From positions 1,488,001-1,552,000 of the forward strand of contig NZ_CP013611.1 of assembly GCF_001482385.1 (NCBI RefSeq): a DNA stretch of 64,000 nucleotides, given 5' to 3'. Below are positions 1 through 64,000 of the stretch, piece by piece (the stretch's first letter is position 1; each line of letters starts with the position of its first letter). Under the pieces are notes generated by a model, which saw only the letters and a program-made list of their open reading frames with translations, searched no databases and was not told where the DNA came from. Both the position numbers and the translations under genes were made by a program. This DNA is from Pseudoalteromonas rubra. GTDB lineage: Bacteria > Pseudomonadota > Gammaproteobacteria > Enterobacterales > Alteromonadaceae.

Positions 1-26
1 TTCGACCTTTTTAGACTAAGGAAAAC

Positions 27-54
27 GGGTCGCGCAGCCGAGCAGGCCCGACCC
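27..54. other. GC-rich hairpin upstream of pigF
   Basis: GGGTCG (27-32) pairs with CGACCC (49-54) around a 16-base loop. It lies about 30 bases before the pigF start, in what should be the pigE-pigF junction. No T-run follows, so it is not a typical terminator. It may be an mRNA-processing or pausing structure. Frame 1 is open from base 1 to a TAA at 55-57, and the other two forward frames stop at 12-14 and 17-19. The upstream gene therefore ends here, but which stop is used cannot be decided from this fragment. Confidence 0.3.
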
Positions 55-86
55 TAAACGTACTACATGATTGATAAGGATTACTT

Positions 87-1106
87 ATGACTCTCAACAA
101 ACAAGATGTCGTTAACCATATGATGGGCTTCTTTCAGGCCAAAGCGGTAACCGCTGCATTATCACTAAAACTGTTTGACCATTTTCGCGACACTGACCTG
201 AGCGCTGCGCAACTGGCCGACAAAATCAACGCGCCACTGCGCTCAACAGAGCAAATGCTGATTGCGCTGCATGCCATGGGGTATCTCACCAAACAAGATG
301 ACCTGTATCAATTACCGGCGGAGCACCATACCTTTTTATTAAGTGATGAACCCATGTGGCTGGGCTGGTTGGGTCGTCATATCGACACCTTTCTCTATCC
401 GCTGTGGGGCGAACTAAGCAGCGCTGTGAAGAGTGACACCAATCAGCGTGAAGCCGTCTTTGGTGACAACCGCAGCTGGTTCGACATCTTGTATCAAAAC
501 CCGGATGACGTCGCTGATTTTCAGGAGTTTTTGGGTAAATTTGCTGCGCCGTTCATCGAAGGCTTCGTTAAAGACTATGATTTCTCGCAGCATCACTCCT
601 TTTTAGATATTGGCAGTGGGATTGGCACCTTACCCATTGCCGTAGCCGATGCACACCCGGGCGTGTCGCTGGCGATCTGTGAATTACCGCAGGCGTCGGC
701 ATTTTTGCGAGATAAGCTGGGTGAGCAAGGCTACGGCGACCGCATTGAGGTGGTTGAAGGCGACGTGATCGCCGGCAACCTGCCAATTGGCAACTATGAT
801 CTCATCCACCTTGGCTGGATGTTGCATGACTATGCGCCAGAAACCCAGGTCACCATCCTTAAAAATATCTATAACGCCATGCCTACCGGTGGCCGCTTTA
901 TTGCGTCAGAAACCCCGTTGAATGATGACAAATCAGGCCCTGAGTTTACCGCTCTGCTGTCACTGAACATGCTGGTATCCACAGATGGCGGCATTGAAAG
1001 CAGCAGTGAAGAATATCTGGCGCGTTTCCATGAAGCCGGATTCAGTAATGCCCGTATTCTTGAGATCCCCGGGCCACGGACCCTGATTGTCGGCGAAAAA
1101 GCCTGA
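87..1106 (+). CDS. pigF: PigF, S-adenosylmethionine-dependent O-methyltransferase of prodigiosin synthesis
   Basis: 339 aa. Known role of the family: O-methylation of 4-hydroxy-2,2'-bipyrrole-5-carbaldehyde (HBC) to MBC, the bipyrrole half of prodigiosin, in the cytoplasm. The N-terminal ~100 residues look like the winged-helix dimerisation domain of plant-type O-methyltransferases. The Rossmann SAM site GSGIG is at residues 176-180, followed by the acidic strand end CELP (198-201). LHD at 246-248 matches the His/Asp region around the catalytic base in this family. The ATG has a good ribosome site (AAGGA, 76-80). The family call rests on the motifs; the specific pigF call rests on position directly before pigG-pigH in canonical order. 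Confident. Confidence 0.93.
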   Translation: MTLNKQDVVNHMMGFFQAKAVTAALSLKLFDHFRDTDLSAAQLADKINAPLRSTEQMLIALHAMGYLTKQDDLYQLPAEHHTFLLSDEPMWLGWLGRHIDTFLYPLWGELSSAVKSDTNQREAVFGDNRSWFDILYQNPDDVADFQEFLGKFAAPFIEGFVKDYDFSQHHSFLDIGSGIGTLPIAVADAHPGVSLAICELPQASAFLRDKLGEQGYGDRIEVVEGDVIAGNLPIGNYDLIHLGWMLHDYAPETQVTILKNIYNAMPTGGRFIASETPLNDDKSGPEFTALLSLNMLVSTDGGIESSSEEYLARFHEAGFSNARILEIPGPRTLIVGEKA

Positions 1107-1133
1107 TCAGACACGAACAGAAGGAGTAGCAGG

Positions 1134-1382
1134 ATGTTAGTCACTAAATTACTAAAGCATATCGCCGAACAGTTTCTCGACGGCGAGCAAGACGGCCTTG
1201 AGTCGCAGACCCCCTTGTTTGAGCTGAATATCGTTGATTCGGCGGCCATTTTTGACCTAGTCGATTACCTCAAACAAGAAACCCAGTTAAACATAGGTAT
1301 GCAGGAGATCCATCCAGGCAACTTTGCATCGGTTGATGCCATGGTCACCCTGGTTGAACGCCTTCAGACAGAGCAAGCATAA
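1134..1382 (+). CDS. pigG: PigG, peptidyl carrier protein for L-proline
   Basis: 82 aa, the size of a stand-alone carrier protein. The phosphopantetheine attachment site is the Ser in NIVDS (Ser36), placed as expected at the start of helix 2. In prodigiosin synthesis PigI loads L-proline onto this carrier, and PigA (expected upstream of the window) oxidises it to pyrrole-2-carboxyl-PigG. PigL, encoded downstream, should supply the 4'-phosphopantetheine arm. GAAGGAG precedes the ATG. It sits 27 bases after pigF and 11 bases before pigH, clearly within one operon. Confidence 0.93.
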   Translation: MLVTKLLKHIAEQFLDGEQDGLESQTPLFELNIVDSAAIFDLVDYLKQETQLNIGMQEIHPGNFASVDAMVTLVERLQTEQA

Positions 1383-1393
1383 GGAGGCTAGAT

Positions 1394-3340
1394 ATGAGTG
1401 CCACAAACCCAAAAGTAAACCCAGATATTATGGAAACTCTGCAACAGGAAGTTCTGAAGACCTTTACTGAACTGACTGAGTACCCTGCTAATACTCTGGA
1501 TCTGACGAGCCACCTGGAGAACGACTTCGGGATAGATTCTATTGCGCTGGCCGAAGTCACCGCGGCATTGACCAAGCAGTTGCAACTCAAAAATCCCCTG
1601 TCTATTCAGAACATTCACTGTATCGCTGACGCGGTGAAGCAAATCGCTGCACAGGAATTTCACCTCAGTGAAGCCAAAACAACAGGAAGCAGTGATGGTA
1701 AGCAAAATGCACACAGCTGGTTGCGCGAGCAAGTGATTGCTGTGTTTGCCAGCTTCAGTGGCTACAATGCCGCAGAGCTGAGTATGGATGCCGAGATTGA
1801 AAGTGACCTAGGGATAGATTCAGTCACCGTGGTTTCAGCACAAGGCGAGCTGCTAAAAGCGCTGGGACTAAGAGACAACCTGAGCATCCCCAGTTGCAAA
1901 ACCCTGACGGAACTGGAACAGGCTTTTGCTAAGCTACTGGTTGAAGAAAAAGGCGCACAATGGGCCGATGAGCTGGTCACCAAAAACCTCTTGATTGACG
2001 AACTGCTCAACCCTGCGACCCGCGGCGACGACGTGCAACACCAAATCGACAGTGATGATGGCGATAACCGCACCATGCGTGACTTTGTCGGGATCCAGCA
2101 CGGCGATCTGTTTCACAAGGCCCGTGAGTTCAAACCCTTCTACGACAAGAAAAAAGCGCAGCAATTATACTGGTACGGTATGCCACTGGAAACGCCCTGT
2201 AAAAATCGCGCCGTGATGTTCGATGAAGTCACTGGCACCAGTCGCGAGTTTCTGATGTTTGGCTCCAACAGTTATCTGGGCCTATCGAATCATCCGGAAG
2301 TGATCCAGGCAATTCAAGACGCCGCTGGCCAATATGGCGCAACCAATACCGGTTGTCGGATCATTGCAGGCAGTAACGTTCTGCACCTGGAGCTAGAGCG
2401 TAAGCTGGCCAAACTAAAAGGCCGTGAAGCCTGTATAGTTTATCCCTCAGGCTACTCAGCTAACCTGGGCTGTATTTCTGCACTGACCTCTAAACATGAC
2501 CTGGTCTTTACCGATGCCATTAACCATATGAGTATCACCGACGGCTGTAAACTGGCTGGCGCCCAGCGTAAGATTTACAATCACTCACTGAACAGCCTGG
2601 AAAAATCGCTGGCCAAGTATGCCGACCATCCCGGTGGTAAGCTGATCGTCACCGATGGCGTCTTCAGTATGCACGGAGATATTGTCGATTTACCGCGTCT
2701 GAATAAGCTTGCTAAACGTTATGGTGCGCGCGTGCTGGTTGATGATGCTCACTCCACTGGTGTACTGGGTAAGACTGGTTCTGGTACCACGGAGCATTTC
2801 AATATGAAAGGCGAAGTCGATCTGGAGTTAGGTACCATGAGTAAGGCATTGTCCGGTTTAGGCGGATTTGTCTGTGGCGATGGTGATGTGGTGGAATTCC
2901 TGCGCTTCTTTTCTAACTCTTATGTCTTTGCCGCAACCATTCCAGCCCATGTTGCAGCCGGTGTGATTGCCTCTATCGACGTGATGTTGCGCGAGCCGGA
3001 GCGGTTAACCAAGCTGTGGGACAATATCTATTACTTCCGCAATCTGTTATTGCAGGCAGGCTTTGATCTGGAAAACTCCGATTCTGCCATTGTGCCCGTG
3101 GTTGTCGGTGATGATGCCAAAACCCTGGCGCTTGGCCGCGCAGTGCGTGCTCGTGGCCTGTACTGTCAGACCGTGGTCTTCCCGGGCGTGGCAGTTGGCG
3201 ATGCCCGCTTGCGCCTGAGCATCACCAGCGAACACACTCAGGCCGACCTGGATGAGGCCTATCGTATTTTGGTTGAAGGCGCGCTGGAAGTCGGTGTCCC
3301 GCTCAATCAGGATGTTAAAGCAGGACTGGCGGAGGCCTGA
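1394..3340 (+). CDS. pigH: PigH, tandem ACP plus PLP-dependent alpha-oxoamine synthase
   Basis: 648 aa. Two acyl-carrier domains come first, with attachment serines in FGIDS (Ser49) and LGIDS (Ser143). An alpha-oxoamine synthase domain like KBL or AONS follows from about residue 235 to the end. PLP-binding signatures are VDDAHSTG (449-456) and the Schiff-base lysine in TMSKALSG (Lys484). Family knowledge: malonyl groups on the ACPs are condensed with pyrrolyl-PigJ, then the PLP domain performs decarboxylative condensation with serine to give 4-hydroxy-2,2'-bipyrrole-5-methanol (HBM). The ACP-ACP-AONS arrangement is diagnostic of PigH/RedN-type proteins and anchors identification of the whole cluster. 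Start ATG follows AAGGAGG. Confidence 0.96.
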
Positions 3341-3342
3341 GT

Positions 3343-4839
3343 ATGACGAAAATTCCGTCATCAGCCCGTTTTGCACTGAACCTGCTGAGCCATGCTCAGC
3401 AGACCCCGCATAAAACGGCGCTGATCTGTGCCGATCAGCAATGGGATTATGCCCGGCTCGCTGCACGCGCCTGCCAGATAGCCAATGCATTGTGCGCACT
3501 GGGACTGGATCAGGCACCGGTGCTGTTAAACCTGCCAAAACATCCTGACACCGTTGCCGCCATTTACGCCTGCTGGCTCACTGGTAACCATTATATTCCC
3601 ATTGACTACAGCCAGCCTGAAGCCCGGGTTGAACGTATTATCTCTGCAGCAAAACCTGCATTGGTACTCGACCAGGATTGGCTGAATACACTCGATAGCC
3701 TGAGCCACAGCAGCGACTACGAGCAAGACCTGAGTGCTTACATGTCGCGATTACGTCAATACCGGGAAAACACGCTTGCCGCGATCCTGTATACCTCAGG
3801 TTCAACCGGCACGCCCAAAGGGGTGCAGATAAGCCACGACATGTTGGACTTTTTCATTGACTGGGCGGTGCACACGACTTGCATTGACAGCGAAGACACC
3901 CTGGCCAACCATGCCAGTTTTGCCTTTGACTTGAGTACTTTCGACCTCTTTGCCGCCGTGCGCACCGGTGCCTGTGTGTGGTTGATCACCGAGCAGGAAC
4001 AAAAAGATCCCCTGGCCCTGATCAGAGGGATCAAGAAGCACCAGGTAAGTATCTGGTACAGCGTGCCTTCAATCCTGTCTATGATGGTGCGAAGTGGAGA
4101 GCTTAACAGTCATAGCACCGCTCCCCTGAAGCAGGTCATTTTTGCCGGTGAACCATTTGCCGTGGCGGCATTACAACGCTTGATCACTTGCCTGCCCGCC
4201 AATACCGCGCTGCATAACTGGTACGGCCCGACCGAAACCAATGTGTGCGTAGCCTGGCAAGTTGACCGCCCCCAGCTGAACGGGCTGCGTCACCTGCCTA
4301 TCGGATCCTTACTACCCGAATTACAAGGCTGGTTGGAAGATGATACAGGAAAGCGAACACCACTGTCTGAAAGCCAGGGTCAATGTGGCGAGCTGATTAT
4401 TGGCGGGCGCTGTGTTACACCCGGTTATGCCAATGTAGACCTGCCCAGGGCCACAGCACTGCACCAACAAAACTGTCATGCAACAGGCGACCTGGTTGAG
4501 CTGACCGAGATGGGGCTCATCTATCGGGGCCGTATCGACGATATGGTTAAGCTGAACGGTTATCGGGTTGAGCTGGGGGAAATTGAGTCCCTGCTGCATC
4601 AACACCCAGCCATAGAGCAGTCTGCATTACATCTCTCGCTGGGCGAACAGCAGCACCAGCTTATTGCCGTGATCGTTCTTAAAGACGGTGCAGAAAAACC
4701 ATCGCTACTGGCATTAAAGCAATTTTTAAAACAGCAACTGCCAGCCTATATGTTGCCACATAAAGTGATAGTCACTGCACAGCTACCACTCAATGCCAAT
4801 GGCAAAGTTGACCGTAAACAACTGGCAGAGCTGATGTAA
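3343..4839 (+). CDS. pigI: PigI, L-prolyl-AMP ligase (adenylation enzyme)
   Basis: 498 aa, an ANL-superfamily adenylation enzyme. Core motifs in order: A3 [12 protein letters not shown] (149-160), A5 WYGPTETN (293-300), A7/A8 [20 protein letters not shown] near residues 388-408, and A10 NGKVDRK (486-492) with the invariant lysine. The role expected from the Serratia pathway is ATP-dependent activation of L-proline and transfer to the PigG thiol. It starts two bases after the pigH stop, so translation is probably coupled. Nothing is missing compared with active adenylation domains. Prolyl specificity is inferred from cluster context, not read from the pocket residues. Confidence 0.93.
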
Positions 4840-4855
4840 TTATGAGAGGCGTATT

Positions 4856-7147
4856 ATGAGCAGACCCCCAACTTCCCCTTTAGCCATAGTCGGGATCGGC
4901 TGTGCCTTGCCCAACGGCATGAACTTTGCCGACCTGGCAAAACAGGGGACACTCAACCCGAGTCAGTTTACCCACCCATTTGGCTGGTCGGTCGCTGCTG
5001 AGCCACTCAGAGGTGGGCAAGTGCACACCGATGACTTTGATTACAAAAAGTTCTCTATTCCTCCTTTGTTTCGCAAGGCGGTCAGTCGCGAAACCCGAAT
5101 GGCGCTACTGGCTGCTGAAGAAGCACTCAGCCAGCTGAACCTCAGTGAAACTCAGCGCGACCATTGCGACCAACTCTGTGCAACACATATGGCCAGTGAC
5201 GCGGCGTATCGAAATGCCACCAAAGTGACTGCGTTACGGACCCTGGGTGAACAATTGGCTGGTACTGACAGTGCGCAAATACGCATCGATGAATACAAGC
5301 AGGCACTGGCAGGTACCTTTGGAGCCACCTCTCACGATCGGGTTGGAGAAATGGCCTCGACCATACCCGCCCGGATCGCACATTTTGCCCACACCCGGGG
5401 GAAATGTCAGACCCTGGATGGCGGCGACCTTGGCGGTTTGCGTCTGTTACAGGCAGCGCAGGACAACTTTCGCTATGCAGACAGCCAGCTTGCTGTCCTC
5501 ACCAGTATTCAGTGCTTTCACCACCAGCCACAAACTGAAATCCTGCATCATCAGGGTATTTCAACTCAGCAACCCTGGCTCGAAGGCGCCATCTCTCTGG
5601 TGGTCTGCCCTGTGACCACGGCCGAACAACAAGATTGGCCGATGCTGATGCAGTTAGGGACTATCACCACCACAGCCACAGAGCAGGAAACCGCGCGCTA
5701 TTTCGCCGGTGCAAGCCAAGTCTTTTATCAGTTACTTGAAATGCACCTGGACCAAGCAACTCGCTGTGCTGGCGCCGCAACTTTTGGGCCACACTGGCAG
5801 ATAAGCCAAGCAGTATCAGACGATAACACCAACGCAAGTGACGACCAGGTGGCCATTACTCAGTATTGCCCCATCACTGCACTGGGTGATGACAAAACCC
5901 ATTTCTGGCAAACACTGGCCAATGGTGACGACCTGTTGCGATCGCAATCGGCACAGCAACTCAATGCACCGACATTTGTTAGGGCAACCCCCCAGAAACT
6001 AAGCACCTACATAACTCAAGCAATGAGCTTTGACAGCCATGATCCGTGCGACCAGGTCCTGAATAAGCCTATGATGCCGGCCAAAAAAGCGCGCCTGGAT
6101 GTGTCCCAGCTGCGGCTGCTGAACGCCACAGACTCTGTCGAGATTGGAGAATTCAAACGCCCGGCAGTGATCCTGGCATGTAACCTGTCTCTGAATGCCG
6201 ATCGTCAGTTAGGCGCGTGTGCACTGTGGGATCAATTACCAGCAGCTCCGACACATTTACCTCAGCCTACACCACCGCCAATCAATCGCTGGAGCTGGTA
6301 TGGTGCAACGGGGTTAGGTGGTGCCCGGTTGTTAGCGGAACACCTGAAGATCCCACATGCCGACTGTATCGCCATTGAGGCAGCCTGTGCCAGTTCCATG
6401 GCCGCACTGCACAATGCTGTCAGAGGGCTGCAATCCGGACGTTATGACGGCATTGTGCTGGCAGGAATTGAAACCGCAACGTTAGAGCGAGATCTGGTGC
6501 TGTGTGGCGCACAAATGATGTTGTCAGCTACCCGCATTCGGCCTTTTGCTAAGGGGGCTGATGGCTTTACCCCTGGGGATGGCGGTGGTTTGTTTGTCCT
6601 GCAATCAAAATCAGACGCAACCCATGCCATTGCCCATGTTGATGCCATTTCAGGCTCCTGCGACAGTCGCTCTATGACCGCGCCCGACCCACTGGGGCAG
6701 GCACTGGCCATGTACAAAACCTTACAGCTAGCATCAGTCAACCCAGAGCAAGTGCAATATATTGAAACCCACGGCACTGGCACCACCCTCGGCGATCAGG
6801 CTGAGCTGGAATCTCTTTGCGCTGCCTATCGTCGTGAACACACACAACCCCTTTACCTGGGATCTGGAAAATATAACTTTGGTCACTGCTTTGCAGGCGC
6901 CGGCGCCATTAGCCTGGCAAAAATGCTCGCGGCGCTGGAACATGGCAGCATGCCACCGACCCCAATCCTAGGGGAGCTCAATGATGCACTGCCATTCGAA
7001 GACATTCCGGCTGAGGTACCACAACAGGCACAACCCTGGCCATTGCTAGACACCCAACAGCGCATTGGTGCCATCAATGCCTTTGGGACCGGCGGCATCA
7101 ATTATCACCTGACTTTAATACACGCTCATTCACAGGAATCATTATGA
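4856..7147 (+). CDS. pigJ: PigJ, ketosynthase with one degenerate and one active KS domain
   Basis: 763 aa, two beta-ketoacyl-synthase-like halves. The C-terminal half has the complete triad context: EAACASS with Cys511, ETHGTGT, and NFGH. The N-terminal half (about 1-350) keeps the KS fold pattern ([11 protein letters not shown] at the start) but lacks a nucleophile: the equivalent stretch around residues 185-200 reads TLDGGDLGG, with no Cys. Known PigJ enzymes also carry two KS domains. They take the pyrrolyl group from PigG and condense it with malonyl-ACP of PigH. The gene begins 16 bases after pigI and its stop overlaps pigK by four bases (ATGA, 7144-7147). Confidence 0.93.
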
Positions 7148-7458
7148 AACTTATCGTACACAAAATTCGCCTTAAGCACATTCAACACCTGGGCGCCTTT
7201 CGCGACTGGGTCGAAACCACGGACTACAAGGCCTGCGAACAGCTTGATTCAGTCAAAGCCTTTGCAGTGTTTGAAGCGTCTGCCGAGGCTGATGCCCCGT
7301 TCCACTTTGTAGAAACCATCTACTTAGAGTCTGAGCAGGCGTTTGAGCAGGATATGACCACCCCGCTGTTCCAAAGTCTGGTTAGTCGCTTTGATGAGAT
7401 GGCTGAAGTCGTCGAGGAGTTTAAAGGCGAGCGTATCGCACAGGGTTATCAACAGTGA
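7144..7458 (+). CDS. pigK: PigK, small accessory protein of bipyrrole synthesis
   Basis: 104 aa with no catalytic motif that I recognise; rich in acidic residues, with a hydrophobic core pattern that could fit a dimeric ferredoxin-like fold (inference). Serratia pigK mutants are impaired in making MBC, and the Streptomyces counterpart is RedY. The biochemical role is not settled; a chaperone-like or intermediate-handling role has been proposed. It overlaps the end of pigJ by four bases and its TGA (7456-7458) overlaps the GTG start of pigL. Assignment rests on size, position and the N-terminal [13 protein letters not shown] pattern. Confidence 0.8.
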
Positions 7459-8114
7459 TCACTGAGCACGGTATGACGTCTGAGGGAGAGACGGTTGTCT
7501 CGCCCATTTTGTACATCAGGCAGTATACTGACGCTTTATTACCCGCCCGCGCTCGTTTGAACCAGGGACTTGCCGTCAAGCAGCAGTGCCGGGCACTGGC
7601 CAATTTCGCACTACAAAGGGCCTGCGCCAATCCCTCAGTCAGGCTCAATCATACCAGGTACGGGCAGCCGTTTGGCGATCAGGGCCAGGGGAAGCCTGCT
7701 CAGCCTGTGTCCACCAGCCACAGCCAGAACTGGTATGCTGTTGCCACAGCACCGGCTCCCCTTGGCATCGACATTCAGGTCTACCGCCGCTTTTCTGTCT
7801 CCAACCAGCAGCGTTTGTTTGATCATAACGCGGTGTCGGCTGACATAATCACCCAGACCACGCAATGGTCTTTGTGCGAGGCCTATCTCAAATCCCATGG
7901 CCGGGGCTTACCATTTGATTTACGTACTATCCGCATCCAGCAACATGCAAGCCTGGGTGCCACCTCATGCGGACGCATAACAAGCAAAAATAACACGCTG
8001 ACACCTGCCAACTATTGGCTCTGGCAAACACTCTATTTTTGCTGTGCCGTCTGCATTACCGGTCACCAGGAGATAGTCCCCACACTCTCTATACACAATG
8101 GAAAACAATCATGA
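7455..8114 (+). CDS. pigL: PigL, Sfp-type 4'-phosphopantetheinyl transferase
   Basis: 219 aa. It should transfer phosphopantetheine from CoA to PigG and the PigH ACPs. Recognisable elements are STSHS (107-111, substrate binding), LGIDIQ (the Mg-binding GID motif) and WSLCEAYLKSHG (the W-KEA-K motif). Two positions are unusual: Gln where Glu normally follows GID-I, and Cys where Lys precedes the invariant Glu-Ala. The start shown is GTG, overlapping the pigK stop; an in-frame ATG at 7473 is an alternative that shortens it by six residues. The stop overlaps the preferred pigM start (ATGA at 8111-8114). Confidence 0.85.
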   Translation: MITEHGMTSEGETVVSPILYIRQYTDALLPARARLNQGLAVKQQCRALANFALQRACANPSVRLNHTRYGQPFGDQGQGKPAQPVSTSHSQNWYAVATAPAPLGIDIQVYRRFSVSNQQRLFDHNAVSADIITQTTQWSLCEAYLKSHGRGLPFDLRTIRIQQHASLGATSCGRITSKNNTLTPANYWLWQTLYFCCAVCITGHQEIVPTLSIHNGKQS

Positions 8115-9196
8115 CACACACTGCATTTGAACAAACACTGGCAGAGGCTGTCGCACTGGCACGGCTTGCGCCGTCTTCACACAACTGTCAGCCCTGGGCC
8201 GTTCACTTCGATCCCGTGATCCACTGTGGCTACCTGGCCATAGACAACCGCCGTAAACTGACCGGCCTGCCGTCATTAGAACGGGAAATGCTGCTCAGCT
8301 GTGGTATTTTCTTCCACTTTCTTGAGCAACTAATATACCTGCGCGGGTATCAGCTGCACTGGCGCTGGTGCGATGAGCAAGAGCAACAAGTATTGGCCGG
8401 CGAAGACCGAGCACTTATCCGTTTTATGCCGGGACCGGAGCAGGCGCACCAGGCAACCGCATTTGCGACTTTGTCTGAGCAGCTCCAACAACGCCATACG
8501 GTACGTTCAGCGTACCGTAGCACACTGCTCAGTGAGCAACAGCGTAACGAGCTGAGCACGGTGCTCAAACCTTACCCGGTGACGCTTGGGATATATTACC
8601 AGCAGACGCATGGCAAAGCGCTGGCTCACCTGACACAAACTTATGCCGGCCTGGATTTTGCCAACAAAGCCGCATGGCGCGAAACCTATAGCTATATTCG
8701 CTTTGATGAACGGCGCCAGTACGAAGATGGGTTTTACCTTCACAACCTATTTGGCCCGGTTTCTGGCGGTTTCAAAACCTTTTTTAAAGTCGCCTTTCAT
8801 CCTCACCTGAGTGGTCTGAATAAATTGCTCAGATTGCCAACCAAAATGGCCCAGGGCCTTGCTGAGCTGGTTGAAACCGGGCCGCACTACCTGGCGCTGA
8901 ATGTCAGTAAAGAAGGCGATGAAGCCCTTTTTCGTGCTGGCTTAGGGCTAGGTGCTTTATGGCTCAAACTACAGCAGTGGGGATGGGCAATGCACCCAAT
9001 CAGTGTACTTGTGCAACACGATTCTGCCAGAGAGGCCTTAGCAACCAGCCTCAGTCAGTCTGAGTTACCCATTTTTTTCGCCCGATTCGGCGAACCCGAG
9101 CAATCCGGTAGCCCGGCACCAAGGCGGCACTGGCAGAGCATTCTGGTCTCAGACACCCACAGTCTGACTAAGTCCACGCCGACTCAACGTGAGTAA
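8111..9196 (+). CDS. pigM: PigM, nitroreductase-like oxidoreductase (HBM to HBC)
   Basis: 361 aa with the start placed at ATG 8111. That start gives a 4-base overlap with pigL and begins MTHTAFEQTLAEAVALARLA. A longer frame from 8015 would overlap pigL by 100 bases and adds a non-family extension. RLAPSSHNCQPW near the N-terminus matches the FMN-contacting signature of nitroreductase-fold proteins. In Serratia, PigM oxidises 4-hydroxy-2,2'-bipyrrole-5-methanol to the carbaldehyde, the last step before PigF. It is the last recognisable pig gene here; no pigN homologue follows. Confidence 0.9.
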   Translation: MTHTAFEQTLAEAVALARLAPSSHNCQPWAVHFDPVIHCGYLAIDNRRKLTGLPSLEREMLLSCGIFFHFLEQLIYLRGYQLHWRWCDEQEQQVLAGEDRALIRFMPGPEQAHQATAFATLSEQLQQRHTVRSAYRSTLLSEQQRNELSTVLKPYPVTLGIYYQQTHGKALAHLTQTYAGLDFANKAAWRETYSYIRFDERRQYEDGFYLHNLFGPVSGGFKTFFKVAFHPHLSGLNKLLRLPTKMAQGLAELVETGPHYLALNVSKEGDEALFRAGLGLGALWLKLQQWGWAMHPISVLVQHDSAREALATSLSQSELPIFFARFGEPEQSGSPAPRRHWQSILVSDTHSLTKSTPTQRE

Positions 9197-9295
9197 CAAC
9201 AAAAAAGAATAAAAAATAAACCATTGCGTAGTTGTAAATTATGAGATAAAACAAATAGGTAATAAAAAAACAACTAACACGATAAGGAAAATAAA

Positions 9296-9496
9296 ATGAA
9301 GCTCATCAAAAAACAAATCAAAATGCTTTCTAAGGACACCACGCGCCTGCCTGTACTTATGACTGCCAATATCGCGGGTGGCAGACGTACCCGTGGCAAC
9401 GAGATTGAAAACACAGAAGAAAGCATTTGCACCGCGAATGCCCTTGCTTCAGCAAACGAAATCAAAAACTCTGCCCACAGCATTTGTACGGCCTAA
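9296..9496 (+). CDS. Putative RiPP-type precursor peptide with duplicated SICTA core
   Basis: 66 codons, AAGGA (9284-9288) seven bases before the ATG, and its own terminator 33 bases after the stop. The N-terminal 29 residues are lysine-rich and amphipathic and end in NIAGG, like leaders cut after a double glycine. The remaining 37 residues contain two copies of a 13-residue unit (residues 35-47 and 54-66; 9 of 13 positions identical), each NEI-x-N-(T/S)-x-x-SICTA. Ser, Cys and Thr are confined to conserved places, and the peptide ends exactly at the second repeat. I cannot name a family. No lanthionine synthetase, radical SAM, YcaO or C39 protease gene is in the window. A two-cysteine disulfide peptide is an alternative. 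Confidence 0.7.
   Translation: MKLIKKQIKMLSKDTTRLPVLMTANIAGGRRTRGNEIENTEESICTANALASANEIKNSAHSICTA
9398..9493 (+). repeat. Two 39-base core repeats in the putative precursor peptide gene
   Basis: Copies at 9398-9436 and 9455-9493, separated by 18 bases encoding NALASA. The protein-level match (9 of 13) is stronger than the DNA match: for example Ile-Cys-Thr-Ala is encoded by ATTTGCACCGCG and ATTTGTACGGCC. The silent differences suggest the copies are old and held together by selection on the peptide. Confidence 0.75.
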
Positions 9497-9528
9497 ATCT
9501 CATTACCCTGATATTGGTCTCCAAATAT

Positions 9529-9551
9529 GCCGACTTTAGAGTCGGCTTTTT
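9529..9551 (+). terminator. Rho-independent terminator after the peptide gene
   Basis: GCCGAC (9529-9534), loop TTTAGA, GTCGGC (9541-9546), then TTTTT. It closes the transcription unit containing the peptide gene, and perhaps the pig operon if no terminator separates them; none is visible between 9197 and 9295. Confidence 0.85.
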
Positions 9552-9643
9552 AATGTCTCCTAACAATAAAAAATTCTAATCCCGGCGCTTTGTCCTGTCT
9601 TTTTTTCTTAGGATCCCTACAATACCCGCCATAAGGAGACAGC

Positions 9644-10822
9644 ATGCAGCAAAAAACCAGCAAACTATTGATTTTTATACTCGCTCTGCTAGTGGTGTTT
9701 TGTCCACTGGGGATCGATCTGTACTTACCCGCATTCGTTAATATGCAACAAGACCTGGCCGTCAGTGAAGCGCACATTCAGCAAACGGTCGGCATTTATA
9801 TGTTGGCTGTAGGCCTTGGACAACTGCTTGCCGGCCCGCTTGCCGACAAGTATGGCAGACGCCCGGTTGCTTTGTTCGGCATACTGTTATTTGGCGTAGG
9901 GGCACTGCTGGCCACCTTGCTGGATGAATGGCACTGGATCATGCTTGCACGTGTATTGCAAGGCTTGGGAGCTTGTGCCACCTTTGTCAGCGCCTTCGCA
10001 ATTGTACGGGATAGTTTCGGTCACAAAGGCAGTGGTCAGATGATCACCTACCTTAACGGCATTGTCTGCTTTATTCCGGCACTGGCCCCTATTCTGGGAG
10101 CCTGGCTGACCATAGAGTTTGGCTGGCGCAGTAACTTTACCTTTCTGACAGGCTTTGCCGTTGTTGGCCTGGTATTGGTGCTGGCACTGTACCGGGAAAC
10201 GAAACCCGACACCACAGTTTACTCTGGCCATTTACTTGATTTTCGCCGCTTCCGCCCCATGCTGAGTAGCCCTCAGTTTATGTTCAACGCCAGTATTACA
10301 ATGGTGTGTATGGCGGCTATGTTGGTATTTGTCGTCGGCGCTCCGGGCTGGATCATGACCGGGCTTAATCGTCCCGTTGAGGAATTTACCATGTGGTTTA
10401 CCATCAACGCCGCGATTAGTATTGCTGCCAGTTTTACTGCGCCCCACTTCATTAAACGTAACTCGCAGCAAGCACTGAGGTTTGGCCTAAGTTTATTTTC
10501 CCTCGGTGGGATCTTGTTGTTAATCACACCGCAAACTCACCCGCTGGCGTATCTGTTACCTATGTACATTGCCTCTATCGGTTTTGCCTTTACGCTTGGG
10601 GCTGCCGCGGGCAATGCACTGGCTCCTTTTGCCAATCAGGCCGGGACAGCTTCCGCCCTGATCGGAGTTATGCAAATGAGTGGCGCCGGGCTATTAGCGA
10701 TGACCAGCCAGCCACTGGCGTTACCTGCTCCGGAGCAGTTGGCCATGCATATGCTCATCGGGCTGCCTTTCTTATGTTTACTATTCAGTCGTTGCAAAGA
10801 TAATTTGCATACTTCCACCTGA
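9644..10822 (+). CDS. Bcr/CflA-type multidrug efflux MFS transporter
   Basis: 392 aa, about 12 hydrophobic membrane helices, typical of the 12-TM drug:H+ antiporter family. The signature between helices 2 and 3 is ADKYGRRP (about 67-74), and WRSNF around helix 5-6 is typical of Bcr/CflA proteins. AAGGAGA sits five bases before the ATG. It is co-directional with pig and the peptide gene but separated from them by a terminator. A role exporting prodigiosin or the peptide is possible from position only. Substrate unknown. Confidence 0.85.
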   Translation: MQQKTSKLLIFILALLVVFCPLGIDLYLPAFVNMQQDLAVSEAHIQQTVGIYMLAVGLGQLLAGPLADKYGRRPVALFGILLFGVGALLATLLDEWHWIMLARVLQGLGACATFVSAFAIVRDSFGHKGSGQMITYLNGIVCFIPALAPILGAWLTIEFGWRSNFTFLTGFAVVGLVLVLALYRETKPDTTVYSGHLLDFRRFRPMLSSPQFMFNASITMVCMAAMLVFVVGAPGWIMTGLNRPVEEFTMWFTINAAISIAASFTAPHFIKRNSQQALRFGLSLFSLGGILLLITPQTHPLAYLLPMYIASIGFAFTLGAAAGNALAPFANQAGTASALIGVMQMSGAGLLAMTSQPLALPAPEQLAMHMLIGLPFLCLLFSRCKDNLHTST

Positions 10823-10839
10823 TCAACAACCCGTCAACC

Positions 10840-10885
10840 TGGTATCATTATCTTCATATTCGGCACAAAATGGATAATGATACCA
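10840..10885. repeat. 13-bp perfect inverted repeat, possible bidirectional terminator or Fur-like site
   Basis: TGGTATCATTATC (10840-10852) and GATAATGATACCA (10873-10885) are exact reverse complements around a 20-base loop, 18 bases after the transporter stop. ATTTTC follows the right arm, a poor T-run. The arms include GATAATGATA, half of the Fur consensus GATAATGATAATCATTATC, and TCATTATTATA follows at 10890. The rest of 10823-11099 is A/T-rich with no gene. Confidence 0.5.
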
Positions 10886-11099
10886 ATTTTCATTATTATA
10901 TAAGAATAAAAATTCTACATATCCAGACTTCCACTAATATTATTTAATTATAAACAAAGAATAATTCATTCCCATAAATTCCAACAATGTGGATAATTTC
11001 TCTTTACGTTAGCGTAATATTACGTCTATCTTAATAGTCATTAACCAATAGTTAGCAATGTAACCAAGTTAAAATAATTAAAACCAAGAGATAATAATA

Positions 11100-12918
11100 A
11101 TGAAATTCAACAAGTCTACGATGTCACTCCTGCTTGCAGGTTTATGTGCCACAGCAACAGCTCAGACAACCGATGACAGATTCATCATCCAGGTTGATAA
11201 CAATAAAAAAGGCATAGTCAAAGCACTGGCACAGACAATGGGTGCACAGCTGCACATAGACGGTGATGGCTTCCTTGCCGCCACATTTAGCGGCAAAGAG
11301 CTCAGTGAGGTTAAGGGATTGCTTAACAACCCGCATATCAAGTTGATAGAAGTGGACCAAAAGCGTCAACTGATGGGTTTATATAATGATGATGCCGGCG
11401 ACCCTATGCAGCAACAGGTTGCCCCATACGCGTATTATCAAGTCGCAGGCAAACCAGGTGACCTTTGATGCTAATGCCGGCATGAAAGTCTGCGTCATCG
11501 ACTCAGGCCTGGATATGTCCAACCCGGATTTCATCTGGGGCAACATCACAGGAGATAATGACTCGGGTACTGGCAACTGGTATGAGCATGGGGGTCCTCA
11601 TGGCACCCATGTGGCAGGGACCGTAGGCGCTGCGGACAATAACATCGGTGTGATCGGCATGGCACCGGGTGTGGACATGCACATTATCAAAGTGTTCAAT
11701 GCGGAAGGCTGGGGTTACTCCTCTGATCTGGCACACGCAGCAAACTTGTGTAGTCAGGCGGGTGCCAATATCATCAGCATGAGCCTGGGTGGCGGCGGTG
11801 CAAACAGCACTGAGGAAAATGCTTTCGAAAGCTTTAACAATGCTGGCGGCTTGGTCGTTGCGGCAGCTGGTAACGATGGTAACAACGTCCGCTCTTACCC
11901 TGCTGGCTACCCGTCAGTCATGATGGTAGGTGCAAATGACGCTGATAATAACATTGCTGATTTTTCTCAGCTCCCAAGCTGTCAAAGCGGCAAAGGTAAA
12001 AATGTCAGTGAAGATGAAACCATCTGCGTTGAAGTCACCGCTGGTGGCGTTGACACTCTGTCTACCTACCCTGCTGGTCTTGCAACATCGTCCAGCCTGA
12101 GCGTTGATGGTGTAGCGTTTGCTTCATCTGCGATGGAAAACAGTGGCAGCGTTTCTTCGTCAGTATATTTCATGGGCACAGCAGAAGCGACCGACAGCTC
12201 GGCAAGTGGCAAAGTGTGCCTAATCGATCGGGGCAATATTTCTTTCCATGACAAAGTCGCCAACTGTGAAAATTCAGGTGGTGTCGGTGCCATTATCATC
12301 AATAATGAAGCGGGTATGCTCTACGGTACGCTGGGCGACACCAATACCACCAGCATCCCGGCAATAGGTGCAGCACTGGAGGACCGTACAGCTCTATTAG
12401 CCGCCACTAACGCAAACATTGTGATTGGTACTTCAGATTATGGCCTGATGAGCGGCACTTCAATGGCAACCCCGGCCGTGTCAGGTATCGCCGCCTTGGT
12501 TTGGTCAAACCACCCTGACTGTACTGGCCAGGAAATTCGTGCAGCGCTCAAAGCAACAGCACAAGATAGTGGTGCGGCTGGTAAAGACGTGTACTTTGGC
12601 TACGGCATCGTTAAAGCGGCTGACGCAGATGCTTACCTGACTGCCAATGGCTGTGCCGGTGGCGGTAATGGCGGCGACCTGCAGCTCAGCGCCTCAGGAT
12701 ACAAATCAAAAGGCAATAAATACGTTGACCTGAACTGGCAAGGCGCTTCTACCTCTCAGGTCGATATTTTCCGAAACGGTAGCAAGATTGTCACAACCAG
12801 CAACAATAATAGCTACACAGATAGCATCAGTGGTAAAGGTGGCGGTAGCTACACTTATCAGGTTTGCGAGCAAGGCAGCACATCTGCTTGCTCTTCAACT
12901 CAGACTGTTGTGTTCTGA
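11100..12918 (+). pseudogene. Secreted S8 (subtilisin-like) serine protease, interrupted by a one-base frameshift
   Basis: Frame A (11100-11468) holds a signal peptide (about 1-21, ending ATAQ), the I9-type propeptide and the first residues of the mature enzyme. Frame B continues from about 11446 to 12918 with the catalytic Asp in VIDSGLD (codon 11500-11502), the His in HGTHVAGT, a PA-like insert carrying cysteines, the Ser in SGTSMATP (codon 12460-12462) and an ~80-residue C-terminal domain. Removing one base near 11445 joins the frames as YQVQANQVTFDANAGMKV, the normal S8 sequence before the Asp strand. All catalytic residues are intact, so the lesion is recent or a base-call error. The gene is monocistronic, with a terminator after it. 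A functional product would be an extracellular alkaline protease (inference). Confidence 0.85.
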
Positions 12919-13026
12919 TACTGACCTGCTGGTGTTATGACGAGACGCACAGGCACCGTGCGTGTCCATCTATCTCGCTGCACTGAGCCTGGTTGGTATC
13001 CCCCAACCAATTAATAACCAGTTTTT

Positions 13027-13052
13027 ATGCGGGCGTATGCCCGCATTTTTTA
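13027..13052 (+). terminator. Terminator after the S8 protease gene
   Basis: ATGCGGGC (13027-13034), loop GTAT, GCCCGCAT (13039-13046), followed by a run of T. Strong 8-bp stem. Confidence 0.9.
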
Positions 13053-13110
13053 TAGGTTTTTTTATTTAAGCTGGTTACACTAAGTGCAATTATGTTGAAC
13101 AGAGCCCGTC

Positions 13111-13746
13111 ATGCTAAACCCGGAATTACTCGCCTCTTTTTTATTTGCCAGCTTTATTATTGCCATTGCCCCAGGCCCTTCCAATGCCTTTTTAATGGCT
13201 CAGACCTTTACCAACGGCCGCACAGCCGGAATGCAAAGTGCTTTTGGCTTTGCGCTGGGAGGAGTGGTCCATACACTGTTTGCAGTGATTGGTTTGTCAG
13301 CTATCCTTAAAGCCTCAGAAACCGCCTATACCACAGTACAATACCTGGGTGCGACCTACCTTGCCTACCTGGGGGTACGCACTTTCAAAGACACTCTGTC
13401 TCGGCCTGAGAACAACGACGAAGAAAAGCCCCATGTCAGCAATAAGAAGCAACAAAATGTCATGTTTCAGGCTATGATGACAGAAGTGCTCAACCCCAAG
13501 GTTGCGTTATTCTTTATCGCCTTCATTCCTCAGTTTGTTGATCAAAGCCTGACAACGTCTACCACAGTGCAACTTGCCATGTTCGGGTTGCTCTATCCAA
13601 TTCTGGCCTTTCCTATTGATTGTGTGTATGTTTACAGCGGCGATAAAATCGCCGGCTATTTTCGCGCTCATCCCAGTGCACCGATTTGGATAGACAGGAT
13701 CTCTGCTTTTATCTTCGTCGCACTGGCAATTAACTTATTATTATGA
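13111..13746 (+). CDS. LysE/RhtB-family amino acid exporter
   Basis: 211 aa, about six membrane helices, the usual size of LysE-type exporters. The N-terminal APGPSNAFLMAQTFTNGR (about residues 20-37) is the family signature (A-PGP-N), and YLGATYLAYLGVRTF fits the third-helix region. A charged, cytoplasmic linker (about 95-112) separates the halves. It likely exports an amino acid or a homoserine-lactone-like compound; the substrate cannot be told. It is followed after seven bases by mgsA, so the two may be cotranscribed. Confidence 0.9.
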   Translation: MLNPELLASFLFASFIIAIAPGPSNAFLMAQTFTNGRTAGMQSAFGFALGGVVHTLFAVIGLSAILKASETAYTTVQYLGATYLAYLGVRTFKDTLSRPENNDEEKPHVSNKKQQNVMFQAMMTEVLNPKVALFFIAFIPQFVDQSLTTSTTVQLAMFGLLYPILAFPIDCVYVYSGDKIAGYFRAHPSAPIWIDRISAFIFVALAINLLL

Positions 13747-13753
13747 GGTAAGT

Positions 13754-14215
13754 ATGGATACCAAGTCGCAGGTCATTCCGGCTAAAAAACGCATCGCACT
13801 GGTCGCGCATGATGGCAAAAAACAGGCTATGGTCAGTTGGTGTCAGGGGCACCTGGATAAGCTCGCTATGCACAAACTCTATGCCACGGGAACAACCGGT
13901 CATCTCATTGAAAAGACCTCAGGTTTGGAAGTCACTAAGTTACTCAGCGGCCCGATGGGAGGCGACCAGCAACTCGGCGCTAAAATCGCCGAGAACGAAA
14001 TTCACATGTTAATTTTCTTCTGGGATCCGCTTGCATCACAGCCGCATGATCCGGATGTCAAAGCGTTGTTGAGGCTTGCGGCTGTGTGGAATATCCCGGT
14101 AGCCTGTAATGAAACCACCGCAGATATGTTGCTGTCATCCATGATGATGACCACTCCGATTGAGCGCCAGCTCCCCGATTATGAGCAGTACCTGGCACAT
14201 CGTGTGGCGCTATAG
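13754..14215 (+). CDS. mgsA: Methylglyoxal synthase
   Basis: 153 aa, matching E. coli MgsA in length. It converts dihydroxyacetone phosphate to methylglyoxal plus phosphate, a bypass that relieves sugar-phosphate accumulation. Motifs present: ALVAHDGKK near the start, GTTG (phosphate binding), SGPMGGDQQ, and FFWDPL with the Asp region. CNETTADML near residue 119 is the third conserved block. It starts seven bases after the LysE-type gene and faces the yegD-like gene, 11 bases away and convergent. Confidence 0.95.
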   Translation: MDTKSQVIPAKKRIALVAHDGKKQAMVSWCQGHLDKLAMHKLYATGTTGHLIEKTSGLEVTKLLSGPMGGDQQLGAKIAENEIHMLIFFWDPLASQPHDPDVKALLRLAAVWNIPVACNETTADMLLSSMMMTTPIERQLPDYEQYLAHRVAL

Positions 14216-14226
14216 CGCCCCATATA

Positions 14227-15591
14227 CTAGCGGTATAATTGACTCGCCCACTTGGTCAGACCGGCGGTAACACTACCAAAATTATCGCCATTAACCATAG
14301 GGATATCGCCCAGGCGTTGCTGTAGTGCCAATTTTAACAGCGGAGACTGAGCACTCCCGCCTGTCAGATAAATCACATCGGGACGCGTGCCTGCCTCAGC
14401 GATTGCCTGCTCAGCCAGCACCGCGGCTTGCTCTAGACAGCTTGCCACCGACTCAGCCATAGTCTGCGCACCAATATCGACACTCAGCTCGCTATCCAGA
14501 AAGTCCAGTATTGCCGTATGTGAATCCTGATCAGACAGAGCAATTTTTGCCAGCTCGCCCTGACGTACGAATTGATGTGTCATCTTGCTGCGCTGGATCT
14601 TTAACAATCGCTTAAGTTTTTCCGGCTCACAGACATCTCTCAACATACCGGTCAGCTCGCGCGCCATTTGCGCACTGTAGAAGTCACTTTGCATCTGAAT
14701 GTCATTAATTTTACATGCCTGCCAGAACAAAGGGTTGGGCAAGGGCAAACCAGATGTAAACTGGCTGCCCAGCCCACATACTGGCATCAAGGTGTGAAAT
14801 GCCAGTGCGATATCGAGATCATTCCCGCCTATTCGCTTACCGGTGTGGGCCAGAAAGTCATCACTGCGATCCGCCTTAGCACGAAACCCCGGTCCCATCT
14901 GCACAAAAGAGCAGTCACTGGTACCACCACCAATATCCACCACCAGCACTTTCTGGTCCTGGGTCAAACGGGACTCATAATCAATACCCGCAGCCAGAGG
15001 CTCATACAAAAAAGAAACGTCTTTAAACCCGGCGCGCTTCGCGGCGGTCGTCAAAATATCTATCGCCTGGCGGTTGCTGTCCTCACCCCCAATGGCCTGG
15101 AAGTTGACCGGCCGACCAATGACCGTTTGACTGAGCGGCTGCTCCAGGTGACGCTCAGCACGGCTTTTTAGCTCCATGATCATGGTTGTTGCAATGTCTT
15201 CGAAAAATGCCAGCTGAGCCGGTTTCAGGCCGACGGCACCAAAAAAAGACTTGGGCGACTTCACGAAGTACCCTTCTTCCGGAAACGCGATGTATTCTTC
15301 TATGGCTTGCTGGCCAACAAACACCCCTTGCTCGTCAGGCGCCAGGTCAAGCTCACGCCGTGCCATAGCTGCACTGCCTAACAAAGGCTTACGCACTGCC
15401 TGATAGTCCGCTGCAAATGCTGAGCCCGCCAGATTGTGTGCGACATACTCACTCACCAGGCTGTTGTGTAACGCGTATAGTGTCGACGGCAGGTAAGGTT
15501 TGCCCTGTTCCAGAGGCACCAGTGTTACATCGCCTTGGTGCATCACACCGATTGCGCAATTAGAACTACCGTAATCAAATCCTGCTATCAT
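14227..15591 (-). CDS. yegD: YegD-like Hsp70-family ATPase
   Basis: 454 aa. It has an actin/Hsp70 ATPase domain only and no peptide-binding domain, as in E. coli YegD (about 450 aa). Phosphate-1 loop FDYGSSNCAIG (5-15), phosphate-2 VVDIGGGTSDCSF (about 216-228) and the adenosine motif YLTGGSAQSPLL near residue 408 are all clear. A probable chaperone-like protein of unknown client; no DnaJ or GrpE partner is adjacent. Monocistronic, convergent with mgsA. Confidence 0.9.
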   Translation of the reverse strand: MIAGFDYGSSNCAIGVMHQGDVTLVPLEQGKPYLPSTLYALHNSLVSEYVAHNLAGSAFAADYQAVRKPLLGSAAMARRELDLAPDEQGVFVGQQAIEEYIAFPEEGYFVKSPKSFFGAVGLKPAQLAFFEDIATTMIMELKSRAERHLEQPLSQTVIGRPVNFQAIGGEDSNRQAIDILTTAAKRAGFKDVSFLYEPLAAGIDYESRLTQDQKVLVVDIGGGTSDCSFVQMGPGFRAKADRSDDFLAHTGKRIGGNDLDIALAFHTLMPVCGLGSQFTSGLPLPNPLFWQACKINDIQMQSDFYSAQMARELTGMLRDVCEPEKLKRLLKIQRSKMTHQFVRQGELAKIALSDQDSHTAILDFLDSELSVDIGAQTMAESVASCLEQAAVLAEQAIAEAGTRPDVIYLTGGSAQSPLLKLALQQRLGDIPMVNGDNFGSVTAGLTKWASQLYR

Positions 15592-15679
15592 TTGTCACCT
15601 CACAACCATAAAAAGGTCGCGCACTGTATCACAGCAAAGTGGCAAGTAAAAGCCTCAGTATACGTCTACCACACAATCC

Positions 15680-16519
15680 TTAAAGAGGTTGCCTGACACG
15701 TAAAAAGCGGGCAAATCGCGGTTTACCAAATTTTGTGACGCCCTGATATCGGTAGGTCACCTGACTGCCAATTGGGGGAGGCTCACGACGCTGCTCTTCC
15801 GTGAACCCCGAACCAATTTTAAAGACAATGCCCTGTGGCGTTTTAACCCGGATTGCACCCATCATGCCCTGATATTTACCTTTGCCGGGCAAATGTTCTA
15901 AGACCTCAGCTTCGGCGTCGAAATAAGGTTTGTACTTTAGAATGGCCGAACTGCGACCAGCCAGATGCTGTGCCTGATGTTCATGCAGCATAACCCCTTC
16001 ACCACCGCGTGCCAGTACTTGCTCAAAAAACTCATCCAGCTCAGCCTTGGTTGTAAACCGATACTGAGGTATCGCGCGAACATGAAGCTGTGCCAGCTGA
16101 TTGATAAGCTGAGAATAGAGGTCATACCGCTGTGCAAAGGGCATGGCCACGCTGGGCGCATCAAAAATCAGATAATGTATTTGCCGCCAGTCCTGCTCGG
16201 ATGCCTGATGACGCCGCACCACAGCACTGACAAACTCAAAGTTGTGATAGCCAGCCCACAGCTCTCCGTCCAGTAGCATATCTGGCAATTCAGAGGTAAA
16301 CCAGGCGGGTGCATGGATCACCTGACCCGTTCGGGTAAGCAGCTGCTTACCATTCCACACTGCTCTGACGCCATCAAATTTTTCGCTTACCAGATAATGA
16401 GAGACCGGCTGCTGTGCCTGATACACTTTGGCCAATTGCACACCGGGGGCTGAACTTGCACAGGCCATTTGCAGATAACACAGGCAGGCCAACAGCCAAC
16501 CTGTCAGTTGAATGTTCAT
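15680..16519 (-). CDS. Exported ATP-dependent DNA ligase
   Basis: 279 aa. A hydrophobic N-terminal segment (about 4-20, ending MACASSA) looks like a Sec signal peptide, followed directly by a minimal nucleotidyltransferase domain and an OB-fold domain. Motif I is EKFDGVRAVW with the adenylated Lys47; motif III is LLDGELWAG; motif IV EGVMLH and motif V ILKYKPYFDAEAEV are present. Small periplasmic ligases of this kind (Lig E type) occur in many gammaproteobacteria and seal nicks with ATP in vitro. A role in handling DNA in the periplasm during uptake is proposed, not proven. It is flanked by unrelated genes. Confidence 0.88.
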   Translation of the reverse strand: MNIQLTGWLLACLCYLQMACASSAPGVQLAKVYQAQQPVSHYLVSEKFDGVRAVWNGKQLLTRTGQVIHAPAWFTSELPDMLLDGELWAGYHNFEFVSAVVRRHQASEQDWRQIHYLIFDAPSVAMPFAQRYDLYSQLINQLAQLHVRAIPQYRFTTKAELDEFFEQVLARGGEGVMLHEHQAQHLAGRSSAILKYKPYFDAEAEVLEHLPGKGKYQGMMGAIRVKTPQGIVFKIGSGFTEEQRREPPPIGSQVTYRYQGVTKFGKPRFARFLRVRQPL

Positions 16520-16603
16520 CGCTACGCTCCTTGTAGGCAGAGTTAAGATATCCTCCCTCAGAGCTTAGCGCGGCGTCAGGAAATCGCCAGTCGCAATTTG
16601 GTA

Positions 16604-17269
16604 CTAACCTTGTGCGAGCAGCTCGTCAATTACAGTCTGCGCCGAGCGCAGCGATTGCACTTGCCAGGCAGCCTGAGAAAAGTCCTGTTTTGCTGAATGC
16701 TCGTTGGGGATCACCAGTACCTTCAAACCTGCGGCACTACCTGAGCTCAGCCCGGTTGTACTGTCTTCCAGCGCAATGGCGTTTTCTGGCTCAACCTGCA
16801 ATGCGGACAGTGCCTGTTGATATGGCTCAGGATGGGGTTTTGGCTGAACCACATCATCTTTAGTGACAATACAATCGAAGAAATGCTGCAACCCGTAGTG
16901 ATTCAACACCGGGATCGCTTCGGCGCGGGTACTCCCCGTCACCAGTGCTAACTTACAGTGCGCTGACGCATAATTTAAGATCTCACATGCATAAGGCATA
17001 AGCCTTGGCTGCATCGTCGCTGCGGTGTCAACAAAAAACCGGTTTTTATCGTCACATAACGCCTGCGCTGTGCTGGACAGTTTGTGACGTTCAAGGAGTA
17101 TCTCAGCAGTTTTTAGCGTGGGTACGCCAGAAAACTCATCACAAAAAGCCAGCTCGCTATACTCAACACCAAACGGTGCCAGCACACGCAGCCAGCTGTG
17201 AAAATGGAGCGCTTCAGAATCCACCAGCGTCCCATCAAAATCAAACAAGATTGCCTTTAAACCCATCAT
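16604..17269 (-). CDS. HAD-superfamily phosphatase, beta-phosphoglucomutase-like
   Basis: 221 aa. HAD motif I FDFDGTLVDSEALHF holds the nucleophile Asp10 and acid/base Asp12. The four-helix cap follows, then motif II LVTGS, motif III lysine in VTKDDVVQPKPHPE, and motif IV ALEDSTTGLSSG. The domain order matches YniC/YfbT-type sugar-phosphate phosphatases or beta-phosphoglucomutases; the substrate cannot be assigned. GAAGGAG precedes the ATG on the minus strand. Confidence 0.85.
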   Translation of the reverse strand: MMGLKAILFDFDGTLVDSEALHFHSWLRVLAPFGVEYSELAFCDEFSGVPTLKTAEILLERHKLSSTAQALCDDKNRFFVDTAATMQPRLMPYACEILNYASAHCKLALVTGSTRAEAIPVLNHYGLQHFFDCIVTKDDVVQPKPHPEPYQQALSALQVEPENAIALEDSTTGLSSGSAAGLKVLVIPNEHSAKQDFSQAAWQVQSLRSAQTVIDELLAQG

Positions 17270-17296
17270 CGCTCCTTCTTTATAAATAAAATGTTA

Positions 17297-17590
17297 TCAG
17301 GCTTTGGCAGGTGGCTCTGCGTGTGCAGGTTCACCGCTGTCTTTTTCTACCAGTTCATAGCCACGCGGTTTACGTACCACTTTCAAAACAGGCTTATCAA
17401 ATGCCGTCTGTAAACGGGTAAAATCGGCTTTAAGATCATCAATGCTCTGACCATAAGGTGACTCACCCGTTTCAGACCAGTTAACCGCTTTGCCATTCTC
17501 ATTATACTCAACCGCATGTACCTGATACTGCTCTGGCGCATCTTTATTTGCTTCACAATAGATAACGCGATAATTCCAAAATGCGGACAT
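17297..17590 (-). CDS. Small protein of unknown function
   Basis: 97 aa with the start at MSAFWNYR (17590), preceded by GAGGAAG. An upstream in-frame ATG at 17695 would run through the 17671-17701 terminator hairpin and is rejected. The protein is acidic and soluble, with alternating hydrophobic residues (YRVIYCEA, YQVHAVEY) suggesting a small beta-sheet fold, a helical middle (DDLKADFTRLQTAF) and a disordered proline/alanine tail. I do not recognise the family. It lies 27 bases before the HAD phosphatase gene on the same strand and may be cotranscribed with it. Confidence 0.75.
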   Translation of the reverse strand: MSAFWNYRVIYCEANKDAPEQYQVHAVEYNENGKAVNWSETGESPYGQSIDDLKADFTRLQTAFDKPVLKVVRKPRGYELVEKDSGEPAHAEPPAKA

Positions 17591-17670
17591 AGTTTCTTCC
17601 TCTAAAATTCTGTATTTACCCTGGTACTCTACCAGTACTGGGGTCTGCTTGCATGACAGTATTAATAAAA

Positions 17671-17706
17671 AAACCCGTGGATAGTGACCATCCACGGGTT
17701 TTTACT
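17671..17706 (-). terminator. Terminator of the TonB receptor gene
   Basis: AAACCCGTGGAT (17671-17682) pairs perfectly with ATCCACGGGTTT (17690-17701) around AGTGACC. Read leftward it ends in a T-run (complement of AATAAAAAAA), closing the TonB receptor transcript and insulating the small gene downstream. Confidence 0.9.
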
Positions 17707-17722
17707 TTAATTTAAGGTGAAA

Positions 17723-20026
17723 TTAAAAGAATTTCACTTTGAACTCAGCACCCACAAAGCGCTCTTCGTTCAGCATGCCTGTGTTGTTGTTGAAGTCTAC
17801 ACCACCGATAACCACCTGCTCATCAAACAGGTTACGTACGAAGGCAGAAACTTCATAGTCGTTGTCGCCCGAGTTCCACGCGTAACCCGCACGCACACCG
17901 GCTTCAAATAGTGCTTCACCAGTGAACTCTACTGACTCATACAGGAAGAAGTCGATTTCGCTGCGGTATGACAAATCGGTGTATACAAAGAACTCACCGT
18001 TTTCCAGTTCTGTGGTGTAACGCAATGTCGCGTTGGAGATCCACTCTGGCGCGTGCGGCAGGCTGTTGCCATCCAAAATTGCGCGCGCTTCAGGGCCATT
18101 TGGCCCGTCAACCATGTAGGTTGGATCAGTCACTGTACACTGCGCACACACTGCAACTGCAAGCGTATCGTCGTCTAGTTCGGTTTTGTTATAACTCAGG
18201 TTAAACGTCGCATTCAACTCATCCGTCAGTACCCACTCAGTATCTAACTCAAAGCCATAGCCGGTAGTTTTATCAGCGTTGATAAGACGGTTAAAGTTAG
18301 AGCCACCACCTACAGCAGTCAGCTGTTGGTCATCCATCTGGAAGTAAAACACGGTTGCGTTAACACGACCCTGGCCATCCAGAACGTCTGACTTGACACC
18401 GAATTCAATTGAGTTCGTGGTTTCTGACTCAGCAACTGTTACAACGTCACCGAACAAAATACGACCCTGAACACTCGGTGCACGGAAACCATTAGCCAAA
18501 CGACCAAACAGGTTAACGTCATCAGTCAGTTTATAAGTTGCACTCAGGTCCCAGCTCACGTGGCTGTCACTTGGGTTCGCACGACCTTCCAGGAAGTCAG
18601 GCGAGCCGTTCCAAGGTGTTGGGTTGTCTGTTCTTTTTGCGTAAAAATCTTTTTCGTCGTCTGAGTAACGTAAGCCCAGAGTCACGTCCAGCTGCTCTGA
18701 CACACTGTAATCGAAAGAACCGAACACAGCCCATGCAGACGTCTCCTGCTCCTGCACAGCGTAACCATTTTGCAGGCCATAGCTACCAGCTGCTTCGTCG
18801 TATACACCAGTGTCAAAGCTGAAGCTCTCGATAGTCAGATCTTCTTCAAACAGGAACAAACCAACCTGATAGTTGAAGTCACCAGAGAAGTTGCTTGAAA
18901 GGCGAAGCTCTTGCGTATACTGGTCATGCTCCGGAATGGCATCAGCCGTTTCAGAAGAGAATGGAATGAAACCAGGACCCATGGTCGGTGCAAAGTTATT
19001 ACCGTATCCACCATCAACGTCTGCACGCGAGTAAATCTCAGCGCTTTCCCAGCCGGTGATTGAAGTAATGGTGTGCTCTTTGAGGTCCCATTCCAGCTTC
19101 AGGCTCAGACCCTGCGTGTCTACTTGTTGAGTAGCACGAGACGCGGCATCTTGATAAACCACATCGTTATCGTACAACGGGTTAATGTTGTTCGAACCTT
19201 TTTCAATCAGGTTCGCACGGAACGGGATCGGACGACCTTCCAAATCACGTACGTGGTAATTCAGCAAACCGGTGAAGTCATCACCTTCATATAAGAACTG
19301 TACACGTGCCGCTTTTTCATTGTAGCCACCCAGTGAGTCTTCTTTCTCGAACCCTGGTGCTTTTACATCAATGTAGTCTGGCTTATCTTGTACTAACAGA
19401 GATACACGTGTTGAAAGTTTGTCGGTAATACCTGTACCGGCCGCACCTTCAAAGTCAATTGAGCTGTTGCTGCCGTAAGAAACCGCGGCATACCCGTCGA
19501 ATTCCTGGCTTGGCTTAACGCTGTCGAACTTAACCAGACCCGCAGGGGTGTTACGACCGAACAGGGTTCCCTGAGGACCACGCAATACTTCGATGCGCTC
19601 GATATCAAATACAGGGAAGCCTTTAAGAATAGGGTTTTCCTGAACAACTTCGTCAACAACCAGAGACACCGGCTGAGACGCGTTCAGATCGAAGTCGGTG
19701 TTACCCAGACCACGAACATAAAAGCGTGGAAATGTACGTCCGAATGAAGATTCAACCGAAAGGCTCGGGATCTTCGCATTCATAAAGCGGATATCCATAC
19801 CAGCTGAGCTGTATGCGTCCAAGTTATCGCCCTGCAAAGCAGACACAGAAACTGGCACTTCTTGTGCGTTCTCAACACGCTTACGCGCGGTGATTTGGAT
19901 CACTTCCAGTTGATTACTTTTGGCTTGCGCTTCTTCTGCAAGCGTAGTGAATGAAGTACCTGCTACAGCAGAGAACAACGTCGCATTGATTAAAGTTGCT
20001 AACGTAGATCTTTTCATTGCTTTCAT
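17723..20026 (-). CDS. TonB-dependent outer membrane receptor
   Basis: 767 aa. A signal peptide (about 1-30) ends ...FTTLAEEA. A TonB-box-like segment, LEVIQITARKR, follows at about 39-49. The plug domain contains VPVSVSALQGDNL and the conserved IERIEVLRGPQGTLFGRN block (about 142-159). The rest is a 22-strand-type barrel ending in ...FKVKFF with a terminal Phe as required for BAM insertion. The ligand is unknown; no siderophore, vitamin or polysaccharide genes flank it. It is monocistronic. A 635-base upstream region may hold its regulation. Confidence 0.93.
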   Translation of the reverse strand: MKAMKRSTLATLINATLFSAVAGTSFTTLAEEAQAKSNQLEVIQITARKRVENAQEVPVSVSALQGDNLDAYSSAGMDIRFMNAKIPSLSVESSFGRTFPRFYVRGLGNTDFDLNASQPVSLVVDEVVQENPILKGFPVFDIERIEVLRGPQGTLFGRNTPAGLVKFDSVKPSQEFDGYAAVSYGSNSSIDFEGAAGTGITDKLSTRVSLLVQDKPDYIDVKAPGFEKEDSLGGYNEKAARVQFLYEGDDFTGLLNYHVRDLEGRPIPFRANLIEKGSNNINPLYDNDVVYQDAASRATQQVDTQGLSLKLEWDLKEHTITSITGWESAEIYSRADVDGGYGNNFAPTMGPGFIPFSSETADAIPEHDQYTQELRLSSNFSGDFNYQVGLFLFEEDLTIESFSFDTGVYDEAAGSYGLQNGYAVQEQETSAWAVFGSFDYSVSEQLDVTLGLRYSDDEKDFYAKRTDNPTPWNGSPDFLEGRANPSDSHVSWDLSATYKLTDDVNLFGRLANGFRAPSVQGRILFGDVVTVAESETTNSIEFGVKSDVLDGQGRVNATVFYFQMDDQQLTAVGGGSNFNRLINADKTTGYGFELDTEWVLTDELNATFNLSYNKTELDDDTLAVAVCAQCTVTDPTYMVDGPNGPEARAILDGNSLPHAPEWISNATLRYTTELENGEFFVYTDLSYRSEIDFFLYESVEFTGEALFEAGVRAGYAWNSGDNDYEVSAFVRNLFDEQVVIGGVDFNNNTGMLNEERFVGAEFKVKFF

Positions 20027-20661
20027 GTTTGGATTTAACCTTTTGTATGCACTCTTAAGTTCAACGGTTTTAATTTGGGCGCCGTATCACAATGGCTGGT
20101 TCGCTCAATTTTACGCGCAAATGACAAGCAGCGCGGACCTCACTAGCGAGAGTGCAAAACGACTGTATGAGGCTGAACGAGACGGCCGTAATTATAGCAG
20201 CAAATTTTCAAATTGCTGCAATTATGCATATAAATTTTCCACATTTTTGTAAATATCGTGAAAGTTAGCTAAGAGTTAACAACTTTTCGCAACAAAAAGC
20301 CTCAATATAAGGACAATTGTCCTTACCAAACTCTTGCCTATATGATGGCAGGAAAAGGATTTACCGAATTGAAACACAGGTGTCATTATCTCGCTCTTAT
20401 CAACAGTCTGTTCTTCATACCGCTAATAAATACACTTTAATCACGAGATCTGCACACAAGCACATTGTTTTTGGAGTGCATAGCAAAACCAACCACATGC
20501 GGTGCCGTACATTTTATGACAAACATAAGGTAGAACCGAAAACCATCCGCCCATTGATGGTAACCGGTGTCATGAAAGCGATGCTATTGTATTAAAGCAT
20601 CGTAGTGAAAAGGAGGACATTAGACCGCACCGGGCCAACTTATCCTAAAATTGTTCTCAAT
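20027..20661. other. 635-base region without a supported gene
   Basis: Holds the promoter side of the TonB receptor gene and the 3' side of sixA. GCAGCAA (near 20199) and TTGCTGC (near 20213) can form a hairpin. CGATGCT (20579-20585) and AGCATCG (20596-20602) form another, which on the minus strand could be a weak sixA terminator. A 92-codon forward frame at 20317-20595 has no ribosome site or recognisable sequence and is not called. Confidence 0.5.
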
Positions 20662-21129
20662 TCAGGTCGCTGGTGTGGCGAGCTTAACCAGTTCGCTTTT
20701 CAGCGTTTCGGGGTCATACTGGATCACCGCAACGGCAGCCGTTGCAAATATCGGCATGTCACCCGGCACCAATTGGTCAACCAAATAACTGACTATCGGC
20801 ATATGCGCAACAACCAGCCAGGTGTCTATGGTGTCATGCATACTGATTAAGGTTTCAAGGTAATCGATAGCGACAGCAGCATTACCACTGGGCACAATAT
20901 CCTGGCATGTCTCTTCAAATGATACAGGGTTGCTTTGCAGGACCGCCTGGGCTGTCTGTTGCGCTCTGATATAGGGACTCACTAGTACAGCCTGTGGCGG
21001 ATAATGTTCAGCTAACCATTGACCCATTTCAGCAGCCTGAGCGTGCCCGCGTGAAGTCAGTATTCTGGCCGCATCGTTGGCCTGCATAGGACCCGCTTCG
21101 CCATGGCGCATGATAAGAATTGTTTTCAT
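20662..21129 (-). CDS. sixA: SixA, phosphohistidine phosphatase
   Basis: 155 aa. The RHG motif MRHGEAGPM at the N-terminus carries the phosphoacceptor His; VAHMPIVSYLVDQL supplies the second catalytic His. Length and motifs fit SixA, which dephosphorylates histidine-phosphotransfer domains (ArcB, or the NPr branch of the nitrogen PTS). Substrate in this organism is not shown. Monocistronic, divergent from the M16 peptidase gene 211 bases away. Confidence 0.9.
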   Translation of the reverse strand: MKTILIMRHGEAGPMQANDAARILTSRGHAQAAEMGQWLAEHYPPQAVLVSPYIRAQQTAQAVLQSNPVSFEETCQDIVPSGNAAVAIDYLETLISMHDTIDTWLVVAHMPIVSYLVDQLVPGDMPIFATAAVAVIQYDPETLKSELVKLATPAT

Positions 21130-21340
21130 AGCACTCCGAAAGTTGGCAAGAAAATTAGGAGCAAGTAGTAGCTATTGCCCCAAATTGTCCGCTATATTAA
21201 AACAAAAGCACCTAAACCTTAAGTTTAAATACAGGCTAATTCAGAGGTGACCGGCTATCACAACCGTCCTGATGGACGCTTGCCAGTAGTAGCCCGGAAA
21301 CAGCAGCCACGTCTCTAACTAATATATCGGCGGCACACAA

Positions 21341-24028
21341 TTGAAACTGAGCAATAATGATAAAAGAAATTATCGTCACCTGACACTGGACAATGGTCTA
21401 AAAGTGCTTCTTGTCGAAGATACATCAAGTAATAAGGCAGCAGCCTCGCTCGCAATTAACGTCGGCCATTTTGACGATCCGCAAAGCCGTCAGGGCATGG
21501 CACACTTTGTTGAACATATGTTGTTTCTCGGTACTCAGGGCTTTCCTGTACGCAGTGAATTTTCTCAGTTTGTCAGTCACGCCGGTGGACAAAGTAATGC
21601 CTGGACAGGCACCGAACACAGTTGCTACTTTTTTGATTGCCGTGCAGCACTGTTTGCTGAGGCTTTGCAACGATTCAGCGAGTTCTTTTACGCGCCGCTG
21701 TTTAGTGAAGAGGCATTACAGGACGAACGCAACGCCATTGACTCAGAATTTAATCTGAAGGTCAAAGATGATAACCGCAGAATCATTCAGGTACACAAAG
21801 AAACCGTTAATCCGGCCCACCCTTTTGCCAAGTTTTCAGTCGGAAATCACAACACCCTGGCAGATCACAGCGGTGATTTTAAACAAGAAATTGAAGCGTT
21901 TTTTGCCGCTCATTATCAGGCACAGTGGATGACACTCGTGCTGGCTGGGCCGCACCCTTTAGATGAGCTGGCTGAGCTGGCACGTCGCAACTTTGCGCCA
22001 GTAACCGGTCACAATATTCCCAAACCGGCTATTCAGGTTCCTTTATACCGCCAGCAGGACCTGGGATTGTTGCTCCACATTGAACCGCGCAAGCACATGC
22101 AAAAGCTGATTGTCAGCTTTGCTATGCCCGATGTAGAGCGACTTTATAAATTCAAAAGCCTGAGCTTTCTGGCACACCTGCTGGGCTATGAGGGCGACGG
22201 CTCGCTCTATGCAATCTTAAAGAAAAATGGTTGGATCAACGCCCTGTCTGCAGGCGGTGGCGCAGACGGCAGTAATTTTAAAGACTTTAATATCAGTTTC
22301 GCGCTGACTGACGAGGGCATTGAATACTACGAGGATATCGTAGAAATGCTGTTCGAGTACATCAGCCTGATCCGTGAACAAATTGCTGCTTTACCTGCAC
22401 TCTATGAAGATAAAAAGCGCCTGCTTGAACTGGCATTCGAAAATCAGGAGCCCAGCAAACTACTCGACTGGGTTAGCGCGCTGAGTATCAATATGCACCA
22501 TTACGACGACGAAGACACACTCTATGGTGACTATTGCATGAGTGCCTTCAATCATGCACTGCATGAAGAACTGATGGAGCTGCTATCGCCGCACAACATG
22601 CGCCTGATCCTGATCCACCCCAATATTACGTGCGAGAGCGATGCCACCCGCAAGGTGGCGCAATGGTACAATACACCCTACCAGGTAGAGCGTATCAATA
22701 CGGAGTGGTTACAAACGCTCGAACACATAACAACGCCCCTGCCCGAAATGCGCTTGCCTGCTGCGAACCCTTACCTGGCGTTCGAAAACCGCCTGTATGA
22801 CATAGAGCCTGGGCGTAAAACGCCCACCCTGCTCACAGACAGACCTGGGTTTGCCTTTTGGTTCAAACAGGATACCCGCTTTCGGGTTACCAAAGGTCAC
22901 TTTTATTTAGAGATAGACTCTCTTTGTTCGGTCGAGAACCACAAGAGTATGGCCATGACCCGGCTGTTCGCTGATTTGTTTATGGACAGCGTTGCTGAGC
23001 AATTTTACGCAGCGGAGCTGGCCGGATTGAGCTATCACCTCAGCTCCCATCAGGGCGGCTTAACTTTACAAACCGCAGGTCTGTCTGCCAGCCAGCTCAA
23101 ACTGGTGCTGCAACTCGTCGAAGCGCTGCTTAAACAACCGATCAGCGCCACCCGCTTTGCGGAATACAAAAAACAACTGATCCGACACTGGAAAAACCAC
23201 AACAAAAGTAAACCGGTCAGCGAGTTGTTCAGTTTATTGGGAGCCCATCTGATGCCCTGGAACCCAACACCAGAACAACTGGCCAAAGCGCTCAAAAATA
23301 TCAGCTTCAATGAGTTTTGCCTGTTTCGGGACAACTTCTTCAAGGAAATCCACATTAAGGCCTTTATGCACGGCAACTGGCAGCTGGATCATGCGCTCGA
23401 TATGCAAAAACAACTGCATGCCTTATTTGCCTACAGCGAAATTCTGGACGACCTGAAAAAGCCACTCAACCTGGTCACGTCAAATCAACACGTGCAAATC
23501 GAAAAATCCGGTGCGGAACATGCTTTTGTTGAATACATTCAAGCACCGACAAGCAGCGTGGATGACAAAGTCAAAGTCATGGCCTTTAACCAGTTAGTCA
23601 GTCAGGATTACTTTGAGTCTTTGCGCACACAGCAACAGCTTGGCTATCTGGTTGGTGCAGGCTATGCGCCCTTTAATACCCGCGCCGGTATCGCGTTTTA
23701 TGTACAGTCGTCCGGTTATGACAGCGCCACTTTACTGCAACGTCATCACCAATATCTGGCGGACTTAATTGTCCAGCTGGATAGCTATGAGGCCACCCAA
23801 TGGGCACAAGTAAAAGCGGCATTGCACGCCCAAATTGCAGAAAAGGACAAGAACCTGAGGTTGCGCTCTCAACGTTTGTGGATAGCCATTGGCACTGACG
23901 ATCACGCCTTTTCAATGCAGGAAAAACTCATTGCAGCACTTGAGGCGCTCACGTTTGATGACCTGAAACAGTATATCGTTAAGCTGATTTGTGAAGACTT
24001 TGCGAAAATTACGCTCAGGTGTAATTAA
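21341..24028 (+). CDS. M16-family zinc metallopeptidase (pitrilysin/insulysin type)
   Basis: 895 aa. The inverted zinc motif HFVEH (55-59) with the third ligand Glu136 (DSEF) exactly 76 residues later is the M16A pattern. Four M16 modules are expected over this length, and the C-terminal half is an inactive copy (no HxxEH). No clear signal peptide, so probably cytoplasmic, unlike periplasmic E. coli PtrA. The start appears to be TTG at 21341 (MKLSNNDKRNYRHL), as no in-frame ATG occurs before the catalytic motif and no strong ribosome site is visible; this start is uncertain. It degrades small peptides in related bacteria. Confidence 0.9.
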   Translation: MKLSNNDKRNYRHLTLDNGLKVLLVEDTSSNKAAASLAINVGHFDDPQSRQGMAHFVEHMLFLGTQGFPVRSEFSQFVSHAGGQSNAWTGTEHSCYFFDCRAALFAEALQRFSEFFYAPLFSEEALQDERNAIDSEFNLKVKDDNRRIIQVHKETVNPAHPFAKFSVGNHNTLADHSGDFKQEIEAFFAAHYQAQWMTLVLAGPHPLDELAELARRNFAPVTGHNIPKPAIQVPLYRQQDLGLLLHIEPRKHMQKLIVSFAMPDVERLYKFKSLSFLAHLLGYEGDGSLYAILKKNGWINALSAGGGADGSNFKDFNISFALTDEGIEYYEDIVEMLFEYISLIREQIAALPALYEDKKRLLELAFENQEPSKLLDWVSALSINMHHYDDEDTLYGDYCMSAFNHALHEELMELLSPHNMRLILIHPNITCESDATRKVAQWYNTPYQVERINTEWLQTLEHITTPLPEMRLPAANPYLAFENRLYDIEPGRKTPTLLTDRPGFAFWFKQDTRFRVTKGHFYLEIDSLCSVENHKSMAMTRLFADLFMDSVAEQFYAAELAGLSYHLSSHQGGLTLQTAGLSASQLKLVLQLVEALLKQPISATRFAEYKKQLIRHWKNHNKSKPVSELFSLLGAHLMPWNPTPEQLAKALKNISFNEFCLFRDNFFKEIHIKAFMHGNWQLDHALDMQKQLHALFAYSEILDDLKKPLNLVTSNQHVQIEKSGAEHAFVEYIQAPTSSVDDKVKVMAFNQLVSQDYFESLRTQQQLGYLVGAGYAPFNTRAGIAFYVQSSGYDSATLLQRHHQYLADLIVQLDSYEATQWAQVKAALHAQIAEKDKNLRLRSQRLWIAIGTDDHAFSMQEKLIAALEALTFDDLKQYIVKLICEDFAKITLRCN

Positions 24029-24041
24029 CCCCCCGATATAT

Positions 24042-24073
24042 CAGTGGCGCACCTTTGCCAATACGCGCCACTG
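24042..24073. other. Hairpin after the M16 peptidase gene
   Basis: CAGTGGCGC (24042-24050) and GCGCCACTG (24065-24073) are a perfect 9-bp inverted repeat with a 14-base loop, 14 bases after the stop codon. No T-run follows, so it may be a 3' stabilising structure or a rho-dependent end. Confidence 0.5.
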
Positions 24074-24266
24074 AACAAGACTTTCGTAGCTGTGTAGTGA
24101 TCACCCAGCCAATCTTACATTTTCATGTCGCACTTGCCGCCTCAATGTGCAAAATACGCGCAGATACACGTATCAGGTCCGAAATTAGGGATTTTTTCTG
24201 ACTTTCTTTTTGACTCTGCCTGGGGCATAGATTAGATTATCAAATGTAATTGAATCTTTAAGCCTT

Positions 24267-26507
24267 ATGACGAAAACAACAATTATAAAAACAATTACAT
24301 CTGTTTTGTTGCTTCTGGCCTGGCCGACAATGAGTGCGCCCCTGCCAGCAGGCATTATGCAAAATCATTCTTCGACACTGCTCGTTTTGGTGGGCTTTGT
24401 CACAGCCGCCACTTTGCTCTACCTGGTCATCTTAAATCGCCGAACCAAACTCTCACTGAGGGCACTCAAGCATTCAGAGCAACGCCTCAAAAGCACCGTA
24501 GAAGGCAGCGGAGACACACTTTGGGACTGGAATATCCGCAGTGGTGAGATCACTCGTATTAACGATAAGTTTATGTTGGATACAACACCAGGCACCCACC
24601 TGATCCCCAACGCCAGCCAGATACACCCTCAGGATCTCCCCCTGGTAGAAAAACAACTGAAACTTCACTTTGCAGAGAAAACCGCTTTTTTTGAAGCCAC
24701 TTATCGGGTCAAAAACAGCCTGGAACAGTATCACTGGGTGCTGGACAAAGGCAAAATCATAGAAAAAGATGACAATCTCAATCCACTGAGGATGACAGGC
24801 ACTATTCGCGATATTAACCACCTAAAGAGTACCGAAGAGCGCCTGAACCTGTTTGCTAAATGTGTCGAGTCTCTGACCGATGCCATTGCTATCTACGATC
24901 ATACCTTCCGTCTGGTTGACCTGAATCCGAGCTATATTCGAATCTTTGGAGGTGTGCGTGAACAGTATATCAATACCGAGTTTAAGCTCCCCGGATATGA
25001 TGGCCAGTTCATCAATCAAATCAAAGCCGCTTTAAGAAAAAGCGAGCACTGGCAGGAAGAGCTGAAACTCTATGACCAGACTGGCACTATGCTGCCAATC
25101 GAAATTTCTATTGATGAAATTAAAAATAACCATGGCCATATTACCAATTACGTAGTGGTATTCTCTGATCTGACCGAACGCAAAAAAGCAGAATCACAAC
25201 TACACAACTTGTCGAATCGAGACCGCACTACGGGCCTGCCCAACCGAAATCTCTTCTTTACCAATCTGAAGAAGCTCGTCGACCAAAAACGCGATCACGC
25301 TTTGCTGGTCTTTGACCTCGATAACTTTAAGAAGATTAATGACTCTCTTGGCCATCAACTGGGAGACAGCCTGCTTGCTAAGCTCGCCATGCGCCTCAAT
25401 AAACTGTGTCGTCAGCAAGATACATTTTACCGCCTGGGTGGCGATGAGTTTGCACTGGTGATGTCGGGTACAAACGACATTCACACCATCAGTAAAGCCG
25501 CAAAACAGTTTCTGGCGGTTATTGCCACCCCCTTTAAAATGGCCAACCACGAACTGGTGATCACCTCATCCGTAGGCATTGTGCTATTCCCGGAAGATGG
25601 CAGCACACCGGAGATTTTGCTGAAAAATGCAGACACGGCCATGTATCATGCTAAGCAAAAAGGCAACCACTACCTGTTCTTCAATGACTCGATGAATGAA
25701 CAAGCGGTTAAGCGTCTGCAAATTGAAAACCTGATGCGGTTCGGTTTAAAAGAAGATCACTTTGTCGTTTACTATCAACCCAAAATGGACATTGCCAGTG
25801 GCGCATTGGTTGGTATGGAAGCCCTTGTCCGCTTCATCACACCGAAAAAAGGCGTGATCAGCCCGGGCTTGTTTATTCCCATCGCAGAAGAGACAGGTCA
25901 GATTGTCGAGATCGGTGAAGTGGTGCTGGACAAGGCCTGTAAAGACGTTAAACGCTGGGTTGATATGGGGCTATTTAACGGCCGGGTTGCCGTTAACCTG
26001 TCAGCCCGACAGTTTAGCTTACCCGACCTCACCGCCCGGATAGATCTCATCTTGCAAAAGAATCAACTTCCTTCTTATTTTCTCGAACTAGAAATTACTG
26101 AAGGCACTGTTATGGATGATCCACAAGAAGCAATTTCAATTATGCGCTCTTTAAGTTCTCGCGGGATCCATCTGGCCATGGATGATTTTGGTACCGGCTA
26201 CTCCTCACTCGCTTACCTGAAACAGTTTCCACTGAATACCCTCAAGGTAGACAAAGCATTTGTGGACGATATGAATACAGAACGTGGCTGTAATATGGTG
26301 GACTCCATTGTCACGATCGCACATAACCTGGGTCTGCACGTTGTCGCTGAAGGCGTTGAGCAGGAGCAGCAGCTGCATCAGTTACAACGCCTGAACTGCC
26401 AGACCATTCAGGGCTATTACTACGCTAAACCGCTCTCGGCTGAAGAGTTCGAGCAATTCCTGCGTGCACAGCAGTCTGACAAGCCCACACTGCAGCTGGT
26501 AAACTGA
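24267..26507 (+). CDS. PAS-GGDEF-EAL cyclic-di-GMP signalling protein
   Basis: 746 aa. N-terminal hydrophobic stretches (about 9-24 and 35-54) anchor it in the inner membrane. Two PAS domains follow (about 70-190 and 195-310). The GGDEF motif is intact at 391-395 and an inhibitory site RQQD sits at 382-385, five residues before it, so it can likely make c-di-GMP and be product-inhibited. The EAL domain starts with EAL at 518-520 and keeps ENxT-like EITEG and DDFGTGYSSL, so phosphodiesterase activity is also plausible. Which activity dominates cannot be read. Monocistronic. Confidence 0.93.
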   Translation: MTKTTIIKTITSVLLLLAWPTMSAPLPAGIMQNHSSTLLVLVGFVTAATLLYLVILNRRTKLSLRALKHSEQRLKSTVEGSGDTLWDWNIRSGEITRINDKFMLDTTPGTHLIPNASQIHPQDLPLVEKQLKLHFAEKTAFFEATYRVKNSLEQYHWVLDKGKIIEKDDNLNPLRMTGTIRDINHLKSTEERLNLFAKCVESLTDAIAIYDHTFRLVDLNPSYIRIFGGVREQYINTEFKLPGYDGQFINQIKAALRKSEHWQEELKLYDQTGTMLPIEISIDEIKNNHGHITNYVVVFSDLTERKKAESQLHNLSNRDRTTGLPNRNLFFTNLKKLVDQKRDHALLVFDLDNFKKINDSLGHQLGDSLLAKLAMRLNKLCRQQDTFYRLGGDEFALVMSGTNDIHTISKAAKQFLAVIATPFKMANHELVITSSVGIVLFPEDGSTPEILLKNADTAMYHAKQKGNHYLFFNDSMNEQAVKRLQIENLMRFGLKEDHFVVYYQPKMDIASGALVGMEALVRFITPKKGVISPGLFIPIAEETGQIVEIGEVVLDKACKDVKRWVDMGLFNGRVAVNLSARQFSLPDLTARIDLILQKNQLPSYFLELEITEGTVMDDPQEAISIMRSLSSRGIHLAMDDFGTGYSSLAYLKQFPLNTLKVDKAFVDDMNTERGCNMVDSIVTIAHNLGLHVVAEGVEQEQQLHQLQRLNCQTIQGYYYAKPLSAEEFEQFLRAQQSDKPTLQLVN

Positions 26508-26544
26508 CAGCCTCAACGGCCCTAAACAGCCAAGCATGCCTATC

Positions 26545-26560
26545 TGGGCCCGTTGGCCCA
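26545..26560. other. Short GC hairpin after the GGDEF-EAL gene
   Basis: TGGGCC (26545-26550), loop CGTT, GGCCCA (26555-26560), 38 bases after the stop. No T-run follows; a weak terminator at best. Confidence 0.4.
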
Positions 26561-26688
26561 CTCCTGACTCACGAACACATTTTTCTCCCAAACTGATGGT
26601 TTGAGAGGCGAGCAGCTATTTTGCCCTTACATCACGCACTTTGCGCTTCCACAGCAGGCTAAGGACATAGCGCATAGAAGCGGTTTAT

Positions 26689-26943
26689 TCACGCACGCAA
26701 GACACAATACTGCTGCCCCATCTGTTTGAGCCAGGCAAGCCGATAGTGCGCACGAAACAGGATCCACACCACAGGTCCAGCAAACGCAGCCAACAACACC
26801 CAGGAGCGTCGTGTGACGCCTGTACAGCGCAATTCATTAAGCATCAGCAATCCACCCAGGCACATTAAAACAGCATACAACACCAACACATCACCTCCGT
26901 ATTCGAGATCCAAACGTGAACGCAAGGTCAAACTGGGCGACAC
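26689..26943 (-). CDS. Possible small membrane protein
   Basis: 84 codons from a GTG start, with two clear hydrophobic segments (about 17-38 and 47-65) and a basic loop containing TGVTRRSW between them. That is a credible two-helix membrane protein. There is no convincing ribosome site upstream and no family that I recognise. It is the only frame in 26508-27678 with protein-like composition. Low confidence. Confidence 0.35.
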   Translation of the reverse strand: MSPSLTLRSRLDLEYGGDVLVLYAVLMCLGGLLMLNELRCTGVTRRSWVLLAAFAGPVVWILFRAHYRLAWLKQMGQQYCVLRA

Positions 26944-27678
26944 GTTAAGTAAATGGGTAACTTTTTTCCCGTGCAGTGTACATTAAGTCTAAAAAGCACG
27001 CAAAAACACTTAAATTGTTGCAAAATATTGCATTATTTAATTTAATACGTCCCCAGAAACGATTGGTTTCTCACTCAGGTACCCGTGACATCGGGGCACC
27101 TGAAATCGCAAATAACTACTAACTTATTATTTTAACTAGGTATTATTTGCACTGACTTAGAAATAAGCGCAGCAAAGTGCACCGTCAGATCATGGGCTGG
27201 TCTGAACACAACTCACTTTCGCTGGCGATCCTGTTTGATTTTCCTACACTTAGGTTAAGCCGAACGGGATTGAAAGCTTATGCGTGCCAATTTGATTGCA
27301 CTTTCACCGCATCTGGAGAGGTTCCTGTCTCACCCAGAAGCACGTGAATGTTTAATGAAGTGGGCATTTGTCATTTGGTCATGGTGTGGTTAGCAGTCAA
27401 AGAGCGGGAGGTGACTCCTCCTTGAGCAGATTTGAAATTGGAACTGTAAAGATAAATGGACTGGTTAACCTCTGTGCGTTTTAATACGTATTTTTCTCAG
27501 TAGGGTGAAATATACTTATATTGTTGCGCAGCTTAGATAAGGTTATTCAGTTATATTCTTATTTGGTCTTAACTGACTGATAATTTTTACTTATTCCCAA
27601 TTACAGAATTCTCACAAAAGCTGCTAAAATCAGCCCCATGTTGTTTTAATTTAATTTGTTATTTCAAGGACACGGGCG
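26944..27678. other. 735-base A/T-rich region without a supported gene
   Basis: Contains an imperfect hairpin (CAGGTACCCG near 27077 with CGGGGCACCTG near 27092) and a small GGAGG-TGACT-CCTCC hairpin near 27408. No frame has protein-like composition, no tRNA is visible, and no mobile-element ends were found. The last ~80 bases are the leader of the YjbR-like gene. It may hide a small RNA, but nothing in the sequence proves it. Confidence 0.4.
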
Positions 27679-28071
27679 ATGGATCAGAAATTCGTACATG
27701 AGTATTTACAGGCTAAGCCTGGGACCTTTATCACAAAACCGTTTGCACAGGACGTGGACGTTTACAAGGTGCAGCACAAGATGTTTGCCACCTTATATGA
27801 AGGGAAAGAGGGTCAATTGGGTGAAAATGGTGAGCCAGTTTGGTGGCTTAACCTAAAATGTGATCCAGATGAAGCACTTTTGTTACGCGACAAGTACGCT
27901 GCAATTGTGCCTGGTTACCACATGAATAAACGATTATGGAACACCATCGTACTTGATGGCAGCATCCCGGAAGAAGAAATCAAACGCATGATTGATGATT
28001 CGTATCAGATTGTGGTTGATAACTTACCCAGCGCGCAACGCGCAGAGCTTGATCGCCTCACTCAGTCATAG
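27679..28071 (+). CDS. MmcQ/YjbR-family protein
   Basis: 130 aa. The single-domain alpha/beta fold of the YjbR family is recognised from VWWLNLKCDPDEALLLRD, the PGYHMNKRLWNTI block (about 91-103) and the helical IDDSYQIVVDNLP end. The family resembles the DNA-binding double-wing fold of some regulators, but its function is not established. AAGGA (27666-27670) precedes the ATG and a terminator follows the stop, so it is a separate unit. Confidence 0.88.
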   Translation: MDQKFVHEYLQAKPGTFITKPFAQDVDVYKVQHKMFATLYEGKEGQLGENGEPVWWLNLKCDPDEALLLRDKYAAIVPGYHMNKRLWNTIVLDGSIPEEEIKRMIDDSYQIVVDNLPSAQRAELDRLTQS

Positions 28072-28092
28072 AGTGACCATCATCATTGGCTT

Positions 28093-28128
28093 CCCTCGCA
28101 CCAAGTGCGAGGGCCATTTCCTTTTTCC
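28093..28128 (+). terminator. Terminator after the YjbR-like gene
   Basis: CCCTCGCAC (28093-28101), loop CAA, GTGCGAGGG (28105-28113), then a T-rich tract (CCATTTCCTTTTTCC). Strong 9-bp stem. Confidence 0.85.
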
Positions 28129-28213
28129 TTTTCTCAAAACCCCTCCTTTGTCATTCTGATGTCAATTATCCCTGTTTTAATGACAGTGATTTTCTCAACT
28201 TAGAATAAAGACA

Positions 28214-30049
28214 ATGAAAAAAACACTGATCTCTTTAACGCTACTAGGCTTACTCAGTGGCTGCAGCCTGGATGGCGACGATGGACAAGCAGGTAAGCAA
28301 GGCCTGCAAGGTGAAACAGGCCAGGCGGGCACGGCGGGTGAAAAAGGCGATAAAGGAGACGCTGGCGCACAAGGTGAAACAGGCGCACAAGGCGAAACAG
28401 GCGCTCGCATGACAGGTGATCTGTCTGCACAACTGGTAGGCCGTGCCGTATTAAACGTAGCAAGCCCGGAAGGCGCTGCTGAAATCGTCGCTTATCACTC
28501 GACCAGTCAGCGTATCTTTGCGCTGGACAGCTCCGGAGACAGACCACAAGTCGCCGTGATTTCAGCCGCACAACTTGATGCCGATAAGCTCAACAAAGAC
28601 AATCAAGGTGTGATCACTAACACCAACCTCACCGTTACAGAAACGATCGCTGTCAGCGATGTGGTTGCCGCTGATGCAAACAGCCTGACAATTCATGGCG
28701 ACCTGCTCGCCGTTGCAATGGCGCGCGGAACTGGTGAAACCGGATTTGTGCTGGTCTATGATATTGCAGCACAAACGCCTCAACTGCTGAAATCAGTCGA
28801 AGTAGGTTACCTGCCTGATATGGTGACATTTAATCAAGATGGCAGCAAAATTTTGGTGGCCAATGAAGGTGAACCAGCGGACGACTATAGCGTTGACCCG
28901 CAAGGCAGTATTGCCATTATAGAGGTCAATAACGGTCAGGTTGCCGATCAGGCTACCCTGTTAGGATTTGAAGCCTTTAATGATCAACAATCCGAGTTAC
29001 AGGCCCAGGGCGTCGTGTTTGCCAACCCGACCGGGCGCACCATCAAGGGGCAAGCCATCAATACCAGTGTTGCGATGGACCTTGAACCTGAATACGTTAC
29101 TGTCAGTAAAGACAACCGCTATGCCTATGTCTCATTACAAGAGAACAATGCATTGGCAATCGTTGATTTAAGTGATAACTCACTAACAATAAAGGGCTTG
29201 GGTTATAAAGACTGGGGAAAGTGGACTTTGGATGCATCCGACAAAGATGGCGGCATCAATCTGCGTAGCTATCCCGGCTTGTATGGCATGTACCAACCAG
29301 ACACCATCGCCAGCTATCAGTGGCAAGGCGCGAACTTCATCGTCACAGCTAACGAAGGAGACGGTCGGGAGTATTTCTTCCCTGCTGCCGACGAAGCCGA
29401 GTGTACCGCGAATGGCGGACTAGAGTTCGATGAGGACGATGGTTGTCTGGCATATACTGACGAAATCCGTGCTAAAAACCTGACTCTGGCAGATAACTTT
29501 GCTTATATCAACAATGACAACGACGACCTGGGTCGTCTAAAAGTGTCCACTGTGATTGGCGATCAGGACAATGATGGCCAGTATGAAAAACTCTACACTT
29601 ATGGTGCACGCTCATTCTCGATCTGGGATCAACGTGGTGCCCAGGTGTTTGACTCTGGAGACGAGATCGTACGTATCACCACCGCGCTACACGGTGAGCA
29701 GTTTAATAATGATGAAGACGCCAATGAAGGCGATACGCGCTCAGACGCCAAAGGCGCTGAGCCAGAAGCGCTGACATTGGGCCAGATAGGTGAACGTACC
29801 TACGCCTTTGTCGGATTGGAGCGCATGGGCAGCATTTTAATCTATGATGTCACCAACCCATTCAATGTCACCTTTACCACTTACCTCATCAACCGTGGTC
29901 TGGAAGAAGGGGCTGACATTTCGGGAGATCTGGCACCTGAAGGGATGACCTTTGTAAGTGCTGAGCATAGCCCAACCAACACGCCATTGCTGATTGTGGG
30001 CAATGAAATTTCCGGCAGCATTGCCGTCTGGTCGCTGACTCAGAAGTAA
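28214..30049 (+). CDS. Lipoprotein with a collagen-like stalk and a choice-of-anchor I domain
   Basis: 611 aa. The signal peptide ends in the lipobox LLSGC (lipidated Cys17); Ser at +2 predicts the outer membrane. Residues 24-65 are 14 uninterrupted Gly-X-Y triplets, collagen-like but with few prolines and many charged pairs (GEK-GDK-GDA). From about 80 to the end is a choice-of-anchor I type domain, a beta-propeller-like fold recognised by EPEYVTVSKDNRYAYVSLQE, QPDTIASYQW and FIVTANEGDGREY. Acidic Asp/Asn-rich stretches suggest calcium binding. The stalk probably trimerises or holds the domain off the membrane (inference). It is monocistronic. Enzymatic activity, if any, is unknown. Confidence 0.88.
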   Translation: MKKTLISLTLLGLLSGCSLDGDDGQAGKQGLQGETGQAGTAGEKGDKGDAGAQGETGAQGETGARMTGDLSAQLVGRAVLNVASPEGAAEIVAYHSTSQRIFALDSSGDRPQVAVISAAQLDADKLNKDNQGVITNTNLTVTETIAVSDVVAADANSLTIHGDLLAVAMARGTGETGFVLVYDIAAQTPQLLKSVEVGYLPDMVTFNQDGSKILVANEGEPADDYSVDPQGSIAIIEVNNGQVADQATLLGFEAFNDQQSELQAQGVVFANPTGRTIKGQAINTSVAMDLEPEYVTVSKDNRYAYVSLQENNALAIVDLSDNSLTIKGLGYKDWGKWTLDASDKDGGINLRSYPGLYGMYQPDTIASYQWQGANFIVTANEGDGREYFFPAADEAECTANGGLEFDEDDGCLAYTDEIRAKNLTLADNFAYINNDNDDLGRLKVSTVIGDQDNDGQYEKLYTYGARSFSIWDQRGAQVFDSGDEIVRITTALHGEQFNNDEDANEGDTRSDAKGAEPEALTLGQIGERTYAFVGLERMGSILIYDVTNPFNVTFTTYLINRGLEEGADISGDLAPEGMTFVSAEHSPTNTPLLIVGNEISGSIAVWSLTQK

Positions 30050-30061
30050 CATGACCTGTCT

Positions 30062-30120
30062 TGTACTGTGGCTGCTCTGTGCTGTACATTAATCTAGATG
30101 TATAGCTCAGCCACAGTACA
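30062..30120. promoter_or_regulatory. 13-bp inverted repeat abutting the pfkA ribosome site
   Basis: TGTACTGTGGCTG (30062-30074) and CAGCCACAGTACA (30108-30120) are exact reverse complements. Within the 33-base loop TACAT (30085-30089) and ATGTA (30098-30102) form a nested stem. The right arm ends at the GGGAA just before the pfkA ATG (30130), so folding in RNA would crowd the ribosome site. It may also serve as the 3' end of the upstream lipoprotein mRNA, although no T-run follows, or as a protein-binding palindrome. Confidence 0.6.
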
Positions 30121-30129
30121 GGGAATTGA

Positions 30130-31140
30130 ATGACCAAAATTGCAATACTCACCAGCGGGGGCGATGCGCCCGGGATGAATGCCGCTATCCGTGCAATCGT
30201 GCACAGCGCTCAGCACAACCAGTATGATTGCATCGGTTTTTTCCATGGCTATAACGGCCTGTTAAACGATGAATGGCAAACTCTGACACATCGGGATGTA
30301 GCCAATGTCCTGCAATTTGGCGGCACTATTTTAAAAAGTGCCCGCTGCCGCGCAATGTGCGAACCACAAGGTCCAAAGCAAGCCGTCAATACACTCAGAA
30401 AGCACCAGGTTGATGCTTTAATTGTAATTGGAGGAGATGGCTCGTTTAGAGGACTTGAAGCGATACAAGCCCACTGGGAAGGTCAGGTTATTGGCCTGCC
30501 CGGGACCATAGACAATGACCTGGCTGGCACAGACAACACCATAGGTTTTGCCACCGCGGTCACGACTGGCACCCATGCCATAGATAAGATCCGCGACACC
30601 GCAAACGCCTTTGAGCGCGTGTTTATTGTCGAAGTTATGGGCAGACACAGCGGCCATATTGCCTTTCATGTCGGACTGGCGACCGGCGCGGAGGCCATTC
30701 TGTCATTCGAAAATTGTGATTCTGCTGATACCAAACAACAATTGGATCGGCTGATAAACCAGATCCAGGTGCAACAGCAATACAACCACGACAGCTTTGT
30801 GATTGTGTTAGCTGAAAACTTCTGGCCCGGCGGGCCTCAGGCCCTCAAAGCACAATTGGCTGAGCAGGCCGATATAGAAAGCGCAGTGTGTGTGCTTGGC
30901 CATATCCAGCGTGGTGGCAGCCCGGCACCAGAAGATCGGCTACTGGCCACAGAGTTGGGACTGGAAGCTGTCAATGCGGTAACGGACAACCGAACAGGAA
31001 TTATGATAGGCAAACAGGGCACTGCATTACACGATGTGCCTCTGTCACATGCGATCAGCGCCGCCAAGCCGGTCGACGCTCGCTGGATTAAGGCACAACA
31101 TGACGTACTCACCGAGTACTTAATCAAACACCGTAAATAA
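30130..31140 (+). CDS. pfkA: ATP-dependent 6-phosphofructokinase
   Basis: 336 aa, slightly longer than the ~320 aa typical of bacterial PfkA. It phosphorylates fructose 6-phosphate to the 1,6-bisphosphate in glycolysis. ILTSGGDAPGMN (6-17) binds ATP; GGDGS (101-105) has Gly rather than Asp after GGD, which points to ATP rather than pyrophosphate as donor. TIDND (126-130) holds the catalytic Asp, and MGRHSGHIA and IQRGGSP complete the sugar-phosphate site. Its 3' end overlaps the convergent nhaD gene by 21 bases. An inverted repeat lies directly before the start. Confidence 0.93.
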   Translation: MTKIAILTSGGDAPGMNAAIRAIVHSAQHNQYDCIGFFHGYNGLLNDEWQTLTHRDVANVLQFGGTILKSARCRAMCEPQGPKQAVNTLRKHQVDALIVIGGDGSFRGLEAIQAHWEGQVIGLPGTIDNDLAGTDNTIGFATAVTTGTHAIDKIRDTANAFERVFIVEVMGRHSGHIAFHVGLATGAEAILSFENCDSADTKQQLDRLINQIQVQQQYNHDSFVIVLAENFWPGGPQALKAQLAEQADIESAVCVLGHIQRGGSPAPEDRLLATELGLEAVNAVTDNRTGIMIGKQGTALHDVPLSHAISAAKPVDARWIKAQHDVLTEYLIKHRK

Positions 31141-32577
31141 CTCGGCGTTTAACCATAAATGCACCAGGATACTGGCGGCGTAGCCCAATGCTATCACAGG
31201 CGTCCATTTCAGGTGACCAAAAAAGGTATAATAGCCTCTGGCCTGCCCCATTAATGCCACGCCCGCCGCCGAGCCAATGGAAAGCAAACTGCCGCCAACC
31301 CCGGCAGTCAGCGTGATCAATAACCACTGGCCATGGGACATCTCGGGCTGCATTGACAGTACGGCAAACATCACCGGAATGTTATCGACCACGGCCGAAA
31401 CCACACCCAAGAACACATTAGCAGCCGTCGCGGACCAGTCACCATACAACACTTCTGACATCAGGCTCAGATATCCCAGAAAACCTAGCCCGCCGACACA
31501 CATCACGATGCCGTAGAAAAACAGCAAGGTATCCCACTCAGCGCGTGACACTTTCGCAAACACATCAAAAGGCACTACATTGCCCAGCGCCTTCAGACGC
31601 TCTTGATCGCCCGCCCGCTCTGCCTCTGCGCGCTTTCTGTCTAATGAATTGGGTAAAGTGGTACGTAGAAAATAGCCAAAAAACTGCAAATACCCCAGCC
31701 CCATCATCATACCCAGAACGGGTGGCAGGTGTAACAAACTATGGCAAGAAACCGCCGTGGCAATGGTCACTAAAAACAACACCATGATGCGCCGCGCACC
31801 GCGCTTAAGCTCAATGTGCTCATCACTGGCCGCAGGCTTCTTATTCTTTACGAACAAGCTCATGATCACAGCGGGCACCAGGTAATTAGCCAGTGCCGGG
31901 AAAAACAAAGAGAAAAACTCGGCAAAATGCACGATACCGGCCTGCCACACCATCAGCGTGGTAATATCACCGAATGGGCTGAATGCCCCACCCGCGTTCG
32001 CCGCCACAACAATATTAATGCAGCTGAGGTTAATAAATTCTTTGTCACCCTGACCTACTTTCATGGCGACCGCACACATTAACAAGGCCGTCGTCAGATT
32101 ATCCGCTATCGGCGAGATGACGAACGCCAGAAAGCCGCTGAGCCAAAACAAAGTTCTGAAGTTAAACCCACGACGTACCATCCATACCCGTAAAGCATCA
32201 AATAAGCGCCGCTCTTCCATGGCATTGATATAAGTCATCGCCACCAGCAAAAATAACATCAGCTCTGAAAACTCGAGTAAATTATGCCGAAAAGCATGCT
32301 CAGTCAGCTCAGGGATATCATGCATCACATAGTAGCCGCCGATCAGCATCCAGATCAGTCCGGCCGCCACCAGCACAGGTTTGGATTTACGCATGTGAAG
32401 CTTCTCTTCTAACATGACCAGAATATAAGCCAGTACAAAGATAGCGATACAGATCCAGCCAAGGGCGGCCGAGGTGAGATCGATGGGTGTTGCAACGTGG
32501 TTGGCCGCAGCCGATATCGCTATCGGGTGCCAAAGCATAAAGATTAAGGCGAGCAAAACGTAAAGCGAGTTTTTCAT
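31120..32577 (-). CDS. nhaD: NhaD-type Na+/H+ antiporter
   Basis: 485 aa with about 12-13 membrane helices in the ion-transporter superfamily fold. A signal-like first helix ends AISAAANH. Family blocks include ISPIADNLTTALLMCAV and NAGGAFSPFGDITTLMVWQAG (the polar hairpins carrying ion-binding residues) and VVDNIPVMFAVLSM. NhaD extrudes Na+ or Li+ for protons at alkaline pH and is common in marine gammaproteobacteria. Convergent with pfkA. The DUF368 gene lies upstream on the same strand but is separated by a strong terminator. Confidence 0.92.
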   Translation of the reverse strand: MKNSLYVLLALIFMLWHPIAISAAANHVATPIDLTSAALGWICIAIFVLAYILVMLEEKLHMRKSKPVLVAAGLIWMLIGGYYVMHDIPELTEHAFRHNLLEFSELMLFLLVAMTYINAMEERRLFDALRVWMVRRGFNFRTLFWLSGFLAFVISPIADNLTTALLMCAVAMKVGQGDKEFINLSCINIVVAANAGGAFSPFGDITTLMVWQAGIVHFAEFFSLFFPALANYLVPAVIMSLFVKNKKPAASDEHIELKRGARRIMVLFLVTIATAVSCHSLLHLPPVLGMMMGLGYLQFFGYFLRTTLPNSLDRKRAEAERAGDQERLKALGNVVPFDVFAKVSRAEWDTLLFFYGIVMCVGGLGFLGYLSLMSEVLYGDWSATAANVFLGVVSAVVDNIPVMFAVLSMQPEMSHGQWLLITLTAGVGGSLLSIGSAAGVALMGQARGYYTFFGHLKWTPVIALGYAASILVHLWLNAELFTVFD

Positions 32578-32715
32578 GTGTTATCAGGTCCGAAACAGGG
32601 TTAAAACGTGGTTAACTTGAGCGCGGCTACTTGATAGCACACTTTTCGCTCCGTCTGCATTCGACACAAGTCTAAGCCCACCGCCTTACTTAGAGTTGCT
32701 CTCCCCCGCCAGACA

Positions 32716-32752
32716 ACAAAAAACGGGTGTGTGAACACTGTCACACACCCGT
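32716..32752 (-). terminator. Terminator of the DUF368 gene
   Basis: ACGGGTGTGTGA (32723-32734) and TCACACACCCGT (32741-32752), loop ACACTG. On the minus strand the stem is followed by TTTTTTG. It separates the DUF368 gene from nhaD. Confidence 0.9.
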
Positions 32753-32799
32753 ATGATAAGATGATGAAATTTTATCAGTTGACCACAGTTCAGTGCCAA

Positions 32800-33753
32800 C
32801 TAAGCATCTTTACGGCTGATCCGCTCAATCATCAGGATCAGGGCTAAGCCCGCCAAAGCTAATAAAACGCAACTCATTACGTAAGGTTCCTGGCCGGATA
32901 AGCGAGCAAACTCTCCCGGCAACACATTTGCTTGCGTTAACGGCTTCTCTATCCCCTTGGAGTTAGTGTAAGTGGTTAACACTTGCTTCCAGGGCCACAA
33001 TAAGTTCAGTGAACCCAGCAAGAATCCACACAGCAAAGCAAAGGTGACCTGCTCAAAGCGACTAAGTAACCATGACAACAGACGTGAAAATGCCATCAGG
33101 CCGACCACACATCCCCCCAAGAACAAAGCGATCAACATCACCTGCATCTCATTGACCGCACTGAGTACATGGCCATACATTCCCAGTAATAATAAGATAA
33201 AGCTACCGGAAATGCCGGGTAAAATCATGGCACAAATTGCGATTGCACCAGCGGCAAAATAATACCAGGTCTGGGGCACCGCTTCGGCAGGCGCCAAAGA
33301 GGTGATCATATAAGCAATGGCCGCACCTGCCAAGCACGCACTTATGGTTGGCAGGCCCCAGCGAGAGACTTGCTTGCCGACATGAATAAACGAGGCGATG
33401 ATCAGGCCAAAAAAGAACGACCAAACAAACAGCTGATGATGCTCAAGTAAGTAAGTAATAAGTTTCGCCAAAGAAGCGGCACTGGTCAGCAAACCTGCAA
33501 ATAACACCACCAAAAAAGTGCCGTCTATATGTTGCCACGCTGCCTTTAATCCATTGCTTCGGAGTGTTTTAATGGCGTCCAGATTGACACTTTTAATTGC
33601 CCCAAGCAGACGGGCATAAATACCGGTAATAAACGCAATGGTGCCACCGGACACACCCGGTACTACGTCGGCGGCGCCCATACCTGCCCCTTTAAAAAAC
33701 AACCAGATAAAATCACGTTTGGTGTCAGTTTTATTGCTCAAAGCACTCTCCAT
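32800..33753 (-). CDS. DUF368 membrane protein, undecaprenyl-phosphate translocase (PopT-type)
   Basis: 317 aa with the start placed at MESALSNKTD (33753, after GAAGAAA); a longer frame from 33822 adds 23 residues that do not look like this family. About 9-10 membrane helices. Two inverted-repeat halves carry the family signatures GMGAADVVPGVSGGTIAF (about 25-42) and AMILPGISGSFILLLLGMYG (about 175-194). DUF368 proteins have been shown in Vibrio cholerae (PopT) to recycle the C55-P lipid carrier across the inner membrane, mattering most at alkaline pH. Terminated on its own; divergent from the DUF3530 gene. Confidence 0.9.
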   Translation of the reverse strand: MESALSNKTDTKRDFIWLFFKGAGMGAADVVPGVSGGTIAFITGIYARLLGAIKSVNLDAIKTLRSNGLKAAWQHIDGTFLVVLFAGLLTSAASLAKLITYLLEHHQLFVWSFFFGLIIASFIHVGKQVSRWGLPTISACLAGAAIAYMITSLAPAEAVPQTWYYFAAGAIAICAMILPGISGSFILLLLGMYGHVLSAVNEMQVMLIALFLGGCVVGLMAFSRLLSWLLSRFEQVTFALLCGFLLGSLNLLWPWKQVLTTYTNSKGIEKPLTQANVLPGEFARLSGQEPYVMSCVLLALAGLALILMIERISRKDA

Positions 33754-33875
33754 CGATTTCTTCGGCACGAGTTTACCGAAATTTTGTGGCGCTGCACATA
33801 GTGGCAACCAGAATGTCCTCAAGCTTTGAGGTAATTTGCCGATACAAGGGCATTAGCAAGATAAGGTGCGCAAAC

Positions 33876-34736
33876 ATGCTTAATTATTCCCGGTTTTTTC
33901 TGACAGTCAGTCTGATGATAAACCTGGTCGTGATAACACCGACTCAGGCCGCCGAGCACCAGAGTCCGCCGAGTAAGTCCTCACAATTTGACAGCGATCT
34001 ACGCTACTGGCTGAGCAGCGAAAAGCTACTAACGATTAAAGATGAAGAGCAGGAAATCTCAGTTTTATTCTCAGAATATATGGCCGCACCAAAACGTGGC
34101 ATCATTGTTTTGTTGCCAGGGCTGGAGCAAAGCCAGCTCTACAACAATGGCTTAAGTTACTTACATCAGGCGCTAACAGATGATGGCTACGACACATATA
34201 CTTTGCCGGTACCCGATCTCACAAGTAACGATGACCTTGCTACGGGTATCATTGACGGCCAGTCCAACGAAGTAAAAAGTTCGGCAATCCCAGTGCTCAG
34301 TGAACTGGCCCTGGACAATTATAAGGCCGCTTTGATTACAAGGTTTGAAGCCCTCTACAAAACGCTGGCGCTTCGTCAGCAGGAGCACATTGCCATAGTG
34401 GCATTTGGCAACAGTGCAGGTCTGTTTGCGGAGTATCTGGCCACTTTGCCCAGCGTTCGAGTCGATGCGCTGATCACCGTGAGCGCTCAGCTGGCCAATG
34501 CACAACGAAACAGCCATTTGCCAGCCAGTTTGTCACTGGTCGCGCCAGCCCTGCTGGATGTCTTTTACACGTTCGACAGCCCCCTGGTTCTGGAAACCAT
34601 AGACGATCGTCGCCGCTGGGCCAGACGCAACAGCAAGCTCGATTATCGCCAAAGAGAGCTTTTTGGAGAGCAGCATCAGCCTTTACAACATCAACGACTA
34701 CGTAAAGAATTAACCGGGTTTTTGCGCCGGCTTTAG
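33876..34736 (+). CDS. DUF3530 family exported protein
   Basis: 286 aa from MLNYSRFFLTVSLM (33876, after AAGGTG); a longer frame beginning at 33786 overlaps the DUF368 gene's leader and is disfavoured. The signal peptide (about 1-24) ends TPTQAAEH. The body resembles an alpha/beta hydrolase: GIIVLLPGLEQS and FGNSAGLFAEYLATLP, the latter at the place of a nucleophile elbow (G-N-S-A-G). DUF3530 proteins are of unknown function. It converges on djlA with only 18 bases between stops and no terminator. Confidence 0.8.
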   Translation: MLNYSRFFLTVSLMINLVVITPTQAAEHQSPPSKSSQFDSDLRYWLSSEKLLTIKDEEQEISVLFSEYMAAPKRGIIVLLPGLEQSQLYNNGLSYLHQALTDDGYDTYTLPVPDLTSNDDLATGIIDGQSNEVKSSAIPVLSELALDNYKAALITRFEALYKTLALRQQEHIAIVAFGNSAGLFAEYLATLPSVRVDALITVSAQLANAQRNSHLPASLSLVAPALLDVFYTFDSPLVLETIDDRRRWARRNSKLDYRQRELFGEQHQPLQHQRLRKELTGFLRRL

Positions 34737-34754
34737 TCTGAATTAGAGGCTGGC

Positions 34755-35624
34755 TTAACTGCTGCGTTTTTGTTTTAGCAGTTCATACGCGGACTGAATA
34801 CTCTGGCTTTTTCGCTTGGCAATTTCCATCATGTGCTCGGGCAGGCCCTGAGATACCAACTTGTCAGGGTGATGCTGTGCCATCAGTTTGCGATATGCGC
34901 GTTTGATGTCCTTGTCCGATGCACCATCACTGAGACCCAATACCGCAAGCGCTTCGCTCCGCGATACGGCTGATGATTGAGGTTCACGTGCCGAATCACG
35001 CTGTTGTCTTTGCTGACTCCCACTCTGGCGTTGCTGTGATTGCCATTGAGCACGCTGCTGACGAAAACGGAACTCAGCCTGATAGCGCCGCAGCAAGAAA
35101 TTAAATTGAGTCTGAGAAATCCCCAGATACTTGCTCACTTCGCGCAGCAGTGTCTGCTCCTGCTGTGATACATGGCCATCCGAAAACGCCATCTGAATTT
35201 GAATTTCCAGAAACAACTGCAATAAGTCATAACGCCTGGCAAAGGCTTCTCTGACTTCCCGTACCGCTTCTTTCACCGAAAAATCCGCTTCTTTGCCCGC
35301 TCTGAAGGCATGTTGTGCTTCGCGTCGATCATCACCTGCCAATGCCATTTCATCCATAAAAGCCGTTGCCGCGCGAATATGCACCTCGCTGACTCTGCCA
35401 TTTGACTTTGCGATATGGCCCATTACAGAAAAGCAGCTGGAGAAAAACAGCGCCTGGCGTTCACTGAGGTCGTCACCATTTAAAAAGCCCTGGAATCCGC
35501 CCACTTTGTCAAAATCCTGTTTCAGGCTTTTGTCGAACAAATGACCCAGATAAAAGCCGAGAATAGCCCCCAGCCATTTGCCAAACATAAAACCAAAGCC
35601 AGCACCCAGTAATTTACCCCACAT
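34755..35624 (-). CDS. djlA: DjlA, membrane-anchored DnaJ-like co-chaperone
   Basis: 289 aa from MWGKLLGAGFGFMFG (35624). A single N-terminal membrane segment with glycine repeats (about 3-27) matches the dimerising DjlA anchor. A TerB-like helical domain fills the middle (about 55-180), followed by a Gln/Arg/Ser-rich linker. The C-terminal J domain (about 220-289) contains HHPDK, the HPD motif that stimulates DnaK. Last gene of the leftward amgK-murU-djlA group; its start overlaps the end of murU by 11 bases. Confidence 0.92.
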   Translation of the reverse strand: MWGKLLGAGFGFMFGKWLGAILGFYLGHLFDKSLKQDFDKVGGFQGFLNGDDLSERQALFFSSCFSVMGHIAKSNGRVSEVHIRAATAFMDEMALAGDDRREAQHAFRAGKEADFSVKEAVREVREAFARRYDLLQLFLEIQIQMAFSDGHVSQQEQTLLREVSKYLGISQTQFNFLLRRYQAEFRFRQQRAQWQSQQRQSGSQQRQQRDSAREPQSSAVSRSEALAVLGLSDGASDKDIKRAYRKLMAQHHPDKLVSQGLPEHMMEIAKRKSQSIQSAYELLKQKRSS

Positions 35625-36291
35625 GTGTCTGCTCCACTGCACTGTTGATCTCAACTAACCGCTCAGGCGTGCCAATATCGTGCCATTGCCCCAAATACAG
35701 CTCCGTTGAAATCCCCCCTTGCGCCAGACCGGCTCTGAGCATAGGACCCAAAGCAACAAATTGTTCCTTCACTTGGTTAAAAAAGTTTTTGTGATACAAA
35801 CCAATACCTGCAAACGTATAAGCCTGAGTAGAGGCACTCTGATGTGCCAGTGGGAAATCTCCGTCCGGGTTATGAGGTGGGTTTTCTACCAATACCAGGT
35901 GTGCTTCACCAGGTAACAGGTGCAAACGAGACAAGTCATGCACAGCATAATCCGTATAAATGTCGCCGTTGATCACAATAAAGGTGTCTGCATCATCACA
36001 CAATAAAGGCAAAGCCCGGACGATACCACCTGCTGTTTCCAGCCCCCCTTCAGGTTCATCACTGTATTGAATAGACACACCAAACGCACTGCCATCAGCG
36101 AAGTAATCACGTATTTTTTCACCTTGCCAAGCCAGGTTAATGACGATGTCGGTGATGCCTGCATCTGCCAACCGTTTTATGTGGTATTCCAGTAAGGGCT
36201 TACCTGCAACCTCAAGCAAGGGCTTTGGCATAGTCGCCGTCAGCGGCATCATCCGCTTGCCTCGCCCTGCGGCCAAAATCATTGCTTTCAT
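35614..36291 (-). CDS. murU: MurU, N-acetylmuramate-1-phosphate uridylyltransferase
   Basis: 225 aa, a nucleotidyltransferase beginning MILAAGRGKRMMPLT (the G-G-T/R-x-M-x-P-L-T nucleotide site), with KPLLEVAGKPLLEYHI following and INGDIYTDY for metal binding. It converts MurNAc-1-P and UTP to UDP-MurNAc in the peptidoglycan recycling shortcut that bypasses fosfomycin-sensitive MurA. It overlaps amgK by four bases (36288-36291), matching the Pseudomonas amgK-murU pair next to lptD. Confidence 0.93.
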   Translation of the reverse strand: MKAMILAAGRGKRMMPLTATMPKPLLEVAGKPLLEYHIKRLADAGITDIVINLAWQGEKIRDYFADGSAFGVSIQYSDEPEGGLETAGGIVRALPLLCDDADTFIVINGDIYTDYAVHDLSRLHLLPGEAHLVLVENPPHNPDGDFPLAHQSASTQAYTFAGIGLYHKNFFNQVKEQFVALGPMLRAGLAQGGISTELYLGQWHDIGTPERLVEINSAVEQTHVG

Positions 36292-37319
36292 TTTTGTTGT
36301 TCCAGCTTAGCCTGTACCAAGGGTATTATCTCGGATTGCAAACTAGTTGCAAGCCATTGAAATGCCTCAACACACTTTGCTGTCTCATAAATGTACTGCA
36401 AAGTTGGCAGAATGTTATGTAAATAACCAGGCTTGCCATCTCGTAAATATAAACGCGCAAAGATCCCAGCCGCCTTGAGGTGGCGCTGTAACCCAGTCAG
36501 TGCCAGTTGCTCCTGGTATTTAGCAAAGTGACTATGCGGTGGCAGCAGCCCGGCTTCACGCAATACCTCAAAACTGTAACGTTGCAAATGGGCCAACTGC
36601 GCCTCAGGCAATCTGTAATAACAATCTTTAAGCAAGGATACCACGTCATACGTTACCGGACCCTGTACCGCATCCTGATAATCTATCACTACCCACTGGT
36701 GGTTGTGCCACATGAGGTTGCGACTGTGAAAATCCCGGTGCATAGTCACCTGCGTCTGTGCCAGCATATTACCGATCAGCGCCTGCTTCAGCTCGGTCCA
36801 TTGTTGGCACCAGATCTTCACTGGTTCAAAACCCAACCAATTAGTGAGTAGCCACTCACTGAATATATCCAATTCCATTTCAATAAAAGCCGCATCATAG
36901 GGCTTCATATGTGGGCTAGCTGGCAGGCGGGCAATGTCAGGCAACATATCAATCAAGGATTCATAGTACCCCTGCACCTCAGACGCTGTAGTAAGCCGGT
37001 CGGCCAGATGCTCAGAGCCCAAATCTTCTAACAACACAAACCCAAGCGCACAATCTGCCGCAATAATATGTGGCACCCTAATTTTGCCCTGACTAAACAT
37101 CGTGTTCAGCTCAACAAATGCCGTGACGTCTCCTACCTCAGGGGCCACATCAAGCAAAATAAACGACTGACTCTGGTGCGTAACACGAAAATAGCGACGA
37201 AAACTGGCGTCTCCGTCAAGGGCAGTTACCTGTTCCGGTAACGCATGATAATGATTGTGCAAAAAGGCCGCGCGGGCCTGCGCTCTTAGCGCAACCTCTG
37301 GTGACTGGCTTGGGGTCAT
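36288..37319 (-). CDS. amgK: AmgK, anomeric MurNAc/GlcNAc kinase
   Basis: 343 aa in the aminoglycoside-phosphotransferase (APH) fold. Catalytic loop MHRDFHSRNLMWH, with the Asp after HR, and the metal-binding VIDYQDAVQGP are intact. It phosphorylates MurNAc at C1, giving the substrate of MurU. It is divergent from lptD with 97 bases between starts, so the promoters of the recycling and outer-membrane operons share this gap. Confidence 0.93.
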   Translation of the reverse strand: MTPSQSPEVALRAQARAAFLHNHYHALPEQVTALDGDASFRRYFRVTHQSQSFILLDVAPEVGDVTAFVELNTMFSQGKIRVPHIIAADCALGFVLLEDLGSEHLADRLTTASEVQGYYESLIDMLPDIARLPASPHMKPYDAAFIEMELDIFSEWLLTNWLGFEPVKIWCQQWTELKQALIGNMLAQTQVTMHRDFHSRNLMWHNHQWVVIDYQDAVQGPVTYDVVSLLKDCYYRLPEAQLAHLQRYSFEVLREAGLLPPHSHFAKYQEQLALTGLQRHLKAAGIFARLYLRDGKPGYLHNILPTLQYIYETAKCVEAFQWLATSLQSEIIPLVQAKLEQQK

Positions 37320-37416
37320 TTTTCTTACTATTTCCTATTCTTAACTACTGTAATTAACACGCTTTTCATTTATCATGTCTGGCTTGAAAATGAATTTCGG
37401 CAAACAAGGTTGATAA

Positions 37417-39699
37417 ATGAGCAAAGCTTGGGGCCTCTTCGTGCTTCCCCTAATCAGTACAGCGACTTTTGCTAATTCGAACATTGATGGCCTTCAGTGT
37501 AAAGACTACTTTCAGCCTAAAAACTGGCAACCCATCGCTGATTTGCCCAATGGCGCTATCGATATTCAGTCAGATAATGTTGAATTGCAGGGCGTCGACA
37601 GTGCTGAATTCAGTGGCAATGTCGTAATAAGCTCCAATATAATGAGCTTATCAGCTCAAGCTGCACTGATAGACAAACAGCAAGGGCTACTCAACGCCAC
37701 TGGCCCACTCGTTTTTCAGGATAGATACACCCTGGTTAACAGTACCGGTATGTTTGCTAATCTCAAAGAGTACGAATTCAGCCTGCTCGGTGCAGATTAT
37801 TGGCTGACTCAACAAAATGGCCATGGTAGCGCCGAAAAACTGCATGCCACCGCCAATCAGGTTGATTTGCTCAACTCCAGCTTTACCACATGTCCCGGAG
37901 AAACCCCATTCTGGTCAATTGAGGCCAGCAATATCGTCATGAATCGTGACAGTGGCTGGGGAGAAACGCACCATACTCTCCTTAAAATATTAGATACACC
38001 GGTTATCTATGTGCCCTATTTTACATTTCCCATTGATAATCGCCGTAAATCCGGCGTGCTCACGCCGACGATTAGCAGCTCCAGTCGTCGAGGGTTAGGG
38101 ATTGCAGTGCCATACTATTTAAATCTGGCACCGAATTATGACGCAACTATCACACCGCGCTATATGTCTAAAAAAGGCACTCAGCTGATTTCGGAATTTC
38201 GTTACCTGACCAAACATCATCAGGGCCAGCTGGCCGTAGAGTTTCTGGAACAGGACGATTCTGCCAAACAACTTGATGAGCGGTATTTGGTCAACTGGAC
38301 ACAAAACAGCTATTTTGACGAAAACTGGCGCGCCAGTGTTGACATCACCAATGTCAGTGACGATGCCTATATTTCAGATTTAGACTCCCAATACGCCAAT
38401 GAAACAGACACTCAGCTTTACCGTACCGGCCAGCTCAGCTATCTGGGAGAGGAATGGGCCGTTGACCTGAAGATCCAAAACTTCGAAGTTTTGGGTAACC
38501 ATACAGAGTCCTATGCGGTATTGCCCCAACTCACTGTTAATCACGTGACACAAAACTATCAAGGGTTTAATTGGGGGCTCACGGGCCAAATCAGCCACTT
38601 TACAAACGATGAACTAACCGTTACAGACGCAACCCGAATTCACCTCGAGCCGAGTATGTCTTATGACTACAACGCCTATGCCTGGTCATTTGCATCTAAC
38701 CTGAGCCTGATGCATACCTATTATGAGCAGGACGGAGATGAGGCGTTCTCACAATCTCAATATAAAAAGTCAGTTTCCCGTACGCTCCCTAAACTGCGCT
38801 TGCATGGTCAGCTAAACCTGGAACGACCAACTAACTTTATTTTGCAACAAGGTACGCAAACGCTGGAACCACAGATCCAGTATTTGTATACACCCAAAAA
38901 AGACCAATCCGGTATCGCATTGTATGACACCATCAAAATGCAGGACGACTTTTTTGGTCTGTTCCGCGAACAGCGCTTTTCTGGCGTTGACTTTATCGCA
39001 CAGGCAAACCAATTTACACTGGGCGCAACGACCCGAATGTTCGACAGTAACAACAGCGAACGCTTTAACTTCAGCATGGGTCAGATCCTCTACCTGAGTG
39101 ACTCAGCCAAGCCCACAGAACAATCTCTGGAAACCAATTTACTGACACAGGACAATCAGGAATTTGGCAGTAAAAACTACAATGCCTTGTTTGCAGCCGA
39201 AAGTATGCTGCACTGGCACCGTCGTTGGTACTTCTCAGCCGGTTTACAGTATGATGCCGATGAGAAAGAGCTGATCCAGTCTCACATGACACTCGATTAT
39301 CGAGGCAGTAATAAAAAGCTCGTTCAATTGAACCATCACTACGCCAGTGATGTCTCAGGATACGAAATTGATCAAATCGGTCTGTTCAGTAGTTTACCCA
39401 TTAACGAGAACTGGCAGCTGGTTGCCAGCTATCATCGTGATATGACGGCAAACCGCAGCGTTGAAGTATTTGCAGGTCTGCAATACGAATCATGCTGCTG
39501 GGCGGTGCGCATAACAGGTAAACGTCAAATACAAACTGACCTTAACCAAACGATTTCGCGTGATGACGCAATTTTTGACACAAGCTTTGGTATCAATTTT
39601 GTGTTAAAAGGGTTAGGCAGCAAATCAAGATATGATGCTAGCCAGTTACTACGTTCGGGTATCTTTGGTTACCGCAGACCGTTCTTTTTAAATAATTAA
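37417..39699 (+). CDS. lptD: LptD, LPS-assembly outer membrane protein
   Basis: 760 aa. Signal peptide about 1-20 (ends TFANS), an OstA-like periplasmic beta-jellyroll (about 45-160), then the 26-strand LptD barrel. The four disulfide cysteines are present: Cys28, Cys159 and the adjacent pair Cys693-Cys694 in YESCCWAV, matching the E. coli 31/173/724/725 pattern. With LptE it inserts LPS into the outer leaflet. First gene of the conserved lptD-surA-pdxA-rsmA-apaG-apaH run; surA follows after 14 bases. Confidence 0.95.
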   Translation: MSKAWGLFVLPLISTATFANSNIDGLQCKDYFQPKNWQPIADLPNGAIDIQSDNVELQGVDSAEFSGNVVISSNIMSLSAQAALIDKQQGLLNATGPLVFQDRYTLVNSTGMFANLKEYEFSLLGADYWLTQQNGHGSAEKLHATANQVDLLNSSFTTCPGETPFWSIEASNIVMNRDSGWGETHHTLLKILDTPVIYVPYFTFPIDNRRKSGVLTPTISSSSRRGLGIAVPYYLNLAPNYDATITPRYMSKKGTQLISEFRYLTKHHQGQLAVEFLEQDDSAKQLDERYLVNWTQNSYFDENWRASVDITNVSDDAYISDLDSQYANETDTQLYRTGQLSYLGEEWAVDLKIQNFEVLGNHTESYAVLPQLTVNHVTQNYQGFNWGLTGQISHFTNDELTVTDATRIHLEPSMSYDYNAYAWSFASNLSLMHTYYEQDGDEAFSQSQYKKSVSRTLPKLRLHGQLNLERPTNFILQQGTQTLEPQIQYLYTPKKDQSGIALYDTIKMQDDFFGLFREQRFSGVDFIAQANQFTLGATTRMFDSNNSERFNFSMGQILYLSDSAKPTEQSLETNLLTQDNQEFGSKNYNALFAAESMLHWHRRWYFSAGLQYDADEKELIQSHMTLDYRGSNKKLVQLNHHYASDVSGYEIDQIGLFSSLPINENWQLVASYHRDMTANRSVEVFAGLQYESCCWAVRITGKRQIQTDLNQTISRDDAIFDTSFGINFVLKGLGSKSRYDASQLLRSGIFGYRRPFFLNN

Positions 39700-39713
39700 C
39701 AACAAAGACTCTT

Positions 39714-41000
39714 ATGAATTTAAAAAAGCTATTATTAGTTCCAATTTTAAGTATGACGCTGGCACAACCCGTTTGGGCTGAGCGTGTCCAGCTGGACAAA
39801 GTAGTCGCAACGGTTAACGACGGTGTGGTACTGAAAAGTGAAGTGGACAAGATCCTTAATCGCGTAAAAGAACAAGCTGAGCAGCAAAACACTGAGCTGC
39901 CGTCAGATAAGGTACTGCGCATCCAGGCTATTGAAAAACTCATTGACCAGGTGCTGATGGAACAAATGGCTGCGCGCATGGGCATGGAAATTTCAGATGC
40001 TCAGCTTGATCAGACACTGGCCAGTATGGCAAAAGATCAAGGTGGCAACATTGCAGATTTACGTAATTCGATTGAAGCCACAGGCGAGAGTTTCCAGGCA
40101 TATCGAGAAGAAATTCGTACTGAAATCATGGTTTCACAAGTACAGCGCGCTGCGGTGGATCGCCGTATCTATATCAGCCCGCAGGAAATTGCCAATTTAC
40201 AACAAATTTTGGCACAACAAACTGGCCAGTCGGAAGAATATGATATCGGCCACATCCTGATCAAAGTTGAGAGCAAAGCGAATCCGGAAGACATCGAAGA
40301 TGCCCGTGAACGTGCTGAAAAAGTCATCGAATTTCTTAATGAGGGCCGCGAATTCAAGCGTATCGCCATCGCCTCATCGAGTGGTGCTAAAGCACTGGAT
40401 GGCGGTCAGCTAGGCTGGATGGGCATCAATGAAATGCCAACACTGTTTGCAGAAGCGGTAAAAGGCAAGAAAAAAGATGACATCATCGGCCCACTGCGCT
40501 CTGGTGCCGGTTTCCATATTCTGAAAGTACAAGACATTCGCGGACGCCAGGTGGTTGAGCGGGTGGAAATGCGCTCTCGTCATATCCTGGTGAAGCCGTC
40601 TATCATCCTCAGCGAAGAAAAAGCACGAGATATGTTAGCAGGCTTTGTGACAGATCTGCGTAATGGCAATGCAGACTTTGCTGAGCTGGCTAAAGCGCAT
40701 TCTGAAGATCCAGGTTCGGCGTTAAAAGGCGGTGAATATGACTGGACAGACCCGACGACTTACGTACCCGCATTTCGTGATGCCTTAATGTCACTGGAAC
40801 AAAACGAAATCAGTGAGCCATTCAGAAGCACCTTCGGCTGGCACATCGTTCAGTTGCTTGATAAGCGCGTTGCTGATAAAACAGAACAAGCAAAAGCAAA
40901 CCGTGCCCACCAACTTCTGTTTCGTCGTAAGTTTAAAGAAGAAAGCTTTAAGTGGATGCGTGAAATGCGCGAACAGGCGCACATAGAAGTAATCGACTAA
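39714..41000 (+). CDS. surA: SurA, periplasmic chaperone and peptidyl-prolyl isomerase
   Basis: 428 aa, the size of E. coli SurA. Signal peptide (about 1-22, ends QPVWA|ER), N-terminal chaperone module (about 25-165), then two parvulin domains starting near [13 protein letters not shown] (about 175) and [11 protein letters not shown] (about 285), and a C-terminal helix. It delivers unfolded outer membrane proteins, including LptD, to the BAM complex. pdxA follows after 13 bases. Confidence 0.95.
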
Positions 41001-41013
41001 TAGAAGAACTAAG

Positions 41014-42006
41014 ATGAGTTTAAGAATCGCAATCACCCCCGGCGAACCGGCAGGGATAGGGCCTGATTTGGTCATCAAACTTGCACAACACGACTGGCCA
41101 GCACAGCTGGTCGCGGTTGTGGATAAAGACATCATGCTACAGCGTGCCAGGGAGCTGAATACATCTATTAAGCTCATCCCATTTGACCCTGATGCACCCG
41201 CTGCGGCTGCACCACCTGGCAGTATTTATTACCTTCAGGTAGAGCGCGGTTGTGACGTCAAAGCAGGTGAGCTGGACGAGCGCAACGGTCAGTACGTCTT
41301 AGATACCTTACGTATCGCCTCTGAAAAAAATATGGACGGCACATTCGACGCCGTCGTGACAGGGCCCGTGCACAAAGGGATTATTAACCGTGCTGGTATT
41401 TCCTTCAGTGGTCACACTGAATATTTTGCGCAGCAGTCCAACACCCCCGATGTGGTGATGATGCTGGCCACCGAAGGGCTCCGTGTGGCGCTGGTCACAA
41501 CACATATTCCGTTGGCTTACGTGTCTAAAGCCATTACCCACGAGCGGCTCACGAAAGTAGCACATATTCTTTATCAAGACTTGCAAACCAAGTTTGGTAT
41601 AGAGCAGCCAAATGTCCTGGTATGCGGGCTAAATCCACATGCTGGTGAAGGTGGTCATCTGGGCAATGAAGAAATTGATACCATAGAGCCGGTGTTGGCC
41701 GAGCTCAATGCACAGGGCATGCATTTTGTTGGCCCACTCCCCGCCGACACTCTATTTCAGGCGAAATATCTCGAAAATACCGATGCCGTATTGGCAATGT
41801 ATCACGATCAGGGTTTACCTGTGTTAAAATACAAAGGATTTGGCAATTCGGTAAATATTACACTCGGATTGCCCTTCATCCGCACTTCTGTTGACCATGG
41901 CACGGCACTCGATCTCGCCGCCAGTGGCAACGCAGAAGTCGGTAGTTTCGAATTAGCGATCCGCGAAGCAATTAAGCTCGCCACCGAGAAAACACAGAGT
42001 TCATGA
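41014..42006 (+). CDS. pdxA: PdxA, 4-hydroxythreonine-4-phosphate dehydrogenase
   Basis: 330 aa. It oxidises 4-phosphohydroxy-L-threonine with NAD in the DXP-dependent pyridoxal phosphate pathway. Conserved blocks: [13 protein letters not shown] at the start, [13 protein letters not shown], the zinc-binding [22 protein letters not shown] and [12 protein letters not shown], together carrying the metal-ligand histidines. Its stop overlaps the rsmA start by four bases. Confidence 0.95.
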
Positions 42007-42809
42007 CAGATAAAGTACATTTGGGCCACCGAGCCCGTAAACGCTTCGGCCAAAACTTCCTTAACGACAGCAACATCATCGATAAGATTGTGACGGCTAT
42101 CGATCCCAAGCCCGGAGACAATCTGGTAGAGATAGGTCCAGGTTTAGGTGCCATCACTGAGCCCGTGGTAGAGCTGAGTGACCAGCTAACTGTTGTGGAA
42201 CTGGATCGCGATCTGGCAGAACGCCTGATCCACCACCCTTTTATGGGACCAAAGCTCACGGTACATCAGGGCGACGCTATGAAGTTTGACTTTTCTACGC
42301 TCCTGAAAGGCGACGAAAAGCTCAAGATTTTTGGTAACCTGCCCTATAACGTCTCTACGCCCCTGCTGTTTCATTTATTTGAATTTGCAGATCAGGTTGA
42401 GCACATGCATTTCATGCTGCAAAAAGAGGTGGTAAACCGTATGGTCGCGGGACCAGGCAGTAAAGCCTACGGCCGCTTAAGTGTCATGACACAATACTAT
42501 TGCCATGCCATTCCAGTGATCCAGGTTCCTCCTACGTGCTTTAAGCCAGCACCCAAAGTTGACTCTGCGGTTGTGAGATTGATCCCCAAAGATGCGCAAC
42601 AGCGCAGTGCTAAGAGCACCAAAGTGCTTAATACTGTGTGTCTTGAGGCTTTTAACCAAAGACGTAAAACATTGCGCAACAGTTTGTCGAACCTGATGAC
42701 TGCCGAGCAACTGAGTAACCTTGGGATCGACCCGGGTTTACGTGCTGAAAATATTTCCCTTTCGCAATTTATTGAGATAGCAAACTGGATCTATGACAAC
42801 AAAGAGTGA
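42003..42809 (+). CDS. rsmA: RsmA (KsgA), 16S rRNA A1518/A1519 dimethyltransferase
   Basis: 268 aa. [12 protein letters not shown] at the N-terminus is the family hallmark; the SAM site is [11 protein letters not shown] and the catalytic motif is [12 protein letters not shown] (N-L-P-Y). It dimethylates two adenosines in helix 45 during late 30S assembly. Overlaps pdxA upstream by four bases and apaG downstream by 17 bases, so all are translated from one mRNA. Confidence 0.95.
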
Positions 42810-43182
42810 GATCGGCTCACCGATCAAAGTATCTGTAGAAGCCTTCTATGTTGAAGGCCAATCTCAGCCAGAAAAAGACAAATATGTCTTTGCCTATACC
42901 ATCACCATTAAAAATCACAGCTTGTGTAATGCCAAGCTGGAAAGCCGCTATTGGCTGATAACCGACGCCAACGGTAAAGAAACCGAAGTCGAAGGTGATG
43001 GCGTCGTTGGTGAGCAGCCGACTATTCGTCCGGGAGAAAGCTACCAATACACCAGCGGTGCAGTATTAGATACGCCAGTTGGCACAATGGAAGGCTACTA
43101 TGTGATGCGTAATGAATTTGGCACTGAATTTCGCGCTCCAATCCAGGTCTTCAGACTGAGCCGTCCGGATATCCTGCACTAA
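42793..43182 (+). CDS. apaG: ApaG protein
   Basis: 129 aa, a fibronectin-III-like beta-sandwich. Family blocks [26 protein letters not shown] and [20 protein letters not shown] are intact. Function is poorly defined; linked genetically to cobalt and magnesium sensitivity and encoded with ApaH throughout gammaproteobacteria. The start (42793) lies inside rsmA and the TAA shares one base with the apaH ATG (43182). Confidence 0.93.
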
Positions 43183-43979
43183 TGGCCAACTATGTGGTCG
43201 GCGATCTGCAAGGCTGCTTTACACCGTTAAAGCAGCTGTTGCAGGAAGTTGCCTTCACCCCAGCCCGTGACCACCTTTATCTGGTAGGCGATATTGTAGC
43301 CCGGGGTCCAGATTCACTCGGCTGTCTCGACTTTGTGTTTCGCCATCAGGATTGCGTCACTATCACCCTCGGCAATCACGACTTGCACCTTATCTGCAAT
43401 GTATTGCTTGGCAAAACGCCCAACCCTAAGGACAAACTCGACGCCCTATACCAGCACCCGCAATTACCAGATTACCTGACCTTTTTGCGCCGTCAGCCAT
43501 TGTGTGTGTATCTTGATAACTATCGCACTTTTATTTCTCATGCCGGTATTCACCCTGATTGGGAGATAGAACAAGCCCTGTCTTTGGGCCGCTGGGCTCA
43601 ACAAAAATACCAAGGCGATGAGGCTAGCCAGTTTCTACCCGCGATGTACGGTAAAGAGCCTCGTCTGCTACTTGATACTGATGAACAAAGCCGCTTTAAT
43701 ACCATAGTCAATGTATTTACCCGGATGCGCTTCCTGACTACGCAGTGGCATCTCGATTTTGACAATAAAGGCACACTCGATGATGCCGGCGAATTACGTC
43801 CCTGGTTTACTCATCCGCGCTTCCAAAATGACACCAATCGTTACCTTTTTGGGCACTGGGCTGCCTTGCAAGGGATCACAAAAGTCCCCAATGTCACTGC
43901 TTTAGATACAGGATGTGTGTGGGGAGGACCGATGACCCTGCTTGATTTAGACGCAAATGAGCAAATTTCGAGCAATTAA
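43182..43979 (+). CDS. apaH: ApaH, symmetrical bis(5'-nucleosyl)-tetraphosphatase
   Basis: 265 aa, a calcineurin-like phosphoesterase. Metal motifs in order: VGDLQGCF (GDxxG), GDIVARGPDS (GDxxxRG), LGNHDLH (GNHE/D), and HAGIHP. It hydrolyses Ap4A to two ADP and removes Np4-type caps from RNA 5' ends. Last gene of the lptD run; no terminator is visible before the chemoreceptor gene 113 bases on. Confidence 0.95.
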   Translation: MANYVVGDLQGCFTPLKQLLQEVAFTPARDHLYLVGDIVARGPDSLGCLDFVFRHQDCVTITLGNHDLHLICNVLLGKTPNPKDKLDALYQHPQLPDYLTFLRRQPLCVYLDNYRTFISHAGIHPDWEIEQALSLGRWAQQKYQGDEASQFLPAMYGKEPRLLLDTDEQSRFNTIVNVFTRMRFLTTQWHLDFDNKGTLDDAGELRPWFTHPRFQNDTNRYLFGHWAALQGITKVPNVTALDTGCVWGGPMTLLDLDANEQISSN

Positions 43980-44092
43980 CTGTTTCTCAGCCGATTTTAC
44001 TGAATTTTGAATTCACATCTGCTATAAAATACTTAACTATCGCGCAATAAATCCGATAAGCATTCATTCAGCTTTAATTTGATGGTACCCGT

Positions 44093-46108
44093 ATGAATTT
44101 GACTGTAAGCCAACGTATCTGGGGTGGTTTTATCATAATCACTCTACTCCTGTTGATGATCGGAGGAAACTCGCTGCTAAGGATCGCCAATATAGATAAT
44201 TCCACAAGACTGGTTAATTCGCTTTCATTGCCCGCTCTGGACAGCAGTGCTGCGTTACAAATTGAGTTCACTCAGATGAGTAAGCTCGCCCAGGGGAGTT
44301 ACTTCACGCAATCACCAGACGAACTGAACTCACTCAAGGCAAAATTCAATGGCCGTCAGCAGGCGTTCAATAAAACCTTTTCTGAGTTAGGTGCTGTGGT
44401 TGATCAAGACCCTGGTCTGGCACAAAGCAAACGCCAGGTCGAATCAAGCTTCAACCAATTTTCGACCTCTGTGCAGGACTTGTTGAGTAACAAGGCCCGC
44501 GAACTGATGTTGGTAAAGACACTTAAACAACAACTTGAAGACACAGAAATGGCCGCTGAGGATGCCACGACAGTGGTGCTGGATATCCTTGATTTAGACG
44601 GCTTACAGGATAGTGACAATCGCGCCTATCAGGCAGCAACAAAATTAGAAAACCTGTTTAGTTCTGCTGTGACAACCAGTACAGATATGATGACTATCAA
44701 AGAGCGCAACACGCTGGACATCGTTGAAAAGGAACAGGCCTATGTTTTGGAAGAGCTGGAACGCAATATGTCTTTAATGACAGCTACAGTGGCGCAGCTA
44801 GACAGCACATTGGTAGACGACTTACAACAATACTATGATGACCTGTTAACTCAGCTAAAGGGTTCTAATAGCATTTCCAGCAATGTGGGTCAGCTAATCG
44901 CGGCACGACAAACAACTCGTACAGAGTTAGACACCGCAGAAGCGACCACCAATACCGCCCTGAAACAGCTTGGTGAACTGGTCGCACAGTCAAAACAACT
45001 GGCGTTTGATATTCAGGATGAAGTACGCGCAGACGTTACCTCTGCAAATATGTGGACCTGGGTAGGTATGATCATGGCTGCCTTGTTGGCAATTGTCATC
45101 GCATACCTGACTGTCAGTCGTATTACTAAGCCATTGTCTGAAGTTAATCGCGTCTTAAATATCGTCGCTCGTGGCGACATGACCCAGACACTGGATGACT
45201 CAGCAAAAGATGAGTTTGGTGAGCTGGCGCGCAGCTGTAACAGCCTCATAGCCAGCTTACGAGAGTTGATCACCGGTATCGTGTCACGCTCAACTCAGCT
45301 TGCTGCTGCCTCTGAAGAGACCTCAGCCATTACCATTGAGTCCAGCCAGGCAATTAAGAGCCAGCAGTCTCAGGTTGAACAGGCCGCGACGGCAACCACT
45401 GAGATGAGCAGTACAGCCCATGGCGTGAGCAACAGTGCCCATCAGGCATTGCAGGAAATCAAAAATGCCGATAAAGAGGCCGAGCGCGTTAAGGGCATTT
45501 CTCAGGATAACAAGCACACCATTGAACAGCTGGCTCATGAAGTCGAAGCGGTGTCTGAAGTAATCAACAAGCTACATCAGGACAGTTCAGCGATTGGTGG
45601 CATCCTGGATGTGATCCGCGGTATTGCAGAACAAACTAACCTTCTTGCCCTGAATGCCGCCATAGAAGCAGCTCGTGCTGGTGAACAGGGTCGTGGATTT
45701 GCGGTTGTTGCCGACGAAGTGCGCTCCCTGGCCAGCAAAACACAGGAGTCGACTCAAGAGATCCAGGCGATGATCGAGTCGCTGCAAAGTGGTGCAGAAG
45801 AGGCCGTCAGCGCGATGTCGAAAGGCCAGCAGCAAGCTGAGTCTTGTGTCCATCAAAGCGATGTGGCCAATGAGGCACTGAATTCAATCACGGACGCCGT
45901 GTCTCGTGCACATGACGTGAGTGAAGAAATTGCCAACGCGGCCAATGAACAGCAACAAGTCTCTCAGGAGATCAGTGAACGTCTTGAATCCATTGTGACC
46001 ATCGCCGAACAAACGGCTGAAGGCGCGAACCAGACATCGATTTCGAGCTCAGAAGTGGCTAAGCTAGCCGAAGAGCTGAGACTGTCTGTTGACCAGTTCA
46101 GAGTCTGA
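44093..46108 (+). CDS. Methyl-accepting chemotaxis protein
   Basis: 671 aa. First membrane helix about 9-29, a large periplasmic helical sensor region (about 30-315, four-helix-bundle-like, ligand unknown), second membrane helix about 319-340, HAMP domain (about 341-395, [13 protein letters not shown]), then the cytoplasmic coiled coil. The hairpin tip that binds CheA/CheW is complete ([20 protein letters not shown], about 513-532). No C-terminal CheR-tethering pentapeptide is seen; it ends LSVDQFRV. A terminator follows. Confidence 0.93.
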
Positions 46109-46129
46109 TATCTGTTAATGAGTAATGTC

Positions 46130-46164
46130 AAAGGCCCGCTCAGTGAGCGGGCCTTTCTGTTGCA
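46130..46164 (+). terminator. Terminator after the chemoreceptor gene
   Basis: AAAGGCCCGCT (46130-46140) pairs with AGCGGGCCTTT (46146-46156) around CAGTG; a short T-rich tail (CTGTTG) follows. Very stable 11-bp stem. Confidence 0.85.
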
Positions 46165-46313
46165 ATCTAGACAACATTTATACCAATTTTTTACTTAAGA
46201 TAAATAGTGCTTTTCTGATCAGGACATACAGGCCCATCGTAACCACTCCGTCAACAGTTTTAATTTAGGGGACAATCCTGCACACTTACGCGGTTTTTAA
46301 CGGAGTAAAAATA

Positions 46314-47073
46314 ATGAAAAAAACACTGTCTCTAATTGCACTTTCTACTTTACTGGGTGGCTGCTACTCCAGCCCTGAATCTGTCAATAGCACAGCGCGT
46401 TTTGCAAGCCCGGAGGTAAATAAATCCCCTTTTCACCTCAGTCTGTCTTTGAGCACAGATACCCTTAATGTCATCCCGCTGAACACCACCGAATACGTGA
46501 CTGATGATTCGCATTTACGCGCTGCAGCAGAGCTGTCTTTGGGCAACGGTTTCGAATTAGGCTGGGCAGCCGGAGGAGAAGGAAAATACAGTCTGAAATA
46601 CCAGTTTTACGGCAAAAGCAGAGAAGAGGCCAGCAGCGGCGATGTCTCCCATGCCGTGAGTATCAGCTATGTCAGTGGTGATGACTCTGGAGTTGAAGCA
46701 GGCAATTATATCGGCGGTACCGCGTATAATAACGCTCACTGGGAATTTGATAAAAACGCCATCGATGTGGCGTTGATTAGTGGCTATCGCCTGACCCCGG
46801 AGCTTTTGCTATATGGTAGCGTGTTCTATCAGGACGGCGACATTGGACATTGACGGTCGTTATTACATCCCAAACTCCAGCACTTGCAAAACAAAATGTA
46901 AAACGGACCCCATCAACAGTGATGGTAAAAACTACGGTGTCAGTCTAGCGCTTGAGTATACTTTCACACGCAACCTATTTGGTACGCTTGAGGTCACTCA
47001 ACATCACGCCGATTGGTTTAACAGAAGCCAGTCAAAGTCTACTGCAAACTTTAATTTAGGCTATCGGTTTTAA
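46314..47073 (+). pseudogene. Outer-membrane-type lipoprotein interrupted by a one-base frameshift
   Basis: Frame A (46314-46853) begins MKKTLSLIALSTLLGGCYSS with a lipobox (Cys17) and continues with amphipathic beta-strands typical of a small barrel. It stops at TGA inside GDIGH. Frame B continues from about 46845 to 47073 with IDGRYYIPNSS, a short CxxxC pair and strands ending ...NLGYRF, the terminal-Phe signature of outer membrane barrels. Dropping one G at 46845/46846 joins them as YQDGDIDIDGRYY, about 252 aa. The family is unrecognised. The sequence on both sides is intact, so either a recent lesion or a base-call error. A ribosome site (ACGGAG) precedes the ATG. Confidence 0.75.
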
Positions 47074-47378
47074 CAACAAAATGCCTGGTATATGGCAGTC
47101 TATCTTATCAACCTGGCGATAAGATATGTCTAGATGCTCCATGCAGTCATTGCCAGCCCAAATGCCTCTGCGATTCCTGTAAGCACAAAGAGGCGACAAC
47201 TTGCAAGGCAGTCTGATTACACTAATTCAGCCACCTCACTAATTTCGTGACTCCGAATTACACCACCTGCATGTAGACAGTATCATTGAGGTGAAAGCGA
47301 GGTGAAGCCCAGCAATAGACCCAGTCAGGTTAAGCATAGCCATCACTAACTGGATCTATATCCTCACTTTTACTTTGG
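47074..47378. other. 305-base gap without a gene; one hairpin
   Basis: TATCTTATC (47101-47109) and GATAAGATA (47118-47126) form a perfect 9-bp hairpin 27 bases after the lipoprotein frame ends, without a following T-run. The remainder lies between convergent genes and shows no gene, tRNA or repeat. Confidence 0.5.
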
Positions 47379-49625
47379 TTAGTTTATTACAGAAAGTATT
47401 GGTATTAACCAGGCTGCAATGGGTAAACATCGCTCAAAGTGTGTCTGGTCCAACTGAAATGCGCTTTCATGGCAATTTCTTATTTTATAGTAATCAGGCA
47501 GGATATTGCTCTCACCAATTGTATCTGCCGCAACTAAACCAGGCGCCAACGGACCCTTAAATATTCTTAAGAAAATTTGATCTCTGGCCGCTTCCGCACC
47601 CCAAAAATAGAATGGCCTCACGCTATACTGACGTTCATAGTCTCGCTTTTGATCCTCATGACCATGCTGTCTAGGCAACTTCGGCGATCTTTCCATCCAA
47701 GCATGATTACCGTCTAAAGACGCTATCCAACCAAGCATAATATTACTATTTGGAACATGGCGAATATCAACCCCAGCTTTACGGGCGAGACGATTAAGCT
47801 CACTTTTACCTAACAGTGCTAACTTAGAGAGCTGAATTGCGTTGTAAACAGGCGCAAACTCTTGAGGACTGAATTTCCCATTTTTTAAATGCATGTCCCC
47901 TTTTATTCTTTCAGAAACATCTGGAATTAGAAGTAGCTTCTTATTTAATCCATCCATTTTGAAAGCATTATTAATCACATCATCGGAAGGCGGATTGCTA
48001 ATCCAGCGAAGCATTTTTTCCTGATCGTCATTGAGAATTTCTTTAACGACATGCTTACCAATCCTTTCAGATAACGCGTTAATATCCTTTTTTATCTGAT
48101 TATACTGAGAGTAAATACTTGCCAAACCATTATGGTCTTTAGCTAGGTCTTTTAGAGATTCTGATAATTGGCTCTGTAAATTTTTAAGCTTCTTAGCCGC
48201 ATCACACATGTGAGGAGTAACAGTTCCTATTGGATCGCCCGTATAAATAGGACCGTAACAAGCCAGCCATTCTGTAATTGGCTTAGCACTAACTGTATAA
48301 TTTTTACCATCCGCGATTAGTTTTGCCGTACTGATATTAGCGCTAATGTATGCCTCACCTGCTTTTTCTACTGAATACTTAAAAAACTGTGAATAGGCGG
48401 CATCCAACGCAATTGCTTTTACATCTAACTCATAGCCAAGGGCTAATGCGGTCGTAACCAAAGCAAGTGCCTGTACAGCTTCATTCTTTGACAGTTCTTT
48501 GATACCCAGCGCCTTAGCTGTTTTTTTAAGCTCAGGATTACTGTCCCAGATAGATTTAAGTTCAGATTTTAATCGTGCTAATTCGTCCTCTTTCTTTTTT
48601 AATTCATCAACTATACGTCTTGCATGATCGTCACTCCACAAACACAACCCTTTCCTTTCCTGCTCTTTACGATATTCATCAGCATCCTTACAATTCCTAA
48701 ATGGGTCATCGAAAGAAGGACAAAAAGCAGATGGAGAGAATGGTAAGAGTTCACATACCACATAGTTACCTATGTTCCCCCGGTTAAGTTCTTTTATTTC
48801 TTCTTCAAGTCTTGAGATATTTCTTTGCTGCTCTTCGCGCTCGGCGCCCCCCTTTTCATACGCGGCAATCAGATCATTGTAATATTTTTGCCGCTGCTTC
48901 GAGATATTGATCCAACTCTCTAGTGTCCGTTTTAAAATACCAAGAGGCTTAGCTTGCTCAGCCGCTTCATCTTCAAATGCTTTCATACTTTGAAGGTGTT
49001 TTGAAAACGTTGACTTTTTATATTGAGCTGACACACCATCGTTATCCAGCAATTTCTCTTTAATTGCCTTTATTTGATTGGACGACACATTAAGCACACT
49101 GCTTGCCTGTAAGCTGTAAGGTTGATACTTAGAAATATACATTTCTAGTAATTTATGTCTTATCTCTACAGCAAATGCATCAGAGTCACCCAGATCAAAC
49201 GCATCACCCGCGTAAGAGTTAACATAAGTATGGGCAAACACATCGCTGGCGGCATGGCTTAAATACCCTGAATAAAACGCGCTCCATTCGGAGGAAGATA
49301 TGCCATCTGGCTTTGTCGACAAATAGGTTAACCACTGGTTACTATTCCAACCGGTGCCTGCATGAACAGTGACTTGTCCGCCAATAAAGTCAGGTAAAAC
49401 ATCGGGACCATTTGTACCCAGTAAGTACAAGTTTTGATTTGCCAGAATAGCACTTGCTAAATCTTTATTTACAGCAAAGTCACCATAAGGGGGGATTGAT
49501 ACTTTATGGTCACGTAAGTCATTGATGACCTCTTTACCAACATACATGTGCGTTTTTAGTTCGAAGGCAGCAACCATGTTGCTAACTAACGCAGACAGAA
49601 AAAATAAAAATTTAAAAAACTTCAT
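47379..49625 (-). CDS. Large secreted zinc-dependent phospholipase C-like protein
   Basis: 748 aa. Signal peptide about 1-20 (ends VAAFE). The N-terminal ~200 residues match the zinc-dependent phospholipase C / S1-P1 nuclease fold: LKTHMYVGKEV, the LLGTNGPDVLPD loop, and HAASDVFAHTYVNSY, whose His/Asp/His would bind zinc. The rest is unusual. Two long charged helices look like coiled coil (about 240-295 and 335-370), there is a cysteine-bearing loop (about 297-330), and the C-terminal half matches no family I know. The gene is visibly richer in A and T than its neighbours. No ribosome site of strength; upstream is A/T-rich. Possibly a secreted enzyme or toxin acquired by transfer (inference). 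Confidence 0.75.
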   Translation of the reverse strand: MKFFKFLFFLSALVSNMVAAFELKTHMYVGKEVINDLRDHKVSIPPYGDFAVNKDLASAILANQNLYLLGTNGPDVLPDFIGGQVTVHAGTGWNSNQWLTYLSTKPDGISSSEWSAFYSGYLSHAASDVFAHTYVNSYAGDAFDLGDSDAFAVEIRHKLLEMYISKYQPYSLQASSVLNVSSNQIKAIKEKLLDNDGVSAQYKKSTFSKHLQSMKAFEDEAAEQAKPLGILKRTLESWINISKQRQKYYNDLIAAYEKGGAEREEQQRNISRLEEEIKELNRGNIGNYVVCELLPFSPSAFCPSFDDPFRNCKDADEYRKEQERKGLCLWSDDHARRIVDELKKKEDELARLKSELKSIWDSNPELKKTAKALGIKELSKNEAVQALALVTTALALGYELDVKAIALDAAYSQFFKYSVEKAGEAYISANISTAKLIADGKNYTVSAKPITEWLACYGPIYTGDPIGTVTPHMCDAAKKLKNLQSQLSESLKDLAKDHNGLASIYSQYNQIKKDINALSERIGKHVVKEILNDDQEKMLRWISNPPSDDVINNAFKMDGLNKKLLLIPDVSERIKGDMHLKNGKFSPQEFAPVYNAIQLSKLALLGKSELNRLARKAGVDIRHVPNSNIMLGWIASLDGNHAWMERSPKLPRQHGHEDQKRDYERQYSVRPFYFWGAEAARDQIFLRIFKGPLAPGLVAADTIGESNILPDYYKIRNCHESAFQLDQTHFERCLPIAAWLIPILSVIN

Positions 49626-50519
49626 AATTATTTTATATAATTACTTCTTAATAATGAGAAGCAACTCCTTTTTCGTTAAATTCGAGCGCATTATCCATTT
49701 ATCGCGCGAGTTCTCAATTACTATTTCCACATTTAATAATTTAACAAAGTTAAAGGCAGGAATTATTAACAGAAAATCACAATCAAAATAAAAACAGAAA
49801 AAAATTAAAAATATATCTTTTATTTATAATTTAAATATAACAAAGGTAAGACCACTGTTTCACTCTCCCAATGGGCACTACCTACAAGATTAAATTGCTC
49901 ACAGCATATCTATCGACATAAGTAAATGTGTTACTCAGAAATATACCTGGAAGTAACTGGTTCTTCAGCACTGAATATAAGTCCCAAGCCTGCGAGGCCT
50001 GTCGTGAGCGTAGTTTGAATAATGGATTAGCGGTTATCTGTGGCTCAGACACCTACATAGATTAACGAGGAGCACTCCGGAAATGACAGTATCAGTTAAC
50101 CAGTATGACTAAACTACAGCAGCCTAATTATCGCCCTTTTGTACCAATGGTTTGGTTACACTCTCGCGCTGACTTCATCTCTCACCACAGGTCTTTGTCC
50201 AGTGCTGTACAGCCAGCCCAGCGTAAACTCTCCACCCTAAGCGCAAGATTGAAAACGCTCGATTACCTTCATTGTAAGTTGATCCATAGCCATGGCTTTT
50301 CTCATAACTGTGAATGGCCGCCTTGACTACGAGCACAGGCATGAGAGGTGCCAAAAATATTCCCAATACCCGTGTAAATTTTTTCAGCAAAATGACTCTT
50401 AGATTGTTTAGCACCTCCCAGGATGGGTACTGTCACATATCCTGACACGCAATCACTCTAGATGATAAAAAGACTGTCAGCCATCATGTGAACCGTTATC
50501 CAGATCTTTCACCAGGCAC
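49626..50519. other. About 0.9 kb A/T-rich region without a supported gene
   Basis: The first ~230 bases (to about 49860) are extremely A/T-rich and contain the promoter side of the phospholipase-like gene. The remainder has two overlapping small frames on opposite strands (50105-50326 forward, 50175-50414 reverse) that lack ribosome sites and family resemblance. No terminal inverted repeats of an insertion sequence were seen. It may be decayed DNA at the edge of an acquired island. Confidence 0.4.
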
Positions 50520-50556
50520 AAAAAAGCCGCTTAAGTTTCCTTAAACGGCTTTTTCA
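50520..50556 (-). terminator. Terminator of the transketolase gene
   Basis: AAAAAGCCGCTTAAG (50522-50536), loop TTTC, CTTAAACGGCTTTTT (50541-50555), one mismatch. The leftward reading ends in a T-run. It lies 17 bases beyond the tkt stop. Confidence 0.9.
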
Positions 50557-50572
50557 ATATTAGCGTTTGAGC

Positions 50573-52567
50573 TTAATTGAACAAGGCATTCGCCTTAGCA
50601 ACCACATTCTCAACCGTAAAGCCAAAGTGCTTGAACAGCTCAGCCGCAGGCGCTGACTCACCAAAAGTGCTCATGCCTACTACTGCGCCATTCAGGCCTA
50701 CATACTTATACCAGTAGTCTTCTATACCTGCTTCAATCGCAACACGACGTGTCACGGCAGCTGGCAATACTGACTCTTTGTACTCAGCAGATTGTGCATC
50801 GAACGCATCGGTAGATGGCATAGATACAACACGTACACGCTTACCACTGTCGCGAAGCTGTGCAGCCGCTTCTACAGCCAGCTGAACTTCTGAACCAGTT
50901 GCAATCAGAATAAGCTCTGGCTCACCATCACAACTCAGTACATAGCCACCTTGCTTAATGGCTGCTACCTGCTCGTCGCTACGCGCCTGTTGCTCAAGCC
51001 CCTGACGGGTAAATACCAGTGACGTAGGACCATCCTTACGTTCAATAGCTTGCTGCCAGGCAACCGCAGATTCAACCTGGTCACACGGACGCCAGTTAAT
51101 CAGGTTTGGAGTCATACGCATGCTCGCAAGCTGCTCGACCGGCTGGTGTGTAGGGCCATCTTCGCCAAGACCGATTGAATCATGGGTGTAAACGAAAATG
51201 CTCGGTTGTTTCATCAATGCAGCCATACGAACTGCGTTACGCGCATATTCCATAAACATCAGGAAGGTCGCACCATAAGGAATGAAGCCTTTGTGCAGTG
51301 CAATACCATTCATGATGGCTGACATGCCGAATTCACGTACACCATAGAAGATGTAGTTGCCTGACGCATCGTCAGCGGTTAGACCTTTAGAGCCTTCCCA
51401 TAACGTCAGGTTTGAACCCGCCAGGTCCGCAGAACCACCCATAAATTCAGGTAGCAATGGACCAAACGCATTCAATGCATTTTGTGACGCTTTACGAGTT
51501 GCCGGATTGGCTGGATTAGCCTGTAACTGTGCAATGTACTCTGCACTTTTCTGTGCCCAGTCTACAGGTAACTCACCTTTGGTGCGACGTTCAAACTCTG
51601 CCGCCAGCTCAGGGTAATGCATCTGGTACTCAGTGAATTTAACCAGCCATTCGCTCTGAATTTGTTGACCGTGCGCCGCAGCATCCCACTTTGCGTAAAC
51701 AGACTCAGGAATGTCAAACGCTTCGTGCTCCCAGCCCAGGAATTCGCGAGCCGCTTTAATCTCGTCATCCCCCAGAGGTGCACCGTGACAATCATGGCTA
51801 CCCGACTTGTTTGGTGAGCCGTAACCAATGACTGTCTTGCAGCAGATCAGGGTTGGCTTATCTGATTCAGCGCGCGCCGCTTCAATAGCAGCCGTGATCG
51901 CCTCACTGTCATGACCGTCTACATCTGCAATCACATGCCAGCCATATGCTTCGAAACGCTTTGGTGTATCGTCGCTAAACCAGCCTTCCACTTCACCGTC
52001 AATAGAGATGCCGTTGTCATCCCAAAATGCGATGAGCTTGCCCAGGCCCAGAGTACCAGCCAAAGAACACGCCTCGTGCGAAATACCTTCCATCAAACAG
52101 CCATCGCCCAAAAAGGCATACGTGTAGTGATTCACGATGTCGTATTCATCACGGTTAAACTGTGCTGCCAGTGCTTTTTCGGCAATCGCCATACCTACCG
52201 CATTGGTGATACCCTGGCCCAGTGGTCCAGTCGTGGTTTCGATACCTGGAGCATAACCATACTCAGGGTGGCCTGGAGTTTTGGAATGCATTTGGCGGAA
52301 GTTTTTCAGTTCATCGATCGACAGATCATAACCAGACAAATGCAACAGAGAATAAATGAGCATGGAGCCATGGCCATTTGATAATACAAAGCGGTCACGA
52401 TCGACCCAATCTGGGTTATTTGGGTTGTGCTTTAAATAATCGCGCCACAATACCTCTGCGATATCGGCCATACCCATAGGGGCACCCGGGTGACCGGATT
52501 TGGCCTTTTGAACTGCGTCCATGGACAGAACGCGTATGGCATTTGCAAGTTCTTTGCGAGATGGCAT
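50573..52567 (-). CDS. tkt: Transketolase
   Basis: 664 aa from [15 protein letters not shown] (52567, after AGGAGA); an in-frame start 36 codons further up has no family support. Thiamine-diphosphate motif [14 protein letters not shown]-terminal [24 protein letters not shown], and the C-terminal pyrimidine-domain [16 protein letters not shown] are all present. It exchanges two-carbon units in the pentose phosphate pathway using ThDP and Mg. Divergent from metK across 361 bases, an arrangement also seen in related genera. Confidence 0.95.
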
Positions 52568-52811
52568 GAAGTCTCCTACTTTTTTTGTCATTTGAGTGGC
52601 AAATCTGTACCTAATATACCCGTGTGGCGACGTTGTCACGTTTACCTTAATATGTGGCAATTCAATGCATGACACGCCGAAATGCAGGTAACTCGATTAG
52701 AAAATTGGTCCCCATTCTTACCTATTAGGGTAACCACTGCAATTAAAAATCAATGAAATCTTAGCGTCATTGGGGACTTTTTTACTGCGTTTTTCGCAAA
52801 GGTTTAAAATT

Positions 52812-52827
52812 AGACGTCTAGGCGTAA
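52812..52827 (+). promoter_or_regulatory. MetJ operator (met box) upstream of metK
   Basis: AGACGTCT (52812-52819) is a perfect match to the met box consensus. The next eight bases, AGGCGTAA (52820-52827), match it at five of eight positions, giving the tandem arrangement to which MetJ dimers bind cooperatively with S-adenosylmethionine. It lies about 100 bases before the metK start, so metK is likely repressed when SAM is plentiful. metK regulation by MetJ is known in enterobacteria; here it is inferred from the site. Confidence 0.7.
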
Positions 52828-52928
52828 AAAAGCTATGCAGCCGAGCGGGTTTTCGATAATATGTCGCTCTGATTTTTTCGCGCTATTCCTGTTGTTTGTG
52901 AAGCGCAATATTTGTGAGCATAAATACA

Positions 52929-54080
52929 ATGGCAAAACATTTATTTACTTCTGAATCTGTTTCTGAGGGTCATCCGGATAAAATCGCCGATCAGATCTCT
53001 GATGCGGTACTAGATGCTATCCTTGAGCAAGATCCAAAAGCACGTGTTGCGTGTGAAACTTACGTAAAAACCGGCATGGTGATGGTCGGTGGTGAAATCA
53101 CCACTAGCGCCTGGGTTGATATTGAAGAATTAACGCGTAAAACGGTACGCGAAATTGGCTACACTCATTCAGATATGGGTTTTGACGCCGACTCGTGTGC
53201 AATTCTGAACACCATTGGTAAACAATCACCAGACATCAACCAGGGTGTTGACCGTACTCGTCCTGAAGAGCAAGGTGCGGGTGACCAGGGTCTAATGTTT
53301 GGTTATGCCTGTAACGAAACTGACGTATTAATGCCGGCACCAATCACTTACTCACACCGTCTGGTTCAACGTCAGGCACAGGTGCGTAAAGATGGTACTC
53401 TGCCTTGGTTGCGTCCAGACGCTAAATCACAGGTAACATTTGCCTATGAAAACGGCAAAGCAGTGGGCATTGACGCGGTTGTTCTGTCAACGCAGCACTG
53501 TGATTCAGTTTCTCAGGATGATCTGGTTGAAGCGGTGATGGAAACCATCATCAAGCCAGTACTACCCGCTGAGCTTATCACTGAAGCAACTAAGTTCTTC
53601 ATCAACCCAACTGGCCGTTTCGTTATCGGTGGTCCAATGGGTGACTGTGGTCTGACTGGTCGTAAAATCATCGTAGATACATACGGTGGTATGGCACGTC
53701 ACGGTGGTGGTGCATTCTCAGGTAAAGATCCATCAAAAGTTGACCGTTCAGCCGCTTACGCAGCACGTTATGTTGCTAAGAACATTGTCGCAGCAGGCCT
53801 TGCGGACAAATGTGAAATCCAGGTGTCTTACGCAATTGGTGTTGCTGAGCCAACGTCTATCAGTGTTGAAACCTTCGGCACAGGTAAACTAGAAGAAGCA
53901 CGTCTGATCGAATTGATCCGCGATCACTTCGACCTGCGCCCTTATGGCCTGATCACTATGCTGGACCTTGAACGTCCAATCTATCAGCCAACTGCGGCAT
54001 ACGGTCACTTCGGCCGTAATGAATTCCCGTGGGAAGCAACAGACAAAGCAGAAGCGCTTAAAGCAGCTGCTGGTCTATAA
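52929..54080 (+). CDS. metK: S-adenosylmethionine synthetase
   Basis: 383 aa from [20 protein letters not shown] (52929), matching the E. coli start and 384-aa length. A GTG 15 bases upstream (52914) is in frame but not favoured by homology. ATP-site GHPDKIADQ and the signatures [11 protein letters not shown] and [19 protein letters not shown] are intact. It makes SAM from methionine and ATP, the methyl donor used by PigF and RsmA in this window. A strong terminator follows. Confidence 0.96.
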
Positions 54081-54102
54081 TTGTAAACTCAGATTTACAG
54101 AT

Positions 54103-54128
54103 AAGGCGCCTTAGGGCGCCTTTTGTTT
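54103..54128 (+). terminator. Terminator after metK
   Basis: AAGGCGCC (54103-54110), loop TTAG, GGCGCCTT (54115-54122), then TTGTTTTG. Strong GC-rich stem with a T-rich tail; may also act for the convergent HDOD gene. Confidence 0.9.
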
Positions 54129-54143
54129 TGCAATTCGAAATAA

Positions 54144-54995
54144 TTAATTCCCAGAAATCAGAAACTCTTCAATATCTTCTTTAATATCCACATAATCATC
54201 ATCATGAATATTTAAGACAATCATTATTTTATCTTTAAATGCATGCCAGTCGGCACAATTGCGAAAATACTTACCTTCGAACGCGAGGTTTTCTGCCAGT
54301 TTAAGAATAGCAAAGGCCTGTTGTTCGCTCTCATCACGCGCTTCTTCCAGGTACTGCGGATCATGATGGCGTAAGATAATCTGACACATGGATTTGGGAA
54401 TATTCCAGGAGCTCGCAAGATAGTAACCCACCACTGCGTGATTGGTCGGATACAGCTCCTCCTCATAGTGCGCCAGAGTATATTCGGGCCGCTGAATGGC
54501 GCGTGTCATAACCTCTTTGTAGTTGTCATAACGCATCGCCATGGCCGGTATTCCGGCATCATGAAACAAACCTAGCAACTGCAAGTTCTCAATAGGGACG
54601 TTCGCGCGCACCCGTTTACCAATTAGCATGGCTATCTGAGAAATATCAATGGCATTGTCCCAGAAGCGCTCTAAGGAAATACAGCAAAGACTCTGATCGA
54701 ACGCTTCTTTCAATAAGTACCCGGTAACAATCTGTGTGATGCTATTGAGCCCCAGAAACATCACCGCCTGTTTAATGTCAGACACCGTCCTGGACATCCC
54801 ATAGGCCGGAGAATTAATCACTTTTAGCACCGCGGCCGATGTTGCGACATCTTGTGAAATGATGTCCGCAACGCGATTTAACTCAGGCTCTTCACTATTG
54901 AGTTCATTCTGAATGTGTTCCAGAACCTCAGGCTTTGCAGGCAGATTAAAACCGGAGCGTAACTCCGCCAGCGTTTTTTCATCGATATTAAGCAT
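54144..54995 (-). CDS. HDOD-domain signalling protein
   Basis: 283 aa from MLNIDEKTLAELRSG (54995); an ATG four codons earlier (55007) is also possible. The HDOD domain spans about 15-215: VADIISQDVATSAAVLKVIN, SPAYGMSRTVSDIKQAVMFLG and a degenerate HD (LLGLFHDAGIPAMAM). HDOD proteins are regulatory, often tied to c-di-GMP or stress signalling, and usually lack phosphohydrolase activity. It sits near the START-domain gene on the same strand with a 56-base gap. Confidence 0.88.
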   Translation of the reverse strand: MLNIDEKTLAELRSGFNLPAKPEVLEHIQNELNSEEPELNRVADIISQDVATSAAVLKVINSPAYGMSRTVSDIKQAVMFLGLNSITQIVTGYLLKEAFDQSLCCISLERFWDNAIDISQIAMLIGKRVRANVPIENLQLLGLFHDAGIPAMAMRYDNYKEVMTRAIQRPEYTLAHYEEELYPTNHAVVGYYLASSWNIPKSMCQIILRHHDPQYLEEARDESEQQAFAILKLAENLAFEGKYFRNCADWHAFKDKIMIVLNIHDDDYVDIKEDIEEFLISGN

Positions 54996-55051
54996 AACAG
55001 CAAACAAGTCAGGCTAGTTTGATTTTAGTGTAGACGATGATTGAGTGATGA

Positions 55052-55738
55052 TCATTCGAACGGGCAGGTATTTGCAGGCGTAATGGCCCAGCTCTCTGCG
55101 TTGTGTATCGGCCCCGGTAACAAAGCATGCAGTGCGTTAAACGACATGCGTGTATTGCGCAGCGCCACTTTGTCGACAAACCACTGCGGCGCATCGCCCT
55201 GAATATCTGCCGAGATCTGGTAGTCTATCGCAACGGCATTGTCTCGTTCCGTCAGAACCCATTGCACTATGACAGGTTCAATGCGGGTCACTCCCGGCTC
55301 AGGCGGGTACTCATCGACTGAACGTATCTTGAGCACATAACTGGCAGAGGACTTTTGCAATAAACAAGCATGCGTCACCATATCCCGCTTGCGCAGTGGC
55401 CAGGGCAAATCAAAGTGGGTCAAAACCAGCGTCTGATTTGGCGCAGGACGAGACAAAATTGTGACCGCGCTGACGTACTTAACCCATTCAGAAACGCGGG
55501 TGGTATCGTGGAGCAGGTTGATCACCGATTTTGCACTGACGCCCGACCATTTTCCGGTGACACGGATCCTCAAAGGGTGATCGGGTGGCTTCTGATAGTT
55601 GATAGAAAACAAAGAGGAGTGATACCAGGGTTGCCAGTGTGCCTGGCGCTGTGCACTGTGGCCAGAAGCCGCAAAGCAGACCAGCCACAGCAGCATGCCG
55701 TGACATGCCAGGCGAAGTGTATTACCAGTAGGGTTCAC
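55052..55738 (-). CDS. Exported START-domain (lipid-binding) protein
   Basis: 228 aa. A signal peptide (about 10-29, ends ASGHSAQ) precedes one START/SRPBCC domain: WSGVSAKSVINLLHDTTRVSEWVKYVS, FDLPWPLRKRDMV and YQISADIQGDAPQWFVDKVALRN fit the helix-grip fold that holds lipids. Probably periplasmic; ligand unknown. Its first 17 bases overlap the end of the ygiF gene, so the two are cotranscribed. Confidence 0.85.
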   Translation of the reverse strand: MNPTGNTLRLACHGMLLWLVCFAASGHSAQRQAHWQPWYHSSLFSINYQKPPDHPLRIRVTGKWSGVSAKSVINLLHDTTRVSEWVKYVSAVTILSRPAPNQTLVLTHFDLPWPLRKRDMVTHACLLQKSSASYVLKIRSVDEYPPEPGVTRIEPVIVQWVLTERDNAVAIDYQISADIQGDAPQWFVDKVALRNTRMSFNALHALLPGPIHNAESWAITPANTCPFE

Positions 55739-57239
55739 TGTTTAATGAAGCCTGACGGCTTTGCTCCATCGCACTGACCAGAAAATCGGCCTTTTGTTGC
55801 AGCCACACCAGAATATCCTGCAATGCCTCATTGGGCTGGCCTTCACACAACTTGCGAAGATAAAACAGCGTTTCTAACTCATAAATACCATAGACAATAT
55901 CAACCCACGGGGCTCTGAACGCCTGACGGGTTTCTTTGTCGTATAATTTCCCCAGGCAGTGACCACTTAACAGCATGTTTTCCAGCGGCTGACGGCATTC
56001 CAGGTACTCTTTCACTGTCATTGTCCGATCAGCCGGATAAAGCGTCGTTAACTTGTTCCAGTCATGGTCGTAGGCGCGCTTGGCCAATGTCTCGACCGGA
56101 CTTTGCGCAGCCGTGATAGCGTTCTGGTCCCAGTTTTTACGCCACGATTTATCCAGCAACCAGCGAGTCAGTGCCAGGATCAAACGATTGTACCGGGAAC
56201 AGTGGAACAGATCTTCTATGTCTGTTACGGTTGGCTGTACATCTTTCATATCGGCAATGACCTGAGCCAACTCAGGGGCATTGGAGATCCGCTTGTAATA
56301 GGCATGTCGCTTTGAAGTATAAGTTTTAAGGTGAATGGCATTTTCCACCCAACCGAGCTCTGACAATAGCCACTTCAGTTCTTTGCGCAACGATTCTGTT
56401 GATGACTTATCAACAAATTCCTCAAACAACCAGAATGCATGGCGGATCAGACTGACGCCATCAATGACACGCTTCAGCGTTTTGAGACTCGGCGCATCCA
56501 GATAGCACTGCTCGTGCTTCTGAACAAACTGAATACCATGGTTTAGGGTTGCGACCAGCGCTTGCTCTTGTGAGCAGCCTCGAGGCAGCTTAATCACCCC
56601 CAGGGTTTTATTTGCCTTGAGCGGTTTATCATCGGCGATACGGTAGCCTCTTGCCGCCTTGGAGTATAATCCGAGTCTGAGCCCAATATGCTGTAACAAA
56701 TGATCGGCCAGCAGAAATAAATCATCTCTGTCGCCGTCAATCAATTCAATTTCGAGCTCAGAGATAGGCTCAACAGCGCCCTGTGCACTGATCTCGCCTT
56801 TGTCCAGTACCACCTCAATCTCACTACCAGCTTCAGTTTCAATCAGCCAGGTACGGCGAATAAAGTTGGTACTAAAGATCGGAAACAAATTGCTGGCGAT
56901 TGACTCCAGCTGCACACCCATAGGCCAAATGTTGCTGTCAAAAGCATGAATATCAGGTCGACTGCCCTGAATGGGTAGATTGTATTCTGGACGCTGATGC
57001 AACCCACCAACCACTTCTCCCGCAAGCTTAATCGTCTGCTCGCAGTCGTCATCGTTGCAGCGAGTGCGTAAACCTATGTCTAATGCACGTAACTCCCGGC
57101 TGGGGGTATCGAAGTAGGCATTTTTCAGATTTTTAGCGGGCTTGTTGCTGACTTTTTTAGCAAACTGGGTAATAAGGGCTGGGATCAGCGGAACTTCATT
57201 GTCTGAAACCAAAAATTTCAGTTCTATCTCAGTGTCCAT
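55722..57239 (-). CDS. ygiF: CYTH-CHAD inorganic triphosphatase (YgiF type)
   Basis: 505 aa. The CYTH tunnel domain (about 1-205) begins with ExExK as EIELK (4-8) and carries the alternating charged strands that bind triphosphate and metal. The CHAD domain (about 215-500) has the conserved basic helices (VHQxRV-like positions, here FVQKHEQCY and KTLKRVIDGVSLIRHAFW). E. coli YgiF hydrolyses inorganic triphosphate. As in E. coli, it is divergent from the ygiM-like gene. Confidence 0.9.
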   Translation of the reverse strand: MDTEIELKFLVSDNEVPLIPALITQFAKKVSNKPAKNLKNAYFDTPSRELRALDIGLRTRCNDDDCEQTIKLAGEVVGGLHQRPEYNLPIQGSRPDIHAFDSNIWPMGVQLESIASNLFPIFSTNFIRRTWLIETEAGSEIEVVLDKGEISAQGAVEPISELEIELIDGDRDDLFLLADHLLQHIGLRLGLYSKAARGYRIADDKPLKANKTLGVIKLPRGCSQEQALVATLNHGIQFVQKHEQCYLDAPSLKTLKRVIDGVSLIRHAFWLFEEFVDKSSTESLRKELKWLLSELGWVENAIHLKTYTSKRHAYYKRISNAPELAQVIADMKDVQPTVTDIEDLFHCSRYNRLILALTRWLLDKSWRKNWDQNAITAAQSPVETLAKRAYDHDWNKLTTLYPADRTMTVKEYLECRQPLENMLLSGHCLGKLYDKETRQAFRAPWVDIVYGIYELETLFYLRKLCEGQPNEALQDILVWLQQKADFLVSAMEQSRQASLNSEPYW

Positions 57240-57526
57240 CAGGGGTGTGATTTACCTATGTAATATTCGAACCTTCAAAATATACAAAGGGTCCGCACTT
57301 TGCAAACCTTTTAGTAATTATTAGCGCATTATCACCACCAATCCCAACCGGTTTCGTCAATTACAGGTGTAAACCTGTACATCTATCTTCACCGTAAACA
57401 CCCTCATAAGGGACCTAAAAACCAACGGCTCACTATTTTCCTGCAATACCTGCCCCTTGCCTTTGCGCCGGGAAATCCCTACTATTTTGTTAACTTTATA
57501 ACGATATCAATATTTAAGGCCTGCAA

Positions 57527-58150
57527 ATGCTGAAAAATATCGCTTTGCCGCTGCTGCTGTCTGTGCTCTCATTGAGCGCAATGGCGGAGCAAACCGAGCT
57601 GCAAAATGACCCCACAGAGGCGCAGTCAGCAACTGACAATAATGGCTATATTGTCGACGATTTATACTTATTCATGCACACCGGACCGGGCAAGAATTAT
57701 CGCATTTTGGGCTCTGTTGAAGCGGGAAGCCCAATCACCATCCTCAATGCAGAGCAAGACAACTTCATTCAGATCAGGGATGACAAAGCACGCGAAGGGT
57801 GGGTAGAAAGCCAATTCGTTACATCCGAGCCGGGGTTGCGCCAACGACTCGACAGTGCCAACCTGGCACTCAGCGATAGCAGCAATGAACTCAATACATT
57901 ACAAAGCCAAATCCCACAACTGGAGCAAGCTAATCTGCAGCTACAACAAGATAATGAGGCGCTGAAAAACAACATCGCTGAATTAGAGCAGGCACTTGAA
58001 GCTCAGGTAGAGGCAAGTAAAAACAAAGCACAAACAGAACAACATATGCTATTGAGCTATGGTGGCGGTATTGCCATTGCGGGCATTCTGATTGGCGTGA
58101 TATTAACCCTGGTATTGTCGCGACGTAAGCGCTACGACGGCTGGGCGTAA
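57527..58150 (+). CDS. YgiM-like SH3-domain membrane protein (TIGR04211 type)
   Basis: 207 aa. Signal peptide about 1-20 (ends SAMAEQ). A bacterial SH3 domain follows (about 35-100), with YLFMHTGPGKNYRILGSVEAG and GWVESQF. A coiled coil (about 105-165, repeated LEQANLQLQQDNEALKNNIA heptads) and a C-terminal membrane helix (about 178-198) with basic residues after it complete the family layout. Function unknown; conserved next to ygiF, divergently. Confidence 0.9.
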   Translation: MLKNIALPLLLSVLSLSAMAEQTELQNDPTEAQSATDNNGYIVDDLYLFMHTGPGKNYRILGSVEAGSPITILNAEQDNFIQIRDDKAREGWVESQFVTSEPGLRQRLDSANLALSDSSNELNTLQSQIPQLEQANLQLQQDNEALKNNIAELEQALEAQVEASKNKAQTEQHMLLSYGGGIAIAGILIGVILTLVLSRRKRYDGWA

Positions 58151-58157
58151 TACTGTA

Positions 58158-58194
58158 AAAAATGCGTGAGCCGCTGCGGCCCACGCATTTTTTT
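58158..58194. terminator. Bidirectional terminator between ygiM-like gene and the small secreted protein
   Basis: AAATGCGTG (58160-58168) pairs with CACGCATTT (58182-58190) and GCCGC with GCGGC inside. There is a T-run on the right and an A-run on the left, so it works for both convergent genes. Confidence 0.9.
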
Positions 58195-58552
58195 ATTTAT
58201 GAATTTTAATGGCACCTAGTACACATGCCCACCCACCATTATTCACATAAACGCGTACTGGTTTATTGGCAGCTAACGCTGTCAGGGACAGTGATAACAG
58301 AGAGCTGACTCCCAGCTCACTCGCTGATTTACCGTTTATTTTGGTTTGCGCAGATATACTAGCCACTTTTCGAGCCCTTCCATCATCTGTGGAGGTACAC
58401 AAGTTAGCCGGTGTTTCAATATAAAAGCCTCCATCATACGTTGAAGTAACCTTCGATATTGTGGTGTCTATGGTACTGTCCCATGCCATCGCTGCCGGTT
58501 GGCTCAAAAGTCCGCTAAATAATGCGAATGTGCACACTTTCAATGCTTTCAT
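58193..58552 (-). CDS. Small secreted protein of unknown function
   Basis: 119 aa. A clear signal peptide (about 1-23, ends AAMAWDS). The mature ~96 residues have two cysteines (in NLCTSTDDGR and GGWACVLGAI) that may form a disulfide, and are otherwise Ser/Thr/Ala-rich with beta-strand pattern. I do not recognise the family. Its terminator is shared with the ygiM-like gene opposite. Monocistronic by layout. Confidence 0.75.
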   Translation of the reverse strand: MKALKVCTFALFSGLLSQPAAMAWDSTIDTTISKVTSTYDGGFYIETPANLCTSTDDGRARKVASISAQTKINGKSASELGVSSLLSLSLTALAANKPVRVYVNNGGWACVLGAIKIHK

Positions 58553-58598
58553 CTTAAAGTCCCTATTTACTTATGGTATTGGATAAAGGGACATTTTA

Positions 58599-59078
58599 TT
58601 ATTCAATAGCAAGCAACTCAACTTCAAAAATCAGCAGTGACCCCGGTGCTATTTTCCCGGCAGCTCTGTCACCATAACCAAGATCAGGTCCGATGAAGAA
58701 ACGGTACTTATCACCCACAGTCATTAACTGAACGCCCTCTGTCCAGCCCGCTATCACCTGATTCAGACCAAAGCTAATTGACTCTCCGCGCACCACTGAG
58801 CTGTCAAACACGGAACCATCCAGCAAAGTACCATGATAATGCACGGTCACTTTATCTGCCGGGCCAGGGTGAACATTCCCGTCCCCTTTGCTCATTACTT
58901 CATATTGCAGGCCTGATTGAGTGGTCGTGACCCCCGGCTTTTGGCCGTTTTGCGCCAAAAACTCAGCGGCTTCAATACGATTACCTGCTGCCGCCTGTTT
59001 TTGCTGTTTACCGTTTTTAAAAATGAGCCATCCCAGCACGACGATGACCAGGACGAGAACAATATTGGTTGTTGACAT
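58599..59078 (-). CDS. Membrane-anchored FKBP-type peptidyl-prolyl isomerase
   Basis: 159 aa. An N-terminal membrane helix (about 4-18, IVLVLVIVVLGWLIF) is followed by a short linker, then one FKBP domain (about 50-159): VTVHYHGTLLDGSVFDSS, QVIAGWTEGVQLMTVGDKYRF and YGDRAAGKIAPGSLLIFEVEL contain the usual drug- and substrate-pocket residues. It is likely exposed to the periplasm (inference). It lies 14 bases after the Lon-like protease gene, so possibly cotranscribed with it. Confidence 0.9.
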   Translation of the reverse strand: MSTTNIVLVLVIVVLGWLIFKNGKQQKQAAAGNRIEAAEFLAQNGQKPGVTTTQSGLQYEVMSKGDGNVHPGPADKVTVHYHGTLLDGSVFDSSVVRGESISFGLNQVIAGWTEGVQLMTVGDKYRFFIGPDLGYGDRAAGKIAPGSLLIFEVELLAIE

Positions 59079-59092
59079 AGTGACTACCTAAA

Positions 59093-61525
59093 TTATGAAT
59101 GATCTTTTTCTTGTTCGGTTGACGGGTCGCTCTCTGCGTCTTTATCATCGCCATTCACCACGTCGGCAATTTGCGCAAGGCGGGCCAGTGCCAATGCATT
59201 GATACTTTGTTCCGGATACTGGCCATTCACCAACACTCCCGCTTCACGTTGCATCAGCAAAGACAGTGCCTCGTCGACTGTCGCGACCGCGAAAATATGG
59301 AACCGGCCTTGCTGCGCTGCAGTCAGCACTTCGTCATCCAGTACCAGGTTGATCAGGTTGGAACGAGGAATGATCACGCCCTGACGCCCGGTCAGACCAC
59401 GCATTTTACACAGCTTAAAGAAGCCTTCGATCTTTTCATTTACCCCGCCAACGGCTTGCACCTCACCATGCTGGTTAATCGACCCCGTCAGAGCCAGAGA
59501 CTGATCAATTGGCAGCTGAGTAATGGCAGACAGTAAGCCACATAGCTCGGCCAGAGACGCACTGTCGCCGTCAATAAAGCCATAACTTTGTTCAATGGCA
59601 ATATTAGCACTGAGTGTCAGGCTAAAGCTCTGCGCGTACTTGTTACCCAGGTAACCGGTCAGCAACATTACCCCTTTAGAGTGGATTGACTTGCCCAGCT
59701 CCGCTTCACGCTCAACGTCTATCACCCCATCAGCACCTGCATACACAGTTGCGGTAATACGTGCTGGTGTACCAAAAGCCGTATCGCCAATGTGCAGCAC
59801 CGTCAGGCCGTTCACTTTACCCACGGCCTCACCATCTGTGGCGATGAGCGTATGACCCTCTTCAATGTCGCTGAGCATATTCTCACTCAACTGACCGGTG
59901 CGATACTGTTTGCCGACAATAGCTTCATCGATATGTGGCGCATCGATTTCGCTAAGCCCGTCCTGTTTGGCGTAGTAGCTTGCCTCTGCCACCAGCTCCA
60001 GCACGTCCGCAAACCGCGCCGACAGCTTGTTCTGATGCTCAGCCTGACGATAACTAAACTTCAATAAACGCGCCAGCGCCTCACCGGTTAACGCGCACTT
60101 CAGAGTCTGTTCACAGTACTCCTGCACCTTAGTGACAAACTGATACTGAAGTCGGTCACTATCCGGCAGATAGTAGTCAAAATCGGCCAGTACCCGAAAC
60201 AATTCACCAAATTCTTCATCGTACTCACCAATGGTGTAATACAAATCACGCGAGCCCAGCAGGATGATCTTCACATCCAGCGGGATCAACTGAGGTTTCA
60301 GGGTAAAGCTGCTCCCCACCGAGCTGTCCTGATAGGGCAAATCATTTTTAATCTGGTGCGTTTTTAAAGACAGTTTAAGTCCATCCCAGACCTGCGCATT
60401 GGCCAGCACTTTGTCAGCGTCCATGATCAGGTAACCGCCGTTGGCGCGGTGCAACGCACCCGGCTGAATAGAGCGATAACTGGTGATCAAAGTACCATGG
60501 GCGTTGGCATACTCAATTTTGCCAAAAATGTTGCCAAAGGTCGGGTTGGGCTCATATACCACAGGCGCGGCCTGCCCTTCTTTAAACTCCACCAGAATAT
60601 TAGGTGCGAAGAAGTCGCTCAACATGCCCTTGGCGTCAAAATCGTCTTTACTCTCTTCTGACGAACTGTCGTCATCGAGCCAGTCGAGCACGGCATCGAC
60701 AATTTCTACCCGCAAGTCTTTAAGGTAGCGGATCACGCCAATGTGGCTGGCATACTTGTGCTCCAGCGCCTTCAGCAGAGGTTTGGTCGCCAGCTCAATG
60801 GTGGTTTTCTTTAGCTCTCGGAGCTTTTCAGACGATTCCCGCTTCCAGCGCGGTAGCTCAATCAAAGCCTCAATCAGGCAATCTTCGAGCTTTTCAATGG
60901 CATCGAAAAAGTGTTCCTGAACCGCCTCTTCCAGTGCCATAAATTCGGCATCATCAAGCGCTTTACCATCTACCACAGGGGCAAAACTCACCACCCCTTT
61001 TTCTTCCATCATCGCGACGCTTTTCTTTGCGGCCAGTTCTTCTACCGCACTCAGGGCCGCGTTATATTTGTTGTCAAAGTCCCTGTCGAGCGACTTTTTC
61101 TTGCGCTGATAACCTGGGTTATCAAATGCTGCCGGAAACGTATCCACAACTTCATCAAGGAAAGAATCAATGTCGTCAGCCAGTACCTTGCTTTCACCTG
61201 CCTGCATAAACAAGGCAATGGGCTCTCTGTGGTCGTCGTAATTATTGACATACAACCACTCTTTGGGGGTCGGGCGAGTTTTACAATGTGCTTCGAGTTT
61301 ATCCTTCACCATAGTGAATCGACCCGTCGCCGCTTCGCCCATGACAAACACGTTGTAGCCGGGCAGCTCCATACCCAGGGCAAAATCCAGCGCACTTTGC
61401 GCCCGATTCTGACCGATAAAAGGTAAAGGATCCGGATAGGGGTTTTGCATGCACGTGGAGATGTGTGGCAAAGACACACTGGGAGCCAGCTGTTCGCTGC
61501 TCAAAGGCTTAATGGTTTTCGTCAT
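59093..61525 (-). CDS. Lon-family ATP-dependent protease (YcbZ/LonB-like)
   Basis: 810 aa from MTKTIKPLSSEQL (61525); a GTG ten codons earlier (61555) is the alternative. An N-terminal AAA-like region with a degenerate P-loop, GEAATGR (Arg replaces the Lys), is followed by a long charged insert with coiled-coil character. A second AAA part follows (ALHRANGGYLIMDADK, VKIILLGSRDLYY). The C-terminal S16 domain has the Lon dyad: Ser655 in DGDSAS and Lys698 in GGVNEKIEG. Substrates unknown; the layout matches E. coli YcbZ. Confidence 0.9.
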   Translation of the reverse strand: MTKTIKPLSSEQLAPSVSLPHISTCMQNPYPDPLPFIGQNRAQSALDFALGMELPGYNVFVMGEAATGRFTMVKDKLEAHCKTRPTPKEWLYVNNYDDHREPIALFMQAGESKVLADDIDSFLDEVVDTFPAAFDNPGYQRKKKSLDRDFDNKYNAALSAVEELAAKKSVAMMEEKGVVSFAPVVDGKALDDAEFMALEEAVQEHFFDAIEKLEDCLIEALIELPRWKRESSEKLRELKKTTIELATKPLLKALEHKYASHIGVIRYLKDLRVEIVDAVLDWLDDDSSSEESKDDFDAKGMLSDFFAPNILVEFKEGQAAPVVYEPNPTFGNIFGKIEYANAHGTLITSYRSIQPGALHRANGGYLIMDADKVLANAQVWDGLKLSLKTHQIKNDLPYQDSSVGSSFTLKPQLIPLDVKIILLGSRDLYYTIGEYDEEFGELFRVLADFDYYLPDSDRLQYQFVTKVQEYCEQTLKCALTGEALARLLKFSYRQAEHQNKLSARFADVLELVAEASYYAKQDGLSEIDAPHIDEAIVGKQYRTGQLSENMLSDIEEGHTLIATDGEAVGKVNGLTVLHIGDTAFGTPARITATVYAGADGVIDVEREAELGKSIHSKGVMLLTGYLGNKYAQSFSLTLSANIAIEQSYGFIDGDSASLAELCGLLSAITQLPIDQSLALTGSINQHGEVQAVGGVNEKIEGFFKLCKMRGLTGRQGVIIPRSNLINLVLDDEVLTAAQQGRFHIFAVATVDEALSLLMQREAGVLVNGQYPEQSINALALARLAQIADVVNGDDKDAESDPSTEQEKDHS

Positions 61526-61578
61526 TCCTAACTTCTTTCTCTTGGCCGGCCGCACGACATCCGCGTGCGGGGCTGTGA

Positions 61579-62037
61579 TTAAGGGGTAAGTGCCTTACGA
61601 GCAAACTCACCGTGCCCACATTCGCTGCACGACGGAATTTCCAACGCATAATAGACATTCGTTTTATGGCCGCAATTTTTACACACTAATTGCCCCAATG
61701 CTATCCATTCCCCTTGTTTGTAAATGCCATCGTGTTGAAAGTCCTGCACTAATGCCTGCCATTCGAGCTGAGTTCGATCTTCCAATTGGGCCAATTCATA
61801 CATTACGCTGGCTTTAAGCTCTTCCCAGGCCACATCATCGTAATGGTCTTTGTGTTCGCTCAGATGCGCCAGGTCACGCTTGAGAAAATAACGATAATCC
61901 GCCAGCTTGTCTTTTGACAGCTGCTTAACCGCCTCCTGGGCATCCATAAACTCCCTGAGCAATTTTTTTAGCTCGTGCTCTTTAACGTCTTTCAGCCATA
62001 ATGAAAAGTCATCCAGCCAGCGCTTGTAATCCGCCAT
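61579..62037 (-). CDS. Zinc-ribbon-containing protein (DUF1451, YbeL-like)
   Basis: 152 aa from MADYKRWLDDFSLWL (62037); the frame extends six codons further up without support. The first ~115 residues are charged helices. The C-terminus has two CxxC knuckles, CKNCGH and CSECGH, forming a zinc ribbon. It lies divergent from leuS, as ybeL does in E. coli, which supports the assignment. Function unknown. The Lon-like gene starts 53 bases after its stop on the same strand. Confidence 0.88.
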   Translation of the reverse strand: MADYKRWLDDFSLWLKDVKEHELKKLLREFMDAQEAVKQLSKDKLADYRYFLKRDLAHLSEHKDHYDDVAWEELKASVMYELAQLEDRTQLEWQALVQDFQHDGIYKQGEWIALGQLVCKNCGHKTNVYYALEIPSCSECGHGEFARKALTP

Positions 62038-62169
62038 GTTTGCCTCCCGACTCACGCTATTTCGCAGCCTATTTTCAGTGTCTACTAGTCAGTATAGTTC
62101 AGCTAACGTCACAGTCCTGAAACAAATCACCATCACTGCACTAATTTGCGCTCATAATTCCGCTTTGAA

Positions 62170-62192
62170 GCGCTGTGATCAGCGCGTTTTTT
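62170..62192 (+). other. Terminator-like hairpin in the leuS leader
   Basis: GCGCTG (62170-62175), loop TGAT, CAGCGC (62180-62185), then G and six T (62187-62192). It has the form of an intrinsic terminator but lies 55 bases before the leuS ATG, between divergent genes. It may be an attenuator in the leuS leader or a relic; no leucine-rich leader peptide is evident. Confidence 0.5.
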
Positions 62193-62222
62193 CGGGTATG
62201 CTATCGGCAATTTTCTAATTAG

Positions 62223-64000
<1,778 letters not shown>

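Follow-up and report, generated by a model that had tools for sequence, protein, structure and literature searches.

The short open reading frame at positions 9296 to 9496 (+ strand) of this Pseudoalteromonas rubra DNA raises two questions, whether it is a gene at all and, if it is, what becomes of its product. The window, i.e. the whole stretch of DNA that was analysed, comprises 64,000 nucleotides. A first-pass annotation, made from the letters alone, had described the frame as the precursor of a ribosomally made peptide, and the architecture it gave is borne out by the translation: 66 codons plus stop, a basic leader of 29 residues with a GG end (9296 to 9382) that closes in AGG, and two units of 13 residues with 9/13 identity, the second of which finishes exactly at the C-terminus. 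Unit 1, NEIENTEESICTA, spans residues 35-47 (9398 to 9436) and carries Thr40, Ser43, Cys45 and Thr46; unit 2, NEIKNSAHSICTA, spans residues 54-66 (9455 to 9493) and carries Ser59, Ser62, Cys64 and Thr65. The units differ at 12/39 nucleotides and about half of these differences (about 6.5) are synonymous, as the earlier remark on silent sites had it.

The good ribosome site that had been claimed is the Shine-Dalgarno sequence AAGGAA (9284 to 9289, + strand), which is kept in the six other intact copies of the gene and is typical of its paralogues. AAGGAAA was the sole clear word common to the regions upstream of the paralogues (17/30, as against a maximum of 8 in 50 simple shuffles), and simple word counts gave no shared regulatory motif upstream of these 30 genes beyond it. 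A scan of the + strand between 9100 and 9700 found no sigma-70 promoter-like site. The gene had also been credited with its own terminator. A terminator-like hairpin (9529 to 9546, + strand) followed by a T run that ends at 9551 is present, and a comparable hairpin and T run lie 3' of the peptide copies in genomes G050 and G093, but the hairpin is weak taken alone, because the terminator scan found 1 where 0.6 are expected in shuffles, and no hairpin was seen by eye in the 87 bases after the copies of G061, G106, G094 and G053. The gene starts 99 bp past ORF 8015-9196, the last of a run that contains pigJ (NCBIfam name), and a Bcr/CflA-type exporter (MFS) begins 147 bp after it. A subtilase with a PA domain is encoded at 11386-12918 of the window; it stands near the exporter in loci L008, L009 and L011 and is unmatched in L010.

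Homologues of the peptide were sought in 108 Pseudoalteromonas genomes, and matches at E <= 1e-5 were found in 12. Syntenic copies with E <= 1e-18 occur in 8/108 genomes, the own genome included, at a single syntenic place, and the other four matches (G013, G025, G032 and G042; E 5e-7 or weaker) mainly cover the leader. Four loci of the named collection hold the same peptides as G093, G050, G094 and G053 and were counted once. The exporter lies downstream of the peptide in 8/8 syntenic genomes and the upstream ORF is found in 7/8. In G093 (and in L008, which takes in 10 kb upstream) the peptide and the exporter are kept and 0/4 tested upstream prodigiosin-side genes adjoin them, and a link to prodigiosin was therefore rejected.

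Seven of the syntenic copies are intact, and with 21 pairs compared their pN/pS is 0.07 (leader) and 0.31 (core), i.e. these copies are under purifying selection; in 2/21 pairs, own-G094 and G061-G094, the core value is about 1 or more. The Shine-Dalgarno sequence and the reading frame are conserved over the intact copies. In other words, the homologues and the excess of synonymous change that the first-pass annotation had named as checks are both found, with leader and core conserved, and the ORF at 9296-9496 is real and beyond chance, as its syntenic copies and the purifying selection show. The doubled SICTA core is not invariant, contrary to what had been supposed: the SICTA of unit 2 is retained in 7/7 intact copies, whereas QTMRTT, which has no Cys, stands in the first unit of G094 and G053 (2/7). 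The copy in G051 (L101, about 1480-1690) has lost its start codon and its units read RICTA and SICAA. It is probably broken, because a stop stands two codons ahead of the usual start and there is no ATG there, and the gene would therefore be dispensable in G051.

The window gene is not alone in its genome. When five own-genome leaders were made into a profile, 36 places in this genome matched at E <= 10, and with 29 leaders in the profile the number rose to 41, each at E <= 0.003; the window leader, itself one of the 29 profile rows, scored E 1.2e-10, and these own-genome values are flattering because the profile was trained on leaders of the same genome, so that other genomes are the fair test. 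Compared with most of the others, the window leader is shorter by two residues, and it is without the TP of the common TPxVAGG ending. Contig C1 holds 35 of the 41 places and C2 holds 6. An ATG at the usual place, with the frame running into a core, is present in 38; two places have no ATG there (C1:4179600 and C1:1370936) and one is short, ending after 23 codons. The window peptide belongs to no NCBIfam or Pfam family at cut-off and four paralogues tried have none in NCBIfam. It had been called not obviously a member of any named family; this needs correction in so far as the leader places it in a large family of precursors linked to LanB, albeit one that curated profiles leave unnamed.

Leaders and cores were compared in 40 of the 41 own-genome peptides, the short one being left out. 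The leaders have an average identity of 0.51, a figure that is partly so by construction, whereas the cores are no more alike than shuffled cores (0.34 vs 0.32). Cys makes up 0% of the leaders and 10.6% of the cores, and Ser/Thr 17.8% of core residues. Cys is present in 38/40 cores, each with Ser/Thr before Cys, and 35/40 have two or more; 2/40 are without Cys. In a separate observation, locus L112 (C1:4178000-4180500) holds three leader genes within 2 kb, two of them with nearly identical cores, and this trio is a recent local duplication; the second of its genes has no in-frame ATG at the usual place. We also note that an ORF of 304 aa with identical first 60 residues, a transposase by eye, recurs within 20 kb of leader genes (L012, L014 and L053), one occurrence being beside the LanKC gene considered below; it could bear on the spread of the precursors.

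Enzymes that might act on such peptides were found 1.2 Mb from the peptide gene, where HlyD, C39-ABC, LanC and LanB are encoded in one direction (C1:2732138-2740112). Searches of the own genome with LanC-like and with C39 sequences gave two places each, and PF05147 at E <= 0.001 is found only in the stand-alone LanC and in LanKC. LanB has 1049 residues, covers positions 2-649 of 649 of PF04738 and 1-255 of 255 of PF14028, and matches the lantibiotic dehydratase chain 5ehk and NisB chains. The C39 domain retains Cys31, His104 and Asp120 in an alignment with solved relatives, and we take these to be its catalytic residues. LanC (PF05147, E 1.4e-37) has WCYG at 267 and CHG at 317, which align with the same motifs of a LanC-like chain; a C-gap-CH triad of zinc ligands is described for LanC in the part consulted of PMC10352776. 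Judged from its sequence, the cluster appears intact. Thus the earlier proposal of a GG-leader precursor modified by enzymes encoded elsewhere gains support from this distant LanB/LanC cluster. For export, the neighbouring MFS protein and a C39 transporter had both been suggested: a C39 transporter exists, and the MFS protein was rejected, being a Bcr/CflA-type exporter, whereas the C39/HlyD pair adjoins LanB/LanC.

It is conspicuous that the cluster carries no precursor gene in the usual place. Between C39 and LanC the own genome has a gap of 177 bp, which holds no leader in coding orientation, and a two-strand scan of the region gave none there. The order HlyD-C39-LanC-LanB is kept in 8/8 relatives (G050, G051, G052, G053, G061, G093, G094 and G106), and no leader lies between the cluster genes in any of these eight. 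A precursor is thus missing from the usual place in this lineage, and with none beside lanC in the own genome and the eight relatives the cluster would therefore serve mainly or only genes elsewhere. Just 1/41 leader places falls within 70 kb of the cluster, about 3.6-3.7 kb off and with a Cys-free core (L051 18702-18851). A weaker match at L051 17297-17452, 2.2 kb beyond HlyD (E 0.015 and 0.0044 in two scans), has one Cys within the leader and one in the core, and it has no tblastn match in the cluster regions of the eight relatives; it may still be a cluster-linked precursor of the own genome. In G106 a leader gene is found beyond HlyD, at a distance of about 1.7 kb. G051 gives a weak match (E 0.028) that overlaps the LanB end and was judged spurious. 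Further out from HlyD of the LanB cluster, at about 10 kb, there is also a very long ORF (L052 5019-11999; at least 2326 aa), which by eye is like a nonribosomal peptide synthetase.

Over the genus the leaders go together with LanB. LanB (PF04738) is found in 51/108 Pseudoalteromonas genomes, with a single match in 47/51, and leaders (E <= 0.01) are found in 56/108, namely in all 51 LanB genomes and in five others. The five have one weak match each, all versions of one GG-less sequence, and were judged spurious; the remaining 52 of the 57 LanB-less genomes have no leader match. Fisher's test of leader against LanB gives 2e-25 with the five kept and 5e-32 with the five dropped, values that are not real probabilities, since the genomes share ancestry and the test took no account of a tree. 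With the best 75 candidates scored per genome, so that counts are lower bounds where more exist, the LanB genomes have from 1 to at least 74 leader matches each (median 22, sum at least 1353), and 41/51 have ten or more. Among the matches listed, at least 13/51 LanB genomes have a leader no more than about 2.2 kb from LanB.

Beyond the genus, leaders at E <= 1e-4 were detected in 4/295 genomes of the order, two of them outside the genus, and in 30/345 genomes of the family, 20 of them outside the genus (best 23 candidates per genome), some of the family-level matches being single and near the cut-off. The first-pass annotation had advised looking for conserved neighbours such as LanB and LanC, and lanC and lanB do stand beside leader genes in four genomes of other genera (4/6 regions outside the genus: L122, L123, L144 and L145). 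L123, which comes from a different family of the order, has a leader gene in the very gap that separates C39 from LanC; in L122 a pair of leader genes is followed by lanC-lanB-hlyD-C39. The two regions from genus g107 (L143 and L146) have leader genes without lanC or lanB in the region; the g107 genomes hold 14, at least 23, at least 23 and at least 23 leaders, so dispersal is not confined to Pseudoalteromonas. At L143 14280-14474 (G446, g107) there is a leader peptide with a doubled TGPSFCT/TGPTLCT module, similar to the doubled SICTA of the window peptide; four leader genes follow one another there, this one among them, and the 20 kb region contains no LanB.

The spacing of core residues was examined in 116 distinct leader-bearing peptides from the loci, which are related and hence not independent. 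Cys occurs in 111/116 cores and in 5/116 leaders. Ser/Thr residues are enriched at 3 to 7 positions before Cys (90, 83, 89, 101 and 68 vs 59, 59, 54, 51 and 50 expected) and show no enrichment at 1, 2 or 8 before it; on the other side of Cys, clear enrichment is confined to +2 (86 vs 61), and +1, +5, +6 and +8 are depleted. Such spacing fits rings that would be closed from an upstream Ser/Thr, and in the window peptide Thr40 and Ser59 are each five residues before a Cys. The module [ST]xx[ST](hydrophobic)C[ST] occurs in doubled form in 6/116 peptides, i.e. in five versions of the window peptide and in one from g107 (L130/L143), which likewise has two module units within one core.

Given the leader shared by about 40 places, the enzyme cluster and the way in which leader and LanB occur together across the genus, we read the window gene as coding for a putative precursor of a class I (LanB) lanthipeptide, in trans to a single enzyme set encoded far away, with a probability of roughly 0.86. 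Lanthionine, azoline and disulfide had been proposed side by side; of these, lanthionine has the best support. The basic leader would recruit LanB, which would activate Ser/Thr of the core with glutamyl-tRNA and then eliminate water, and LanC would use Cys45 and Cys64 to close thioether rings. As ring partners, Thr40 and Ser59 (i to i+5) would be likeliest, or else Ser43 and Ser62. Cleavage after Gly29 and export of the product would fall to the C39 transporter and its HlyD partner. Dehydration, ring pattern, cleavage and export, like any biological role, are inferred in this scheme.

We have to consider whether the peptide could do without the lanthionine enzymes. An unmodified double-glycine peptide of the class II bacteriocin or colicin V type would need the leader for C39 export only and would join its Cys pair in a disulfide, which would suit the GG end of the leader, the two Cys of the window core and the C39-ABC/HlyD pair in the genome. 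Leaders track LanB in 51/51 LanB genomes, a co-occurrence that does not separate LanB from C39, since the genus-wide enzyme scan was for LanB and LanKC. It speaks nevertheless against this kind of peptide, as do the leader genes adjoining lanC/lanB in several species and the enrichment of Ser/Thr upstream of Cys, and the loss of the unit-1 Cys in two intact copies in which unit 2 stays is a misfit with a disulfide between the units. We consider the unmodified peptide improbable.

A different enzyme is even harder to reconcile with the data. The genome has an intact-looking class III LanKC (RamC_N-kinase-LanC, contig C2), about 9 kb from another leader gene, which might modify the peptide in place of LanB/LanC. 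LanKC is however found in only 10/108 genomes of the genus, all of them LanB-positive, and 41 genomes have LanB and leaders without LanKC; for this reason LanKC cannot explain the leaders and its use here is very improbable indeed. In L053 (8151-15754, C2) LanKC is followed by an unknown ORF of 296 aa, a prolyl oligopeptidase and an ABC transporter (weak HMA_2 match). Finally, the gene might be a selfish paralogue or one in decay, which functioned as a precursor in the past and whose production or maturation has ended. The lost start codon in G051, the eroded unit 1 in G094 and G053 and the lack of a sigma-70 promoter-like site in the scanned + strand would be in keeping with decay, whereas the low leader pN/pS over the seven intact copies and the kept Shine-Dalgarno sequence and frame point the other way, and we regard decay as quite unlikely. 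The gene at 9296-9496 is thus best read, as far as sequence comparison can tell, as one member of a dispersed repertoire of LanB substrates, with a doubled ring module. For the wider picture, it seems reasonably likely that in 51/108 species genomes one LanB-LanC set serves up to at least 74 dispersed and rapidly diversifying precursors, and that the cluster in this lineage is without a precursor of its own.

Class I lanthipeptides of Pseudoalteromonas are already published, as seen in the excerpts of the papers compared here. Pseudorosins A-C and the dehydratase PsfB of Pseudoalteromonas flavipulchra S16 (PMC12819058) resemble the window system in genus, class and LanB-type dehydratase, and pseudorosin as a name could, at a guess, allude to an analogy with prochlorosin. 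PciA of P. citrea DSM 8771, a precursor that was modified with its enzymes in E. coli (PMC9993889), is likewise class I and of the same genus; it is presented in the excerpt as one gene cluster. P. viridis BBR56 has a class I cluster, with LanB, LanC, C39 and an MFP subunit, that is called most similar to thalassomonasin (part of PMC11015633), and thalassomonasins A/B and the viridisins of Thalassomonas are class I products of marine relatives, as here, with two or three precursors that are described, in the part compared, as clustered (PMC11433236). The literature compared, with the original papers on pseudorosin and viridisin outside the comparison, yielded no description of dispersed LanB precursors in these bacteria. 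The leader box FNLD is absent from the window leader, which reads KMLSKD; the passage concerned gives FNLD as one example among class I leader signatures (PMC10352776), and we therefore treat it as typical, not as defining.

The closest parallel in organisation is that of the prochlorosins and synechococsins, for which the excerpt of PMC10783134 describes one promiscuous LanM, with 29 precursors for ProcM and 79 for SyncM, and genes scattered over the genome that share a common GG leader and have variable cores. The present system is similar in having one enzyme set, tens of scattered precursors, a common GG leader and variable cores. Genome organisation thus strongly suggests that it works like the prochlorosins. 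That the peptides are themselves prochlorosins is not supported, because LanM and the Nif11-type leader are absent: the prochlorosins, going by the same excerpt, belong to class II and to cyanobacteria, whereas here LanB and LanC are separate, the leader is another one and the hosts are gammaproteobacteria.

Dispersed precursors can escape searches made around enzyme genes. A large survey was limited, according to the part consulted, to the seven genes that flank a LanC protein on each side (PMC7268733); the leader-based search used here gave at least 1353 matches in 51 genomes. If LanB and LanC accept these peptides, they would make up a library of natural substrates for a synthetase that depends on glutamyl-tRNA. 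Moreover, genome editing is reported for P. flavipulchra in the excerpt of PMC12819058, and the puzzle posed by the prochlorosins, i.e. why a bacterium should make dozens of lanthipeptides, would become testable in this genus.
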